Origin: Sedimentibacter sp. SX930
Lineage (GTDB): Bacteria > Bacillota > Bacilli > Lactobacillales > Aerococcaceae
Direction of reading: 5' to 3'
NCBI GenBank assembly: GCA_002155105.1
Contig: MUZD01000008.1
Span: 1 to 64,000, forward strand
DNA: 64,000 nt
Shown: positions 1 to 64,000 of the stretch, piece by piece
Position numbering within the stretch: the first letter of the stretch is position 1
How the letters are laid out: the number at the start of each line of letters is the position of its first letter
The notes under the pieces: model-generated
What the model was told of the DNA's origin: nothing
Seen by the model: the letters and a program-made list of their open reading frames with translations, nothing else
The model's database searches: none
Made by a program: the position numbers and the translations under genes

Positions 1-1
1 T

Positions 2-319
2 CGCAGCAAGGATGTTGTTGAAAAAGCCTTCGGCAATTTAAAAGAGCGCCTCAACTTCAGAAGAATGCAAGTTTCATCCGAATTGTCCCTGAATGGGAAG
101 CTTTTTGTGGAATTCATCGCCTTAATCTACTTATCCTACGTGAAAAAGAAGATGCAGGATGCCGAGCTATTTAACCAATGGACCCTTCAAGGTGTACTGG
201 ACGAACTGGACATGATTGAATTATTTGAGGCCCCCGGGCACGGTCGCGTGTTGGGAGAGGTTACGACGAAGCAGAAGGAATTATACGAGGCGTTAGGCGT
301 TGCCCTTCCCTCGTTATAA
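2..319 (+). mobile_element. IS transposase, C-terminal fragment (IS1634/IS4-like DDE type)
   Basis: The open frame enters from the left edge and ends at a TAA. About 105 residues are visible. The stretch KDVVEKAFGNLKERLNFRRM followed by a helical FVEFIALIYLSYVKKKM segment resembles the catalytic-Glu end of DDE transposases of the IS1634/IS4 group, where E-K-x-F-x-x-L-K-x-R contains the third catalytic acid. The rest lies outside the window, so integrity cannot be judged. The transposase end runs into a broken dehydrogenase gene on the opposite strand, which points to a real insertion. The family assignment is from memory of motifs; DDE transposase is firmer than the exact IS family. Confidence 0.75.
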
Positions 320-508
320 ATTCCGGGAATTCAGGTTGCATGAGACATAGATGTATTTCCCCTCAAAGGGCGACAGTTCCCTTTGAGCTGTTTCCTCGAG
401 CTTTTCGCCTCTACCAGAGAGCGTAACATTACATCCGGCTCGCAGAAACTCGGTTGCCATAGCAAAGCCAAGACCACGGGTGCTACCCGTTATCACAATG
501 TTTTTCAT
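314..508 (-). pseudogene. Short-chain dehydrogenase/reductase, 5' fragment cut by the IS
   Basis: The first about 59 residues are a normal start of a Rossmann-fold SDR: MKNIVITGSTRGLGFAMATEFL carries the TGxxxGxG nucleotide-binding motif at residues 7-14, then the SGR segment that often binds NADP. After VSCN at about residue 59 the frame leaves the family pattern, adds six residues encoded by the neighbouring IS end and stops. Full SDRs are about 250 residues, so three quarters of the gene is missing. A good AGGA-type ribosome binding site lies just upstream. The junction near position 335 is the likely IS boundary. Confidence 0.75.
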
Positions 509-655
509 AAAATTCCTCCGTTAGTGTGGATTCAGCCATTCCCGAAGAGGCAGGAGATTCCCTCTCTTGTGCCGTCAAAACCGTTCATTACAACATGATT
601 TCGCAAACGCTTTCTTCGCAACTTATTATATCATACCGCTATAGACTGCCAGTGG

Positions 656-706
656 AAAAAAAAAGCCGCAAGGAAAATCATTATTCATGACAGTCCTTGC
701 GGCTTT
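656..706 (-). terminator. Intrinsic terminator after the diguanylate cyclase gene
   Basis: Stem of 13 bp (662-674 with 694-706, core AGCCGCAAGGA) with an A-run on the plus side that reads as a U-tract in minus-strand RNA. It lies 54 bp past the stop of the GGDEF gene. The hairpin including its loop closely resembles the terminator at 4201-4243. Confidence 0.75.
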
Positions 707-759
707 AGATAACGGTTAAAAAATTCTATTGATAACCTATTTTTTAGCATTTCTTCCTA

Positions 760-1707
760 CTAACCAACCACTTTGTTCCTTCCGGACTTTTTAGCTTCAT
801 ATAATTTCTTGTCTGAACGGTGAATCAGAGTCTCATAGTCTATCATTTCTTCGCTAGTTATAGTATAAAGTCCAAAACTTGAAGTTAGCTTAATCTTTTC
901 TCCATTATAGCTGAAAACTGTATCTTCAATGGCTTTTCTCATTCTATCAGCGATAACTCCTGCGATTTTTTTATCTGTATTTGTTAAGCAGACAATAAAC
1001 TCTTCACCGCCAAATCTGGCAATCCAATCCACATCTTGTCTTGTGTTTTTCCCAAGGATTCCGGCAACTTCTTTTAATATGTGATCCCCTGCCAAATGAC
1101 CATAGGTGTCATTGACTTTTTTGAAATGATCAATATCTGCCATCAGGACTGAGATTGGTTGATTTTCCAGATGAGATTTGACCATATCTGCAGGTAATCT
1201 TTCAATGATATATCTCTTGTTATAGATTTGTGTCAGCTCATCTGTTACTGCTGCTACATTGGCTTGTTCCAGCAGTCTTTTAATTTCCAAGCTTTCAGTT
1301 AACTCTCTGTCACCAAGAATCATGCTTTTTGTAACGTTTTTTAAAAGTTCAACTACAACCATTCTATCTTCTATTTTTACAGGTATTGCTGTAACCATAA
1401 TGATTTTATCAAGAGAAGTTTCTATTTTGATAAAAGTGTCATTTTCATTGTAGGCTCTCATGGAAATACAATTCTTGCATACCGTACCTTTCCCCCATAT
1501 GCCAAAACAGGCTTCCAGAACCGGCATGAATTCTTCTTGATTTTTATTTTTAACAAATAAGACTTCTTTTTTAATCGGGTCTACAATCCTTACCTGTTCA
1601 TACATTTTTTCAAATGTTGTCAATTGACTTATGAGTGTCTGAAACCCCTTCAAATTTATTTCTACCTTAATCACCTCATCTTTAGATTTATCGTTACAGC
1701 AAAGCAT
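760..1707 (-). CDS. Diguanylate cyclase (GGDEF) with N-terminal sensor-like domain
   Basis: 315 residues. The C-terminal half (about 150-315) is a GGDEF domain that makes cyclic di-GMP from two GTP: the active-site signature is RFGGEEF at about residue 233, preceded by the metal- and substrate-binding segment MADIDHFKKVNDTYGH. The N-terminal half lacks membrane helices and looks like a cytosolic PAS-like sensor; a CKNC pair at about residues 77-80 could bind a metal or sense redox, but that is inference. A linker helix (about 128-155) joins them. No EAL or HD-GYP partner is visible in the window. The ATG at 1707 has only a weak ribosome binding site; a TATAAT-like -10 lies about 35 bp upstream. 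Single-gene transcription unit ended by the hairpin at 656-706. Confidence 0.9.
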   Translation of the reverse strand: MLCCNDKSKDEVIKVEINLKGFQTLISQLTTFEKMYEQVRIVDPIKKEVLFVKNKNQEEFMPVLEACFGIWGKGTVCKNCISMRAYNENDTFIKIETSLDKIIMVTAIPVKIEDRMVVVELLKNVTKSMILGDRELTESLEIKRLLEQANVAAVTDELTQIYNKRYIIERLPADMVKSHLENQPISVLMADIDHFKKVNDTYGHLAGDHILKEVAGILGKNTRQDVDWIARFGGEEFIVCLTNTDKKIAGVIADRMRKAIEDTVFSYNGEKIKLTSSFGLYTITSEEMIDYETLIHRSDKKLYEAKKSGRNKVVG

Positions 1708-1890
1708 ACCCTATTTTCTCATTTTTTTCATTTCAATTATACCATAGGTAATTTCTACCGAAAATTCAAAGGCCACATGAATAGGATTCTTCCTGATGAA
1801 CAAATGGATAAGAATGAACTTCCATATCCCGTATTTCACCATTAGACAATCTATGTCGAAAGTTAACTCACTTTAAACCGCACTCAAAAC

Positions 1891-1937
1891 AAAAAAAACC
1901 TGAAAATAACGTAAATACGCCATTCTCAAGGGTTTTT
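1891..1937 (-). terminator. Imperfect intrinsic terminator after the VOC gene
   Basis: AAAACC at 1896 pairs with GGTTTT ending near 1936, extended by the partly paired TGAAAAT/ATTCTCA arms; the plus-strand A-run gives a U-tract to minus-strand RNA. It starts 5 bp beyond the VOC stop codon. Confidence 0.55.
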
Positions 1938-1941
1938 ACAT

Positions 1942-2331
1942 TTATTTGTTGAATGAACCAATTTCAATAAGGTTCCCTTCAGGGTCAGCGATATAGCATG
2001 TACGTTGGCCCCAAGGCTGAGTAGTAGGCTCCAAGATAGGGACTGCACCTTTGGATACGACTTCATTAAAAGTCAAATCAACCGCATCATAGTTATCGAC
2101 GCTTAGGGCAATTTCATAATGCCCATTAATTTCATTCGCATAACCAAAGGCTCTGTTTGTCATCTTTTCAAAGTCTGTCCGACGATACAATAAAAACAAG
2201 GTTCCATCCTTTACCAAATACACATTCGATGCGTTTTCATCTTCCCGGATTTCAAAATTCAGAACATCCCTATAAAAGCGGACCATCGCTGCCATGTCTT
2301 TTACGAAGATCCCAAAACCATCAAGTTTCAT
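1942..2331 (-). CDS. VOC-superfamily protein (glyoxalase/bleomycin-resistance fold)
   Basis: 129 residues, the usual size of a single-domain VOC protein made of two beta-alpha-beta-beta-beta units. The opening MKLDGFGIFVKDMAAMVRFYRDVLNFEI and the closing PWGQRTCYIADPEGNLIEIGSF are the typical first strand/helix and last strand of the family; the E in LIEIG is a usual metal-ligand position. Substrate cannot be told: the family covers glyoxalase, dioxygenase, fosfomycin and bleomycin resistance members. Start ATG at 2331 has a clear GGAGG site. It is its own unit, 151 bp from the hydrolase gene upstream. Confidence 0.85.
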   Translation of the reverse strand: MKLDGFGIFVKDMAAMVRFYRDVLNFEIREDENASNVYLVKDGTLFLLYRRTDFEKMTNRAFGYANEINGHYEIALSVDNYDAVDLTFNEVVSKGAVPILEPTTQPWGQRTCYIADPEGNLIEIGSFNK

Positions 2332-2482
2332 AGTGTTTCCTCCGATTATTGTTCATCGTATATTGCCCCTCGCAGTTTGTATTCTCCATTTCTTCCACTA
2401 TTGAGACACGTACAACTCCCTGCCCCGATGCTTCTCTTTCTGCTGCTTCCTTGTATTCCTTTATATGTTTTGGAAAGGTTTA

Positions 2483-2986
2483 TTATCCTTGTAATTTTCC
2501 AGTAAATTCGACGAGCGTCTTGACCTCACAGCCTTTGTCTGCGTAATAACGGAGCATTTCGTCCATCTTTTTCAGGTCATAACTGGTGACACAGTCAGAA
2601 ATGACACGCACTGTGTAGCCGGCCTTGGCCATGTTGAAGCAGGTGGATTTCACGCAGGCGGTGGCATCCGCACCGGTGATATAAAACTCGTTTATGCCGT
2701 TTGCCTCGATAAATGCGGCAAATTCCTCACTTGTCAGAGCGTTGCCCTTGGTTTTCAGGAAGATGTTTCCCGAAACGATCTTCATCTCGGGAACAAGCTC
2801 TGCGCCTTTTGTATCCGGCTTGAAGGTGCGTGTACCTGCGGAAAGATTGTTGTGCCTGATGTACACAACGTGCATTCCCTTGCTCACAGCCCAATCTATG
2901 GCAGTGTTGATGTTATCAATGATTTCCTTATAGTGTTTCGTGATGTCGTTCTGAATATCTATAATAACAAGTGCTTTCGTCTCCAT
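2483..2986 (-). CDS. Isochorismatase-like cysteine hydrolase
   Basis: 167 residues, typical for this alpha/beta hydrolase family that cleaves amides or vinyl ethers (nicotinamidase, isochorismatase, N-carbamoyl hydrolases). The catalytic triad is visible: Asp in VIIDIQND (about residue 10), Lys in FLKTKGNAL (about 80) and the nucleophilic Cys in GADATACVKSTCFNMAKAGY (about 113). The cis-peptide region before the Cys is also conserved. Substrate is not predictable from sequence. Start ATG at 2986 has an AAGGAGCGG ribosome binding site. It sits next to the broken rlmCD 3'-end copy, which ends at 3014. Confidence 0.85.
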   Translation of the reverse strand: METKALVIIDIQNDITKHYKEIIDNINTAIDWAVSKGMHVVYIRHNNLSAGTRTFKPDTKGAELVPEMKIVSGNIFLKTKGNALTSEEFAAFIEANGINEFYITGADATACVKSTCFNMAKAGYTVRVISDCVTSYDLKKMDEMLRYYADKGCEVKTLVEFTGKLQG

Positions 2987-3013
2987 ATCTGTCCGCTCCT
3001 TATGTTTATTAGG

Positions 3014-3121
3014 TTATATATGTCTCACTGGAAACCGATCTGTCGTCCCATCCTGTTTTCGTGACATCAACACTACCGTCTCAACATGGGTTGAGTGTAC
3101 ACAATGTACGTCATAGCACTA
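3014..3121 (-). pseudogene. 3'-end remnant of a TrmA/RlmD-family rRNA methyltransferase gene (copy c)
   Basis: Read on the minus strand, an open frame from 3121 to the TAA at 3014 contains THVETVVLMSRK, the conserved C-terminal end of 23S rRNA uracil-C5 methyltransferases. Nothing upstream in frame belongs to the family, so only the tail is left. The intact relative, rlmCD, ends at 4259 and another tail lies at 3945-4089. The 10-mer GAGTGTACAC (3093-3102, plus strand) inside this remnant recurs at 3951-3960 in the other tail. The 3' ends of rum/rlmD genes are known insertion sites for integrative elements in streptococci. Confidence 0.55.
3093..3102 (+). repeat. 10-bp direct repeat GAGTGTACAC, left copy (candidate attachment core)
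   Basis: Identical to 3951-3960, same orientation, 858 bp apart. The two copies bracket the AT-rich orphan gene and both lie in broken rlmCD-like 3' ends. Ten bases could match by chance, but both being in the same kind of gene remnant makes an insertion footprint plausible. Confidence 0.4.
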
Positions 3122-3216
3122 CATACGTTCCAGGGAACATATCCACAAACCTATTAACGATAGTAACGAATGTACACCCACCACAGCCACACCAAAACAA
3201 TAATTCTACTATGCTA

Positions 3217-3909
3217 CTAAATATCTCTACATATTATTTGGGTTCTATCATTAATAATTTTTATACACTCATCTATATAACTATTATATTTTTCTATTGT
3301 ATCAACTGATTCTAAAAAAATTTTCAAACTACTAAATCTATCTTTTTTAAAAAATTTCTCAACATCTTTTTCAAAACAAAGTAACTCTTTCTTTCTGTCA
3401 AGCAAAATTTCATACCAATCTCTAAACTGATAGAAGAATAATCCTGGTATATCCATAAATCCCATATTCTGATTTCCTTTTAGAGTATTCCCTCCTGGCC
3501 ATATTGGGATAACATTGCCAACCTTAAAATACACCTTAACAAATTGATTCATTGTTTCATTTAAACTCTCAACATTTATTCCGGCTATTTTTTCTGTTTG
3601 CAACATTAACAAAAAATTAGCACTACTCAAAATTTGATTATATTTATTATCTCTCCCGGTTCTAACCCATATTTTATTATTATCTGTTCTAAATATCCCT
3701 TCTAACTCTTTGTTATATACCCACACTCCAATTGCATATATTCCCAAAAAAGAAAAAAGTACGTCAGCTAATTTTTCACCACCACACAATTCAGTATATT
3801 CACTATTACATTTTTCAACTGAAGCTGGTGCTATATTGTTATTGGTCTTCCACTGTAAAAATTCATTAACCGAACCAATTGGCAATTGTACCTCGATATT
3901 TCCACTCAT
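3217..3909 (-). CDS. Orphan protein of unknown function, AT-rich
   Basis: 230 residues from the ATG at 3909; a TTG two codons upstream is possible. The AAGAG before the ATG is a modest ribosome binding site. I do not recognise the family. It has no signal peptide or membrane helix; it is rich in Asn, Lys and aromatic residues and has a conserved-looking block GNVIPIWPGGNTLKG at about 135-150. Base composition is clearly more AT-rich than its neighbours, with runs of A/T codons, which suggests recent transfer. It lies alone between two broken rlmCD tails and a pair of GAGTGTACAC direct repeats, so it is probably cargo of a small inserted element. A defence or toxin role is possible but unsupported. 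Confidence 0.7.
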   Translation of the reverse strand: MSGNIEVQLPIGSVNEFLQWKTNNNIAPASVEKCNSEYTELCGGEKLADVLFSFLGIYAIGVWVYNKELEGIFRTDNNKIWVRTGRDNKYNQILSSANFLLMLQTEKIAGINVESLNETMNQFVKVYFKVGNVIPIWPGGNTLKGNQNMGFMDIPGLFFYQFRDWYEILLDRKKELLCFEKDVEKFFKKDRFSSLKIFLESVDTIEKYNSYIDECIKIINDRTQIICRDI

Positions 3910-3944
3910 TTTCAACTCTTCACATCCATCCTATAGCTTCAACT

Positions 3945-4089
3945 AGTCTCGAGTGTACACTTTAGACATCAGGCACACGCTCTCCACATGCAGGGTTTGC
4001 GGGAACAGACCCTCTGGTTGGGTGCTGCCTACGCTGTAGCTGCCTTCGTGGAATAACGGCAGGTCGCGTGCCATTGCAGCTGGGTTGCA
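3945..4089 (-). pseudogene. 3'-end remnant of a second RlmCD-like methyltransferase gene (copy b)
   Basis: On the minus strand, codons from 4089 read CNPAAMARDLPLF, then SVGSTQPEGLFPQTLHVESV and CLMSK, ending in VYTRD and a TAG at about 3945. This is the last about 48 residues of the TrmA/RlmD family, starting at the catalytic Cys (CNP) itself; the same segment of intact rlmCD reads CNPATMARDLQLFHEGGYSV. Upstream of the Cys codon the frame is lost, so only the end survives. It matches the neighbouring intact gene closely at DNA level (compare 3990-4090 with 4290-4405) but with several codon differences, so it is a diverged paralogue or an element-borne copy of the gene end. Confidence 0.75.
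3951..3960 (+). repeat. 10-bp direct repeat GAGTGTACAC, right copy (candidate attachment core)
   Basis: Identical to 3093-3102. It overlaps the last codons of the remnant at 3945-4089. AGTGTACACT within it is itself a palindrome. Confidence 0.4.
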
Positions 4090-4200
4090 CATGCAGAGGT
4101 TATTCCGAAAGCCGATTAAAAAAAGATTTCATTCCATCACAGTCATTATAGACTCTTTGGCTGGCCATCGCTAAGTGCAACCTCTTTTTGAATGCAAAAA

Positions 4201-4243
4201 AATCCGCAAGAACCGTCATCATTCATGACGGTCCTTGCGGATT
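4201..4243 (-). terminator. Intrinsic terminator after rlmCD, probably bidirectional
   Basis: Near-perfect 19-bp stem (AATCCGCAAG..ACCGTCAT with ATGACGGT..CTTGCGGATT) around a short loop, flanked by an A-run on the left (U-tract for minus RNA) and T-run on the right. It lies 16 bp past the rlmCD stop codon. Its arms and loop match the hairpin at 662-706 at most positions. Confidence 0.85.
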
Positions 4244-4258
4244 ACTATTTTTTTCCTA

Positions 4259-5641
4259 TTATTTGTTGCGTGTCAACGCCACGACTGACTCAACATGCAA
4301 AGTTTGCGGGAAAAGATCCACTGGCTGGATGCTGCCTACGCTGTAGCCACCTTCGTGGAATAACTGTAGGTCGCGTGCCATTGTAGCTGGGTTGCAGCTG
4401 ACGTAGACGATGCGCTCAGGAGCGATTTCCAAAGCAGCTTCGATGAAGGCCGGTTCCAAGCCTTTGCGTGGAGGATCGACAACCAAGACATCGGCTTTGA
4501 CGCCTTCGGCAGCCCATTTCGGCATCACTTCTTCGGCAGCGCCGATTTCGAAGGTAATGTTTTCGATGTTGTTTGCAGCGGCATTCATTTCAGCCATTTT
4601 GACGGCATCGGGAACAACTTCCATCGCATACACGTGCTTCGCTTTTTCAGCCAATGACAAGGAGATTGTTCCGATTCCGCAATAGGCATCGATGACGGTT
4701 TCTTCGCCAGTCAATTGTGCAGCTTCGATCGCCAATTTATAAAGTTTTTCCGTTTGGATCGGGTTCACTTGATAGAATGAGCGGGAAGAGATAGCAAATG
4801 TATGGCCCATCAGTTTGTCGTGATAAACGTCTTCACCGTGCAGAACGATGGTTTCGTCACCCAGAATGACATTGTTTTGTTTCGGGTTCACGTTTTGGAC
4901 GATGCTGACCACTTCCGGTAAAGCTTCCAAAATAGCTGGAATGATTTTGCTTTGCGGGAACAGTTTCGCCGTACGCGTCACCAAGACAACCATCATTTCG
5001 CCTGTGTAATAACCGCGGCGGATCATGATGTGACGGATATTTCCTGTATGTTTCTTCTCATCGTATGCTTTCACGTTGAATTCTTGCAGAATGTCACGGA
5101 CTTTTACGATTGCTTCATCGATTTTTGGATCCTGGATCTGGAAGTTTTCCATCGGGATCAATTCATGGGTGTTGGTGCGGAAGAATCCGGTTACCAATTT
5201 GCCGTCTTTTTGACGTACTGGGATCTGTGCTTTGTTGCGGTATCCCCATGGATTTTCCATTCCGATTGTCGGTTTGACTTCGACTTCAGGCATTTTGGCG
5301 ATGCGTTTCATCACTTGCTCGACGTTGTTCTTTTTGAATGCCAATTGGGCAGAGTAACGCAAGTTCTGCAATGGCATCGTACCAACGCGTGTTCCTTTAA
5401 CATCACGTGTCGGAATACGGTCAGGAGAACTGCTCAGTCTTTCCTCAATGCGGGCGAATCCAAAAGATTTGCCGACTTTCGTCACTTTGATGGTGGCCCT
5501 TTCGCCCGGTAGTCCATCCGCTACAAATAATGGATAACCCTCAACTTTTGCGACACCCATACCTTCTGACGTTAAGTCCTCAAATGTTACAGTCATCTTC
5601 TCATTTTTTATTACCGGTGCTACCGTATATTGTTTTTTCAT
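4259..5641 (-). CDS. rlmCD: 23S rRNA (uracil-C5)-methyltransferase RlmCD
   Basis: 460 residues, the size of B. subtilis RlmCD (YefA), which uses S-adenosylmethionine to methylate 23S rRNA uridines. Domains: N-terminal TRAM RNA-binding domain (about 10-70), a central RNA-recognition region, then the Rossmann methyltransferase domain with the SAM loop DAYCGIGTISLSLAE (about 318), DPPRKGL (about 391) and catalytic Cys in VSCNPATMARDL (about 415). No Fe-S cysteine set is seen, as expected for the Gram-positive type. The ATG at 5641 has a GAGGAG ribosome binding site. Its 3' end is followed within 1.3 kb by two broken copies of the same gene end, suggesting that this gene end attracts insertions. 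Confidence 0.92.
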   Translation of the reverse strand: MKKQYTVAPVIKNEKMTVTFEDLTSEGMGVAKVEGYPLFVADGLPGERATIKVTKVGKSFGFARIEERLSSSPDRIPTRDVKGTRVGTMPLQNLRYSAQLAFKKNNVEQVMKRIAKMPEVEVKPTIGMENPWGYRNKAQIPVRQKDGKLVTGFFRTNTHELIPMENFQIQDPKIDEAIVKVRDILQEFNVKAYDEKKHTGNIRHIMIRRGYYTGEMMVVLVTRTAKLFPQSKIIPAILEALPEVVSIVQNVNPKQNNVILGDETIVLHGEDVYHDKLMGHTFAISSRSFYQVNPIQTEKLYKLAIEAAQLTGEETVIDAYCGIGTISLSLAEKAKHVYAMEVVPDAVKMAEMNAAANNIENITFEIGAAEEVMPKWAAEGVKADVLVVDPPRKGLEPAFIEAALEIAPERIVYVSCNPATMARDLQLFHEGGYSVGSIQPVDLFPQTLHVESVVALTRNK

Positions 5642-5799
5642 GTGTACTCCTCAGTTCATAATTTTTCATTCAGATTCATTATACCAAAAAAGAAGGCTAC
5701 CCGATACAGCAAGCCCATTTGTTTGGAAAAAATAAGTACTTTCTCATAATATCGCCTGTTGCAGCGCGTCTTATCAATAGGAAGTTTCGCTCGCGTTCA

Positions 5800-5805
5800 G
5801 TATAA
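5800..5805 (+). promoter_or_regulatory. Candidate -10 box (TATAAT) for the VOC gene at 5861
   Basis: A perfect TATAAT lies 55 bp before the start codon in the 219-bp divergent gap between rlmCD and this gene. No good TTGACA-like box is seen 16-18 bp upstream, so the -35 is weak or absent. Confidence 0.4.
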
Positions 5806-5860
5806 TAGAAGTATATAGACCAGTTACTGACAGGTATAGGAAGAAAGCGAGGATGACAAA

Positions 5861-6259
5861 ATGAGCGGACAACGGATTATTCCCTTTTTGACGTTACCGG
5901 GGACTGCAGAAGCAGCGATGCACTTTTATGTTTCCATTTTCCCGAATTCCAGCGTGACCTCCCTCACCAAGATCGATGAGGACGAACACGGGGAAGGCGG
6001 TCGCGTGATCAATGAGCAGTTTGTTTTGAATGGACAGGATTTCATGGCGATGGATATGGAAGAAGATTTTTTGCCGGATATGACTTGGGCCGTTTCCCTC
6101 TACGTGGACTGCGAAGATGAAGCCAGCTTCGATAACTACTATGATTCCTTATCCGCGGATGGCGTTGTGATGATGGGTCCTGAAGCAGTCGGAGAATTGC
6201 GTGCGGTAGCTTGGGTGACCGACCAATTCGGAGTTACTTGGCAATTAGTTTGGAAATAA
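5861..6259 (+). CDS. VOC-family protein, PhnB-like
   Basis: 132 residues. The start MSGQRIIPFLTLPGTAEAAMHFYVSIFPNSS and the later VNEQFVLNGQDFMAMD-like block with the closing QFGVTWQLVWK are hallmarks of the PhnB/3-demethylubiquinone methyltransferase-like branch of the VOC superfamily, where most members have unknown substrates. An extended strand-helix repeat gives one VOC fold. The gene is the only plus-strand gene in the first 29 kb apart from the IS end. It has a GAAAGCGAGGATGACAAA leader with a GAGG site and its own strong terminator. Substrate not assignable. Confidence 0.82.
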   Translation: MSGQRIIPFLTLPGTAEAAMHFYVSIFPNSSVTSLTKIDEDEHGEGGRVINEQFVLNGQDFMAMDMEEDFLPDMTWAVSLYVDCEDEASFDNYYDSLSADGVVMMGPEAVGELRAVAWVTDQFGVTWQLVWK

Positions 6260-6262
6260 TAC

Positions 6263-6299
6263 GAATGGGCTGCCCCAGTTTGGGGGCAGCCCATTCTTT
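6263..6299 (+). terminator. Strong intrinsic terminator between convergent genes
   Basis: GAATGGGCTGCCCC pairs with GGGGCAGCCCATTC over 14 bp around a short loop, followed by TTCTTT. It starts 3 bp after the VOC stop codon and lies between that gene and the convergent lipoprotein gene. Confidence 0.85.
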
Positions 6300-6333
6300 G
6301 CGGTTATCGGACAACCTCGGACATTCTCGCCTG

Positions 6334-6744
6334 TTATTCTGCCGCCAGTAATGCCGGCAGGTCTGCAACGGTGTCCAGATTGACGGACCCGACCGCTTTG
6401 CCATTCTCCAGCCTGATCAAGAGCGGAACGAACGCGACGCCGTAGGTATCCAGCACCTCATCATAGTTGACATCATTGACGCGCTTTTTCGTATTGTAGT
6501 AATAAGCGATCTGCCCGTTTTCCATCAATTCCTCTTCCAGTATCGGACGAAATTCCTTGCAGTAGGGACAATCATCGAAGCCAAAATAGAGGTAGGCCAC
6601 ATCCTTCGCGACCACTTCTTCGTATTCCGATTCATTTACGATGGCCACTATCGGAGAATTTGCCGCTTTCCCGCAGGATGCAAACACCATCATCAGTGCG
6701 CTCAAAAATAATATGGACAAAAATTTCTTCTGTTTTTTCGGCAT
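6334..6744 (-). CDS. Thioredoxin-fold lipoprotein
   Basis: 136 residues from the ATG at 6744, chosen because AAGGGG precedes it and the protein then opens with a proper lipoprotein signal: MPKKQKKF, a hydrophobic run and lipobox FASC (Cys at about 25). Longer starts at 6765 or 6816 have no good ribosome binding site. The mature part is thioredoxin-like with FDDCPYCKEF, a CxxC redox motif, at about 62-65, and a later VPLLIRLENGK with the cis-Pro position. Likely a membrane-anchored extracytoplasmic thiol oxidoreductase or bacteriocin-transport-accessory-like protein. The partner is unknown. Confidence 0.82.
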   Translation of the reverse strand: MPKKQKKFLSILFLSALMMVFASCGKAANSPIVAIVNESEYEEVVAKDVAYLYFGFDDCPYCKEFRPILEEELMENGQIAYYYNTKKRVNDVNYDEVLDTYGVAFVPLLIRLENGKAVGSVNLDTVADLPALLAAE

Positions 6745-6794
6745 ACGGCAGGTCCCCTTTTGCATGAATCTTTCTTTTTTCAAGTATAACAAAA

Positions 6795-6837
6795 AATGCC
6801 CGATAGCTCTCGTCAAAACACCGAGAGACCGGGCATT
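6795..6837 (-). terminator. Intrinsic terminator after dgkB
   Basis: AATGCCCG(at)AGCTCTCG pairs with CGAGAGACCGGGCATT; an A6 run on the plus-strand left side gives the U-tract. It starts 18 bp beyond the dgkB stop. Confidence 0.75.
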
Positions 6838-6854
6838 CTTTCTATTTTCATTTG

Positions 6855-7886
6855 TTAGTTGTTGCCGTCGTAAGGCAAACGTTTGTCGTTTACTTCATCC
6901 GGATGCAAGGTTTCAACTTCCTTCATGAAGCCTGTGCCGGCGCCTTCCAGAATGCCTTCATCGACTTCTTCGATTGGATCAGCGTAATCGGAAGTATTGC
7001 CGATGATTTTGATGTGCTGCTGGTGGTTCGTGAATGTAGTCGGCGCATCACCACCGTACTCCCCATCCAAGTTGATCATCAAACGCGAACCATCCATGGA
7101 TTCCGCTTTCACAAAGCTGGTATGTGTGTAGAGGACGTTCGAATTTTCGAGATGTCTGCCCCCGTTCAACACTTGGGCCAACAGTTGCAGAATTTCGAAG
7201 ATGTTCGCTGTCTTCACGACAAACAACGTGAACTTGCCATCCCCCAAAACGATGTTCGGATCGATCGTCTCAAAGCCGCCTACCGAGTTGGTCAAGGCCA
7301 CGAAGAACATGGAAGCCATGCCGTCGTAGACGCCGTCTTCATACTCGATGCGCATGTGCATCGGTTTGAGCTGCGGGATTTTTTCGGCGCCTTTCACCAG
7401 ATAGGCAAGGTAGCCGAAAATGGTCTTCAGTTTTGCAGGCACGTCGTAAGTTAGGTCCGTCAGATAGCCGCCTGCTGCGATGTTAATGAAATAAGTGCCA
7501 TTGGATTGACCGATGTCCATCGGGATGACATTTCCGTCAGCGATGATGCGGGCTGCATCCAATAGATTCGAGCGCGGAATCTTCAAAGCACGGGCATAGT
7601 CATTTGTGGTCCCTGCAGGTATGATGCCGACTGTCGGTCTGTGGTCCAATCCTGCGATGCCGTTGACGACTTCGTTTACGGTTCCGTCTCCGCCTGCTGC
7701 AACGATCAGGTCGAATCCGGCCAAAGCGGCACGTTCCGCTTCTTTGGTAGCGGAAAGGGGTTCTGGCGTCGTGGCATAAGCACTGGCCTCATAGCCTGCT
7801 TCTTCCAATATTTGAAGGATGTCAATCATGCTTTTTTTCAGCATTTCTCTTCCGGAAGTAGGATTGTAAATTACTCTTGCTCTCAT
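6855..7886 (-). CDS. dgkB: Diacylglycerol kinase DgkB-type lipid kinase
   Basis: 343 residues from the ATG at 7886, preceded by GAGGAAAAG; the open frame extends 14 codons further but without a ribosome site. Shows the DAGK catalytic domain: RARVIYNPTSGRE at the start, AAGGDGTVNEVVNG (about 65-78; the GGDGT nucleotide-binding motif) and PAGTTNDYARAL (about 92-103). The C-terminal all-beta domain includes GDGKFTLFVV. DgkB recycles diacylglycerol released during lipoteichoic acid synthesis to phosphatidic acid, which fits the LTA synthase gene in the same window. The C-terminus is long and acidic (EEVDEGILEGAG). In related genomes the gene lies after gatB, as here; a structured element and repeats separate them. 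Confidence 0.9.
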   Translation of the reverse strand: MRARVIYNPTSGREMLKKSMIDILQILEEAGYEASAYATTPEPLSATKEAERAALAGFDLIVAAGGDGTVNEVVNGIAGLDHRPTVGIIPAGTTNDYARALKIPRSNLLDAARIIADGNVIPMDIGQSNGTYFINIAAGGYLTDLTYDVPAKLKTIFGYLAYLVKGAEKIPQLKPMHMRIEYEDGVYDGMASMFFVALTNSVGGFETIDPNIVLGDGKFTLFVVKTANIFEILQLLAQVLNGGRHLENSNVLYTHTSFVKAESMDGSRLMINLDGEYGGDAPTTFTNHQQHIKIIGNTSDYADPIEEVDEGILEGAGTGFMKEVETLHPDEVNDKRLPYDGNN

Positions 7887-8126
7887 TCTTTTCCTCATCT
7901 TTCTAGGCTCATCTGTTATATAGGTCACAAATCATCTTTCCTTTGTCAAACCACTCAATTAATGATTATATCACCAAAATCATAAGAATACTAATTGCTG
8001 AACTGAAAAAAAATAGATTTGTTGCGATTTTTTTGAGAATTAATTTATTCAGAAAAAAACTTATATTGTGTTTTGCGCAGAACCGGGAACTTTTCGCAGA
8101 AGATTAAGCAGATACAAAGGATCGTA

Positions 8127-8308
8127 TTCCCGGCGAGACTGGCTTCATCGGGAATTGCGGGTATTTTGCATGTCGATTTCCCGGTGAGGCTGGCCTCATC
8201 GGGAATACTGGGCATTTTTCTTTTTGATTTATCGGTGAACGCTGTCTCGCCGGGAATTCGAAGCATATTTCTTGCTGATTTCCCGGCGAGCTTCATTTTG
8301 ATTGTGAG
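8127..8308. repeat. Tandem array of 51-bp units containing near-palindromes
   Basis: Units begin at 8127, 8178, 8229 and 8280, exactly 51 bp apart; the last is partial. Each opens with TTCCCGG or TTATCGG and contains an inverted repeat such as TTCCCGGTGAGGC/GCCTCATCGGGAA, so each can form a hairpin on either strand. Units differ at 20-30% of positions, mostly outside the arms. It is not CRISPR: there is no repeat/spacer alternation and copies are adjacent. Confidence 0.8.
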
Positions 8309-8310
8309 TG

Positions 8311-8340
8311 AAAAAAAACCAACCTCCGGAAGGAAGTTGG
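8311..8340 (-). terminator. Intrinsic terminator downstream of gatB and structured element A
   Basis: Minus-strand CCAACTTCC-TTCC-GGAGGTTGG (9 bp, one G-U) followed by eight U. It ends the gatB transcript after the structured element, 52 nt further on. Confidence 0.85.
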
Positions 8341-8392
8341 CTGGAATGTGTGCAACGCAGACGTGAATTGTCACATCCTATTAGTCGAACTC

Positions 8393-8495
8393 TGAATTGC
8401 AGGTGGTTCCGCCTAACGCTATTTAGGCCCATCCAGCCAAAACCGGGCTGGTTGTTCCTAAATTTCGTTAGTGCTCGCCCCCTACCCGCAATTCA
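8393..8495 (-). ncRNA. Structured element A in the gatB 3' UTR
   Basis: 103 nt, starting 7 bp past the gatB stop. Outer stem TGAATTGC/GCAATTCA; inner stems CTAACG/CGTTAG, ATTTAGG/CCTAAAT and CCAGCC/GGCTGG nest inside each other. Conserved core on the minus strand: GAGCACTAACGA, TTTGGCTG, TGGGC, AGCGTTAGGCGGA. The element at 23384-23488 has the same core, the same nested stems with compensatory changes and the same 7-bp distance from the preceding stop codon. I do not recognise it as a known RNA family. Confidence 0.7.
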
Positions 8496-8502
8496 TCGTA
8501 TC

Positions 8503-9933
8503 CTATCTTTTTTCTAACTCCTGCGCTAGTAGTTGGTTGACCATGCCTGGGTTGGCTTGGCCTTTGGTTTGTTTCATGATTTGGCCAACCAGGAAGCCTT
8601 TGGCGCGGTCTTTTCCGGCTTTGAAGTCGTCAACGGATTGTTGGCTGTTGTCCAAAACGGCGTTGATGATCGGCAACAGTTGCGACGGATCGCTCATTTG
8701 GATCAGGCCTTCTGATTCAACGACTGCTTTAGCGTCGCCGCCTTTTGTTGCCAACAGGCGGAAGACTTTTTTGGCGATCTTCGTGCTGATTGTGCCGTCT
8801 TCGATCAACGTGATCATGCCGGCAAGGTTTGCTGGCGTCAGTTTCGTGTCGGCCAGTTCCACTTTTTCACTGTTCAGGTAAGCAGATACTTCGCCCATCA
8901 ACCAGTTGGAAGCCAGTTTGGCATCCGCTCCTGCAGCAAGAGTACCTTCGAAGAAGTCGGACATTTCTTTCGAAAGTGTCAATACCATTGCATCGTACTC
9001 AGGCAGGTCGTATTCAGAAATGTATCTTTCACGGCGTTTTGCTGGCATTTCCGGAATGCTGGCTTTTACGCGGTCGATCCATTCTTGGGAAACGGTCAAG
9101 CCAGGCAGATCCGGTTCCGGGAAGTAACGGTAATCACTTTCGCCTTCTTTGACGCGCATCAGGATTGTTTCGCCATTTGTTTCATCGAAACGGCGTGTTT
9201 CTTGTTGGATGACTCCGCCAGCGTTCAATACTTGTGCTTGGCGTTTTTCTTCATGAGCCAAACCTCTGCGGACGAAGTTGAAGGAGTTCAGGTTCTTCAA
9301 TTCTGTCTTCGTGCCGAATTTTTCTTGGCCGAATGGGCGGATGGAAATGTTGGCATCGCAACGCATGGAGCCTTCTTCCATCTTCACATCGGATACATCT
9401 GTATACATGATGATTTGGCGTACGGCATCCAAGTAAGCGTAAGCTTCTTCAGGAGAGCGCATATCCGCTTCCGATACGATTTCGATCAATGGTGTTCCTT
9501 GACGGTTCAAATCGACATAGGAATAGCCGTCCGATCCGTGCATGTTTTTGCCGGCATCTTCTTCAAGATGGACGCGCTCGATGCGGATTTTTTTCTTGAC
9601 GCCTTCCACTTCGATTTCGACCCAGCCGTCATGGCCGATTGGGTTATCCAATTGCGAAATTTGGTAAGCTTTCGGATTGTCCGGGTAGAAGTAGTTTTTG
9701 CGGTCGAAGTGCGTTTCCGTCGAGATTTCGCAGTTCAAAGCCAAAGCAGCCTTCATGCAGAATTCGATAGCTCTTTTGTTGATGACAGGCAAGACGCCCG
9801 GGTAGCCCCAGTCGATGACATTTGTGTTTGTGTTCGGTTCTGCCCCAAAGTGTGCTGGAGATGGGGAGAACATTTTTGATTCAGTTTTCAATTCCACATG
9901 GACTTCCAGTCCGATGACTGTTTCATAATTCAT
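8503..9933 (-). CDS. gatB: Aspartyl/glutamyl-tRNA(Asn/Gln) amidotransferase subunit B
   Basis: 476 residues from the ATG at 9933, the standard GatB length, opening [17 protein letters not shown]. The kinase-like cradle domain carries the family blocks [33 protein letters not shown] and [10 protein letters not shown], and the C-terminal YqeY-like tail ends the protein. GatB activates the misacylated Glu-tRNA(Gln)/Asp-tRNA(Asn) for amidation with GatA and GatC. An upstream in-frame ATG at 9951 (MATENI...) may be the ancestral start; everything further upstream is transposon sequence. The start at 9933 has only a GGAA site. A TnpB element splits it from gatA. Its 3' UTR carries structured element A. 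Confidence 0.95.
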
Positions 9934-9954
9934 AATGTTTTCCGTTGCCATAAA

Positions 9955-10088
9955 TCTAACTAAATCTAGTTTATGTTTGCTTCCCTGTTCTTCGTGCCCG
10001 ATTTGGTCCTGACGGACTACTTTCGTTTGATGCAGCACTCCGAGGGCGTAAATTCCGATGCAACGAATCGTACATATCCGAGCTACCG
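9955..10088 (-). ncRNA. Right end of the TnpB element, candidate omega-RNA (reRNA) scaffold
   Basis: 134 bp between the tnpB stop and gatB. In IS200/IS605 elements the right end, together with the 3' part of tnpB, encodes the omega-RNA whose last about 16-20 nt are the flanking target DNA and act as guide. The stretch is GC-balanced, untranslated by known genes and contains small inverted repeats such as ACTAGATTTAGT near its end. If this is the scaffold, the guide would begin near 9967-9955 and read into the gatB leader. The exact boundary cannot be fixed by eye. Confidence 0.4.
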
Positions 10089-11186
10089 CTAGACTGCTTG
10101 GTAATCCCTCAGATTGTAGCTTGCATTCAGATCCCTATCACAATGGTGGCCGCAGGAACAGTGGTAGACCCTGTCGCTGCGTTTCAGGTCCTTTTTGAGC
10201 GTTCCGCAGTTGTTGCACAACTTGGAACTCGGGAACCACTGATCCACTTCAACAAAGACAATGCCATGCAGTTCGCATTTGTATTGCAGGCATTGCTTGA
10301 AGAAATAGAGTTTCTGATTTGCTATTGCCTTAGCCAAATGCTTATTCTTCATCATGCCGCTGATGTTCAGCGTTTCCATCACAATGCGGGAGGGTTTGGA
10401 TTTCACGATCTCCGCTGTTGCTTGATGGACATGATTGGTTCGGATGTTGGCTAAGCGTCGGTGCTGTTTTCGGATTTCACCTTCTAGTTTTAGGAGATGG
10501 TTAGATTTAGGCGTTCCTTTCTTGTATTTTCTGCTTGCACGCCGCTGTAATCTCTTAAGGCGCTTCTCCGCTTTCCTCACGGAGGCTGTTTTGTTGATGT
10601 TTTCATAGAAAACACCATCAGAGGTGACAGCCAACTCCTTGATGCCGATATCCACCCCGACAATTCGATCGTCTAATTCGACGATATTGGGGTTCACTTC
10701 GACACCGACCGTCAGGTACCAATATTTACCGTCGAACTTGATGCGCGGGTTGTAGTATTTGCAATCCACGGGCAACGGCTCGTTGGTTTTGACCCAACCG
10801 ATTTTTTCCAGCAGGACGCGGTTGCCTTTCACTTTCAGCTTGACGCAGTCATTGTAGAAGCTCGGTGTGGAGCGACGCTTTGTCTTGAATCGGGGATGCT
10901 GCGTTTGCCCATTGAAGAAGGTTTTATAGGCTTTACAGGCATCCTTGACCGCTTGCTTGACGACATTGTTGGAAACATCGTTCAGCCAGGCGTATTTTTT
11001 ACGTTTCTTCATCTTGGTGATGTGCTTGCGCAGGTCCCTGTCGCTGATGAATGTCCCGCCGAAGCGATTATTCATTTCCTGCATGCGGATCGTGTAGTTG
11101 TAGGCCCAGCGACCAGCGCCAGCCGCTTGGTAGAGTTTGGAAGTTTCGTCAATCAGAATCAAGCGGACCTTTCTAGTCAGCATCAT
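10089..11186 (-). mobile_element. tnpB: TnpB (OrfB), RNA-guided nuclease of an IS200/IS605-type element
   Basis: 365 residues. The RuvC triad looks intact: Asp in VGVDIGIKEL (about 180), Glu in IVMETLNI (about 270) and Asp in CDRDLNAS (about 352). The zinc ribbon has CNNCG (about 322) and CSCG (about 343). An N-terminal HTH/wedge-like region (KVRLILIDETSKLYQ..., WAYNYTIRM) is normal for the family. An Arg/Lys-rich helix (about 205-250) is also typical. No TnpA transposase is adjacent, so this is a TnpB-only element that would depend on TnpA in trans. AAAGGG precedes the ATG at 11186. The element sits between gatA and gatB in the same orientation, so it is probably co-transcribed. The left end probably abuts TTTAA (plus-strand TTAAA, 11278-11282), a known target motif type for this group. 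Confidence 0.92.
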
Positions 11187-11282
11187 CTCGGATCATCCCT
11201 TTCTATACGCAAAGTATAGAGGAAACAGGATCAAAAACAAAAGATTTGCATGCATTTGAGGAGATTATTATTGACAGTTAAA

Positions 11283-11290
11283 AGCCTCCT
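11283..11290 (-). promoter_or_regulatory. Stranded Shine-Dalgarno site at the gatA stop, probably once used by gatB
   Basis: The minus strand reads TAGGAGGC across the gatA stop codon. A consensus AGGAGG there normally serves the next gene of the operon. Now the TnpB element starts a few bases later, so gatB lies about 1.35 kb away and the site has no start codon near it. Confidence 0.55.
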
Positions 11291-12743
11291 ACAGGTTTGG
11301 GTGTTGGTCAAGATAGTCGTTTGCTTGTTCCAACGCAAACGCGGCTTGATAGATTTTTGCTTCTTCGAAATAGTTACCGATCAATTGGATACCGATCGGC
11401 ATGCCGTCAGCCGCGAAGCCGCCAGGAACGGAAATGGCCGGAACGCCAGCCAAGTTGATCGTTACGGTCAACAAGTCGTCCATGTACATAGCCAATGGAT
11501 CGTCGTTCTTTTCGCCGATTCCGAAAGCAGTCGTTGTAGTGGTAGGTCCCAGAATCAGATCGTAGCCTGCGAAGATGTTCGCAAAATCGCGTTTGATCAG
11601 CGTGCGGACCTGACCAGCCTTTTTGAAGTAAGCATCATAGAAACCGGCACTCAATGAGAAGGATCCCAACATGATGCGGCGTTTCACTTCCATCCCGAAA
11701 CCTTCGGAACGGCTCTTGATGTACAATTCTTCCAACGAATTCACATTTTCTGCACGGTAGCCGTAACGCACTCCGTCAAAACGTTGCAGGTTGGATGAAG
11801 CTTCTGATGAAGCGATGATGTAGTAAGCCGGGATTCCATAAGCCAAAGTCGGCATGCTGACTTCTTCTACGGTAGCGCCCATTTCTTCGAATTGAGCAGC
11901 TGCTTTTCTGACAGCCTCTTGGATTTCAGCGGATACGCCATCTTGGAAATATTCTTTAGGCAATGCGATTTTCATGCCCGCAACTTTTCCGTTCAGGTTC
12001 GCGCTGAATTTCGGCACTTCCATATTTAAGCTCGTGGAGTCTCTCTTATCATAGCCGCTGATTGCTTCCAACAACAAGGCGTTGTCGGTTACGTTGCGCG
12101 TCATCGGACCGATTTGGTCAAGGCTGGACGCAAAAGCGATCAAACCGTAACGGGATACGCGTCCGTATGTCGGTTTCATGCCGACGATACCATTGAAAGC
12201 AGCAGGTTGGCGAATACTTCCACCTGTGTCGGAACCTAATGAAGCGACAACTTCACCGCTGGCAACCGCAGCAGCGGAGCCACCGGATGAACCGCCGGGA
12301 ACTTTTGTCAGGTCCCAAGCATTTTTGGTTTTTTTGTAGTAGGAGTTTTCCGTGCTTCCGCCCATGGCAAATTCGTCCATGTTCAGTTTTCCGACGTTGA
12401 CAGCGCCAGCTTCCTTCAATTTGGTGACGACTGTTGCATCGTAGATCGGCATGAAATCACCCAACATACGGCTCGCCGCTGTCGTTGTCACGCCTTCTGT
12501 GACGATGTTGTCTTTGATCCCTAAAGGAATACCATTCAGGACATTTCCGTCTGCGTAGCCTTTTTCGTCAGCTGCTTGCGCTTGTTTCAAGGCTCCTTCT
12601 TCGTTCAAAGCCAAGAATGCTTCCACTTTTCCGTCCGTTTCAGCGATGCGTTTGAAGGCTGCTTGTGTCAATTCCACGGAAGAGAATTCTTTGTTGACTA
12701 AACCTTCATGCAGGCTCGTTAGCGTTTCATTGAAAATACTCAT
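11289..12743 (-). CDS. gatA: Aspartyl/glutamyl-tRNA(Asn/Gln) amidotransferase subunit A
   Basis: 484 residues, standard for GatA. The amidase-signature catalytic triad is present: Lys in GIKDNIV (about 76), Ser in [16 protein letters not shown] (about 151) and nucleophile Ser in [14 protein letters not shown] (about 175). GatA releases ammonia from glutamine for the GatB transamidation site. The start overlaps the gatC stop by 4 bp (ATGA), so the two are translationally coupled. The C-terminal [16 protein letters not shown] is complete. The TnpB element is inserted directly after the stop codon, leaving the gene itself intact. Confidence 0.96.
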
Positions 12744-13045
12744 GCGCCTTCCACCTCGTTATCTAAAATTGCCGGCACTTGGATCATGCCGTCTTCGGCT
12801 GTCTTGACGTTTTTGAATAAGAGGTCGCGATCCGTACCTGGTTCCGCTACATCTTCACGCATGACATTCTTCAATGCATAGCCATGAGAAGTCACGGGTA
12901 CATCCGTTGTATCGACTGCTTCCAATTGTTCCACCATGTCGATGATGTCGCCCAATTGTTCTGTAAAATGTTTGATTTCATTTGGAGCGAATTCCAGCTT
13001 GGCCAGTTTTGCTACGTGACGCACTTGCTCTTCAGTGATTGCCAT
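12740..13045 (-). CDS. gatC: Aspartyl/glutamyl-tRNA(Asn/Gln) amidotransferase subunit C
   Basis: 101 residues; opens [19 protein letters not shown], the usual GatC N-terminal helix, and continues with the extended belt ([16 protein letters not shown]) that wraps the GatA-GatB interface. It is the first gat gene, 135 bp after camS, with an AAGGGT-type ribosome site, and its stop overlaps the gatA start. The gap to camS could hold a promoter or the genes may be read from the pcrA-ligA-camS transcript. Confidence 0.94.
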
Positions 13046-13180
13046 GTAATACCCTTCTTTCGTTTTTGTGTAGTCATCGTTTTTTTACATACTTATCTAT
13101 TTTAGCATAAAAATCATCGGTTTGTGGGAGTTTTCGTATGTTTCCAGCACTTTCTGAAAACCGGAACAGGCTACTGTCAG

Positions 13181-18639
<5,459 letters not shown>

Positions 18640-18866
18640 CCTTTCTTTTGTTGCCTTTGTTTCGGAGTGTGTATGGGTATGTTCTTTTTTGATAGGTTCA
18701 AGGCGATGGTGCAGCCTTATCGATTCTGATTTGCATCATGGTTTAGTCTATCATTTTAGAGACCGGCTATCAATGAATCCCCTGATATTTTAGATAGTTT
18801 TTAACCCTTGTTCCCCTACGTGCGGTTCCGTTTCTTTTCACACTGTTGTGCCATCCAAAATAAAAA

Positions 18867-18904
18867 TCCTGCCGCTGAACCATTTGGTTGATTCAGCGGC
18901 AGGA
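18867..18904 (-). terminator. Intrinsic terminator after the GntR gene
   Basis: TCCTGCCGCTGAA pairs perfectly with TTCAGCGGCAGGA around a 12-nt loop, with an A-run (18862-18866) giving U residues to minus RNA. It insulates pcrA from the upstream pair. Confidence 0.85.
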
Positions 18905-18918
18905 CTTTCTTTTTCGGT

Positions 18919-19575
18919 CTACTGGGCTAGGATGTCGTTTGAGTCTTTCAACGTATCGAAGAAGAAGATGAGGTATTCGCCCATCTTGTCGTAATCCTTA
19001 TCGCGTATACAGATGCTTACTTCCTGATACAAGGCGAGCAATTTAGCTTCGTTTTGATAGCGCGCTTCATCGATCAAATCACTGTTGTCGGAATAAATTC
19101 CGTGGATATCGCGGGCTGTCGTCATGATCACTTTCTTCATGAACTGGTTGTCGCTTTTGGCAATGAATGTCTCAAAGAGTCGGTATTCATTATTGAAGTA
19201 ACCCGTCGCATCACGGTAATTTAGATACTCCACTTGTTTTTCCAGAAGTTTTTCAAATTCCTTATGATCCAGGGTTATGTCATTTTCCTTCAGATATTGC
19301 AGGTAATTCATGATGAGACCTGCAATCAGTTCCAGGCGTTCCAACAGACCCTCGTTTGAGATCTTCTTCTCAGCCACGATATAGCCTTTGTAGGGAATGG
19401 ATTTCACCATCCCCTCTTCCTCCAGCAAAAGCAGCGCTGTGCGGATCGGTGTCCGGCTCATGAACAAGGCTTCCGAAATAAGTTGTTCGGTTATTTTGGT
19501 TCCCGGAGGCCAGCAACTGCTATCGATTTTGTCTTTTATGTAGTCGTATGCTTTATTGAATAGTCTATCCTCCAT
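18919..19575 (-). CDS. GntR-family transcriptional regulator, FadR/FCD-like
   Basis: 218 residues from the ATG at 19575, preceded by GAAGGAAGG; an in-frame ATG 12 codons upstream lacks a site. The N-terminal winged helix (about 1-70) has the GntR pattern KIDSSCWPPGTKITEQLISEALFMSRTPIRTALLLLEEEG. The C-terminal part is all helical like FCD ligand-binding domains, but lacks an obvious metal-binding His set. It follows the PurK-like gene by 45 bp and shares its terminator, so the two form an operon and the regulator may control it. An inverted repeat upstream of the pair (20834-20877) is a candidate operator. Confidence 0.85.
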   Translation of the reverse strand: MEDRLFNKAYDYIKDKIDSSCWPPGTKITEQLISEALFMSRTPIRTALLLLEEEGMVKSIPYKGYIVAEKKISNEGLLERLELIAGLIMNYLQYLKENDITLDHKEFEKLLEKQVEYLNYRDATGYFNNEYRLFETFIAKSDNQFMKKVIMTTARDIHGIYSDNSDLIDEARYQNEAKLLALYQEVSICIRDKDYDKMGEYLIFFFDTLKDSNDILAQ

Positions 19576-19620
19576 CAATTGATTCCTTCCTTCATATAAG
19601 AGAGCGGACACCTGTTTCCG

Positions 19621-20751
19621 TTACTCTATAGATTCTAACAAGCCGTTTTCTTCCAGTTCGTTGATGAGGATATCCGGGCTGTCACCCAATAATGTGACGT
19701 GTCCCATTTTTCGTTTCGCACGATGTTCTTTTTTTCCGTAAAAATGGAAATGCCAATCTGGTTTGGTCAGCAGCAAAATCAGTGCTTCGTCAAGTTTTTC
19801 CTCCATGATGTTGAACGTCACGCTTGTATCGTACAATTGGATTTCCGGAATGGGCAACCCACAGATGCAGCGGACCAGGATTTCATATTGCGAGATGCTG
19901 CAGCCATCCAGCGAATAATTGCACGAATGGTGTGGTCTGACGACCAATCGGTTCACATAGAGGGAGCCCGATGAAGTCATAAATGTCTCGATCGTCAAAA
20001 TGCCGGTCAGATTCATGGCCTTCGCAGCCAGCTTGCCTATATGTTCAAGCTCTTTCTGGATGTTTCCGCCTACGCGTGCTGGCGTGATTGTCTTCACAAG
20101 TTTCTGCTCCCGATAGACCGTTTCGGTGACTGGGAATGATGTGAACACGTTGTTCGCATCCTGTGCGACTGTGATGGCCAACTCCATCTCGAAGGGGATC
20201 CAAGCCTCCAAAATGCACGTTCCCTTTTTAAGCAAGGCTGATGCCCTGCCAAAATCCTCTTCACTGTAAAAAAGATGCTGCACCGGCGTGGCCGCTTCGA
20301 CGCGGATCGGCTTCAGCACACACGGGAAGCCTATGCTTTTGACCGCCTCTTCCATGTCTTCGATTGCAGTTATCGTCGCGTAAGGCGTTACGTTGATGTT
20401 CAAGGATTCCAGAAACGCTTTTTCTATCAACCGGTCTTGGGTGATGGAAAGGCTGTCCGGATCCTGCGGTATGCTGATATAAGGATTGATTTGTGTCAGC
20501 AACATCGTATCCACGGCCTCGGATTCAAAAGTCAGGACGTCCGATTTAGCTGCGAGGTCTGTCAGCGCATCGAAGTCCGTATATTTCTTGGTTATCTGCC
20601 AATCAGCTATTTGCCCAGCCGGACAGGCAGGATCGGCGTCCAAGATGCCTATTTGGTAGCCCATTTTTTTGGCTTCCAAAGCAATCATACGGGCGACATG
20701 TCCTCCGCCAATAATACCGATTGTTTTCCCGGGTAAAATTTGATTCGGCAT
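19621..20751 (-). CDS. ATP-grasp protein related to PurK, with altered ATP loop
   Basis: 376 residues, the size of N5-carboxyaminoimidazole ribonucleotide synthase. N-terminal GKTIGIIGGGHVARMIALEAKKMGY and ILDADPACPAG match PurK, as do TFESEAVD, the central ATP-grasp part and RPHHSCNYSLDGCSISQYEILVRCICGLPIP near the C-terminus. However, the PurK glycine-rich loop (GYDGKGQ) after the Lys of VLKP is replaced by RVEAATPVQHLF, and Pro-Arg-Pro-His-Asn is LVVRPHHSCNY. There are no other purine genes here. So it is a diverged paralogue rather than the purine-pathway enzyme; its substrate and even activity are open. Paired with a GntR regulator. Confidence 0.75.
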   Translation of the reverse strand: MPNQILPGKTIGIIGGGHVARMIALEAKKMGYQIGILDADPACPAGQIADWQITKKYTDFDALTDLAAKSDVLTFESEAVDTMLLTQINPYISIPQDPDSLSITQDRLIEKAFLESLNINVTPYATITAIEDMEEAVKSIGFPCVLKPIRVEAATPVQHLFYSEEDFGRASALLKKGTCILEAWIPFEMELAITVAQDANNVFTSFPVTETVYREQKLVKTITPARVGGNIQKELEHIGKLAAKAMNLTGILTIETFMTSSGSLYVNRLVVRPHHSCNYSLDGCSISQYEILVRCICGLPIPEIQLYDTSVTFNIMEEKLDEALILLLTKPDWHFHFYGKKEHRAKRKMGHVTLLGDSPDILINELEENGLLESIE

Positions 20752-20833
20752 GTGATCACACTACTCTCTTGGATTTTTCGTTAGAATTAGGAATAAGTTA
20801 AAAAAAAGTCTTCACCACATCATTTTATCACTA

Positions 20834-20877
20834 TATTCGACGAATGTCGCCATGCAAAAACTGTCCGTTCGTCGAAT
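20834..20877. repeat. 10-bp inverted repeat upstream of the PurK-like gene
   Basis: ATTCGACGAA and TTCGTCGAAT are exact inverse copies separated by 24 bp, 83 bp before the PurK-like start. It may be a regulator operator or an extra hairpin; the long loop argues against a simple terminator. Confidence 0.4.
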
Positions 20878-20957
20878 TTTCGTAGTAAGTCAGGGAGCGT
20901 GCAGTTAAAATTTGCCAGGTTGCCGGAAAACAGGGTGTTCTCCGATTCCGACGCAAA

Positions 20958-21010
20958 AAACGCACGGACAGGCTGTCCTCCTCAAAAGAGTATAGCCTGT
21001 CCGCGCGTTT
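20958..21010 (-). terminator. Intrinsic terminator after the glucosaminidase gene
   Basis: AAACGCACGGACAGGCT pairs with AGCCTGTCCGCGCGTTT with one or two mismatches; the plus-strand A6 run supplies U residues to minus RNA. Starts 14 bp past the stop codon. Confidence 0.8.
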
Positions 21011-21023
21011 CTGTTTGCATCCT

Positions 21024-21644
21024 TCAATTATCATACTCATAAAGTGCATTCTGTTCGATGACCGCTATCAATTTGGCGGCATAATCCGGATCGGTCGCAT
21101 AACCGCAATCTTGGAGAGCTTGGGCCGCTTCTTGATAAGTGGTTGCCTGCAGAACCGGAGCGTATTGATTCGGATCCCAAGTGGTACCGTTCACGAACAA
21201 CAGTGCATGGTCATGGACCGATTCTGCCCAGTTGCCGTAGACCCTGAAGTTTGCTTGGATGGTGACCCACTGGCCGTTGTAGTATTCATTGGTAGTCAAG
21301 AGGACCGTATTCCCCGGGTCATCACCCTTCATGCCGTACAGATTATTGTAGACAGCGGAAAGTTCGCTCTCTCCCCAATCCGATTCAAGGATCGCTTGTG
21401 CGATGCTGATGCTGGCATGGACGCCGTAAGTCGCTTGCATCTGTTGCGCTGCAGGGGCGATATTGCCGATGAAGTCAGTTCCCTGATTATTGCCATACTC
21501 CGGGATATCCGGAATGATTGGAGAAAAATCGCCGATCAGCGACAGACTTGCCATAAAACTGATCAATAAGAAAAATAAAATCTTGACGGCCTTAGCGGAT
21601 GCTGATTGCGGTTGTTTTCGAGTCCGCTTTCTCTTTCGTGCCAT
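21024..21644 (-). CDS. Peptidoglycan N-acetylglucosaminidase (GH73, LytG/FlgJ-like)
   Basis: 206 residues. A Lys/Arg-rich start and one hydrophobic helix (about 20-42) form an uncleaved or cleaved export signal. The GH73 domain (about 60-200) has AQAILESDWGESELS with the catalytic Glu, YNNLYGMKG and the WAESVHDHALLF and YATDPDYAAKLIAVIE blocks of glucosaminidases that cut cell wall glycan. No LysM or other wall-binding repeats follow, so it is a single-domain exported hydrolase. Start ATG has GGAGGAACAT upstream. It lies 37 bp downstream of the VanY-like gene on the same strand, so the two wall enzymes probably share a transcript. Confidence 0.9.
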   Translation of the reverse strand: MARKRKRTRKQPQSASAKAVKILFFLLISFMASLSLIGDFSPIIPDIPEYGNNQGTDFIGNIAPAAQQMQATYGVHASISIAQAILESDWGESELSAVYNNLYGMKGDDPGNTVLLTTNEYYNGQWVTIQANFRVYGNWAESVHDHALLFVNGTTWDPNQYAPVLQATTYQEAAQALQDCGYATDPDYAAKLIAVIEQNALYEYDN

Positions 21645-21681
21645 ATGTTCCTCCGTCTGTTTGGTTGTGCTATTTTACCTG

Positions 21682-22533
21682 CTATTGTTCACTGTTCCCA
21701 ATCGTTTCATTTTGCTTCAGGATTGCTACGTATTCTTCCAAAGTCAGGTTGTTTTCGGTCATGTAAACAGCGTTCTCTATACCCACATACCGAAAATGCC
21801 AGGGTTCAAAATTGATGCCGGTGATGGCTTCCTTCGCTTTTGGATAGCGCAAGACAAAACCGAATTTGGGTGCATTTTCTTTCAGCCAAAGCCCCTCAGG
21901 ATAATTCTCCAGATCCGGGAATAAGCCTGAATTGCCTTCTTGGTTGGCTAACACTGTCGCTGTGATATCCACGGCGAGTCCGGTTGTGTGTTCACTGGCA
22001 TTAGGCAAAGCGATATATTCTTCTGTTTTCGCGCGTGCCTCTGCTTCAGACAAACCTGCAGCCAGATAATTCTGATAGTTGACGTCATAGTTTGCCTGCT
22101 GTTGCTCGATGGAGCGGTAACCTGAAATCATCGTGAAATCCATTCCGGCAGCTTTCCCTGCTTCCAGCAGTTGTAAATAAGGTTCCTGTATCCTGCTGTC
22201 GATCGGATAGCCGCTCTCGGTCAGGTAGATCTCCATTGCGATTTCTTCAGCAAGCTGATTTTCCCTGTTCACCAATACCAGATTCCAGTCAGTTGAGGAA
22301 GCTGCAGGTGTCACGATCACTTTGGACCCGGCTTCGTCAACTGAAGCTTGGGAAGAGGATTGCGCTTCTTCTGAATGATTGCTTGTTGTCGAATCCTGCT
22401 GACTGTTTGACGGTTCATCGTCATCGGTCGTGCATCCTGTGAAAAAGAGCATCGCCAGCAAGAGACCCGCAAGGAAACGCAGTCTTTGTGCGTACCTCTC
22501 AGGTGTATGGGAATATTTTTTTTTCGTTTCCAT
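21682..22533 (-). CDS. VanY-type D-alanyl-D-alanine carboxypeptidase, lipoprotein
   Basis: 283 residues. Lipobox FTGC (Cys about 34) after a hydrophobic stretch marks a lipoprotein; a Ser/Gln/Asp-rich linker (about 38-75) follows. The peptidase M15B domain has ISGYRSIEQQQ (about 150), the zinc site SEHTTGLAVDI (His and Asp, about 190-197) and EPWHFRYVG (Glu and His, about 247-252). It trims the terminal D-Ala from peptidoglycan stem peptides; there are no vanHAX genes, so this is ordinary wall maturation rather than vancomycin resistance. Good AGAGGGCAG ribosome site. Upstream of and probably co-transcribed with the glucosaminidase. Confidence 0.9.
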   Translation of the reverse strand: METKKKYSHTPERYAQRLRFLAGLLLAMLFFTGCTTDDDEPSNSQQDSTTSNHSEEAQSSSQASVDEAGSKVIVTPAASSTDWNLVLVNRENQLAEEIAMEIYLTESGYPIDSRIQEPYLQLLEAGKAAGMDFTMISGYRSIEQQQANYDVNYQNYLAAGLSEAEARAKTEEYIALPNASEHTTGLAVDITATVLANQEGNSGLFPDLENYPEGLWLKENAPKFGFVLRYPKAKEAITGINFEPWHFRYVGIENAVYMTENNLTLEEYVAILKQNETIGNSEQ

Positions 22534-22635
22534 CTTCTGCCCTCTTCTGGTCTGTAATTATTTGCTATGCCTATTTTAGCACAACTGGCCCTCAAACCAC
22601 ACCCAAAAAGTAAGCCTTAACCCTGAAACACACGA

Positions 22636-22663
22636 AAAGCCAAGATAGTATCATCTCGGCTTT
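22636..22663 (-). terminator. Short intrinsic terminator after the orphan HTH-like gene
   Basis: AAAGCCAAGAT pairs with ATCTCGGCTTT with a mismatch, loop 6 nt. It starts 16 bp past the stop codon. U-tract on the minus side is short, so strength is uncertain. Confidence 0.5.
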
Positions 22664-22678
22664 CCGGTTTATATTCTA

Positions 22679-23215
22679 TTATTCAGTAATATTTGTGATG
22701 GTATCAGGCGTATTCTCATTGAACCATTCAAGCAGATTGATTTTTTCCGAATCGATCTGATGACGGATGATGCTAGGCAAGCGCAGATCGATGATATCTT
22801 TGTAACTCCAGAAATCATAATTGCACTCAAGCCGTAGTGTGGTGATTGCCGGTTTATGGATTTCTGAATCATGGACTGTCTCTTCGGTGGTGTACCATTT
22901 GAAATCGGCCAAATCCGTCGCTATCCATTTTTTGGCGACTTGATATTTCAGGAAATGATATTCTCTTACAGGGTTCTCTGCCACTTCGGGAAGAATTTCG
23001 GCATTGCGGCAAACTTTCTGGACAAGCATCCATTCATAATCGGTAAACAGTTTAGAAATGATCTGCATGTTCTCTGGTTTTAAACCATGCTCTCCTTTTT
23101 TCCAGCGATCCCAGCTCTGCGGCGAGATCCCTAGTTGATTGGCATAAAAAGCTTTTTCACTGACATATTGCTCTTTGATCGTAAACAAGACAATTGTTAT
23201 AAGTGCATTATTCAT
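22679..23215 (-). CDS. Uncharacterised protein with N-terminal HTH-like segment
   Basis: 178 residues, not recognised. Residues about 17-60 (EKAFYANQLGISPQSWDRWKKGEHGLKP) read like a Cro/C1-type helix-turn-helix in which SPQSWDRWKKG would be the recognition helix region. The C-terminal 110 residues are rich in aromatic and charged residues with no known motif and no membrane helix. A good GGAGG ribosome site precedes the ATG. The gene stands alone between the acuB terminator and the wall-enzyme pair. DNA-binding regulator is the best guess but unproven. Confidence 0.65.
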   Translation of the reverse strand: MNNALITIVLFTIKEQYVSEKAFYANQLGISPQSWDRWKKGEHGLKPENMQIISKLFTDYEWMLVQKVCRNAEILPEVAENPVREYHFLKYQVAKKWIATDLADFKWYTTEETVHDSEIHKPAITTLRLECNYDFWSYKDIIDLRLPSIIRHQIDSEKINLLEWFNENTPDTITNITE

Positions 23216-23283
23216 TTATGTAACCTCCAATCTATCATGTTCTTATTATACACTTATTACGTGATAAAAGAAATAATTTGCTT

Positions 23284-23323
23284 AAAAAAAACCGCCCACT
23301 CCGTTTTGTTGGAGTGAGCGGCT
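23284..23323 (-). terminator. Intrinsic terminator downstream of acuB and structured element B
   Basis: Minus-strand GCCGCTCACTCC pairs with GGAGTGGGCGGT around an 8-nt loop, then eight U. Ends the liv-acuB transcript after structured element B. Confidence 0.85.
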
Positions 23324-23383
23324 TGCTTATTTGTATGATGTTTCTTGGTGAACGGGATTATTTGGATCCTTTTAGAACGGTTC

Positions 23384-23488
23384 TGAATCCTAGAGTTCTC
23401 CGCCTAACGCTGTTCATGCCCACTCAGCCAAACCCAGGCTGCGCAGTCCTGAACCTCGTTAGTGCTCAAACTCTGAGCTCAGGATTCA
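23384..23488 (-). ncRNA. Structured element B in the acuB 3' UTR
   Basis: 105 nt, 7 bp past the acuB stop. Minus strand: outer stem TGAATCCT/AGGATTCA, then AGAGTT/AACTCT, CTAACG/CGTTAG, GTTCA/TGAAC and CAGCC/GGCTG. Element A shares the core blocks GAGCACTAACGA, TTTGGCTG, TGGGC and AGCGTTAGGCGGA. Outer stem TTGC/GCAA in A versus TCCT/AGGA in B, and inner stem ATTTA/TAAAT versus GTTCA/TGAAC, are compensatory changes that keep pairing. A strong terminator lies 60 nt further. Confidence 0.7.
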
Positions 23489-23495
23489 TCACACA

Positions 23496-24149
23496 CTATA
23501 CTCGTTCTGGTTTGTAGATGATTGATCCGATTTCGTAGCCGTGTTCTTCGAGTCTGGCACGGATGCCGTCGATGTCTTTGCTTTCCAACTGGATGACGAC
23601 CTGGACATAGCCCATTTTGCGGTAAGTCGCGATCTGTTGGATGTTGATGTTCTCATCGGAGAAGATATCCGTCAGGTCTTCAAGAACGCCTTTTTTGTCT
23701 TCATGGATATTTACGACAACGCGGACGCCCGGTGTGTAGTAGCCCAGCACATCGATGAAGGCAGAGAAGATATCCTTTTCGGTGATGATGCCGATCAGGC
23801 GGTTGCCTGCCTCGACGACCGGCAATACGCTGATGCCATTCTCACGCATCATTACTGCAGCTTCTTCCAAAAGAGCTTCCTTGTTGATTGTCACGACGCG
23901 TTTTTCCATGATGTCGGCCACTGTTGTTTTATTCAACAGATAGTTGACTTCATGCATATCCAGGCTGGTCATGCTGGAAGGCGTATTGCGTTCGATGATG
24001 CCCTCCGTGATCAGGCCCACGATGGTCTCGCCTTGCACGACCGGCAGACGGTGAATCTTGTGCTCCTTCATCAAATCCAAAGCTTCGATGATTTTTGTTG
24101 AAGGTTGAATCGTTACTAAATCCGTTGACATATAGCTCTGTACATCCAT
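23496..24149 (-). CDS. acuB: AcuB-like protein: two CBS domains plus ACT domain
   Basis: 217 residues. Two CBS motifs (about 1-60 and 75-130: IEALDLMKEHKIHRLPVVQGETIVGLITE and AVMMRENGISVLPVVEAGNRLIGIITEKDIF) form a Bateman module that usually binds adenine nucleotides. An ACT-like domain (about 138-210, PGVRVVVNIHEDKKGVLEDLTDIFSDENINIQQI) follows; such domains often bind amino acids. The start lies 3 bp after the livF stop, so it is the last gene of the branched-chain amino acid transport operon. By position it could sense energy or amino acid state for transport, which is inference. The acuB name is by architecture only; the acetoin role of B. subtilis AcuB is not implied. Confidence 0.85.
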   Translation of the reverse strand: MDVQSYMSTDLVTIQPSTKIIEALDLMKEHKIHRLPVVQGETIVGLITEGIIERNTPSSMTSLDMHEVNYLLNKTTVADIMEKRVVTINKEALLEEAAVMMRENGISVLPVVEAGNRLIGIITEKDIFSAFIDVLGYYTPGVRVVVNIHEDKKGVLEDLTDIFSDENINIQQIATYRKMGYVQVVIQLESKDIDGIRARLEEHGYEIGSIIYKPERV

Positions 24150-24152
24150 TGT

Positions 24153-24857
24153 TTAGCCTCCTAAGTAAGCTTTCTGAACTTCGTCACTTGCTAATAATTC
24201 TTCCCCGGTTCCGGTCAATACGATATTTCCCGTCTCCAATACATAACCTCGATTCGCGATTTTAAGCGCAACGTTGGCATTTTGTTCGATCAGCAGGATC
24301 GTCGTGCCTTGCTTTTGGATATCTTGGATGATATGGAAGATTTCCTTGATGAAGATTGGCGCCAGCCCCATCGAAGGCTCATCCAGAAGCAACAGCTTCG
24401 GCTTCGTCATCAAAGCACGGCCCATCGCCAACATCTGTTGTTCTCCGCCCGACAAAGTGGCTGCATCCTGATTTTTTCTTTCGCGCAGAATCGGGAAACG
24501 TTCGAATACCGCCTCCAGATCACCTGCAAAGTTCTGCTTGTCTTTGCGGGTGAAGCTTCCCAAATCAAGGTTTTCCTGTACGGTCAAACCTTTGAATACA
24601 TGGCGACCTTCCGGAACTTGGGCGATCCCTTGTTCAACGATTTTTCTGGTCGCCACATTATGGATAGGTTTCCCCAAATATTCGATTTCGCCTGAAGATG
24701 GTTTTACCAACCCGGAAATCGTACGCAAAATGGTGGACTTCCCAGCTCCGTTGGCTCCGATCAAAGTCACGATTTCGCCTTCATTCACTTCAAAGCTGAT
24801 ATCTTTGATGGCTTGGATCATGCCATAATGCACAGATAGATTTTTTACTTTCAGCAC
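24153..24857 (-). CDS. livF: Branched-chain amino acid ABC transporter, ATPase LivF
   Basis: 234 residues, LivF size. Walker A GANGAGKST (about 35-43), the LivF-type VPEGRHVFKGLTVQENLDLGSF, signature LSGGEQQMLAMGRAL (about 135-149) and Walker B LLLLDEPSMGLAP. With LivG it powers import of leucine, isoleucine and valine through LivHM. One bp separates its start from the livG stop, and 3 bp its stop from acuB. Confidence 0.95.
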   Translation of the reverse strand: MLKVKNLSVHYGMIQAIKDISFEVNEGEIVTLIGANGAGKSTILRTISGLVKPSSGEIEYLGKPIHNVATRKIVEQGIAQVPEGRHVFKGLTVQENLDLGSFTRKDKQNFAGDLEAVFERFPILRERKNQDAATLSGGEQQMLAMGRALMTKPKLLLLDEPSMGLAPIFIKEIFHIIQDIQKQGTTILLIEQNANVALKIANRGYVLETGNIVLTGTGEELLASDEVQKAYLGG

Positions 24858-24858
24858 G

Positions 24859-25632
24859 TTAGTCGCCTCCTAGATAAGCCTTGATTACGGCTGGATTTTT
24901 TTGGATTTCTTCCGGTGTTCCTTTGGCAAGCAGACGGCCGTATTCCAGCACATAGATTCTTTCGCACACATTCATGACCAAGGACATATCATGTTCGATC
25001 AGTACGACAGTGATTTTGAAATCTTTCTGTATTTTGCGGATCAAAGCAGTCAATTCCGCAGTTTCTTGCGGATTCATGCCGGCTGCCGGTTCGTCCAGAA
25101 AGAGGATTTTCGGATTCGTCGCCAAGGCGCGGACGATTTCCAAACGACGTTGTTCACCGTAAGGAAGGTTTTTCGCCAATATCTCGTATTTCTTTTCCAA
25201 TTCGAAAATGGCCAACAGTTCCAAAGCTTTTTCACGCATTTCGGCTTCCTTGCGGTAATAAGTCGGCGTGCGCAGCAAGCTGTGGAAAGTATTTTCACCC
25301 ATGGTGCTGTGCATCGCGATCAGCACATTGTCGAGAACCGTCAGTTCCTTGAAGAGACGGATATTCTGGAATGTACGCGCCAAGCCGAGGTCCGTAATTT
25401 TGTAAGGCGCTTTGCCGTTCAACAATACTTTTTTGTTGTCGATCTCCAATTCGATTGTGCCTTCTGTCGGAACGTAAACACCCGTCAGCAGGTTGAAGAA
25501 GGTCGTTTTACCAGCTCCGTTAGGACCGATCAGACCGACCAATTCATTTTCTTCGATCGCAAAATCGACATTCGATACAGCGGCCAGACCGCCGAAGTTT
25601 TTGGTCAATTCTTTTACTTCTAATAGGCTCAT
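24859..25632 (-). CDS. livG: Branched-chain amino acid ABC transporter, ATPase LivG
   Basis: 257 residues. Walker A GPNGAGKTTFFNLLTG (about 36-51), LivG-specific TFQNIRLFKELTVLDNVLIAMH, signature LPYGEQRRLEIVRAL (GEQ instead of GGQ, usual for LivG) and Walker B ILFLDEPAAGMNP with the LivG-typical NPQET. Its start overlaps the livM stop by one base (TAATG), indicating translational coupling. Confidence 0.95.
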   Translation of the reverse strand: MSLLEVKELTKNFGGLAAVSNVDFAIEENELVGLIGPNGAGKTTFFNLLTGVYVPTEGTIELEIDNKKVLLNGKAPYKITDLGLARTFQNIRLFKELTVLDNVLIAMHSTMGENTFHSLLRTPTYYRKEAEMREKALELLAIFELEKKYEILAKNLPYGEQRRLEIVRALATNPKILFLDEPAAGMNPQETAELTALIRKIQKDFKITVVLIEHDMSLVMNVCERIYVLEYGRLLAKGTPEEIQKNPAVIKAYLGGD

Positions 25633-26627
25633 TATTGGACCTCCTTCTTAGCAGAGTCTTTTTTCGCAAAGCGCTTCAACAAAGCGGACATCGTGAATTC
25701 GCGGTTACCCAATAATCCGCCTGGACGGAATACCATGATGGCGATGATGGCAAGCGCGTAAAAAATCATCCGCAGCTCACCGAACGATTGCAGATACGTG
25801 TTCAGGACACCCAACACAACGGCTGCGACGACTGTGCCGGTTACACTGCCGATACCGCCGAACACAACAATGATCAGCACGTCGATCGATTTTTGGAAAG
25901 TGAAATCACCCGGAGTGATTACGCTGAAATAAGTGCCGTACATGGAGCCGGCAATGCTGGCAGTCGCTGCACCAATCATGAAGGCGATGACTTTGTAAGT
26001 CGTTGCGTTGACCCCCATCGACTCGGCAGCGATCTCATCCTCGCGGATGGCGATGGTCGCACGGCCAGGGCTGCTGTTGATGTAGTTGACTGTAAGGATG
26101 GTCGTTACGACCAATATCACGAACAAGACCATGATGAAACCAGTATTCGATTCGAAAGGGAACGAAATGCCGCTGATTCCGCGCGCGCCATTGGTAAGTT
26201 CACCCATGTTCAAAATCAGGATACGGATGATTTCCGCTACACCCAATGTCGCAATCGCCAAGTAGTCACCTTTCAGACGGAGCGTCGGTATTCCGACGAT
26301 CAAAGCCACGATGATGGAGATGATCATGCCCACAACCAATCCGACAAAGAAACCGGCCAAGCCTTCCATCCTATCGCCGATGATGGCGCCACTGTAGGCA
26401 CCGATTGCCATAAACCCGGCATGTCCCAGAGAGAACTGTCCGGAAAATCCGATTACCAGATTCAGTCCGATCGCCAGGATGATGTTTATCAAGATTGTCA
26501 CTAAAGTAATCTGGTAGAAGGGAGAAATCATATTTGTGCTGACGCCGACGAACAGTACAACAGCCATCACAGCGATAAGAATGAGCCAACCTAGATTTGT
26601 TTTATTGAATTGTTTCATTTTTATCAC
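25632..26627 (-). CDS. livM: Branched-chain amino acid ABC transporter, permease LivM
   Basis: 331 residues with about 9 membrane helices, e.g. LILIAVMAVVLFVGVS, ITLVTILINIILAIGLNLVIGFSGQFSLGHAGFMAIGAY (the LivM family block), and a cytoplasmic EAA-like loop REDEIAAESMGVN (about 195-208) that contacts the ATPases. The C-terminal tail is basic. It follows livH directly: the stop of livH at 26628 abuts the start. Confidence 0.95.
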   Translation of the reverse strand: MIKMKQFNKTNLGWLILIAVMAVVLFVGVSTNMISPFYQITLVTILINIILAIGLNLVIGFSGQFSLGHAGFMAIGAYSGAIIGDRMEGLAGFFVGLVVGMIISIIVALIVGIPTLRLKGDYLAIATLGVAEIIRILILNMGELTNGARGISGISFPFESNTGFIMVLFVILVVTTILTVNYINSSPGRATIAIREDEIAAESMGVNATTYKVIAFMIGAATASIAGSMYGTYFSVITPGDFTFQKSIDVLIIVVFGGIGSVTGTVVAAVVLGVLNTYLQSFGELRMIFYALAIIAIMVFRPGGLLGNREFTMSALLKRFAKKDSAKKEVQ

Positions 26628-27506
26628 CTACACTTTCTCTTTTGTATTTTTTCCGAAGATTCCGGAAGGTTTAACGATCAGAATGATGATCAGGATCAGG
26701 TACACAACTGCATCTTTGAACATCGATCCGCCATAAGCGCTGACCAAAGTCTCGATGATCCCGATGACGTAACCACCGACCATGGCCCCAGGGATGATGC
26801 CGATGCCGCCGAATACTGCCGCAACGAAAGCTTTCAGCCCCGGTGTCACACCCATCAATGGCGAAATAGAATTATAATAGATACCGACCAATACGCCTGC
26901 CGCTCCGGCTAACGAGGAGCCAAGGACGAACGTAAAGGAAATAACGTTATCCACATTGATCCCCATCAATTGTGCTGCTTCAGGATCGGTACTTACTGCC
27001 CGCATGGCTTTACCCATCTTCGTGTATTTTACGATGACCTGCAAAGCGATCATCAGAATGACCGTCGTCAAGAAAATCAGGATCTGCTGCGAGTTGATGG
27101 TCACCCCGCCGAAAGTCCAATTCCGGACTATCAATGCTGTCGGGAAGGCCTTCACTTCAGGCCCCATTATATAGATCATGACATTTTGCAATAAATAAGA
27201 AACCCCGATGGCTGTAATCAGCGTTGCTACCCTTGTTGCGCCCCGCAACGGTTTGTAGGCGATCTTCTCAATGACCACCCCTAAAATGGCACAAAAAATC
27301 ATTGAAATCAGAATGGCTGGGAAAAGGCCAAGGCCAACGTTTTGGATCAAAGCATATCCAAGGTACGCGCCCACCATATAAATGTCCCCGTGGGCAAAGT
27401 TAATCAATTTGATGACGCCGTATACCATTGTGTACCCTAGCGCAATCAAGGCGTAGATACTTCCCAACGATATACCATTTATCAGCTGTTGAACTAAATT
27501 TTCCAT
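26628..27506 (-). CDS. livH: Branched-chain amino acid ABC transporter, permease LivH
   Basis: 292 residues from the ATG at 27506, which has AGAGGTG at the right spacing; an in-frame ATG 15 codons upstream has no site and would add a hydrophilic leader. About eight membrane helices; opening LVQQLINGISLGSIYALIALGYTMVYGVIKLINFAHGDIYM is the LivH family signature. The loop VSTDPEAAQLMGIN is the EAA-like ATPase contact. Separated from livJ by a hairpin-containing 224-bp gap. Confidence 0.94.
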   Translation of the reverse strand: MENLVQQLINGISLGSIYALIALGYTMVYGVIKLINFAHGDIYMVGAYLGYALIQNVGLGLFPAILISMIFCAILGVVIEKIAYKPLRGATRVATLITAIGVSYLLQNVMIYIMGPEVKAFPTALIVRNWTFGGVTINSQQILIFLTTVILMIALQVIVKYTKMGKAMRAVSTDPEAAQLMGINVDNVISFTFVLGSSLAGAAGVLVGIYYNSISPLMGVTPGLKAFVAAVFGGIGIIPGAMVGGYVIGIIETLVSAYGGSMFKDAVVYLILIIILIVKPSGIFGKNTKEKV

Positions 27507-27632
27507 TTTACACCTCTCTTTTCTTCTGCTGCACAGAAATCTTTCTTTCATTATACTGTATTGTTCGGATATAGTTTACTATTATTCACGCATGATGAGG
27601 GATTAACTTTTGATGAGATAGAACATAAAGAA

Positions 27633-27660
27633 AGGTGCTAAGCAAATTCTGCCAGCACCT
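27633..27660 (-). terminator. Hairpin between livJ and livH (partial terminator/attenuator)
   Basis: AGGTGCT pairs exactly with AGCACCT, loop 14 nt, followed on the minus strand by TTTCTTT. It lies 71 bp past the livJ stop and before livH. Such a leaky hairpin would let the binding protein be made in excess over the membrane parts, a common arrangement; that role is inference. Confidence 0.5.
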
Positions 27661-27730
27661 CATTGTGTTACTTTAGAATCAAACGGTCTATTCAGGTTTC
27701 AATGCCGCAATGTTGTGCGCCAAGCTATTT

Positions 27731-28876
27731 TTATTTAGCTGGTTCCACAACAGAGTTGCCGACTTCTACACCATCTTGTAATTCAATAACGAAAGCCGAT
27801 TTGATAGGGTTGTGGTTCTCGTCAAATGAGAATGTACCCGTTACGCCTTCGAAATCTTCAGTTGCCGCTAAAGCATCTGTGATTGCTTGAGGATCTGTGC
27901 TGTCAGCAGTCGTGATTGCGTCGAATACTAATTGCGCAGCATCGTAAGCCAAAGCTGCGAATGAGTCTGCAGGTTTGCCGTACTCTGCTTCAAAAGCAGC
28001 CAAGAATTCTTGTACTTTAGGGTCTTCACTGTTCGGAGTGAAGTGGCTAGCGTAGAATACATTGTCAACGTTGTCGGCACCTGCCAATTCAACCAATGTT
28101 GAGTTAGCGAAGCCATCCGGTCCAAGGATCGGTTGCATGATTCCCATTTCGCGGGCTTGCTTGATGATCAGTCCGCCTTCTTCATAGTAACCAGGCAAGA
28201 AGATGACATCATAATCCATTTGTGCAATGTTCGTCAGGATTGCTTTGAAGTCGGTATCGCCGGCTGTGAAGTTTTCTTCCGCTACGATTTCTCCTTCAAA
28301 TGTTTCTTTGAATGCATCCGACAAGCCGATTGCGTAGTCAGTGGAGTTATCCACTAAGATGACAGCTTTGGTAGCTTGCAGATCTGTTTGAGCGAATTCA
28401 GCCAAGGCTTTACCTTGGAAAGAATCTTGGAAACATACGCGGAATACGTATTCCAACACGGAATCGCCATCCATTGTTACGCTGTCGCCTGTAGCAGCTG
28501 GAAGGATTGCTGGTACTTTTGCTCTTGTGACTGCTGGAGATTGCGCATTTGCTGCACCAGTTGTAGCAGGCCCTAGGATTGCGACAACATTATCTTCAGT
28601 AGCTAAACGAGTCGCAACCGATGTGGATTCTGAAGGCTCGGATTTATTATCGTAAGATATGTATTCAATCTCTTTGCCCAATAAGCCATCTGCAGCGTTC
28701 TGTTCTGCAACAGCCATTTTGATCCCTTCATCCATCAGCGTACCGTATGCACTCGCACCGCCTGATAATTCGAAGTTACCACCCAATTTGATTGTATCGC
28801 TCTCTTCTGTCGCGCCATTGCCGCATGCTGCAAGTACGAATACAGATGCTAAGCCCATCAATAATTTCTTTTTCAT
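27731..28876 (-). CDS. livJ: Branched-chain amino acid ABC transporter, substrate-binding lipoprotein LivJ/LivK
   Basis: 381 residues. Signal with lipobox LAAC (Cys about 19), then the type I periplasmic-binding fold: IKLGGNFELSGGASAYGTLMDEGIKMAVAEQN, the ligand-loop region ILGPATTGAANAQSPAVTRAKVPAILPAAT and a Leu/Ile/Val-receptor-like GFANSTLVELAG. Captures branched-chain amino acids outside the membrane for LivHMGF. First gene of the operon, with GGGGAGG before the start. A CodY-like box lies 101 bp upstream. Confidence 0.93.
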   Translation of the reverse strand: MKKKLLMGLASVFVLAACGNGATEESDTIKLGGNFELSGGASAYGTLMDEGIKMAVAEQNAADGLLGKEIEYISYDNKSEPSESTSVATRLATEDNVVAILGPATTGAANAQSPAVTRAKVPAILPAATGDSVTMDGDSVLEYVFRVCFQDSFQGKALAEFAQTDLQATKAVILVDNSTDYAIGLSDAFKETFEGEIVAEENFTAGDTDFKAILTNIAQMDYDVIFLPGYYEEGGLIIKQAREMGIMQPILGPDGFANSTLVELAGADNVDNVFYASHFTPNSEDPKVQEFLAAFEAEYGKPADSFAALAYDAAQLVFDAITTADSTDPQAITDALAATEDFEGVTGTFSFDENHNPIKSAFVIELQDGVEVGNSVVEPAK

Positions 28877-28976
28877 CTAAATAATCCTCCCCATCTCACT
28901 ATATGTTAATAATTCGTTGCAAATTCAAAGAAAAGGCCCTCATCCTTCTCCTTAAAATTTAATGTCATTAGTATAG

Positions 28977-28991
28977 AATATTCTGACAATT
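28977..28991 (-). promoter_or_regulatory. CodY-like box upstream of livJ
   Basis: AATATTCTGACAATT matches 13 of 15 positions of the CodY consensus AATTTTCWGAAAATT. CodY represses branched-chain amino acid uptake and synthesis genes in Firmicutes when isoleucine, leucine, valine and GTP are high, so the location upstream of livJ fits well. Confidence 0.6.
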
Positions 28992-29211
28992 TAAGCAACC
29001 CAATTTTGGCCTTTTTTGGCAAAAAGCGAATGTTCTTTTTTTACCCCACCTAAAAAGGGCGCCGTTGCAACAAACACAATAAAAGGGTTGGCCTCGAAAA
29101 GGACATTTTTCGTCCATAAGCAACCACTTTTTTTCTCTTATTTTCTGCAAAGTCACTCTGAACTATACCGCAAATGTGAGTGTACTATTTGCACAATAAT
29201 ATGAAAATGAC

Positions 29212-29239
29212 TTGATAAAAATTCAAAAATGCTTATGAT
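29212..29239 (+). promoter_or_regulatory. Candidate sigma-A promoter for the exporter gene
   Basis: -35 TTGATA (29212-29217) and -10 TATGAT (29234-29239) with 16-bp spacing, 42 bp before the ATG at 29281. Confidence 0.5.
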
Positions 29240-29280
29240 TGAGATATTATTTCATTTCGAGAGGAAGTGCAGTACTTACT

Positions 29281-29787
29281 ATGTTCCATTTGGATAAGGA
29301 GAAGTTCCGCGTAGGCATGCGTACGACCAAATCCGGCGTTGCTGTGGGGTTTTGTGTCCTGCTGTTCAAATTATTGGACCGAGGTTCTCCTATGTTGGCC
29401 GGATTGGCTTCTGTCTTTGCTTTGCGTGAAGATTGCTCGCAGTCCCTCCATCATGGAATCCGTCGTGTCGGAGGCAATACTGTCGCCGGTATACTCGGGG
29501 TCACCTTGATAGCCATCAAAGATTTTCTGGGACTGGATTTTTCTGTGGATTTCTTCGGAACGATCATCGCTGTCATCATCCTGATCACGGTCTGCAATGT
29601 CCTGGACATGTCGACGGCTATCGTCGGCGCAACCGCGACCTTCCTTGTCGTTTTCTACAATATTGATGATACCGAAAAGATCAGCTACGCCATCCAAAGG
29701 GTACTGGATACCGTCATCGGTACTTCCATCGCCATTGGGGTCAACTACTTGCTGCCAAACGCGCCCCAAACACCATCCGAAAACTGA
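29281..29787 (+). CDS. Aromatic acid exporter-family (FUSC/DUF939-like) membrane protein
   Basis: 168 residues from the ATG at 29281. GAGAGGAAG lies upstream but at a longer than usual distance (about 13 nt); no nearer start in frame is better. Four to five hydrophobic helices (about 18-36, 42-56, 66-86, 92-112, 145-162). MRTTKSGVAVGFCVLLFKLLDRG and LREDCSQSLHHGIRRVGGNTVAGILG match the N-terminal membrane half of ArAE_1 proteins (YqjA/YgaE-type). The usual C-terminal soluble half is absent, but short members are common. Transported substrate unknown. Convergent with the FtsX-like gene. Confidence 0.8.
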   Translation: MFHLDKEKFRVGMRTTKSGVAVGFCVLLFKLLDRGSPMLAGLASVFALREDCSQSLHHGIRRVGGNTVAGILGVTLIAIKDFLGLDFSVDFFGTIIAVIILITVCNVLDMSTAIVGATATFLVVFYNIDDTEKISYAIQRVLDTVIGTSIAIGVNYLLPNAPQTPSEN

Positions 29788-29800
29788 GTATCTGCAGCAG

Positions 29801-29843
29801 AAAAACGCGCAAGCGGCCATCCATTGGCTGCTTGCGCGTTTTT
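29801..29843. terminator. Bidirectional terminator between convergent genes
   Basis: AAAAACGCGCAAGC and GCTTGCGCGTTTTT form a near-perfect stem of up to 18 bp with A-runs and T-runs on the outside, serving the exporter gene (plus) and the FtsX-like gene (minus, stop at 29845). Confidence 0.9.
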
Positions 29844-29844
29844 C

Positions 29845-32800
29845 CTATTCTACCGATTTGAGTGCTTCGATCATGTCCACTTGTTTGAGTTTGCGGTGCA
29901 TGATCAGCATGACGACGCTTGAGAACAATAACGACAACAGACCTGAATACAGGTAGCTGATCGGCATGATTGTCGGCGGGAACATCATGAAGTCGATTTC
30001 GACCATTTTGAGAACGACTGTGCTCAAAATTTTCCCGAGAATGAAACCTGAAAAAATACCCAACAAGGTCAAAATCAAGGACTCTCTGTAGATGTACATG
30101 CTCACTTCCACATCATAGAATCCCAAAACTTTGATGGTCGATAATTCTCTGATCCGCTCCGATACATTGATGTTCGTCAGACTGTACAGGACAACGAAAG
30201 CCAATGCGGCTGCCGAAACGATCAATACCAATGTGACGATATCCAGGCTCCCTAAGGTTTCAGCGAAGCTGCGGTCGACAGAATTGATGAACGTCACCAG
30301 TGCGACAGCCTTTTCTCCCATCGCTTCGGATCCGAAGCCCCGCTCCCAACTTTCCGGTTCTTCAAACAGCAGCAAATCCGTTGTCGGTTCCGCGGCTTGG
30401 ATGAAAATCTCTTCGTACAAAGCTGGCGTCAAGTAGATGTAATGGTTGACGTAGTTCTCGGTGACAGCACGGATCGGAACCTGATAGGTCTGCATTTCAT
30501 CATTCCGGATTTCGATGCTATCCCCCGGTCCGACGCCTGCCAAATTCGCCAATTTTTCCGAGATGACGGCTCCCTCATCAGTCAGCGCGATCGGTTCTTG
30601 CGTTGCGCGTTCACGCAGGCTGACGAAATCCGAAAGATTTTCGGTTTCCAACGGCGCAAAGACAGTGACGTTCTGCAGGTTCACCCCTTTTTTATCCAGT
30701 TTATAGCTCTCCTGGACCACTTTGAGATGATCCGTTATTTCAGGAGTCGCAGCGATCAGTTCATCATAAGAAGCGATTTCTTCCTCGCTTGCTTCCGGAC
30801 GCATCGCCGTGATTGCGTTATAGCGCATCACATCGTTGAATTGTGTGTCCGCCAATCCTGAGATCGAATTCTTGATGCCGTACCCGGTCAAAATCAAGGC
30901 GGTACAGCCAGCGACTCCCAATATCGTCATCATATTGCGCGCTTTGTAGCGCAACAAGTTCCGTACCGTTATCTTCGAATTGAAGCTCAGGCGATCCCAA
31001 ACGAACGTCAGTCGTTCCAAAAGCACACGTTTGCCGTTCTTCGGCGCTTTCGGCCGCATCATCGCTGCCGGATTTTCCCGGAGCGACGTATGTGCCGCCC
31101 ATGCTGCCGGGCCGATGGTACAAAGCAGCGCGATGGCTATGGAAATCAGTGCATAGGACAAGTAATAGGTGATCTTTACTGAAGGCAGGCTGTACATGGA
31201 CCCGTAGGCATCAAAGATGACCGCAGGGAAAATATTATAACCGGCCACCAAACCGAGCGATGTGCCCACGATGCAGGCGATCGCTGCATAGATCAAATAT
31301 TTTTTGGCGATGTCGAAGTCGCTGTAACCGAGACCTTTCAGCGTCCCCATCTGTTGGCGCTGTTCATCCACCATCCGGGCCATTGTCGTGAAACTCACCA
31401 AGGCCGCGATCAGGAAGAAGAATACCGGGAAAATCTCTGCGATTGCCGAGATGCGGTCGGCATTGTCGCGGTATTCCTGATACCCGGGATTGCCGGATCG
31501 GTCCGTCACATAGTAGACAGGGTCAATCAGATCGGCCAAAGCTTGCTTCGCTTCCTCGATCTGCTGTTCCCCATCGGCTATCTCGATTTCTGCATCTGCG
31601 CGTTCAGCTGTGAAGGTGGCCAAGCCATCTTGATAGTCTGCTTCGCCCTGCTGGATTTCCTGCCAAGCTTCAGCAAGGGCTTGTTCACCGCTCGCACGTT
31701 GGCTTTCCAACTCGGCCCAGCCGTCGTTGATCTGTGCCTGGCCGTCCTCCAGTTGGGTCAATGCCGACGCCAATGCCAATCTGCCGTTCTCCAATGCTGC
31801 TCCTTGTTCGGCGAATTGGGCATCTGCGGCTGCAATCTGGGCTTCGGCATCGGCCATGAATGCCGCAATTTTTTCTTCCAGCAGTTGTTGCTGCTCCAGC
31901 AATCCCTCACCTTTGTCAGCCAGCTCGGCGCCGGCTTCCTCCAAGAGGCGCTGTTCTTCCAATAGTGCTGCCTCTTCACTGGCCCGTTCCGTTTGGAAAG
32001 CCGCGGCAGCTGCGGTTAAAGCTTCTTGCCTGCTTGCTAAGGCGGCACCCGCTTGCTCCAGCTCGTTTTGGCGGCTTGCCAAATCCGTTTCGGTTTGTGC
32101 CAGAGCGGCCTGTTCTGCATCCAAAGTTGCCTGTTGATCGGCCACAGCCGCTAAGCGTTCCGCAACGCTCGGGTCCGTTTCCGGATCCAAAGCTGCCAAG
32201 GCGTCCCTTTCAGCATCGATGGTGGCTTGCCTTGCTGAGAACTCCGCTTGTTTGGCAGCTTTTTCCGTTTGGAAGGCTGTCATGTCAGTGGTGAAAAGAG
32301 TCAGTTCGTTCTGATAGGCTGCCGCATCGGTCTCCAGACTTGTCTGCTCGGCCAAAAGCAGTTCGCCTTTTGTCGCTAATGCGGTTGCCCGTTCCTGCAG
32401 CTCCACACCCTTGGCCTCCAGTGAGGCTTGGGTCGCTTCAACTTCGGCTTGTCCATCCAATAAAGACTGTGCCAAATCAGCGATTTCGCGGCCTTCCGGT
32501 GTGTCGGGCAGGCTCGCCAGCATCATATCCAATGAATCCTCAGATGAAGCATCCGAATCGGTCTGCCCTTGCAGGGATCCTTTCTGCGCCTCCCAGGCAA
32601 CTTTCGCCTCATCGTAGAGCGCTTTGTTTTCGAGATAGGTCGCCAAGCCTGCGCGGTATTCGGCCATGCCCGCATCGATTTCAGCCTGGCTGGCGGCTAA
32701 GTTGTTCTCGGCTTTTGCGGTCTCATCCAGAAACAACTGACGATTTTCTTCATAGGCCGCTGTCCCCTCATCCAATTGTTTCCGCGCATCCTGAAGTTCT

Positions 32801-33672
32801 TGCTCGGCTTCCGCAAGCTTGTCTTTCCCGTCCTGCAGTTCATCCTCCGCATCCTTGATCTTCCGCTGCCCTTCAGCTCGGATTTCATTGATGCGCTCCA
32901 AAGGTCTCCCGTTCAAAGCGAGCTCCACTTTATCGGCCAGGTTGTCCACCTGGTCATCGTAGCTGTCCGTGTAGCCGGTTTCCGCCGCATCGGGAGCGAT
33001 CGTCAGGTAAGCTTCCGTGTAGATGCTGCCGAGTATGTCCGAATCGGCCACGACAACGAAGGCATCCAGGCTGCCTTTCCCGACGTTCGTGGAGCCGCGC
33101 ATCATCGTTTCGATGTACATCGGCGAGTCTACGAAACCGACGACCGTGTATTCCTGCTCTTTCAAGGAAATGCGGTTTTCCATTTCCTCCTCGGTGAGTC
33201 CTTCTTCGGACTCATGGCGGAAGCTGATTGTATCCCCGATCTGATACGTGTCCATCAGATTCTGTTTCGCATCCAAAGCGATTTCTCCGCTTGTCTCCGG
33301 TAGTCTGCCGTCGACGACTGCATATTCATTGACCGGATTCGCACCGCTTTGCAGCGGGAATACTTTTACGAGGAAGTCACTGCCTTCCATTTCGATATCC
33401 ACCGTTCGCATGGGGTGGACAGCCAGATCGGCCGTTTTAGCCAGAATGCCGATGTCCGCTTCTTCCAATCCGTAAGTGGACAGCACCTTCAGGTCATAAA
33501 GATTATTTTCTTCATAATATTGGTTGGCAGTGTCCAGCATATCCGGACCCGCCGCTTTGATGCCGGCAAAGAAGGCCACACCCAACGTGATGATGGCCAA
33601 TAACGCGAGGAAGCGCGCCTTACTTTTGCCTATTTCTATCCAAATGTCTTTCCAGAGCGCCTTCTTCTTCAT
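29845..33672 (-). CDS. FtsX-like ABC transporter permease with long extracytoplasmic coiled coil
   Basis: 1275 residues. One membrane helix at about 18-38 (FLALLAIITLGVAFFAGIKAAG), then a MacB-like extracellular domain (about 45-255), then about 450 residues (262-710) of Ala/Glu/Gln/Leu heptads such as DAEDELQDGKDKLAEAEQEL and LEEQRLLEEAGAELADKGEG, a predicted very long coiled coil. FtsX cores follow: three helices at about 745-865 and, after a second extracellular domain (about 900-1130), three more at about 1140-1260. The stop codon is next to the shared terminator. Partner ATPase is encoded 15 bp upstream. Such exporters move peptides or lipoproteins or transmit force to wall enzymes; the substrate here is unknown. 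Confidence 0.88.
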   Translation of the reverse strand: MKKKALWKDIWIEIGKSKARFLALLAIITLGVAFFAGIKAAGPDMLDTANQYYEENNLYDLKVLSTYGLEEADIGILAKTADLAVHPMRTVDIEMEGSDFLVKVFPLQSGANPVNEYAVVDGRLPETSGEIALDAKQNLMDTYQIGDTISFRHESEEGLTEEEMENRISLKEQEYTVVGFVDSPMYIETMMRGSTNVGKGSLDAFVVVADSDILGSIYTEAYLTIAPDAAETGYTDSYDDQVDNLADKVELALNGRPLERINEIRAEGQRKIKDAEDELQDGKDKLAEAEQELQDARKQLDEGTAAYEENRQLFLDETAKAENNLAASQAEIDAGMAEYRAGLATYLENKALYDEAKVAWEAQKGSLQGQTDSDASSEDSLDMMLASLPDTPEGREIADLAQSLLDGQAEVEATQASLEAKGVELQERATALATKGELLLAEQTSLETDAAAYQNELTLFTTDMTAFQTEKAAKQAEFSARQATIDAERDALAALDPETDPSVAERLAAVADQQATLDAEQAALAQTETDLASRQNELEQAGAALASRQEALTAAAAAFQTERASEEAALLEEQRLLEEAGAELADKGEGLLEQQQLLEEKIAAFMADAEAQIAAADAQFAEQGAALENGRLALASALTQLEDGQAQINDGWAELESQRASGEQALAEAWQEIQQGEADYQDGLATFTAERADAEIEIADGEQQIEEAKQALADLIDPVYYVTDRSGNPGYQEYRDNADRISAIAEIFPVFFFLIAALVSFTTMARMVDEQRQQMGTLKGLGYSDFDIAKKYLIYAAIACIVGTSLGLVAGYNIFPAVIFDAYGSMYSLPSVKITYYLSYALISIAIALLCTIGPAAWAAHTSLRENPAAMMRPKAPKNGKRVLLERLTFVWDRLSFNSKITVRNLLRYKARNMMTILGVAGCTALILTGYGIKNSISGLADTQFNDVMRYNAITAMRPEASEEEIASYDELIAATPEITDHLKVVQESYKLDKKGVNLQNVTVFAPLETENLSDFVSLRERATQEPIALTDEGAVISEKLANLAGVGPGDSIEIRNDEMQTYQVPIRAVTENYVNHYIYLTPALYEEIFIQAAEPTTDLLLFEEPESWERGFGSEAMGEKAVALVTFINSVDRSFAETLGSLDIVTLVLIVSAAALAFVVLYSLTNINVSERIRELSTIKVLGFYDVEVSMYIYRESLILTLLGIFSGFILGKILSTVVLKMVEIDFMMFPPTIMPISYLYSGLLSLLFSSVVMLIMHRKLKQVDMIEALKSVE

Positions 33673-33687
33673 CGTCGTCTCCCCCTC

Positions 33688-34389
33688 CTACCATTCGATT
33701 TCTGATACTGGTTTGGGATTCGGATTTTCATGGACTGCCCTTACTTTGGCATTGTTGATTTCGATGATCCGGTTAGCCATGGCTGCGATGGCTTGGTTAT
33801 GCGTGATGACGATGACTGTCGTTCCGGTATCGAGGCACGTATCCTGCAGCAACTTGAGCACTTGTTTGCCCGTTTCGTAATCCAGTGCCCCTGTCGGCTC
33901 GTCGCAAAGCAACAACTTGGGCTGCTTCGCCAAGGCGCGGGCAATAGCGACGCGCTGCTGTTCGCCTCCCGAGAGCTGCGCCGGGAAGTTGTCCATGCGC
34001 TCGCCCAAGCCTACTTCCCGCATGACTTCGGCAGCATCGCGGGCATGCGGCGATATCTGAGAGGCAAGCTCCACGTTCTCCTTCGCCGTCAGGTTAGGCA
34101 CCAGATTATAGAATTGGAAGACGAAACCGACATCCCGTCTTCTGTAGGTCGTCAAGGCTTTTGAAGTGAACTGGGAGATGTCCACCCCGTCGATGCTGAT
34201 GTGCCCCTCATCGGCATCATCCATCCCTCCAAGGATGTTCAGAACGGTGGATTTGCCGGCTCCACTGGGCCCAAGTATCACTACAAACTCTCCTTCATTG
34301 ATGTCGAAACTGATCTTGTCGTTGGCAGTGATGCGTGTCTCGCCCATCTGATAGAATTTGCTGACATTCTTTAAGGAAATGTACGCCAT
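33688..34389 (-). CDS. ABC transporter ATPase, MacB/LolD-like (partner of the FtsX-like permease)
   Basis: 233 residues from the ATG at 34389 with AAGGGA before it; a longer in-frame start at 34452 has no site. Walker [10 protein letters not shown] (about 40-48), [19 protein letters not shown], signature [15 protein letters not shown] (about 138-152) and Walker [17 protein letters not shown], which are MacB/LolD/FtsE-type features. 15 bp before the permease start, same operon. Confidence 0.93.
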
Positions 34390-34550
34390 TTTGTATCCCT
34401 TCATTTCTTGATTGATTTGTATGCTGAAGCTTCCCGGAAAAATTATCCGCAATATAGTTACCTATTGTAATAGTACAATCGTATACAAAAGAGCGAAGAA
34501 ATGCAATCGGTTCCTTCCCACTGCATTACTCCTCCCGATGATTAGTATGC

Positions 34551-34596
34551 AAAAAACGACCCGGGAAACCTGAACGTTTCTCCTGAGGTCGTTTTT
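34551..34596 (-). terminator. Intrinsic terminator after the nitroreductase gene
   Basis: AAAAACGACC pairs with GGTCGTTTTT; an inner arm GAAAC/GTTTC extends it. It lies 17 bp past the stop codon. Confidence 0.75.
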
Positions 34597-34612
34597 CATT
34601 GCCTGAATCGTG

Positions 34613-35140
34613 CTATTCGACGATATTGCTGGCGATTTTGTCCAATGTGCGCGGCCGGTCATGCAGATAGCCATGCGGATAGCCCGCCACCATCCCGGCG
34701 ACAGGAGTGAATCCTTCCGGAATCCCAATTTTTTCGCGGATCCCTTCAGCATCCAGCGTACCGTTCGCCATCAGTCCCATCAGGAAACAACTTCCCAACA
34801 GTTCCGCCGTTGCCTGCAAGTGCATATTTTCTACGATTGCGGCTGCACTGGCGATGCTTCCGGGTTTAGCCGGTTCTTTGGCGGAAACAACGAAAAAGGC
34901 AGGAGCTCCGTACAGAGGGTCTTTGTCCGCATTACCTGTAACTTCCTTCGCAGCTGATGTAATCGCTGCCAATATTTCCGAATTTTTTATGACCGTGATA
35001 TGGTAATCCTCAAAGCGACCGCGGCTGATCGGCGCATTTTGCCCAGCCTGCAGCATCATTTCGATTTGTCCTTGGGACAGCCCGAACGTTTGGTAGCTGC
35101 GTGTTGTTTGTCTCGTATGCATTACTTTCATGAAATCCAT
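34613..35140 (-). CDS. Nitroreductase-family FMN oxidoreductase
   Basis: 175 residues from the ATG at 35140 with GAGGG at proper spacing. MDFMKVMHTRQTTRSYQ is the nitroreductase start (HxRRSxR-like FMN-phosphate site), GQNAPISRGRFEDYHI the FMN ring region, and AAAIVENMHLQATAELLGSCFLMG with GYPHGYLHDRPRTLDKI the usual end. Uses NAD(P)H and FMN to reduce nitro compounds, quinones or similar acceptors. Single gene; physiological substrate unknown. Confidence 0.88.
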   Translation of the reverse strand: MDFMKVMHTRQTTRSYQTFGLSQGQIEMMLQAGQNAPISRGRFEDYHITVIKNSEILAAITSAAKEVTGNADKDPLYGAPAFFVVSAKEPAKPGSIASAAAIVENMHLQATAELLGSCFLMGLMANGTLDAEGIREKIGIPEGFTPVAGMVAGYPHGYLHDRPRTLDKIASNIVE

Positions 35141-35494
35141 TTCAATTCCCTCACTTCTCAAAAAATAACTGTGCTATACGGCTATTATACCCTTTCGGGC
35201 ACAAAAAATGAACGGAAATCGAGGCCTGCAGAAAAAATCATTCTGCATGATCGCTGCTTAGCTGTTCAGCAATCAAAGCCCCGTTTCCGTCCAAGAGGGA
35301 GGAGCTCTTCTGCGGGTACAGAAGAGGAAAAAGAAACGATTATCTTTGGGTATGAACACAGTATAGCCTCTATCTTTGAATATTTAATGAAGGAAAGCCT
35401 GTTTTTTCGTGATCATTCTGGGAAGAAAGCCGTTTTCAGATGGACATATCTGTGATAAAGTAAGTGCAGCAAAAGATCGGAGAAATTAAATAAT
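35141..35494. other. 354-bp gap between the nitroreductase and YhiN-like genes
   Basis: Divergent intergenic region with a small perfect hairpin CTCTTCTG/CAGAAGAG (35305-35326) and GCAGAA..TTCTGC near 35228-35246. No T-box or other riboswitch motif is recognised. Promoters for both flanking genes must lie here; TTATTATACC-like AT-rich stretches occur near 35180. Confidence 0.5.
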
Positions 35495-36760
35495 ATGAAA
35501 ACACGCATCATTATTGTCGGTGGAGGTTCAAGCGGTCTGATGGCGGCTTGCACCGCTGCTGAAGCAGGAGCTGAAGTGACGCTCCTCGAACAAAATCCAA
35601 GTCTCGGAAAAAAATTGCTTTTGACAGGCGGCGGACGCTGCAACGTCACCAACAATCGTCCAGAAGAGGAAATCATCCGGCATATTCCCGGAAACGGAAA
35701 ATTTCTGCACAGCAGTTTTACCCAATTCAGTCAATATGACATCATGACCTTCTTTATCGAACGCGGAGTCGCCCTGAAGGAAGAGGATCACGGTCGGATG
35801 TTCCCTGTCACGGACAAAGCCCGGACTATCCTCGAAGCATTCATCGAGGAACTGAAACGGCTGCAGGTCCAGATCCGGACCAACATAAAAGTGGAACGCA
35901 TCCTGATCGAAAACGGACAGGTGACCGGTGTCCTTTTGGAGGATGGCGAAATCCTCCCGGCGGATCGGATCATTCTGGCAACCGGTGGAAAGGCCCTTCC
36001 GCGCACAGGATCCAAAGGCGATGGCTATAAGTTCGCCAAGGCAGCTGGACACACCATCACGGAATTGTATCCGACCGAAGCACCAATCACATCCGATGCG
36101 GACTTCATCCGTTCAAGCGAACTGAAGGGACTTTCCTTGCGCAATGTTGCCCTCAGCATTAAAAATAAAAAAGGCAAAACAGTCGTGTCCCACCAGATGG
36201 ACATGATCTTCACCCACTTCGGCGTGTCCGGTCCCGCCGCTTTGCGCTGTTCGATGTTTGTCCACCAGACAATGAAGCGCGATAAAACCGAGATCGTCAC
36301 GATGTCCTTGGACGTCCTGCCGGAACTTTCCTTGGGCGCCGTCGAGCAACAGTTGCAGAAACTCATCAAGGCCCAACCGGAAAAGAGCGTCAAAAACGGC
36401 TGGAAAGACCTGATGCCGGAGCGTTATTTGCTTTTCGGCTGCAACCAGGCCGCTATCGACCCGCAGAAATCCCTGAAGGAATTGACGCCGAAGGAAATCA
36501 AGGCTTTCGCCGACTTCTGCAAAAATTTCTCTTTCGAAGTGAACGGCACGCATCCTTTGGATAAAGCCTTTGTCACCGGTGGGGGCGTCTCCACGAAGGA
36601 AATCAATCCGAAGACGATGGAAAGCAAACTGACGCGGGGGCTTTATTTCTGCGGCGAACTGATCGACTACAACGGCTACACAGGCGGCTACAACATCACC
36701 GGCGCCTTTGTTACAGGGCACACTGCCGGGCAGCATGCAGCTGCCCAGCTGCACGAATAA
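35495..36760 (+). CDS. NAD(P)/FAD-dependent oxidoreductase, HI0933/YhiN family
   Basis: 421 residues. Dinucleotide-binding N-terminus MKTRIIIVGGGSSGLMAACTAAEAGAEVTLLEQ with GxGxxG-like GGGSSG; TGGGRCNVTNNR is the family marker (about 48-59), and ATGGKALPRTGSKGDGYKFA and GGVSTKEINPKTMESKLTRGLYFCGELIDYNGYTGGYNI are the conserved later blocks. The family (BaiN-like) is flavoprotein of largely unknown substrate; some members reduce unsaturated steroids, others may act on tRNA. Start ATG has CGGAG upstream. Ends in a strong terminator. Confidence 0.9.
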   Translation: MKTRIIIVGGGSSGLMAACTAAEAGAEVTLLEQNPSLGKKLLLTGGGRCNVTNNRPEEEIIRHIPGNGKFLHSSFTQFSQYDIMTFFIERGVALKEEDHGRMFPVTDKARTILEAFIEELKRLQVQIRTNIKVERILIENGQVTGVLLEDGEILPADRIILATGGKALPRTGSKGDGYKFAKAAGHTITELYPTEAPITSDADFIRSSELKGLSLRNVALSIKNKKGKTVVSHQMDMIFTHFGVSGPAALRCSMFVHQTMKRDKTEIVTMSLDVLPELSLGAVEQQLQKLIKAQPEKSVKNGWKDLMPERYLLFGCNQAAIDPQKSLKELTPKEIKAFADFCKNFSFEVNGTHPLDKAFVTGGGVSTKEINPKTMESKLTRGLYFCGELIDYNGYTGGYNITGAFVTGHTAGQHAAAQLHE

Positions 36761-36776
36761 CCTCACCGATAAGCAA

Positions 36777-36824
36777 AGAGAACGGAGCCACCTCATTTTC
36801 GAGGCAGCTCCGTTCTCTTTTTTC
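36777..36824 (+). terminator. Intrinsic terminator after the YhiN-like gene
   Basis: AGAGAACGGAGC pairs with GCTCCGTTCTCT, with an inner CTC/GAG arm, followed by TTTTTT. 17 bp past the stop. Confidence 0.85.
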
Positions 36825-36887
36825 TATATTGTAGGAAAAATATAAATATCTTTGTACTCAAAAGTGCGTCACCGTTGGTGCTTCAAA

Positions 36888-37104
36888 GAATTGCAAAATG
36901 TTCCATGCAATTCAAAGCGTTGGCTAGCTTCACGGGTTAGCCCCTCGGAAATTAGATAAATCTGACCCATTGCGCTCTTCGATGCTCATTTGCATGGGAC
37001 TCTTAGGGATTCATCCCTTAGAGTCCCAGTATAAGGTGATCGTAGGGAACGTTGCGAGGTCATATTTCCTAAATTTCTTTCAGGGCTGAGCGAACCCGTT
37101 CAGC
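36888..37104. other. Hairpin-rich element C next to the rlmI-like gene
   Basis: 217 nt in the 349-bp gap. Hairpins: GAATTGCA/TGCAATTC (36888-36913), GGCTA/TAGCC (36922-36942), GGGACTCTTAGGGA/TCCCTTAGAGTCCC (36996-37027, one mismatch) and GCTGAGCG/CGTTCAGC (37085-37104). A long-range stem joins 36947-36967 with 37058-37077. On the minus strand GCCCTGAAAGAAATTTAGGAA resembles GCACTAACGAAATTTAGGAA of element A. On the plus strand the last hairpin is followed by TTTTCTT, so a plus-strand RNA ending there is also possible. Strand and function unresolved. Confidence 0.5.
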
Positions 37105-37109
37105 TTTTC

Positions 37110-38294
37110 TTATTTCGTCAGTTTCTTGATGATGAAGACCTTCAGGTAATCGCTGGTCTTGCTGCCTGCCGGAACAGCGAAGTCGCTCGGCAGATGGAAG
37201 GTTTCCAGGATACGGTAGTCACAATGGCTGTTCTTGAAGGCTTGGTCGATGTCCTGTTTGAAATTCTTTTCCTTGTAGTTGGCGGCGTTGGAAGAAACGA
37301 TCAACGTGCCATCCGGTGCGGTGATCTGGATCAGCTCCTCCAACAACTGGGTGTAATCCTTCGTGACCGAGAAAGTCCGCTTTTTGGTGCGGGCAAAGCT
37401 CGGCGGATCGATGATGGTCACGTCATACTGCAATTCTTTGCGGATGGCGTAGCGGATGAAATCGAAGACATCCATGACATAGATTTTCTGCGCCTCGCCA
37501 TCCAGGTTGTTGACGGCGAATTGTTCTTTGGTCCGTTCCAATGAACGGTTCGCAACATCGACACTTGTTGTTTCGATTGCTCCGCCCATGGCTGCGGCGA
37601 CAGAGAAAGCGCCCGTGTAGCTGAAGGTGTTCAATACCCGTTTGCCTGCCGCATAACGCTCCGTCAGAGCGCCGCGTACGTCGCGCTGATCTAGGAAGAT
37701 GCCTGTCATCAGCCCATCATCCAGATACGTCGCATAGTTGATGCCGTTCTCCTTCACGATCAGGGGCGTCGGGGCTGCTTCACCCGTGACGAAGCGGCTG
37801 ATCAGGCTGTCTTTCCGTTGGTAACGGAATTTTTCATAGATGCCCTTCGTTTCCGGGAAGACCGCTTGAAAAGCAGCGAGGATGGCGGCTTGGTAGCGGA
37901 AGATGCCTCCGCTGTACCAGGATACTACCGCAAATCCGTCATAATGGTCGATAGTGACACCGGGAATGCCGTCACCCTCCGCATTGAAAAGCCGATAGGT
38001 AGTCGTTTCCGGGTCCGCTTGCAGATCCGTGCGCTTGCGTTTCGCTTTTTCGAACTGGTTTTTGAAGAACGCTTCATTGAAACTATCCGCGTTATCCAAC
38101 GAAAATACCCAGCCGACACCTTTGTTCTGTTTGGCCAAATAGGCTCTTGCTACGAATGCCTGGCGAGAATCGACCAGTTCGACGATTTCGCCCTCATTGA
38201 AGCTGAGTTCATTTGGAAAATCCTCGAACTGCAGCAAGGGATTCCCTGCCTTAATTTTTTTTTCGCTTATTTGCGTAATGATTATTTTTTTCAT
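37110..38294 (-). CDS. RlmI/RlmK-type 23S rRNA (cytosine-C5) methyltransferase-like protein
   Basis: 394 residues. N-terminal PUA domain (about 1-80), an EEHEE-like region, then a class I methyltransferase: VLNTFSYTGAFSVAAAMGG (SAM loop, about 222-240), YDVTIIDPPSFARTK (DPPSF, about 288), and the C-terminal LIVSSNAANY. In the family this acts on rRNA pyrimidines; the E. coli RlmI-type catalytic Cys in a SCS motif is here SSN, so the modification may differ. AAGGAAG ribosome site; the start overlaps the VanZ stop by 4 bp. Element C lies directly after the stop. Confidence 0.88.
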   Translation of the reverse strand: MKKIIITQISEKKIKAGNPLLQFEDFPNELSFNEGEIVELVDSRQAFVARAYLAKQNKGVGWVFSLDNADSFNEAFFKNQFEKAKRKRTDLQADPETTTYRLFNAEGDGIPGVTIDHYDGFAVVSWYSGGIFRYQAAILAAFQAVFPETKGIYEKFRYQRKDSLISRFVTGEAAPTPLIVKENGINYATYLDDGLMTGIFLDQRDVRGALTERYAAGKRVLNTFSYTGAFSVAAAMGGAIETTSVDVANRSLERTKEQFAVNNLDGEAQKIYVMDVFDFIRYAIRKELQYDVTIIDPPSFARTKKRTFSVTKDYTQLLEELIQITAPDGTLIVSSNAANYKEKNFKQDIDQAFKNSHCDYRILETFHLPSDFAVPAGSKTSDYLKVFIIKKLTK

Positions 38295-38944
38295 TGTTTT
38301 CTTCCTTTATAGTCAATTGTCCGTTCTGCACTGCTTTGTTTTTTTGAAGATACCCAGATGCCGTAGCCGATTGCTGCACCCAACGTATTGAAGAAGACAT
38401 CATCTATATGCGTCACGCCCGTCTGAAAGATGAGTTGGAGGAACTCGATCATGGCAGAAAAAAGAAAGCCGACCGCCGTCACTTTGAGGAAACTGCATTT
38501 TTTCCTGAACAGGTACGGACCCACGAAACCCAACGGCATAAACCAGACGACGTTCCCCCATGAATTATACCAGGCCGAAAAACCGGAGTCCCCGTAAAAT
38601 AGTTTGACCGTATCCACCAACGGCAGCCAATGGATCGCCGTCCAATCGATTTTGTGGTACTCCACGGTCCAGAAGGTCTCCTCGTTGCGGAAAACCGTCA
38701 GTTGAAGCAGCAGCACGATGTAGATAAACAGAGCATGCAACAAGCCTTCCTTATATAAGGGGATTTTTTTGCCCGTCTTGCGGTGTCTGTGCAGCAGATA
38801 GGCCGCCCGCAGGACCAGCCAAATCAAATAATACAGAATGGTCTTGTCCACGCTGTTGAAAACTAATTGTATGAGCGGAAAATGATTGACGGATGATTCC
38901 AGAGAAGCAGCCACCCACTCATACGGTCCTTGTAAAAATATCAT
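38291..38944 (-). CDS. VanZ-family membrane protein
   Basis: 217 residues with about five to six hydrophobic helices (about 30-48, 74-96, 135-155, 165-185, 188-205). The VanZ signature is present: WYNSWGNVVWFMPLGFVGPYLF and LLFSAMIEFLQLIFQTGVTHIDDVFFNTLGAAIGYGIW. The prototype VanZ gives low teicoplanin resistance, but most members have unknown roles in the envelope. It is translationally coupled to the rlmI-like gene downstream. AAGGTGAGC ribosome site. Confidence 0.88.
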   Translation of the reverse strand: MIFLQGPYEWVAASLESSVNHFPLIQLVFNSVDKTILYYLIWLVLRAAYLLHRHRKTGKKIPLYKEGLLHALFIYIVLLLQLTVFRNEETFWTVEYHKIDWTAIHWLPLVDTVKLFYGDSGFSAWYNSWGNVVWFMPLGFVGPYLFRKKCSFLKVTAVGFLFSAMIEFLQLIFQTGVTHIDDVFFNTLGAAIGYGIWVSSKKQSSAERTIDYKGRKQ

Positions 38945-39193
38945 AAGCTATGCTCACCTTTGTCAATTTTATTCCTTTGATCAGATACATGGAAAGACCC
39001 ATTTTCTCGAAAAATCCTAAAAAAAGCAACCGTTCTTGATAAAAACTTAGGAAAAACTTTACGGTGCTTCGATTGACTATCAAAAGCATTCAGAATATAA
39101 TGACACTAGCTCATTTTACATAAAATTCACAAACAACACACATTACCCTTAAAAATTCACATGAAATTTACATGTGTTCCACAAGATATCATT

Positions 39194-39200
39194 AGGAGGT
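39194..39200 (+). promoter_or_regulatory. Strong ribosome binding site fixing a TTG start for ltaS
   Basis: AGGAGGT lies 7 bp before the TTG at 39208; no ATG or GTG occurs at suitable distance, so TTG is the initiation codon. Confidence 0.8.
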
Positions 39201-39207
39201 CTCTTTT

Positions 39208-41385
39208 TTGAAACAAAAATTAACTGAACAGTTGCAGACGCGATTCGGATTTTTCCTGTTCGCCGTCGTCCTTTTCTGGCTGAAGACCTATTTCGCTTAC
39301 CACACAGCGTTCTCTTTAGGCGTAGATGGCTGGTTCCAGCAACTGATTCTTTTCATAAACCCAATCGCCACTACCTTGTTGATTCTGGGAATTTCCCTTT
39401 TTGTGAAGAATCCTAAAAAAGGTTTCCGAAGCTTGATTGCTCTGTACATGCTGAATTCGGTCCTGTTGTTCGCAAACATCGTCTATTACCGCGAATTTAC
39501 GGATTTCTTGACGATCAAGACCATTTTCGGTTCTGCCAATGCAACCAAAAACCTGGGTTCCGGCGTCATCGCCATGATGCAGCCGATCGACCTGTTCTAT
39601 TGGATCGATGCTTTCGTGCTCGTCTACGTCTATAAGAAATTCGTCAGCAAAAACCGCGACGAACGCATCTTCAAGAAAAGATGGGCTTTTGCGACGATCG
39701 CAGCTTCAATCGCTCTCTTTGCCGCTAACCTGGGTCTGGCTGAAATCAGCCGCCCGCAATTGCTGACGAGAACTTTTGACCGCAACTATATCGTAAAATA
39801 CTTGGGTATCAATGTCTATACTCTCTATGATGGAATCAAGACAGCCCAGGCCAACCAAGTGCGTGCAAGCGCGGATAGCTCAGATATGGCTTCCGTTCTT
39901 GATTATATGAGTACACATTACGCCGAGCCGAACGAAACGTACTTCGGCCAGGCAGAAGGCAAGAACGTCGTCTACATCCATCTGGAAAGTATGCAACAGT
40001 TCCTGATCGATTTGTCGCTTACCGATGAAACAGGCACGACGGCAGAAGTGACGCCGTTCCTGAACAGTTTGTATCACAGCAGTGATTCATACAGTTACAG
40101 CAACATATTCCACCAGACTGGACAAGGAAAAACAAGTGATGCCGAACTGATGCTGGACAATTCCCTTTTCGGATTGCCTCAAGGTTCAGCCTTCACACAG
40201 ATTGGCGCCGACAATACATTCCAATCGGCACCAGCCATCTTGAGCGAATCCTTTGGTTACACGTCAGCCGTTTTCCACGGTAATGTCGGCTCTTTCTGGG
40301 ATCGCGATAATGTCTACAAATCCTTTGACTATGATTATTTCTTCGATGCCGACAGCAGTTACACGCTGACGGATGAAAATTCAGTCGAGTACGGGTTGAA
40401 GGATAAATTGTTCTTCCAGGAATCGGCTCAATACTTGGAACAATTGCCGCAGCCTTTCTACGCGAAGTTCATAACTGTTTCGAACCACTTCCCGTTCCCT
40501 GAAGACGAGATGAACGACACCTTCGCCTTGGATACCGGCGACGAAACGGTTGACGGTTATTTCAATACCGTCCACTATGCCGATGAGGCCCTGGCTGAGT
40601 TCTTCCAATATATGAAGGATGCAGGACTTTATGATAATACGATTTTCGTATTGTATGGCGACCATTTCGGTATTTCCAGTTCACGCAACGAAACGTTGGC
40701 CCCGCTCATCGGAGCGAATGCCGATTTGTGGAGTGCCTACGATGACGCCATGATGCAACGGGTTCCTTTCATCATCCACAACCCTGGTTCCGGTACCGGA
40801 CAGATCAGCGACGTCTATGGCGGACAGATCGATATCTTGCCTACTGTGATGCATCTTCTGGGTGTCGACACTTCGGCCTATGTCCAACTTGGGCAGGATC
40901 TGTTGTCGGCGCAAAATGAGGGAATCGTTGTTTTCCGTAACGGAAGCATCGTAACGAGCGAATACACCATTTTAGGAAATACTGTTTATCATACCCAAAC
41001 AGGTACACTTGCTTATCAGACCGAAGAAGTGATCCAAAAGGTTGCTGAAATCCGGGCGCAAGCTGAACTGCAGCTGGCGATCTCAGATCAGATCATCAAC
41101 GGAGACTTGCTTCGCTTCTACACCCCGGATGGATTCATGCCGGTGGACAAGAGCCTGCACAACTATGTGGATTCTCCAGTCGAACTGGAAGAGGACATCG
41201 CTGAATTGGGCGATCTGAACACTTCCTTGTATTACACGAACAACGGCGTCTCAAGCGTCCCGCTTTATCAGACGGATGCCCCTGAGTTCCCGGCCAACAA
41301 AGCCGCTGCTGAAGGAACCGTAACGGAAGAACAACCCGCTTCGGAAGAAACCCAAGCAGAAGGACAAACAGAAACAGTTGAATAA
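39208..41385 (+). CDS. ltaS: Lipoteichoic acid synthase (LtaS-type sulfatase-fold enzyme)
   Basis: 725 residues starting at TTG. Five membrane helices within residues 12-185, then the extracellular sulfatase-fold domain (about 245-590). The catalytic Thr is in FHQTGQGKTSDAELMLDNSLF (about 307), with NVVYIHLESMQQF (metal-site Glu), FHGNVGSFWDRD, ITVSNHFPF and YGDHFG (Asp/His metal ligands). It polymerises glycerol phosphate from phosphatidylglycerol into LTA, releasing diacylglycerol, the substrate of DgkB encoded at 6855-7886. A Glu/Thr-rich tail (about 695-725) is unusual. The 263-bp upstream gap is AT-rich and should hold the promoter. Lone gene with its own terminator. Confidence 0.92.
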   Translation: MKQKLTEQLQTRFGFFLFAVVLFWLKTYFAYHTAFSLGVDGWFQQLILFINPIATTLLILGISLFVKNPKKGFRSLIALYMLNSVLLFANIVYYREFTDFLTIKTIFGSANATKNLGSGVIAMMQPIDLFYWIDAFVLVYVYKKFVSKNRDERIFKKRWAFATIAASIALFAANLGLAEISRPQLLTRTFDRNYIVKYLGINVYTLYDGIKTAQANQVRASADSSDMASVLDYMSTHYAEPNETYFGQAEGKNVVYIHLESMQQFLIDLSLTDETGTTAEVTPFLNSLYHSSDSYSYSNIFHQTGQGKTSDAELMLDNSLFGLPQGSAFTQIGADNTFQSAPAILSESFGYTSAVFHGNVGSFWDRDNVYKSFDYDYFFDADSSYTLTDENSVEYGLKDKLFFQESAQYLEQLPQPFYAKFITVSNHFPFPEDEMNDTFALDTGDETVDGYFNTVHYADEALAEFFQYMKDAGLYDNTIFVLYGDHFGISSSRNETLAPLIGANADLWSAYDDAMMQRVPFIIHNPGSGTGQISDVYGGQIDILPTVMHLLGVDTSAYVQLGQDLLSAQNEGIVVFRNGSIVTSEYTILGNTVYHTQTGTLAYQTEEVIQKVAEIRAQAELQLAISDQIINGDLLRFYTPDGFMPVDKSLHNYVDSPVELEEDIAELGDLNTSLYYTNNGVSSVPLYQTDAPEFPANKAAAEGTVTEEQPASEETQAEGQTETVE

Positions 41386-41389
41386 CCAA

Positions 41390-41430
41390 AAAAGCTGCCG
41401 GAATTTTAAATTCCGGCAGCTTTTTTTTTA
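41390..41430. terminator. Bidirectional terminator between ltaS and the sensor kinase gene
   Basis: AAAGCTGCCGGAATTT pairs exactly with AAATTCCGGCAGCTTT, loop one base, flanked by A- and T-runs. It overlaps the kinase stop (41428). Confidence 0.92.
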
Positions 41431-42849
41431 ACTATTTTTCTCAAGTGCAGTTTTCGTTGGCAATGTAATCGTGAAAGTCGTTCCCTCGCCTGGATTGCTT
41501 TCCACGTCGACAGTCCCTTTATGGTTCATCACCAAAGATTGGACCACGGCCAAACCGATCCCCGATTCGCCAAATTTCGTGTTTTTTCTGGAAACATCCA
41601 CTTTGTAGAACCTTTCCCAGATGCTTGTGATATCCTTCTTCTCGATGCCGATGCCCGTGTCTTTGACCTGGATGATTTGCTGCTCGCCATCCGGGAACGA
41701 CGACAGGGTGATGGTGCCGTTTTTCGTGAACTGGATAGCGTTCTGGGTAAGGTTCACCATGATCTGGATAAAACGGTCATAGTCCGCGTAGATCCGGTCC
41801 GCGGCATCCACCTGGACGATGATCAAGTCATCCTTCGCCTGCGCTTTTGCCCGCATCTGTTCCGCGACATTCTCCAGCGCTTCCTTGGCAGAAAACTCTT
41901 GCTTCACTAAAACGATCTGATTGGAGCGGATTTTTTCATAGTCCAAGTTTTCGTTCACCAAACGGATGAGTCTTTTGGTTTCTTTCTGCATCAGTTGCAT
42001 GCTCCGGTCCCGACGTCCTTCGGGAATCATGTGGTGCTGGATCCCTTCCAGGATGCCATTGATCGTCGTGAGCGGCGTGCGCATCTCATGGGCTACGTCC
42101 ATCATGAACTGACGCCTTAAATTCTCCTGGCGTTCGACCTCCTCGTTGGAGGCTTTCAGAGACCTTGCCATTTGGTTGAAATCCTCAGACAGCTCATCAA
42201 ATTCATCTTTGTGATGATTCTCCAGCGAAATATCAAAATTTCCTGAAGCAATCTCATGGGTGGCCCTCCGCATGCGTTTGATGCGCCTTGTCAAATAATT
42301 GGCGATGCCGAGGCTCAATACAATCGCGATGCCCCCGGAAGTCAGGACAGCCACAAGCAGGTTGTGCTCAATTTCGTTGATTTCGTCCTCGATGCCTTTT
42401 ACCGGCGATCCCACCGCTATGAAGCCTGTGAACTCGGCAGTAGTCGCATTAAAAAGCGGGAGATAAACCGTCAAGAAGCGCTTCTTTTCATTCAGGAAGC
42501 CGCGATCCCGTTCCGTCAAAGAAATCCGTTCCCCTTCTGAGAGCCTCTCAAAATCCTCCATGCTGATTCCGCTCGTATACAGATCCGTTGCTTGCGGATA
42601 AACCATATGGTCTTCTGCATCAAAGATGGCAAACGAGACGTCCTGGTTGGACACCAGAGTCGAACCACTTTCCAATTGCTGGATCGTCATGTTCTGATCG
42701 ATGATCGATTCGGCATAGCCGTACAGCTGCGCCTCTTTCTCGTCGTAGACATTAGTGGTGACGTATTGGATGATCAGGATGCCTGTCGTACTGACAGTTA
42801 TTAGAATCAATGCGAAAAAAGCAAGGATTTGTTGATAGACGTACTTCAT
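41428..42849 (-). CDS. Two-component sensor histidine kinase
   Basis: 473 residues. First helix about 8-30, extracytoplasmic sensor domain (about 31-160, starting YVTTNVYDEKEAQL), second helix (about 165-188), HAMP (about 190-240), HisKA with phospho-acceptor His in DVAHEMRTPLTTING (about 255), then HATPase with NLTQNAIQFTKNGT (N box), DTGIGIEKKD (G1) and GIGLAVVQSLV (G2). The HxExRTPL motif marks the common CheY-pair type. Stop lies 4 bp into the ltaS terminator; the response regulator overlaps its start by 4 bp. The signal is unknown. Confidence 0.92.
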   Translation of the reverse strand: MKYVYQQILAFFALILITVSTTGILIIQYVTTNVYDEKEAQLYGYAESIIDQNMTIQQLESGSTLVSNQDVSFAIFDAEDHMVYPQATDLYTSGISMEDFERLSEGERISLTERDRGFLNEKKRFLTVYLPLFNATTAEFTGFIAVGSPVKGIEDEINEIEHNLLVAVLTSGGIAIVLSLGIANYLTRRIKRMRRATHEIASGNFDISLENHHKDEFDELSEDFNQMARSLKASNEEVERQENLRRQFMMDVAHEMRTPLTTINGILEGIQHHMIPEGRRDRSMQLMQKETKRLIRLVNENLDYEKIRSNQIVLVKQEFSAKEALENVAEQMRAKAQAKDDLIIVQVDAADRIYADYDRFIQIMVNLTQNAIQFTKNGTITLSSFPDGEQQIIQVKDTGIGIEKKDITSIWERFYKVDVSRKNTKFGESGIGLAVVQSLVMNHKGTVDVESNPGEGTTFTITLPTKTALEKNS

Positions 42850-43559
42850 TTATCCTCTACTCCGCTGTCGTCGAATTTGTAGCCGACTCCCCAAACCGTT
42901 TGGATCACTTGCGGTCCGACCGCTTCTATTTTTTGCCGCAATTTCTTGATGTGGGCATCGATTGTGCGTTCATCCCCGTAATATGGATCTTCCCAGATCC
43001 GGGTCAAAAGATGTTCCCTCGAAAATACTTGCTTCGGGTGTTCGGCCAGCAACGCGAACAGTTCGAATTCCTTCGGAGTCAAACTCTCAATCTGGTTCCC
43101 GTCCAGATAGGCTTCACGCGTGATCGTGCTGATTTTGACATGATCGGTCAGCACATCGAAATCGTCCGTAGCCTGCACCTGCGAGTGATCGACCCTAGCG
43201 CGACGGTGCATCGCTTTGATGCGGGCTATCAGGGTCAGCGGGCTGAACGGCTTCGTGACGTACTCATCCGCGCCGATCTCCAGACCGATGACCTGGTCGC
43301 TTTCCGAATCGCGCGCCGTCAGCATGATGATCGGCACAAACTGGGAAATTTTCCTTATTTCACGGCAGACCTGCATCCCATCCATGCTCGGCAGGTTCAG
43401 ATCGAGGATGATCATATCCCATTTTCTGTCTTCCGCTGCGAACGCCTCCAGACCCTCTTTTCCATCATGTTTGAATGCAGCTTGCCACCCCTCATTCTCG
43501 AAAAACATCGCCATCATTTCGCAGACGGCTTCATTGTCTTCTATCATCAAAATTTCCAT
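42846..43559 (-). CDS. OmpR/PhoB-family response regulator
   Basis: 237 residues from the ATG at 43559, which has AAGGAGAG 6 bp upstream; a much longer upstream extension is not coding. Receiver domain with acidic pocket (ILMIEDNEAV), phospho-acceptor Asp in MIILDLNLPSMDG (about 53) and TARDSESDQV; DNA-binding winged helix with LTPKEFELFALLAEHPKQVFSREHLLTRIW and YGDERTIDAHIKKLRQKIE. It acts with the kinase encoded immediately downstream. No target operator is obvious. Confidence 0.93.
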   Translation of the reverse strand: MEILMIEDNEAVCEMMAMFFENEGWQAAFKHDGKEGLEAFAAEDRKWDMIILDLNLPSMDGMQVCREIRKISQFVPIIMLTARDSESDQVIGLEIGADEYVTKPFSPLTLIARIKAMHRRARVDHSQVQATDDFDVLTDHVKISTITREAYLDGNQIESLTPKEFELFALLAEHPKQVFSREHLLTRIWEDPYYGDERTIDAHIKKLRQKIEAVGPQVIQTVWGVGYKFDDSGVEDK

Positions 43560-43686
43560 AGCGACTCTCCTTCTCATTTCCTTCATTATATCTTTTTTTC
43601 CGATAAGCGACATCATTTCCAGTCTACGATACCACATACCTTTGAAATTTCTATGAATAAATAAGGAAATCGCTGTTTCCGAAAGA

Positions 43687-43712
43687 AAAAGCCCCGGAAT
43701 CCGGGGCTTTTT
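43687..43712 (-). terminator. Intrinsic terminator after the ssb gene
   Basis: AAAGCCCCGG pairs perfectly with CCGGGGCTTT around three bases; A-run on the plus-strand left side gives the U-tract. It lies 11 bp past the ssb stop. Confidence 0.88.
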
Positions 43713-43722
43713 GGCGGGAGCA

Positions 43723-44058
43723 TCAGACTGCTTCCTGTTCTCTTTTCGCTTCCACGAAATACAATTCTTCCACGACCAATTCGATGACATAGACGTGCTG
43801 CTCCTGTTTATTGACGTAGGAACGCGAAACCAAATGGCCATTGACACCGATCTGGTTGCCTTTGGCGCAATACTGTTCAACCAGATTTGCGGTTGCTCCC
43901 CAAAACACGACAGGTATGAAATCCGCCTGTGGTTGGCCTTCATCCGCTTTCCTTAGGCGCTGCACCGCTAATGTATTGTTGCAGACTTGCCTTTCCCCAT
44001 TCACCTGTTGCACTTGGATGGGCCGCACCAGCCGCCCGATCAATGAAACTTGATTCAT
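43723..44058 (-). CDS. ssbB: Short single-stranded DNA-binding protein
   Basis: 111 residues: one OB-fold (MNQVSLIGRLVRPIQVQQVNGERQ, FIPVVFWGATANLVEQYCAKGNQIGVNGHLVSRSY) and nothing beyond. The acidic C-terminal tip that recruits partner proteins to the replicative SSB (DDDLPF) is missing; the protein ends KREQEAV. This matches the short SsbB-type proteins of Firmicutes, linked to competence in B. subtilis. GGAGG ribosome site. No replication or competence genes adjoin it, so the link to competence is by analogy only. The gene symbol is tentative. Confidence 0.8.
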   Translation of the reverse strand: MNQVSLIGRLVRPIQVQQVNGERQVCNNTLAVQRLRKADEGQPQADFIPVVFWGATANLVEQYCAKGNQIGVNGHLVSRSYVNKQEQHVYVIELVVEELYFVEAKREQEAV

Positions 44059-44134
44059 CCTTTCATTCCTCCTTCAGTTTGACTTACTGTCTACAATATC
44101 CGCAAAAAAGGAGGCTTGATTTTTTTCAAAAAAA

Positions 44135-44172
44135 AATAAACCTGAAGACTTTTCTCAGTCTCAAGGTTTATT
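44135..44172 (-). terminator. Intrinsic terminator after whiA
   Basis: AATAAACCT..GACT pairs with AGTC..AGGTTTATT; strong A-rich left flank. Begins 9 bp past the whiA stop codon. Confidence 0.75.
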
Positions 44173-44180
44173 TTCCTGTA

Positions 44181-45122
44181 TCAGCGGCTGGCTTTCCCCA
44201 TCCGCAAAGAATCGGCGTAGTCGTTTATTTTTCGCAAACGGTGGTTGATCCCGGATTTGGAGATGACTCCGCTCGGGATCATTTCCCCAAGTTCCTTCAG
44301 GCTGATGTCGGGATTCTCCAACCGGATCACGGCGATTTCCTTCAGTTTGTCAGGCAATCTCCCCAGCCCTACCGTCGCTTCGATGAATTCGATGTTGGCG
44401 ATCTGTTTTGCAGCGGCATCGATCGTCTTGTTCATGTTCGCATTTTCGCAATTCACCAGGCGATTGACGGAATTGCGCATATCACGGATGATCCGCACAT
44501 CCTCAAACTTCATCATCGCATTGTGGGCACCGATCAATGCCAGAAAATCGGCAATCTTCTCGGCTTCCTTGAGATAAGTGATGAAGCCGTTGCGGCGCTC
44601 GATCGTCCGCGCGTTCAGGTCAAAGTGATTCATCATATCACAGATATCCTGATTGTGGTCCTCATAATTGGAATAGATTTCCAGATGATAACGGCTTGTT
44701 TCCGGGCTGTTCACCGAACCACCGGCCATGAAGGCGCCGCGCAGGTAAGAGCGTTCCTTCTGATTATTGTTCATGATGTCTTCGGAAACTTGCGTCTTGA
44801 ATGACAAGCCGTCGAAAATGCTCAGATCACTCAGCAATTCCGTGACGCCCTGCTTCAGGCGCACAATATAGACGTTATTCTTCTTCAGCTTCATTTTACG
44901 GCGCACCAACAGCTCGCTTTCGAATGAGTAGTGATCCTTCAAGAGAACGTACATCCGTCTGGCGATTGCCGCATTTTCTGTCTGGACATTCAGGACAAAT
45001 GACTGGTTATAGATGCTTACCGATCCGCTCATCCTGATCAACGCGGTCAGCTCGGCTTTCGCATGTTCGCGGTGCACTTCCAATGTTGTTAATTCTTTTT
45101 TTACTTCAGATGCAAAAGACAT
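44181..45122 (-). CDS. whiA: DNA-binding protein WhiA
   Basis: 313 residues, normal length. N-terminal LAGLIDADG-like domain (about 1-190) lacking nuclease residues, [26 protein letters not shown]-terminal helix-turn-helix (about 225-305) with [33 protein letters not shown]. In Gram-positives it influences cell division and chromosome segregation. GGGGG ribosome site. Ends the conserved rapZ-yvcK-whiA cluster, 42 bp from yvcK. Confidence 0.95.
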
Positions 45123-45164
45123 ATATGCCCCCTTTCCGACAGCTTCTTTCTATCAGAAAAAAGG

Positions 45165-46163
45165 TCAACAGATAGTTTTGATATTGGAAATCAGATTGAT
45201 CAGTTCCGAAACGACTTTATTGCCGTCATGGTACACGCCGCCGTTCTTCATATCCAGGAAGTCCGCTGAGATGACCCGGCAATTTTCTTCGCGCAACCCT
45301 TTGAAATCATGGCGTACCTGCAGCAGATATTCTTCGTCGGCTTGTTGATTGAGGTATTCATCCGGCACTTTTTCCGTGTTCACCAATACGGTATCGATGA
45401 ATTTCGCTTTCAGATGGTCATGCAAAACCTTGATATGATCAGCATCGCTGAAGCCCTCTGTTTCGCCCAATTGCGTCATGATGTTGCAGATGTACACTTT
45501 CTCGGCTTTGGTCTCGATGACCGCTTGTCCCAGATCACTGATCATCAGGTTAGGCAAAATGCTCGTATACAGGCTTCCCGGTCCGATAACGACCATATCT
45601 GCATCCAGAATGCTTTTGATGACGTGACGGGAAGCGACGGCCTCCCTTGTTTCATCCAACGGTTTGACATACACCCGTTCGATTTTTTTGCGGCCATTTG
45701 CGATTTTCGACTCGCCCTTGATGACCGTGCCGTCCTTGAACTCTGCATAGAGTGAGAGCGGCTCGTCAGCTGCGGCGTAAATTTTGCCTTTTACGCCCAT
45801 CATGACGGACAACAACCGAATGGCATCAAAAATGTTCCCTTTCATTTCAGTCAGGGCCACGATGACGAGGTTTCCGATTGCATGCCCGGAAATGAAGGAA
45901 TCCTTTGAATCGAAACGGTACTGGAAAATGTCCTTTTCCAACTTCGGCATATCGGAGAGCGCAATCAGGCAGTTGCGGATATCCCCGGGAGGCACAATGT
46001 TGACATGGTCTCGGATGATGCCGCTGCTGCCGCCGTCATCAGCCACCGTGACGATGGCCGTGATATCTGTGTTGTCATTCTTCAGTTCTTTCAGAATGAC
46101 CGGCAAGCCCGTTCCGCCGCCGATAACGACGATTTTCTTCGTTCTGCTCGGGTTTTGACTCAT
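45165..46163 (-). CDS. yvcK: YvcK/CofD-like protein (gluconeogenesis factor, cell shape)
   Basis: 332 residues. CofD-like fold: [52 protein letters not shown], and the [18 protein letters not shown] and [23 protein letters not shown] blocks of the family. In B. subtilis it binds UDP-sugars and is needed for growth on gluconeogenic carbon and for peptidoglycan enzyme placement; it is the middle gene of the conserved cluster. Its start overlaps the rapZ stop by 4 bp. Confidence 0.94.
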
Positions 46164-47050
46164 GACCGATTCACCGTCTCTTTACGCTTAGTCCGATCAC
46201 GGTGGGTTGTATTCACTTGATAGCCCGCGCTCTTCAATTGCAGGCTGGTGCGTTCCGACAAAGCGACCGAACGGTGTTGTCCGCCTGTGCAGCCAATGGC
46301 GATATTTACGCTGGTTTTGCCTTCTTTTTTGTAGCCGGGAATGATGTATTCCAACAGGTCGATAAATTTTTTGTAAAAAATTTCCGTCTCCGGTTGCTTC
46401 ATGACATAATCATAGACTGGCTTATCCAACCCCGTCAACGGACGCAGTTCATCTACGTAATGCGGATTGGGCAAAAAGCGCACATCCATGACGATGTCGG
46501 CATCGATCGGTAAGCCATACTTGAACCCGAAAGATACGACCTCGATATGGAAAACATCCTTGTCGTCGACTTTGAATGTATCCAGCAGACGTTCCCTTAA
46601 TTGGCGCGGTGTTGTTTCACTCGTGTCGATGACCAACTGCGACCGATTGCGGATGTCCTCAAGCAGTTCCCTTTCTTTGTGGATTCCTTCCAGTACGGTT
46701 CCGCCTGATTGGGTCAGGGGATGACTTCTTCTTGTCTCTTTGTACCGGGAAACAAGCACATCGTCCTTCGAATCAAGGAAGATTACTTTGGTTGTGATGA
46801 AGGAAGTATTGTCCAAACTGTCCACAGCAGACATGATTTCATCAAAGAATGCACGGGAGCGCAGATCGATCACTAAGCAGATCCTGCTTATTTTACCCGA
46901 TTCCTTTACAAGCTCCCAAAATTTCGGTAATAAACTTGGGGGCATATTATCTATACAGAAATAGCCTAAATCTTCAAATGTCTGTAACGCCACCGTTTTC
47001 CCGGCGCCGCTCATCCCCGTAATGACTACCAATTCGAGAGTGTCTGCCAT
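46160..47050 (-). CDS. rapZ: RNase adapter/nucleotide-binding protein RapZ (YvcJ)
   Basis: 296 residues from the ATG at 47050 with GGAGGAATTACA before it; a longer in-frame extension contains no site. P-loop [11 protein letters not shown] (about 12-22), [12 protein letters not shown], and the C-terminal domain [18 protein letters not shown] with an RNA-binding-type basic end ([16 protein letters not shown]). In Gram-negatives it delivers a small RNA to RNase E; in B. subtilis YvcJ is a nucleotide-binding protein linked to competence. First gene of the cluster; a -10 TATAAT lies 37 bp upstream. Confidence 0.94.
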
Positions 47051-47086
47051 TGTAATTCCTCCTGTCAAAAAAATATATATATGTAC

Positions 47087-47092
47087 ATTATA
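47087..47092 (-). promoter_or_regulatory. Candidate -10 box (TATAAT) for the rapZ-yvcK-whiA operon
   Basis: Minus strand TTATAATG at 37 bp before the rapZ start; a weak -35 near 47110-47115. It lies in the 79-bp gap after the glpK stop, so the cluster can be transcribed independently. Confidence 0.45.
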
Positions 47093-47129
47093 ACATACCG
47101 GGTGTATCATTTGTCTGTTTCTGAATATT

Positions 47130-49039
<1,910 letters not shown>

Positions 49040-50221
49040 ATGATAGAATTCAAAGACTTAACCAAAAAGTTCCCGGGCGGGAAAATCGCCGTGGACTCCC
49101 TTAACCTGACATTCAATGACGGAGAGTTCATTGTATTCATCGGAACAAGCGGCAGCGGCAAAACAACCTCCATGCGGATGATCAACCGGATGATCGAACC
49201 GTCCTCCGGTGAAATCCTGATCGATGGGAAAAACATCAAGGACATGAATGCAGTGGAATTGCGTCGCCGAATCGGCTACGTCATCCAGCAAATCGGTCTG
49301 ATGCCACACATGACCATCTTCGAAAACATCGTCATGGTTCCAAAATTACTGAAATGGCCTGTCGAAAAACAAAGAAAAATAGCAGAAGAGCTGATTCAAA
49401 AAGTCGATCTTCCGTTGGATTTTTTGGAACGCTACCCATCTGAACTATCAGGCGGCCAGCAACAACGTATCGGTGTTATCCGTGCGTTGGCAGCCGACCA
49501 AGACATCATTTTGATGGATGAACCTTTTGGAGCATTGGATCCGATCACCCGTGATTCGCTGCAGGAACTTGTCAAACAGCTGCAGCAGGAATTGGGAAAA
49601 ACAGTTATCTTCGTCACCCACGATATGGATGAAGCTTTGAAACTGGCAGACCGGATCGTCATCATGCAGGAAGGAAAAGTTGTCCAATTCGACACACCCG
49701 ACAACATCCTGATGGATCCTGCGAACGAATTCGTCGAAAACTTCATCGGCGAGGAACGCCTCAGCCAAGCCCGCACGAATTTCCGCACTGTGGAACAAAT
49801 CATGATCCGTGGCCCGGTATCCGTTTCGACTGATCAAAATCTCTCAGAAGCGATCAAACTGATGCGCACCCGGCGTGTTGACAGCTTGTTTGTGACCGAT
49901 GCAGAAGATGTCTTGTTGGGCATGTTGAGCGTCGAAGCGATCAACCAGAACCGCCGCAAACCGGTCACTGCTGGCGAAATCATGAGTGAAGTTTCTTTTG
50001 TCCGCGAAGGCACGCTCGTTCGGGACGCTTTGCAGCGTATCCTGAAATTGGGTTACAAAAACATTCCGGTTGTGGATGCAAAAAACCATCTGATCGGCTT
50101 GATTACCCGCACTTCCATTGTGGACATGGTATACGATACGATATGGGGAGACATAGAACCTGAAATGCCGGCTGAGGAAGTAATCGAAACGACCGCAGAC
50201 ATCGAAACGGTTAAGGGGTGA
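49040..50221 (+). CDS. opuCA: Glycine betaine/carnitine/choline ABC transporter, ATPase OpuCA
   Basis: 393 residues from the ATG at 49040, with AGAGGTG upstream. ABC domain (about 1-235): Walker A GTSGSGKTTSMRMINR (about 36-51), Q-loop YVIQQIGLMPHM, signature LSGGQQQRIGVIRAL (about 135-149), Walker B IILMDEPFGALDP. Two CBS domains (about 255-370) with KLMRTRRVDSLFVTDAEDVLLGMLSVEAI and LKLGYKNIPVVDAKNHLIGLITRTSIV sense ionic strength or nucleotide signals in OpuA/OpuC-type importers. The C-terminal tail is acidic. First of four overlapping opuC genes. Confidence 0.94.
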   Translation: MIEFKDLTKKFPGGKIAVDSLNLTFNDGEFIVFIGTSGSGKTTSMRMINRMIEPSSGEILIDGKNIKDMNAVELRRRIGYVIQQIGLMPHMTIFENIVMVPKLLKWPVEKQRKIAEELIQKVDLPLDFLERYPSELSGGQQQRIGVIRALAADQDIILMDEPFGALDPITRDSLQELVKQLQQELGKTVIFVTHDMDEALKLADRIVIMQEGKVVQFDTPDNILMDPANEFVENFIGEERLSQARTNFRTVEQIMIRGPVSVSTDQNLSEAIKLMRTRRVDSLFVTDAEDVLLGMLSVEAINQNRRKPVTAGEIMSEVSFVREGTLVRDALQRILKLGYKNIPVVDAKNHLIGLITRTSIVDMVYDTIWGDIEPEMPAEEVIETTADIETVKG

Positions 50222-50223
50222 TG

Positions 50224-50865
50224 ATGATGGACTTTTTGACAACGAACGGTTCCGAGTTACTCTTCAAAACAGGTGAGCATTTCTACATCTCAGCCCTAGC
50301 TCTGATGCTTGGCGTTCTGGTTGCCGTTCCTTTGGGCATCGCCTTGACCCGCTTCAAGCGTTACTCCAGTTTTATCATCAGTTTTGTGTCGATTCTCCAG
50401 ACGATCCCTTCCCTGGCTTTACTCGCTTTGATGATCCCATTATTCGGGATTGGAAAATTTCCGGCGATTGTGGCTTTGTTCATCTATTCCTTGTTGCCGA
50501 TTCTGCGTAATACGTTCATCGGCATCTCAAATGTGGACAGCAACATCATCGACTCAGCAAAAGGGATGGGTTTGACCGACAATCAGATCATTCTGCAGGT
50601 GAAATTGCCTTTGGCTGCACCGGTCATCATGTCCGGAATCCGCTTGGCCGGAGTGTACGTCATTGCCTGGGCGACGCTTGCTTCGTATATAGGAGCCGGT
50701 GGTTTGGGTGATTATATTTTTAACGGATTGAATGTATACGATCAGGAAATGATCATTTGGGGAACTTTACCGGTGACCGTATTGGCTTTATTGGCTGATT
50801 TCCTGCTTGGAAAGCTTGAACGATTCGTTTCTCCACAGACAACATCTGCAAAAGGAGGAAACTGA
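50224..50865 (+). CDS. opuCB: OpuC-type ABC transporter permease OpuCB
   Basis: About 213 residues; GTGATGATGATG at 50218-50229 offers four starts and the site AAGGGG favours the ATG at 50224 or 50227. Five to six membrane helices with the BPD_transp_1 EAA-type loop NVDSNIIDSAKGMGLTDNQIILQVKLPLA (about 107-135). Start region overlaps the opuCA stop, so translation is coupled. Forms one of the two membrane halves of the osmolyte importer. Confidence 0.92.
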   Translation: MMDFLTTNGSELLFKTGEHFYISALALMLGVLVAVPLGIALTRFKRYSSFIISFVSILQTIPSLALLALMIPLFGIGKFPAIVALFIYSLLPILRNTFIGISNVDSNIIDSAKGMGLTDNQIILQVKLPLAAPVIMSGIRLAGVYVIAWATLASYIGAGGLGDYIFNGLNVYDQEMIIWGTLPVTVLALLADFLLGKLERFVSPQTTSAKGGN

Positions 50866-50867
50866 TT

Positions 50868-51818
50868 ATGAAGAAAAACATGAAGAAATGGTTGCTGTTT
50901 CCGCTGACGTCACTTTTGTTGGCCGCCTGCTCCTTGCCTGGGCTTGGCGCATCGGTGAACAATGAAGGCATCGTCATCACCGGTGGGACAACGACAGAAA
51001 TGCAACTATTGAGTTATATGGTCAGAGGGATGGTCGAACATTATCTGCCGGATGCTTCCGTCGATATGGTCAATAATCTTGGATCATCTACCTTGAATCA
51101 CCAAGCTATGATCGGCGGGGATGCAAATGTATCGGCTGTCCGCTACACAGGGACGTCCCTGACCGGTGAATTGGGCATGGAGCCTCTTACGGATCCCGCA
51201 TTGGCTTTCGAGACGGTCGTCAAGGGTTTCGATGAAAAATTCGATCAAGTTTGGTTCCCATCCTATGGTTTTGCCAACACGTATGCCTTCTTGGTGACAC
51301 GTGAATTTGCCGAAGAAAATAATTTGGAAACCATCAGCGACTTAGCGACATTGGCTCCGGATTTGAGGGCCGGCGTCGACAACTCTTGGATGGAGCGGGA
51401 AGGCGACGGGTACGAATCCTTCAAAGATACCTATGGCTTTGATTTCCAGCGCGTCTACCCGATGCAGGTTGGTCTCGTCTATGACGCTTTGCAAGCGGAC
51501 GAAATGGACATCGTTTTGGGCTATTCCACAGACGGACGGATCGCGAGCTACGACCTGGTCGTTCTCGAAGACGATCTGCAGCTGTTCCCACCTTATGACG
51601 CCAGTCCTGTCGCCACAAAAGAAATTCTGGAAGCTTATCCTGAACTGGAGACTATCCTGCTGAAATTGGAGGACACGCTGACTGATGAGATGATGCAGGC
51701 GATGAACTACGAAGTCGATAATGACTTGGTGGAAGCCCAAACTGTCGCCCAAAATTTCCTTGAAGAGAACAGCTATTTTGAAGATAAAGAAGTCACATCC
51801 TTAAAGGAGGGAGACTGA
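50868..51818 (+). CDS. opuCC: OpuC-type substrate-binding lipoprotein OpuCC
   Basis: 316 residues. Lys-rich start, hydrophobic segment and lipobox LAAC (Cys about 21). The domain is QAT/OpuAC-like: VNNEGIVITGGTTTEMQLLSYMVRGMVEHYL, STLNHQAMIGGDANVSAVRYTGTSLTGELGM, and VLGYSTDGRIASYDLVVLEDDLQLFPPYDASPV. It binds glycine betaine, carnitine or choline outside the membrane. GGAGG ribosome site; 2 bp after opuCB, and its stop overlaps the start of opuCD. Confidence 0.93.
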   Translation: MKKNMKKWLLFPLTSLLLAACSLPGLGASVNNEGIVITGGTTTEMQLLSYMVRGMVEHYLPDASVDMVNNLGSSTLNHQAMIGGDANVSAVRYTGTSLTGELGMEPLTDPALAFETVVKGFDEKFDQVWFPSYGFANTYAFLVTREFAEENNLETISDLATLAPDLRAGVDNSWMEREGDGYESFKDTYGFDFQRVYPMQVGLVYDALQADEMDIVLGYSTDGRIASYDLVVLEDDLQLFPPYDASPVATKEILEAYPELETILLKLEDTLTDEMMQAMNYEVDNDLVEAQTVAQNFLEENSYFEDKEVTSLKEGD

Positions 51819-52492
51819 TGAACCTAAGTGAAATGAATATGCTCCAGCAGCTTCTTTACTATTATAGAGAAAATGGTAGCTATGTTTTCGAACAGTTCAC
51901 CCGCCATTTTCTGATTTCCATTTATGGGGTGCTGTTCGCGGCAATTGTGGCGATCCCACTCGGTTTCTGGATCGCACGCAATAAAAAACTGGCGGATTGG
52001 ATCATCGGCGCCGCCAATGTCATCCAGACCATCCCTTCCCTGGCCCTGTTGTCCATTTTGATGCTGGGACTCGGGCTCGGGTCGGATACCGTCATTGCCA
52101 CAGTCTTCCTGTATTCGTTGCTGCCGATCATCAAAAACACCTATACCGGTGTGCGAAATGTGGATGCCGCTCTGTTGGATACGGGTAAAGGCATGGGGAT
52201 GACGCGGATGCAATTGACTTATCTGGTCGAATTGCCGTTGTCGCTTTCCGTCATCATGGCCGGCTTGCGGAATGCCTTGGTCGTTGCAATCGGCATCACC
52301 GCTATCGGCACCTTCATCGGCGCCGGCGGTTTGGGGGATATCATTTCCCGCGGTGTCAATGCGACGAACGGGACAGCGATCATTCTTGCCGGCGCAATCC
52401 CGACTGCCTTGATGGCCGTTCTGGCGGATTGGCTGTTGGGTCTGATGGAAAAACGTCTGGACCCTTCCAGCAAAGTTAAACGTAACCGTTGA
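51818..52492 (+). CDS. opuCD: OpuC-type ABC transporter permease OpuCD
   Basis: 224 residues, about six helices. The EAA loop NVDAALLDTGKGMGMTRMQLTYLVELPLSLSVIM is paired with that of OpuCB. Conserved LLSILMLGLGLGSDTVIA and GIGITAIGTFIGAGGLGDIISRGVN. One-base overlap with opuCC (TGATG), then the shared terminator. Completes the ATPase-permease-binding-permease order of opuC operons. Confidence 0.93.
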   Translation: MNLSEMNMLQQLLYYYRENGSYVFEQFTRHFLISIYGVLFAAIVAIPLGFWIARNKKLADWIIGAANVIQTIPSLALLSILMLGLGLGSDTVIATVFLYSLLPIIKNTYTGVRNVDAALLDTGKGMGMTRMQLTYLVELPLSLSVIMAGLRNALVVAIGITAIGTFIGAGGLGDIISRGVNATNGTAIILAGAIPTALMAVLADWLLGLMEKRLDPSSKVKRNR

Positions 52493-52523
52493 GCGCAAAA
52501 AATAAGCAGTGAAATCGAAGGAC

Positions 52524-52559
52524 AAGGCGGTTCCAGACAAAGTGGAACGCCTTTTTTTT
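52524..52559 (+). terminator. Intrinsic terminator after the opuC operon
   Basis: AAGGCGGTTCCA pairs with TGGAACGCCTT, loop of about 7, followed by an 8-9 T run. 31 bp past the stop. Confidence 0.85.
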
Positions 52560-52693
52560 TGATTTCTGGAAATTCCGCAGAGCTTTCCCCTCGGATAATT
52601 TCTTTTAATGATTTTCCATTTGTGATAGAATAGATTGGACTCTAGACGGACAGACATTCTGATCTAGCAAGAGATACTTAAGGAGTGGTATAA

Positions 52694-54571
52694 ATGTGTG
52701 GTTTTGTTGGATATATCCATGGATCGACTGCATGGAACCATCAGACTGTGATTGAAGGTATGATGAACAGAATCGTCCACCGCGGACCAGACAGCGGCGG
52801 CATGTTTTCTGATGACAAGGTAACGTTAGGCTTCCGCCGATTGAGCATCATCGACCTTTCCGATAACGGGAAGCAACCGATGTACAGTGCCGACGGAAAT
52901 TTGGTATTGGTGTTCAACGGCGAAATCTTCAACTTCCAGGAGTTGCGCGAAGATCTGAAGCAAAAAGGACACGTCTTCCATTCCAAAACGGACAGTGAAG
53001 TTTTGATCTACGGCTACAAAGAATACGGTTATGACTTCGTGAAACAACTGCGCGGCATGTTCGCGTTCGCGATCTGGGACAAAGTGAACGATACAATGTT
53101 CATCGCCCGTGACGGCTTCGGCATCAAACCGTTGTACTATACGACAAACACAACCGACGGCAGCTTGCTTTTCGGTTCTGAAATCAAGTCATTTTTGGCT
53201 CACCCTGCTTTCATCAAAGAAGTGAACAAGGATGCTTTGCGCCCTTACTTGACGCTGCAATACTCTTCGATGGGCGAAACCTTCTTCAAAGGCGTCCACA
53301 AATTGAAACCGGCGCATTATATGGTGCTGAAAGGCAACGATATCCATACGGTCGAATATTGGGACAAGAAATTCCATGCCGAAAACGGCACTTTGGAGAG
53401 CTATGTGGAGGAAATCAAAGCAACGATGGCCGATTCCGTCCGCGCCCACAAAATCAGTGACGTGAAGACCGGCGCTTTCCTTTCCGGCGGCGTTGATTCC
53501 AGCCTGATCACAGCTCTGATGAAACCGGAAAAATCTTTCTCGGTAGGCTTCTCCGAATATGAAAAAATGTTCAACGAAACCAACCAGGCTGCCGATCTTT
53601 CCGAAATTCTGGGCATCGAGAATGTCCGCAAGTACATCTCGCCAGAGGAAGCTTTCCATGCCCTGCCTACCATCCAATACCATATGGATGAACCGCAATC
53701 GAATCCATCTTCCGTTCCGTTGTATTTCTTGGCCGAATTGGCGAAGAAAGATGTTACGGTCGTGCTTTCGGGTGAAGGCGCAGATGAAATTTTCGGCGGC
53801 TACTCTTGGTATGAACCATCCAAGAAAATGGAGACCTATGAAAAGGTCCCTTATAGCCTGAGAAAAGGCATCGGAAAATTGGCCCATAAACTGCCGAGGA
53901 ATACCCTGACGACCTTCTTGGTCAAAGGTGGCCAAAAAGTGGAAGAACGCTTCATCGGCCAGGCCATCGTCTGGGACGAAGAAGAAGCTGTGGATATCCT
54001 GAAGCCGGCCTACAAAAATGGCCCGGATATCCGTTCGATCACCAAACCGATCTATGACGAAGTCAAAGACCAGGATGACGTGACAAAGATGCAGTATCTC
54101 GATCTGAACCTTTGGATGCCTGGGGATATCCTGTTGAAAGCCGACAAGATGAGCATGGCCCACTCGTTGGAGCTGCGTGTACCTTTCCTGGATAAAGAAG
54201 TCATGGAATTGGCGAAACGCATCCCTTCCGATTACCGCGTCAACGAAATCGATACGAAATACGTGCTGCGCAGAGCGGCTGCCGATGTCCTGCCGGAAGA
54301 ATGGGCGAAACGTCCGAAGTTGGGCTTCCCTACTCCGATCCGTCACTGGCTGCGTGAAGAAGAATTCTACAACGAAGTCAGAAAAGCATTCGCTTCAGAC
54401 TATGCGGCAGAATTTTTCGACACCGATAAACTCGTGCAGATCCTCGATGACAATTATACGAAGAAATTGGATTACGGCCGTCAGATTTGGACCGCCTACA
54501 TCTTCCTCGTCTGGTACAAACGTTTCTTCATCGATGAAACGCCTCTGTCTGCGGAAGCTTTCGTAGCTTAA
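52694..54571 (+). CDS. asnB: Asparagine synthase (glutamine-hydrolysing)
   Basis: 625 residues. N-terminal glutaminase domain starts MCGFVGYIHG with nucleophile Cys2 after Met removal; FNGEIFNFQELRE follows. The C-terminal synthetase domain has the ATP-PPi loop GAFLSGGVDSSL (about 254-265) and LSGEGADEIFGGYSWY. Converts aspartate to asparagine with glutamine nitrogen and ATP. AAGGAGTGG ribosome site. No T-box is seen in the 200-bp leader. A -10-like TAGAAT occurs near 52625. Confidence 0.95.
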   Translation: MCGFVGYIHGSTAWNHQTVIEGMMNRIVHRGPDSGGMFSDDKVTLGFRRLSIIDLSDNGKQPMYSADGNLVLVFNGEIFNFQELREDLKQKGHVFHSKTDSEVLIYGYKEYGYDFVKQLRGMFAFAIWDKVNDTMFIARDGFGIKPLYYTTNTTDGSLLFGSEIKSFLAHPAFIKEVNKDALRPYLTLQYSSMGETFFKGVHKLKPAHYMVLKGNDIHTVEYWDKKFHAENGTLESYVEEIKATMADSVRAHKISDVKTGAFLSGGVDSSLITALMKPEKSFSVGFSEYEKMFNETNQAADLSEILGIENVRKYISPEEAFHALPTIQYHMDEPQSNPSSVPLYFLAELAKKDVTVVLSGEGADEIFGGYSWYEPSKKMETYEKVPYSLRKGIGKLAHKLPRNTLTTFLVKGGQKVEERFIGQAIVWDEEEAVDILKPAYKNGPDIRSITKPIYDEVKDQDDVTKMQYLDLNLWMPGDILLKADKMSMAHSLELRVPFLDKEVMELAKRIPSDYRVNEIDTKYVLRRAAADVLPEEWAKRPKLGFPTPIRHWLREEEFYNEVRKAFASDYAAEFFDTDKLVQILDDNYTKKLDYGRQIWTAYIFLVWYKRFFIDETPLSAEAFVA

Positions 54572-54590
54572 GATTGTTGATTGAAAATGC

Positions 54591-54626
54591 AAAAGAGAGT
54601 TGCCCGACAAGGGTAACTCTCTTTTT
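54591..54626 (+). terminator. Intrinsic terminator after asnB
   Basis: AAAAGAGAGTT(g)CCC pairs with GGG(t)AACTCTCTTTT, loop 5, then T-run. 20 bp past the stop. Confidence 0.88.
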
Positions 54627-54725
54627 TCACCTGCTCCTCTCGTTTGCAGGCAGTGGTTAGGCTTTATCATCTGTGCCTGTAAATGGTATCATGTAGGTAT
54701 AACAAATTGGAAAGAAGGTTATTCT

Positions 54726-55346
54726 ATGGCCAGAGTTTTAGTTGTGCGCGCGCATCCTTTCGACAGCAGCGTCTCCCGTTCCATGAAAGTCCTGGATGCT
54801 TTTCTGGAGGAATACAAAGCTGTGAATCCTTATGATCGCATCAAGGACATGAATCTTTATGAAGTCGCCATCCCTGAAATCGACCGGGATCTTTTGACTG
54901 CCTGGAAGGAATTGTCGAAAGGCGTGCTATTTGATCAATTGACTTCCCGTCAGCAGGAAAAAGTGACGCTCTTCAATCACTACACCGATGATTTCTTGTC
55001 CATGGATAAGATCATCATCGCCAATCCTTTGTGGAACATGCACGTGCCGGGTCGCCTGAAGACGTGGATCGATACCATCACAGTTGCCGGACAGACGTTC
55101 CGTTACACGGAATCCGGAGCGGTCGGCATGGTCCCGGATAAAAAATTGCTGCATATCCAAGCAAACGGCGGAATCTTCGACGGAAGCGACCCTGCCAGCC
55201 AGTATATCAAGAGCATTTTCCGCTTCCTGGGAGTCGAAGAAATTTCGCAACTGTTCGTTGAAGGGATGGATACATACCCGGACCGTGCAGATGAAATCGT
55301 TGCGGATGCGATCGAAAAAGCCAAACAATTGGCCAAAACTTTCTGA
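54726..55346 (+). CDS. azoR: FMN-dependent NADH-azoreductase
   Basis: 206 residues from the ATG at 54726 with AAGAAGG before it. Flavodoxin-like fold: MARVLVVRAHPFDSSVSRSMKVLDAFLEEY, then ANPLWNMHVPGRLKTWIDTITVAGQTFRYTESG, the FMN- and quinone-site block of AzoR, and LLHIQANGGIF. Reduces azo compounds and quinones by two-electron transfer, probably a quinone/electrophile defence. Lone gene; ends in a large shared palindromic terminator. Confidence 0.92.
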   Translation: MARVLVVRAHPFDSSVSRSMKVLDAFLEEYKAVNPYDRIKDMNLYEVAIPEIDRDLLTAWKELSKGVLFDQLTSRQQEKVTLFNHYTDDFLSMDKIIIANPLWNMHVPGRLKTWIDTITVAGQTFRYTESGAVGMVPDKKLLHIQANGGIFDGSDPASQYIKSIFRFLGVEEISQLFVEGMDTYPDRADEIVADAIEKAKQLAKTF

Positions 55347-55347
55347 T

Positions 55348-55400
55348 AAGCAATGCAACAAAAAAGAAGCCCGCGGGCTTCTTTTTTTGTTGCATTGCTT
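55348..55400. terminator. Large palindromic bidirectional terminator
   Basis: AAGCAATGCAACA...AAGAAGCCCGCGGGCTTCTT...TGTTGCATTGCTT: nearly perfect palindrome of about 53 bp, with A- and T-runs inside the outer arms. It starts 2 bp after the azoR stop and touches the pgcA stop (55399-55401), serving both convergent genes. Confidence 0.92.
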
Positions 55401-57126
55401 ATTCAGCGGTCAAAGTACGGATGCTTGCTTCGAAAGCAGCAACTTTTTCGTCGACTGCGCTTTGGCTTTCCGCTTTGGCACCGATGTAGAATTTGATTTT
55501 TGGTTCTGTTCCGCTTGGACGGATGGCGATCCAGCTGCCGTCTTCCAGGAAGTATTTCAGCACATTCGAGCTCGGCATATCGATGCTCTCCGTTGAACCG
55601 TCAGGGAATGTCTTCGTCGAGTTGCCGAAGTCTTCCGTGATCGATACGGCGATGCCTGCGAAGTCTGCCGGTGCTTCCGAACGGAATTTGGCCATCAATG
55701 CTTTGATCTTCTCTGCTCCGGTGATGCCGGACATCGTGACGGAAATCGTCTGTTCTTTATAGTAGCCATGCGTTTCGAAGATTTCGACCAAGCCGTCATA
55801 CAGCGTTTGGCCTTTTTTCTTGTAGTATGCAGCCACTTCAGCAATCAGTACAAGGGCTTGGATGGCGTCTTTGTCGCGGACGAACGGTTTTGCCAGATAG
55901 CCGTAGCTTTCCTCGAAACCGAACAAGAATTCCTTGCTGTGGTCTTCTTCGTACTGTTTGATTTTTTCTGCGATGAATTTGAATCCGGTCAGAACATCAA
56001 CCATATCTGCACCGTAAGATTTTGCGATTGCGGTCGGCAACTCGCTGGATACGATCGATTTCAGGGCTGTTCCGTTGGCAGGCAATGTGCCGGCCGCTTT
56101 TTTCGCGCGCAGCAAGTAATCCAGCATCAATGAAGCAATCTGATTACCTGTCAGAACAACGTACTCGCCTTTTGCTTTGCGGACGGCCGCACCCAAGCGG
56201 TCAGCATCCGGATCGGTCGCGACCAAAATATCGGCATCCAGTTCCGTACCTAGTTTGATGGCGTATTCGAATGCGCCTGCTTCTTCTGGATTCGGTGATT
56301 TCACAGTGGAGAAGTTCGGATCTGCGACTGCCTGTTCCGGCACGAGATAGATGCCTTCAAAACCGGCATTCTTCAAGGCACGCTCACCCATCATCTGGCC
56401 AGTCCCATGCAGAGGCGTGAAGACCAACTTCATCTCTTTGCTCATTTCATGGACAAGGGCAGGATCGACAGTCACTGTTTTGACCAACTCAAGGTAAGCC
56501 GCGTCGACTTCTTCACCAAGCATTTTGATCAAGCCGGCTGCTTTCAACGCTGCTTCATCGCCCACTTCGATAGTCAGCGGATTTTCGATTGCTCTTACAT
56601 AATCGGTCAAAGCGTCTGCATCGTCAGGAGTCATCTGGCCGCCGTCGTCTCCATAGACTTTATAACCGTTGTAATCAGCCGGGTTGTGGCTCGCTGTGAT
56701 CATGATCCCCGTTAGCGCATTCAAATGTCTTACCGCAAAGGATAATTCAGGTGTAGGACGCAAGCTTTCAAAAACGAAAGCCGGAATGCCGTGCGCACCC
56801 AATGTCTTCGCTGCCTCCATCGCAAACTCCGGAGATTGGTGTCTGGAATCGTAAGCGATCGCGACGCCGCGTTTTTTCTCTTCTTCACCTTTCGCCTCCA
56901 TCAAACGAGCCAATCCTTCGGTCGCTTGGCGTACTGTGTAGATGTTCATCCGATTGATGCCGACTCCCAGGATGCCGCGCATACCGGCAGTCCCGAATTC
57001 CAGCGGAGCAAAAAAAGCATCTTTCAGTGCTTCTTCATTTCCCTCCAAAGACTTTAATTCTTCTTTTAATGTAGGTTCTAATAAGGCAAAATTATTCCAT
57101 TGTGCTATGGTTTCTTGATAAGACAT
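55399..57126 (-). CDS. pgcA: Phosphoglucomutase/phosphomannomutase PgcA
   Basis: 575 residues from the ATG at 57126, with GGAAGG 9 bp upstream; two nearer ATGs at 57132-57135 are too close to it. Alpha-D-phosphohexomutase domains: phosphoserine loop [18 protein letters not shown] (Ser about 146), metal loop [11 protein letters not shown] (about 293), sugar-specificity loop [19 protein letters not shown] (about 385), C-terminal phosphate-binding [15 protein letters not shown]. Interconverts glucose-1- and -6-phosphate, feeding GalU for UDP-glucose and LTA glycolipid anchors. Same order of genes as other Lactobacillales, though rapZ is displaced from it. Confidence 0.95.
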
Positions 57127-57208
57127 TTTCATCATCCTTCCATATTAGTTTAATCATATTATAACATTATTTACGTGCCATATGAGCGAAAAGCTGGAAT
57201 CAACAAAA

Positions 57209-57242
57209 AAAGTTCACGCTCTGAAATCAGAGCATGAACTTT
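57209..57242 (-). terminator. Intrinsic terminator after trxB
   Basis: AAAGTTCACGCTCTGA pairs with TCAGAGCATGAACTTT (one mismatch), A7 on the plus-strand left flank. 51 bp past the trxB stop; separates trxB from pgcA. Confidence 0.88.
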
Positions 57243-57292
57243 AGCGAGGTTTATCGGTATGACAACAAATATACTGTTCCTCTGATGGTTGT

Positions 57293-58267
57293 TCAGTCAG
57301 CTGTCTCGGCAGCCGCTTCAGCAGCTGCCATACGGTCATGCAGATCTTCGATGTAAGAAAAAGCGCGGTTTCCGGCTTCCCCGCCATCTCCGACGGCAGT
57401 CGTGATTTGGCGCAGAAGCTTCTGGCGCACATCCCCGATGGCAAAGATGCCCGGTACGGCCGTTTCCATATGCTCATTCGTGATGATCCAGCCTTCTTCA
57501 TCCGTGATTCCCAGATCAAGGAAAGCATCCGATTGCGGCAAAATGCCGACGTAGATGAAGACGCCGTCCACGGCTTTTTCGATGATTTCGTTGGTATTTT
57601 TGTTCCGAATCACCACACCCGTGACTTTTTGTCCATCTCCTTTGATTTCTTCCACAAAGGAATCCCACGTAAAGGAAACTTTCTCATTCTTGAAGGCACG
57701 GTCCTGGATGATTTTTTGGGCGCGCAATGTATCCCGTCGGTGCACGATGTTAACGTCCTCCGCGAATTGCGTCAAGTAAGTCCCTTCCTCCACGGCAGAA
57801 TCTCCGCCGCCGACCACGGCCAATTTTTTGCCTTTAAAGAAAGCACCGTCACAGACGGCACAATAAGAAACGCCGCGGCCGTTGTACTGTTCCTCCCCGG
57901 GAACACCCAACTTGCGGTGGTAGGACCCAGTGGCAATGATGACGGCACGTGTCTTATAGGTTTTTTTGCCTGCTTCAACGATACGGTAATCGCCGTCGAC
58001 AACAATTCGTTTTACATCGCCATAAACATGCTCCGCTCCGAATTGCATTGTGCTTTCGTACATCCGTTCAGCCAACTCAGGGCCTAAAATCGATTTGAAG
58101 CCAGGGTAATTCTCAACTTCAGCTGTATTGTTCATCTCCCCACCGGGAATACCACGCTCCAGCAATAACGTCTTCAAATTGGAACGGGATGCGTAAAGCG
58201 CCGCGGTCATTCCGCCTGGTCCGGCTCCGATGACAATGACGTCATAAATTTTTTCAGTTTGTTCCAT
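57293..58267 (-). CDS. trxB: Thioredoxin-disulfide reductase
   Basis: 324 residues. FAD-binding VIGAGPGGMTAALYASRSNLKTLLLE, redox-active CAVCDGAFF (Cys pair about 135/138), NAD(P)-binding VVGGGDSAVEEGTYL and C-terminal FAIGDVRQKLLRQITTAVGDGGEAGNRA. Reduces thioredoxin with NADPH. The end carries an Ala-rich tail AAAEAAAETAD beyond the usual C-terminus. AAGAAGGAG ribosome site. It lies between galU and pgcA on the same strand. Confidence 0.95.
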   Translation of the reverse strand: MEQTEKIYDVIVIGAGPGGMTAALYASRSNLKTLLLERGIPGGEMNNTAEVENYPGFKSILGPELAERMYESTMQFGAEHVYGDVKRIVVDGDYRIVEAGKKTYKTRAVIIATGSYHRKLGVPGEEQYNGRGVSYCAVCDGAFFKGKKLAVVGGGDSAVEEGTYLTQFAEDVNIVHRRDTLRAQKIIQDRAFKNEKVSFTWDSFVEEIKGDGQKVTGVVIRNKNTNEIIEKAVDGVFIYVGILPQSDAFLDLGITDEEGWIITNEHMETAVPGIFAIGDVRQKLLRQITTAVGDGGEAGNRAFSYIEDLHDRMAAAEAAAETAD

Positions 58268-58392
58268 GTTTAGTGTATCTCCTTCTTGTGTTAAGTCTGT
58301 TCCGGGCTGGTGCCGGAATCTGGTTCTTATACAGTTTACTCTGACTTTATTTTTTGTGCCACAATTCTGCTCAGAGTGCCGAATTAATGGAG

Positions 58393-58446
58393 AAGAAGCC
58401 GAGCCATGAATCGCAGAACGATCGATGGCCCGGCCTCTCTTTTTTT
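58393..58446 (-). terminator. Hairpin between galU and trxB
   Basis: Plus-strand AGAAGCCGAGCCAT pairs with ATGGCCCGGCCTCT, loop about 18 nt. The clean T8 run is on the plus-strand right side, so on the minus strand the hairpin is flanked by A's upstream and only CTTCTTCT downstream. It may be a weak terminator for galU; orientation is uncertain. Confidence 0.45.
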
Positions 58447-58482
58447 TATTCTAAAATCAATTGGTTTGGATTGCTTGAATGG

Positions 58483-59376
58483 CTATTTGCCTTCGTCCTC
58501 AGCAGCCAACTTTTCGCCCAGCTCCACCAGATAATTTTTCAATTTATCCTTTATTTCCGGATGGGTGAGGCCGTAGGAAATGCTTGTCGTCAGAAAGCCG
58601 AATTTGTCTCCGACGTCAAATCGTTTGCCGTCGAAGCGTTTTGCGAAGACACGCTGCGTTTGGTTCAAAGTATCGATGGCGTCGGTCAACTGGATCTCTC
58701 CGCCGGCACCCGGATTTTGATTTTCCAGAATTTCGAAAATTTCGGGAGTCAGCAAGTAGCGGCCGATGATAGCCAAATTGCTCGGCGCGTCTTCCGGATT
58801 CGGTTTTTCGACGAATCTGCGGACGTTGAACAAGCCTGGTTCCAGTTCCTGATCCGGATCGATGATGCCGTATTTGGATGTTTCTTCATGCGGCACTTCC
58901 ATCACGGCGATGTTCGAAGCATGTGTGCGTTCGTAAGCATCCATCAACTGTTTGGTCAACGGCACTTCATCTTCCATCAGGTCATCCCCGAGCATGACAA
59001 CGAAAGGCTCATCCCCGACAAAGGCTTTTGCCTGAAGAACCGCATGGCCCAATCCCAATGGATAAGACTGGCGGACGAAATGGATGCGCAAACCGGTCGT
59101 TTCCTGCACCAATTCAAGCAGTTCATTTTTGCCTTTTTCGCGCAGATTCGCTTCCAACTCAATGTTCGAATCAAAATGGTCTTCAATCGGACGTTTGCTT
59201 TTTCCGGTTACGATCAGGATATCTTCGATCCCTGATGCGATTGCTTCTTCAACGATGAATTGAATGGTCGGCTTATCGACGATCGGCAACATTTCTTTTG
59301 CCATCGCTTTCGTTGCCGGTAAAAAACGCGTTCCGAATCCCGCCGCAGGTATCACTGCTTTTCTGACTTTCTTCAT
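58483..59376 (-). CDS. galU: UTP-glucose-1-phosphate uridylyltransferase
   Basis: 297 residues. [44 protein letters not shown] is the full nucleotide-binding start of Gal[11 protein letters not shown] and [14 protein letters not shown] are later family blocks. Makes UDP-glucose for glycolipid LTA anchors and exopolysaccharides. Its start overlaps the gpsA stop by 4 bp. Confidence 0.95.
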
Positions 59377-60419
59377 ATTTTCTGGCTCCCCTTTTCCACA
59401 TTTTGAGAAGATTGCTCTGCTTTGCCTTCGCGCAGCATCAATTCCTCGATTGCTTTTTTGACATCGACTTTCTCGTACAATACTTTATAGATGGCTTCCG
59501 TTATCGGCATTTCAATGCCTTTTTCCTTTGCCAATTCATAAGCGGCTTTTGTTGTCGCCACGCCTTCAACGACCATTCCCATATTGTTCAGCACTTCATC
59601 CAGGTCATGCCCTTTTCCGATTAGATCCCCTGCTCGCCAGTTGCGCGAATGGCGGCTTGTTCCGGTAACGATCAGATCGCCTACCCCGCTCAAACCGAAG
59701 AAAGTCATTGGATCTGCACCGAAAGCAATTCCCAATCGGCTGATTTCCGCCAATCCGCGCGTCATCAAAGCCGCTTTCGCGTTATCGCCATAACCCAATC
59801 CGTGGAGCGCTCCCGCTCCGACTGCGATGATGTTCTTCAGGGCAGCACCCAACTCAACCCCGATGACATCCGTGTTCCGGTATACCCTGAAGTAGGGATT
59901 CATGAACAGTTTTTGCACATAACCTGCATCCTCTTCGTCCTGGGATGCGGCAGTGATTGTGGTGATGTCCTTTTTGGCGACTTCTTCCGCATGGCTCGGT
60001 CCGGAAAGGACGACTAAGCTATCGTATTTTTCAGCTGGAATCTCTTCCTGGATGATGACGGAAATCCGTTTATGGGTGTCCTGCTCCAACCCTTTGCTGG
60101 CGTGGACCAGATGCGGCTTTGTTGATCCGTCCAATAACGCTGCGACTTCTTTCGCAACCACGCGGATCGCTTTTGTCGGCAGAACGAACAAGAGCGCGTC
60201 TGCTTCTTTGATTGCGGCTTTCAGATCCGTGTATCCCACAATCGCTTCACTCAGTTTTGCACCTGGAAGGTAGTGTTCATTCGTATGCTGCTCATTGATT
60301 TCTTTGATTTGTTTCGGGTCATTCCCCCAAAGGCGGACATCATGCCCATTCTCATCCAACACCATGGATAAGGCTGTACCCCAAGATCCTGCCCCCAATA
60401 CGGCGACTTTTTGTTTCAT
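59373..60419 (-). CDS. gpsA: NAD(P)-dependent glycerol-3-phosphate dehydrogenase
   Basis: 348 residues. [29 protein letters not shown] nucleotide-binding start; [28 protein letters not shown], and [37 protein letters not shown] blocks with catalytic Lys. Makes glycerol-3-phosphate from dihydroxyacetone phosphate for phospholipid and LTA synthesis, alongside GlpK in the same window. GAGGGG ribosome site. Confidence 0.95.
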
Positions 60420-60438
60420 TTTGCTCGCTTCCCCTCGA

Positions 60439-61089
60439 TTAAACTCTCACACCGGTAAGAATGTATTCTTCCAACTCTTGTGGATCTTTGACTATTTTTG
60501 TTGGCTGATATGGTTGGATGAAAGCAGTTGTTTTTTCGGACCAGCCAACAAAAATGCTTGTGACGCCCGCATTATTGCCTGCGACTATATCGTGGTGATT
60601 GTCCCCGACCATTACGCTGGTTTCCCTTTCGGCGTCCAGACGATCCATAGCCAGGAAGAGTGACTCCGGATCAGGTTTCGGTTGCGAAAAATCGCCTGAT
60701 CCGAGGATTGTATCAAAATAATCCGTGATGCCGAGGATAGCGATACCCCGTTTCAGCACATCGCTGCGCTTCGTCGATACGACGCCCAAGCGCAGGCCTT
60801 CCTGTTTGAGATTCTCAAGCACTTCTTTGATACCAGGGAACATGCCGATCATTTCATCATGCTTCTCCAGCATCACTTCCCGGTAGCGGGCGACCAGTTC
60901 ATCCTGTCGGCTATGATCAAGATTCCCGTATATTTCCTCTAAACTGGGGCCGTTGAATTGGGCCATTTCCTCTTTTTTGAACCGGCCCGGAAAATTTTCC
61001 TCCATGACGACGAAGTGGCTTTCGCTGATGAGCCGGTTCGTATCGGCGATAGTGCCGTCAAAATCAAATAATACCGTTTTAAAATTCAT
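60439..61089 (-). CDS. ppaX: Pyrophosphatase PpaX (HAD superfamily)
   Basis: 216 residues from the ATG at 61089, the B. subtilis PpaX length; the frame is open much further upstream, over the end of lgt, but that is not coding. HAD motif [14 protein letters not shown] (Asp nucleophile, about 9-11), motif II VVSTKRS, and motif [20 protein letters not shown]. PpaX hydrolyses pyrophosphate released by HprK/P when it dephosphorylates HPr-Ser-P, consistent with the hprK gene two genes upstream. 7 bp after lgt. Ribosome site is within the lgt end (AAAGGAAG). Confidence 0.88.
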
Positions 61090-61096
61090 GCCTTTA

Positions 61097-61933
61097 TTAT
61101 GCTTCCTTTCTGGTGATGTTCGTGTAAAAGGGATCAGGCGGATAATTGTTTCTGCGTCTGTAAGCCCAGACTCCCATCGCTCCGAGGAACAGCAGGATGG
61201 ACAGCGCCTGTGAAACCCGGATAGGCCCGAAAAGATACAGACTGTCCGTGCGCATACCTTCGATGAAGAAGCGGCCGAACGAGTACCACATGACATAAGT
61301 GAACATCACTTCACCGACACGCAACAGCTGTTCTTTTCTGCGCAGGAACAGAATCAGCACAAAACCGGCCAACGACCAGAGTGATTCGTACAAGAAGGTC
61401 GGATGGTAATAAATCCCGTTTATGTTCATCTGCTCAATGATGAATTCCGGCAAGAATAGTTTTTCCAAAAAGGCGCGGCTCACTTCCCCGCCATGCGCTT
61501 CCTGGTTCATGAAATTCCCCCATCTGCCGATGGATTGAGCAATCAGCACTGCGGGTGCCAAGATATCCAATATCAATGCAAAAGAAATCCCTTTTCGTTT
61601 CGTATACCAATAAATCGTCAAAATGCCGGCTATCAATGCCCCGTAGATAGCGATGCCACCATTCCAGATCTGAATGATTTCGCCTGGGTTCTGCAAATAA
61701 TAATCCAACTCAAACAATACATAGTAAATGCGGGCGCCGATGATCCCGATCGGTATCGTCCAGAACATCATATCGACAATGAAATCCGGATCCAACCCTT
61801 TTTTGTCGGCCTCTTTCGTCGCCAATGTCATGGCAATGAGGATGCCTGCCGCGATGATGACACCGTACCAACGGATTTCCAACCCACCGAACGATAAAGC
61901 GACGGGGTTCAATGCGGCTATCAAATTATTCAT
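61097..61933 (-). CDS. lgt: Prolipoprotein diacylglyceryl transferase
   Basis: 278 residues, about seven membrane helices. IRWYGVIIAAGILIAM start, GIIGARIYYVLFE, and the Lgt signature GRWGNFMNQEAHGG (about 145-158), then HPTFLYESLW and the RTDSLYLFGPIRVSQ end. Transfers diacylglyceryl to the lipobox Cys; substrates in this window include CamS, LivJ, OpuCC, the VanY-type and the thioredoxin-like lipoproteins. 22 bp after hprK. Confidence 0.95.
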   Translation of the reverse strand: MNNLIAALNPVALSFGGLEIRWYGVIIAAGILIAMTLATKEADKKGLDPDFIVDMMFWTIPIGIIGARIYYVLFELDYYLQNPGEIIQIWNGGIAIYGALIAGILTIYWYTKRKGISFALILDILAPAVLIAQSIGRWGNFMNQEAHGGEVSRAFLEKLFLPEFIIEQMNINGIYYHPTFLYESLWSLAGFVLILFLRRKEQLLRVGEVMFTYVMWYSFGRFFIEGMRTDSLYLFGPIRVSQALSILLFLGAMGVWAYRRRNNYPPDPFYTNITRKEA

Positions 61934-61955
61934 TTATCTGCTCCTTCGGTTATGC

Positions 61956-62894
61956 CTAATCATTTTTTTGGGCGTTCTCTTTTATCAATACTTCCAAATT
62001 TCTTTCGAAAGTCTCTGCGGCATTGTAGCCCATGGTTTTCGCACGGAAATTCATGGCCGCCACTTCGATGATGATGGCAAGATTTCGCCCTGTCTTTACC
62101 GGAATCGTGATTTTAGGGATGCCGACATCCAGAATGTTCACGATTTCCTCCGTGCTGCCCAGACGTTCAAACTTCTTGTCTTTGCTCCAAAGCTCCAGGT
62201 TAACGATCAGATTGACTTCATTGGTCTGTTTGACTGCGCCTGCCCCGAACAGCGTCATCACATCGATGATGCCGATTCCGCGGATTTCGATCAGATGGCG
62301 AAGGATGCCCGGCGCCTCACCGATCAGCGTATTTTCATCATGCTGGTACAGATCGACGCGATCGTCAGCAACCAGACGGTGTCCTTTTTGGATCAATTCC
62401 AAAGCCGTTTCCGACTTCCCGACACCGCTGTCCCCTGTGATCATGACACCCATTCCAAATACGTCAACGAAAACCCCGTGCATCGAAACCCGTTCCGCCA
62501 ACTTGCCTTCAAGGAAATTGGTGATGTTACTGGATACTCTTGTCGTTCTGGATTGTGCCGAAAGAATCGGTATGCCGGCTTCCTGAGCGGCTTTCGTCAA
62601 TTCTGCAGGCGCCTGCAGCTTGCGTCCGATTACGAAGCAAGGCGTCTCTTTACTGCAAAGGCGCCTCATGACGATCAGTCGCTCTTCGGCGGTCATCCTC
62701 TCGATGAATGTCAATTCCGTTTTCCCCAACAATTGGATGCGGGCCGACGGGTAGAAATTAAAGAAACCTGTCAACTCGACGCCGGGTCTGGAGATTTCGC
62801 TGGTGGTGATTTTGTTTCCCAAAAATTCTTCTCCGCTCAGTACAATATAACCTGAAGAATCCACTAATTCCTTTACAGTGACTGTATTCGCCAT
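61956..62894 (-). CDS. hprK: HPr kinase/phosphorylase
   Basis: 312 residues from the ATG at 62894 with GAGGG upstream; an in-frame start seven codons earlier has no site. N-terminal half (about 1-130) and a kinase domain with Walker A GDSGVGKSETALELI (about 154-168), DRVDLYQHDENTL, and the HprK signature IEIRGIGIIDVMTLFGAGAV (about 200-220). Phosphorylates HPr on Ser46 for CcpA-dependent catabolite control, dephosphorylates it in the reverse mode. Start of the hprK-lgt-ppaX-gpsA-galU string. Regulates via CcpA the kind of cre site seen at glpK. Confidence 0.95.
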   Translation of the reverse strand: MANTVTVKELVDSSGYIVLSGEEFLGNKITTSEISRPGVELTGFFNFYPSARIQLLGKTELTFIERMTAEERLIVMRRLCSKETPCFVIGRKLQAPAELTKAAQEAGIPILSAQSRTTRVSSNITNFLEGKLAERVSMHGVFVDVFGMGVMITGDSGVGKSETALELIQKGHRLVADDRVDLYQHDENTLIGEAPGILRHLIEIRGIGIIDVMTLFGAGAVKQTNEVNLIVNLELWSKDKKFERLGSTEEIVNILDVGIPKITIPVKTGRNLAIIIEVAAMNFRAKTMGYNAAETFERNLEVLIKENAQKND

Positions 62895-63046
62895 TCTTAT
62901 CCCTCGCTCTATCATATAATTTCCTGTCCCAGATTGGGCAGGATTTTTTTACATTTTCATCTTGCCGCAAACAATGATCTTATCGCTTGTGGTTTATTGT
63001 ATTCCTATCCATCATAACATTTTATAGGTGCATACGAAAGAACAAA

Positions 63047-63078
63047 AAGGCAGCTGAAACAATCGTTTCAACTGCCTT
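63047..63078 (-). terminator. Intrinsic terminator after the yvlD-like gene
   Basis: AAGGCAGCTGAAAC pairs with GTTTCAACTGCCTT, loop four bases; an A5 run on the plus-strand left gives U residues. It separates the stress set from hprK. Confidence 0.85.
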
Positions 63079-63123
63079 ACTTTATGTTATTTGGTGTCGA
63101 GCGCCGCAGAGGAACCCTGTTGG

Positions 63124-63468
63124 TTAATGCGATTCGTCCCTGCTCAGGAACATATGCACGACTGACATGATCAAAGCCACCAGGAATGCCGTGCCATAGC
63201 TTGTGAAGTGGAATCCGGGACCCACCAGCCAAGAAGTCAGATACAGCATGAAGCCATTGATGACAAAGCTGAACAAACCGAACGTCAGGATCGTGATCGG
63301 GAACGAGAGAATCGAAAGCACCGGTTTGATCAAAAAGTTGACGATGCCCAAGATGATGCTGGCCCAGAATGCCGTCCAAAGGCTATGCACATAGAATGAA
63401 GGTGCCATGAAATAAGCCAAAGCGATGAACACTAGCGAGTTGACCGCCGCTTTTTTCCAAAATCCCAT
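63124..63468 (-). CDS. Phage-holin-family-4/YvlD-type membrane protein
   Basis: 114 residues with four hydrophobic helices: AAVNSLVFIALAYFMAP, LWTAFWASIILGIVNFLIKPVLSILSFPI, ILTFGLFSFVINGFMLYLTSWLVG and YGTAFLVALIMSVVHMFL. The NFLIKPVLSILSFPITILTFGLF motif is that of the YvlD/holin_4 family, membrane proteins of unknown role that often sit beside PspC genes. The first base of the start overlaps the pspC stop (TGATG). Confidence 0.85.
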   Translation of the reverse strand: MGFWKKAAVNSLVFIALAYFMAPSFYVHSLWTAFWASIILGIVNFLIKPVLSILSFPITILTFGLFSFVINGFMLYLTSWLVGPGFHFTSYGTAFLVALIMSVVHMFLSRDESH

Positions 63469-63785
63469 CAGAAATCACTCCAGTCGTCCTCTTCTTGTTT
63501 GTCCACTGGTTTTGCTTCTTTTACTGGTCTTGAAGCGTCGGAACTGCGGCGGGAAGATGAAGACCCGTAAGTTCCGCCGAATGATTGGCCGCTGTCGCTT
63601 CGGCCCGGTTCAGGCATCAGTATAGCCATCAGGATGTACAGCAATACGGGTGATCCGACCCCCGCAAATACGGAAATCAGAAATATCACACGCACAATCG
63701 TCGAATCGATGCCGAAGTATTCGGAAATACCTCCCAGAACACCGCTGACTTGTCTGTCTGTAGCAGATTTAGTTAATTTTTTCAT
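63468..63785 (-). CDS. PspC-domain protein (YvlC-like)
   Basis: 105 residues. PspC domain about 1-60: KKLTKSATDRQVSGVLGGISEYFGIDSTIVRVIFLISVFAGVGSPVLLYILMAILMP with one membrane segment; then a Ser/Gly-rich tail and acidic EEDDWSDF end. PspC proteins respond to membrane stress in Gram-positives (LiaR/YvlC-type). AAGGAGAG ribosome site. Middle of a yvlB-yvlC-yvlD order. Confidence 0.88.
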   Translation of the reverse strand: MKKLTKSATDRQVSGVLGGISEYFGIDSTIVRVIFLISVFAGVGSPVLLYILMAILMPEPGRSDSGQSFGGTYGSSSSRRSSDASRPVKEAKPVDKQEEDDWSDF

Positions 63786-63826
63786 GTTCGTTCTCTCCTT
63801 ATGTGTGCCATTTATTGTCGCTATTT

Positions 63827-64000
63827 TTAGTTATTTTTTAAGAATATGTTTCCTGTTGTTGTCTTTAATTCTACCATAACCGGCGCTTCCTCGTCCATTC
63901 GTCTGAATTCCAAGTACTTGTTTGTATGTTCATTTTTTTGGCGGATAATTTCGATGTTTTCCATCCGGTTCATGATTTTCCCCAAAGAACTGCTGGCTTT
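63827..64000 (-). CDS. DUF4097/YvlB-like protein, C-terminal fragment cut by window edge
   Basis: 57 residues visible, entering from the right edge and ending at TAA (63827-63829): KASSSLGKIMNRMENIEI..., then VMVELKTTTGNIFLKNN. The short beta-strand ending resembles the tail of DUF4097/YvlB proteins, and the position before pspC and yvlD matches the yvlABCD order of B. subtilis. Most of the gene is outside the window, so the assignment rests mainly on position. Confidence 0.55.
   Translation of the reverse strand, partial: KASSSLGKIMNRMENIEIIRQKNEHTNKYLEFRRMDEEAPVMVELKTTTGNIFLKNN

Follow-up and report, generated by a model that had tools for sequence, protein, structure and literature searches.

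A structured repeat family of Trichococcus and other Bacilli that often adjoins stop codons and is probably mobile

The window, a 64,000-nt stretch of contig MUZD01000008.1 from a Trichococcus genome deposited as Sedimentibacter sp. SX930, contains two structured elements, A and B, each adjoining the stop codon of a protein-coding gene (Table 1). The first-pass annotation had named the host genes gatB and acuB, which agrees with the Pfam domains GatB_N and GatB_Yqey in the former and with the CBS and ACT domains in the latter. It had also noted a terminator downstream of each element, and stems with T-runs do lie approximately 50 and 60 nt past the ends that it had drawn. No promoter-like site was found in either region. 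Because the terminators lie beyond both units, transcription probably includes the copies, which would then form the beginning of the 3′ UTR.

Table 1. Positions of the two elements, their host genes and the neighboring signals in the window
Feature	Position	Strand	Remarks
Terminator downstream of element A	8317..8342	(-)	Intrinsic-terminator-like hairpin and T-run
Element A, full repeat unit 3′ of gatB	8378..8501	(-)	Bounds by covariance model R1
gatB stop codon TAG	8503..8505	(-)	Adjoins element A
gatB ORF	8503..10038	(-)	Host of element A; true start possibly further in
Terminator downstream of element B	23289..23324	(-)	Intrinsic-terminator-like hairpin and T-run
Element B, full repeat unit 3′ of acuB-like gene	23369..23494	(-)	Bounds by covariance model R1
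acuB-like gene stop codon TAG	23496..23498	(-)	Adjoins element B
acuB-like protein gene	23496..24149	(-)	Host of element B; CBS and ACT domains

The repeat unit is one long interrupted hairpin of approximately 120 nt, or approximately 165–175 nt with an added module. In element A, helix P1a (GA(U)AC/GUUC, with a tandem G.A recognized by eye), P1b (UGAAUUGC/GCAAUUCA) and P2 are followed by a bulged-A helix (GC-A-CUAACG/CGUUAGGC) and an apical hairpin, and element B has the same architecture with different stem sequences. Both strands of elements A and B fold as a single hairpin (-57.6 and -52.1 kcal/mol; z = -8.5 and -6.0). The sequence blocks said to be shared by A and B are exact, since the pattern GAGCACTAACGA-N40..70-AGCGTTAGGCGGA was found at two places in the window and never arose in 100 dinucleotide shuffles, and the two-sided stem changes listed between them are present in both sequences. 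The reported spacing of 7 nt from the stop codon is right if measured to the motif ATGAAT; the real element, however, is longer and starts approximately 1 nt after the stop.

A covariance-model search of the same genome gave 28 matches at E ≤ 1, namely 19 in the sense direction at E ≤ 1.1e-8, six weaker ones and three antisense readings. Because the genome holds so many further copies, the similarity of A and B is not a matter of chance. The first-pass annotation had left its proposal to depend on more copies with compensatory changes in related genomes, and these were found when the order and the class were searched. All 13 Trichococcus genomes have matches at E ≤ 1e-4; in the order, 43 of 395 genomes and 20 of 80 genera have matches (11 of these 43 genomes being Trichococcus), and in the class 19 of 398 genomes. 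G018, for example, has relatives in genus g3 that lack R1 matches. The Bacilli scan scored at most nine candidates per genome, and its per-genome copy numbers are thus lower bounds. A strict frame search of 1.2 Mb of one genome (G009) yielded 24 frames, of which approximately five look by eye like chance matches in coding sequence, against none in the reversed and one in the complement control. On plasmids, a query with the unit L345 matched 23 records, 17 of them typed as mobilizable, while queries with element B and the unit L344 gave no match; two queries against phages and one pattern searched in viral contigs likewise gave none. In one genome, units directly follow the 23S rRNA, an untranslated gene.

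Compensatory changes preserve the helices, among them the terminal helix P1a with two counted pairs. Among 92 distinct Trichococcus rows, 28 of the 39 pairs show changes on both sides (covariation 0.450, vs. 0.151 when shuffled). In the cross-genus alignment, all 39 modeled pairs show two-sided change (covariation 0.932 vs. 0.214), with the reservation that covariance-model alignments lean towards the model and that 39 two-sided pairs were reached by 21 of 500 shuffles in one test. The unit termini also covary (GCGT/ACGC, GTGT/ACAC, GA(U)AC/GUUC and GA(U)GU/ACUC), the bases preceding AG vary at the 5′ tip, and constancy is limited to short motifs. Recognition seems to be mainly by folded shape rather than by fixed sequence. 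The idea that A and B are unrelated terminator-like hairpins alike by chance, which has nothing in its favor except that both are hairpins, is ruled out by copy number and covariation; the shuffle control, the genome-wide copies and the covariation both in Trichococcus and across genera are all contrary to it, and we regard its probability as negligible.

Placement relative to stop codons is tight. Of the 70 leading copies in Trichococcus, 49 begin between -6 and +9 nt from the upstream same-strand stop, 46 of them at +1 to +9, compared with 2.6% of noncoding positions at 0 to +9; this count sets aside three of 73 copies that had no scored upstream ORF and includes orthologous sites more than once. 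Three Trichococcus units provide their own TGA stop. By contrast, the 3′ end lies within 20 nt of a convergent stop in just 2 of 93 copies. The adjacency is weaker at other Bacilli loci, where 21 of 63 (eight of 71 being set aside) lie within 10 nt of a stop vs. a background of 1.9%. Neighboring units have the same orientation in 11 cases and the opposite orientation in none in Trichococcus, and in 35 and one, respectively, elsewhere. The host genes, two identified by Pfam and the others by eye, have no common theme.

The occupant of a given gene end can differ even between genomes of one species. Between two genomes of one species, the last 50 nt of acuB, glnA and argS are identical, whereas the next 120 nt are 58, 76 and 63% identical, respectively; five of the ten sites in this comparison are nevertheless 93–100% identical, and turnover is thus not universal. 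Units at one gene end also differ between species, some of which have a remnant or no visible unit there, in a comparison that leaves aside L020, three of 13 located gene ends, the G011 matches and six ychF matches. No clean pair of empty and filled sites was obtained, the near-empty sites mostly bearing remnants. These differences at one gene end, seen among species and also in conspecific genomes, make a gene-specific 3′-UTR regulator unlikely. Short direct repeats flank the units: three-nucleotide flanks are identical in 112 of 222 comparisons, which count orthologous sites more than once, vs. 70.1 (sd 6.1) when shuffled and 76.2 (sd 5.8) when shuffled within terminal classes. These repeats could alternatively stem from unequal crossing-over or recombination in arrays.

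We also looked for a mobilizing enzyme. Of the 11 Trichococcus genomes tested, 10 have a Y1_Tnp gene; there is none in G004 and G018, both of which have many copies, which disfavors an IS200-type/RAYT transposase. The 30 Y1 loci checked contained a single weak match to the motif and nothing that convincingly resembled a unit. G018 lacks RVT_1, as do 6 of 12 Trichococcus genomes (one of the six being only 63% complete), and a reverse transcriptase is disfavored since its genes do not track the copies. A search of 1.2 Mb and of 8-kb loci for a larger autonomous version with the same ends gave a single frame longer than 300 nt (370 nt, at locus L085).

The statement of the first-pass annotation that no known family matches holds as far as Rfam and the literature matches listed go. 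At the gathering score, Rfam had no match over the window elements or in 50 further loci, and a loose search with A, B, a stretch of L001 and five further loci returned weak matches only, none of them convincing. A RAGATH-18 match falls on the end of a TnpB-like ORF and has nothing to do with either hairpin. No description of this repeat family appeared among the literature matches listed for Trichococcus or Bacilli repeats, REP and structured RNA, and the terms "repeat", "transpos" and "palindrom" are absent from the main text of a Trichococcus genome paper (PMC6950789). The family is apparently undescribed.

Taken together, the elements are probably a non-autonomous mobile structured repeat that colonizes gene 3′ ends, REP- or MITE-like in action but larger, modular and lacking defining features of both. 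A mobile repeat aimed at the space behind stop codons had been one suggestion of the first-pass annotation, and the many copies, compensatory changes, tight stop adjacency and differing occupants at the same site all speak for it. In such a scheme, units would insert at gene 3′ ends and duplicate approximately 3–5 bp that often overlap the stop codon in part; a stop would then be restored by the tip of the unit (AG...) or by a TGA inside it, and the insertion would consequently be harmless. Arrays may grow, and interiors may be swapped, through further insertion and recombination, and any consequence for mRNA stability or for the termination of translation would be incidental. We suggest, tentatively and with the odds rather against it, that these repeats represent a Bacilli-wide class of shape-recognized mobile RNA/DNA elements that insert in the sense direction where genes end, at stop codons or, in a single genome, just behind 23S rRNA, and that are moved by something other than an IS200-type transposase or a reverse transcriptase.

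The stop adjacency, far tighter than insertion tolerance alone would seem to yield, could instead mean that selection keeps near the stop a functional 3′-UTR element that acts on mRNA decay or the terminating ribosome, a proposal already made for E. coli REPs, which lie within 15 nt of a stop in 260 of 496 cases in one study and 446 of 4,072 in another, according to the available text of PMC12306157. The position of the window units upstream of terminators fits this, as does the excess of G.U over A.C in the deep alignments (46 vs. 9; 164 vs. 49 in a larger set including those rows; 12 vs. 4 in the 12 Trichococcus rows inside the former), which is expected for a sense strand folded as RNA, although covariance-model alignment favors G.U and so biases these counts. 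In the 92 Trichococcus rows, however, the two are about equal (54 vs. 40, p = 0.18), and recent copies thus seem to decay without strand preference. Given also that the hosts share no theme, that the same gene carries a remnant or no visible unit in some species and that the 23S rRNA units follow an untranslated gene, we consider a selected function unlikely. That the hairpins are candidate structured sRNAs processed from mRNA 3′ ends would suit their strong structure, the downstream terminator and the lack of a promoter-like site in either region, but is very improbable, as each genome has many interchangeable units, in arrays and on chromosomes and plasmids, and no common unpaired seed was seen by eye across types. 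Membership in the REP/RAYT system, in which an IS200/IS605-type tyrosine transposase moves REP palindromes, is improbable as well: a TAG at the unit boundary acts as a stop, as in GTAG REPs, whose termini often supply a TAG stop codon in the available part of PMC3733652, and most of the Trichococcus genomes tested encode Y1_Tnp, but there is no constant GTAG tip, the units measure approximately 120 nt instead of 20–40, and the gene is missing from the two copy-bearing genomes named above and its loci lack a convincing unit.

Small palindromic repeats are common, yet their site choice and mobilizers are mostly unsolved. A probably mobile repeat of this kind offers a clean system, in which a dozen species can be compared for the different units that they carry behind one and the same stop codon, covariation shows the features that a machinery could recognize, and patchy presence lets the mobilizer be sought through gene presence. 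Should the hairpin act on the terminating ribosome, the 3′ ends of housekeeping genes would be changing fast enough to differ within one species.

Several known systems resemble the family in part. Integron attC sites are imperfect hairpins located right after stop codons, with structure conserved above sequence, as in the present units, and the string GTTAGGC resembles the attC core; here, however, GTTAGGC lies within an outer helix, CTAAG/CTTAG variants do without it, and the units follow many genes dispersed across the genome. BOX of pneumococcus and bcr of Bacillus cereus are likewise modular or structured intergenic repeats in Firmicutes, and stop-codon tethering is not known for either. 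MITE-like repeats (ERIC/RU-1, RUP and Correia/NEMIS), as presented in the available text of PMC2229807, are non-autonomous, approximately 100–200 bp long and endowed with long stem-loops and target duplications; the present units are similarly of 100–200 bp, multi-copy, hairpin-forming and putatively non-coding. Most MITEs described there carry terminal inverted repeats, those of RUP being matched to an IS630 transposase, whereas the termini here change in compensating pairs instead of being fixed and shared with an autonomous element, and that text describes no comparable stop-codon placement. With REP/BIME sequences the family shares dispersed intergenic palindromes, mosaic arrays, strain variation and a frequent abutment on stop codons. 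It lacks the short 20–40 bp palindrome with a GTAG tip and a Y1 transposase that tracks the copies; the units of approximately 120 nt have an internal pattern of helices, G.A mismatch and bulge, covarying terminal sequences, mostly one orientation and interchangeable interiors.

The two minus-strand elements of the window are members of a repeat family that is real, multi-copy, structured and mobile-like. The ordered blocks that the first-pass annotation had described as common to both segments were matched exactly, and two occurrences of the double-block pattern were counted in the window, versus none in 100 shuffles. Each element forms a single hairpin (folding z = -8.5 for A and -6.0 for B). 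The comparison with Rfam gave no family over either element, in line with the annotation, and loose searches of both stretches returned weak matches far under the family cut-offs. Terminator-like stems lie downstream of both units, which suggests that the units are probably transcribed. Directly behind the TnpB-like ORF of the window lies a RAGATH-18 match (RF03064), which may be the guide-RNA end of an IS605-type element.

Coordinates of the window elements and of individual units and neighboring features
Feature	Record	Position	Strand	Context
Element A	window	8378-8501	-	after gatB
Element B	window	23369-23494	-	after acuB-like gene with CBS and ACT
TnpB-like ORF (OrfB_IS605, Cas12f1-like_TNB)	window	9981-11186	-	just upstream of gatB
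rRNA-operon copy, genome G538	L368	1493-1622		between 23S and 5S rRNA genes
rRNA-operon copy, genome G538	L395	1493-1615		between 23S and 5S rRNA genes
Two oppositely oriented units	L357	1350-1620		30 nt apart
Rfam tsr24 match (S. aureus small RNA)	L379	1770-1916	opposite	just downstream of a unit and an apparent partial second unit
L20 leader match	L352	1675-1802		adjoins a three-unit array in a Lactobacillales genome

A third exact copy was found elsewhere in the same genome with a slightly shortened pattern, and covariance model R1 was seeded with these three sequences. R1 gave 28 matches in this genome at E <= 1 (19 sense matches at E <= 1.1e-8, 6 weaker ones and 3 antisense readings of the seeds). 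These copies of ~120 nt, or units, share a 5' end of AG, outer helix P1a and GATG, and a 3' end of CAGA and P1a'. P1a occurs as GCGT/ACGC, GTGT/ACAC, GCGC/GCGC, GA(U)AC/GUUC and GA(U)GU/ACUC, the last two with a bulged U. Beside it, GA opposite GA makes a tandem G.A mismatch, and P1b, the helix inward of the mismatch, varies in sequence while its pairing is almost always kept. Visual inspection is the basis for the four-pair P1a and the mismatch; the counted structure includes two of the P1a pairs, in which 2 and 14 of 91 cells are unpaired. The interior is of the type found in elements A and B (GAGCACTAAG...CTTAGGC), of a second type (GTTTAGATACCCGGACGTTGG) or of a further class of chimeric units with nested modules. 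A second hairpin repeat of ~72 nt (GGATGCACTGTGACCG...GCCATGACA) lies at differing insertion points within the units of loci L136, L137, L149 and L033, and a third module (GGCACTCAAACGTCACAGTGCGACGTTTGAGGTC...) takes the place of the unit 3' half in L138, L140, L149, L198, L035 and L036.

Compensatory changes like those noted between the two elements are also seen among further copies. The Trichococcus alignment (92 distinct rows) has standard pairs in 95.6% of pair cells and two-sided changes in 28 of its 39 pairs; its covariation score is 0.450, versus 0.151 for shuffled and <=0.086 for slid alignments. Across genera (39 distinct rows, 12 from Trichococcus and 27 from others), two-sided changes occur in all 39 pairs, with a score of 0.932 versus 0.214 when shuffled. 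For 98 distinct non-Trichococcus rows the score is 0.903 versus 0.203, and the two-sided pair count is uninformative there, being equalled by 21 of 500 shuffles. Because the models used for alignment encode the same structure, these numbers are inflated, but the margin over the slid controls is still very large. G.U and A.C are roughly equal in Trichococcus copies (54 v 40), as if single copies decayed neutrally, and across genera G.U is the more frequent (46 v 9, and 164 v 49 in a larger set sharing rows with the first). This may hint at selection for a folded sense strand on the mobile lineage with little on single copies, a weak reading because the alignment method favors G.U.

With R1, the repeat is present in all 13 genomes of Trichococcus and, at E <= 1e-4, in 1 of 63 other genomes of the family (G018, with 22 matches at E <= 0.1, many of them arrayed). 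The broader model R2 added two genomes of that family (G053 and G064). The proposed search of related Lactobacillales yielded R2 matches in at least 43 of 395 genomes (11 of them Trichococcus) and at least 20 of 80 genera, and R3 matched at least 19 of 398 genomes (15 outside the order) and at least 9 of 146 genera of Bacilli; these counts are lower bounds because nine candidates were scored per genome, and at that depth most genomes in both searches had no match. Copies also occur on named plasmids of Lacticaseibacillus, Pediococcus and Lactiplantibacillus. The plasmid query L345 matched 23 records, and no annotated feature underlies the unit among the 15 matches listed; no match came from two further queries against plasmids or from two against phages. 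On two Lacticaseibacillus paracasei plasmids (L358 and L359), the space separating a PTS IID gene from a DUF956 gene is occupied by two tandem units on one plasmid and by a single unit on the other.

Units are concentrated at gene ends. The 93 distinct Trichococcus matches include 73 leading units, i.e., those with no unit just upstream, and an upstream ORF was scored for 70 of these (several of them orthologous sites), 59 times on the unit's own strand and 11 times on the other. Forty-nine of the 70 start -6 to +9 nt from a same-strand stop codon, 46 at +1 to +9 and three at -6, where TGA within the unit closes the reading frame; noncoding positions <=9 nt downstream of such a stop make up 2.6% of the 8-kb loci and 2.4% of a sample of genome G009. 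The reverse arrangement, with the unit 3' end <=20 nt from a convergent stop, accounts for 2 of the 93. All 11 Trichococcus pairs of neighboring units <100 nt apart are co-oriented, as are 35 of the 36 such pairs from other genomes, with L357 as the exception. Among the 63 leading units at loci of other Bacilli, 21 start <=10 nt from a same-strand stop (three at -6 or -8), versus a 1.9% background, and two thirds do not. Since units follow the 23S rRNA end by ~7 nt in two near-identical operons of G538, the preference is for a gene 3' boundary, without a strict link to translation.

In the genus, 13 host-gene ends could be identified; ten of them were retrieved from 10 or 11 additional genomes each (five for ychF; gene names apart from gatB and acuB were assigned by eye). 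What follows a given stop codon varies among species: one kind of unit or another, an array, a remnant, or no unit that can be seen. A pair of genomes placed in the same species differs at five of ten sites, where identity over the 120 nt following the stop is 58, 63, 73, 76 and 78% and over the last 50 coding nt 96–100%. The other five are 93–100% identical, and some of these (gatB, groEL and mazG) have different units further down the array.

We compared the three nt preceding each of 74 units with those preceding the first AG beyond its 3' end. Agreement was 112 of 222, versus a shuffled mean of 70.1 (sd 6.1) or, on shuffling within terminal classes, 76.2 (sd 5.8; 112 reached in 0 of 5000), with direct repeats such as ACTAG (mazG), GATAG (gatB) and CATAG (acuB in genome G006). 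Target duplication would leave such flanks, and tandem growth by recombination could also produce this signal. As to candidate mobilizers, Y1_Tnp is present in 10 of 14 genomes tested and absent from the unit-bearing G004 and G018, and none of 30 Y1 loci has a convincing unit, the motif matching weakly in one place. RVT_1 is missing in G018 and in 6 of 12 Trichococcus genomes tested. The variable unit termini would argue against a sequence-specific DDE transposase, and no larger composite element was seen in the sampled DNA.

The copies compared with Rfam had no family there, and no description was found in the literature searched. Neither chance similarity, a lack of further covarying copies nor an Rfam match, each of which the first-pass annotation had named as evidence against its reading, was found. 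According to work cited in PMC12306157, E. coli REPs <=15 nt from a stop codon stall ribosomes. REP and MITE repeats are the nearest in behavior to the present family, yet it lacks tested features of both.
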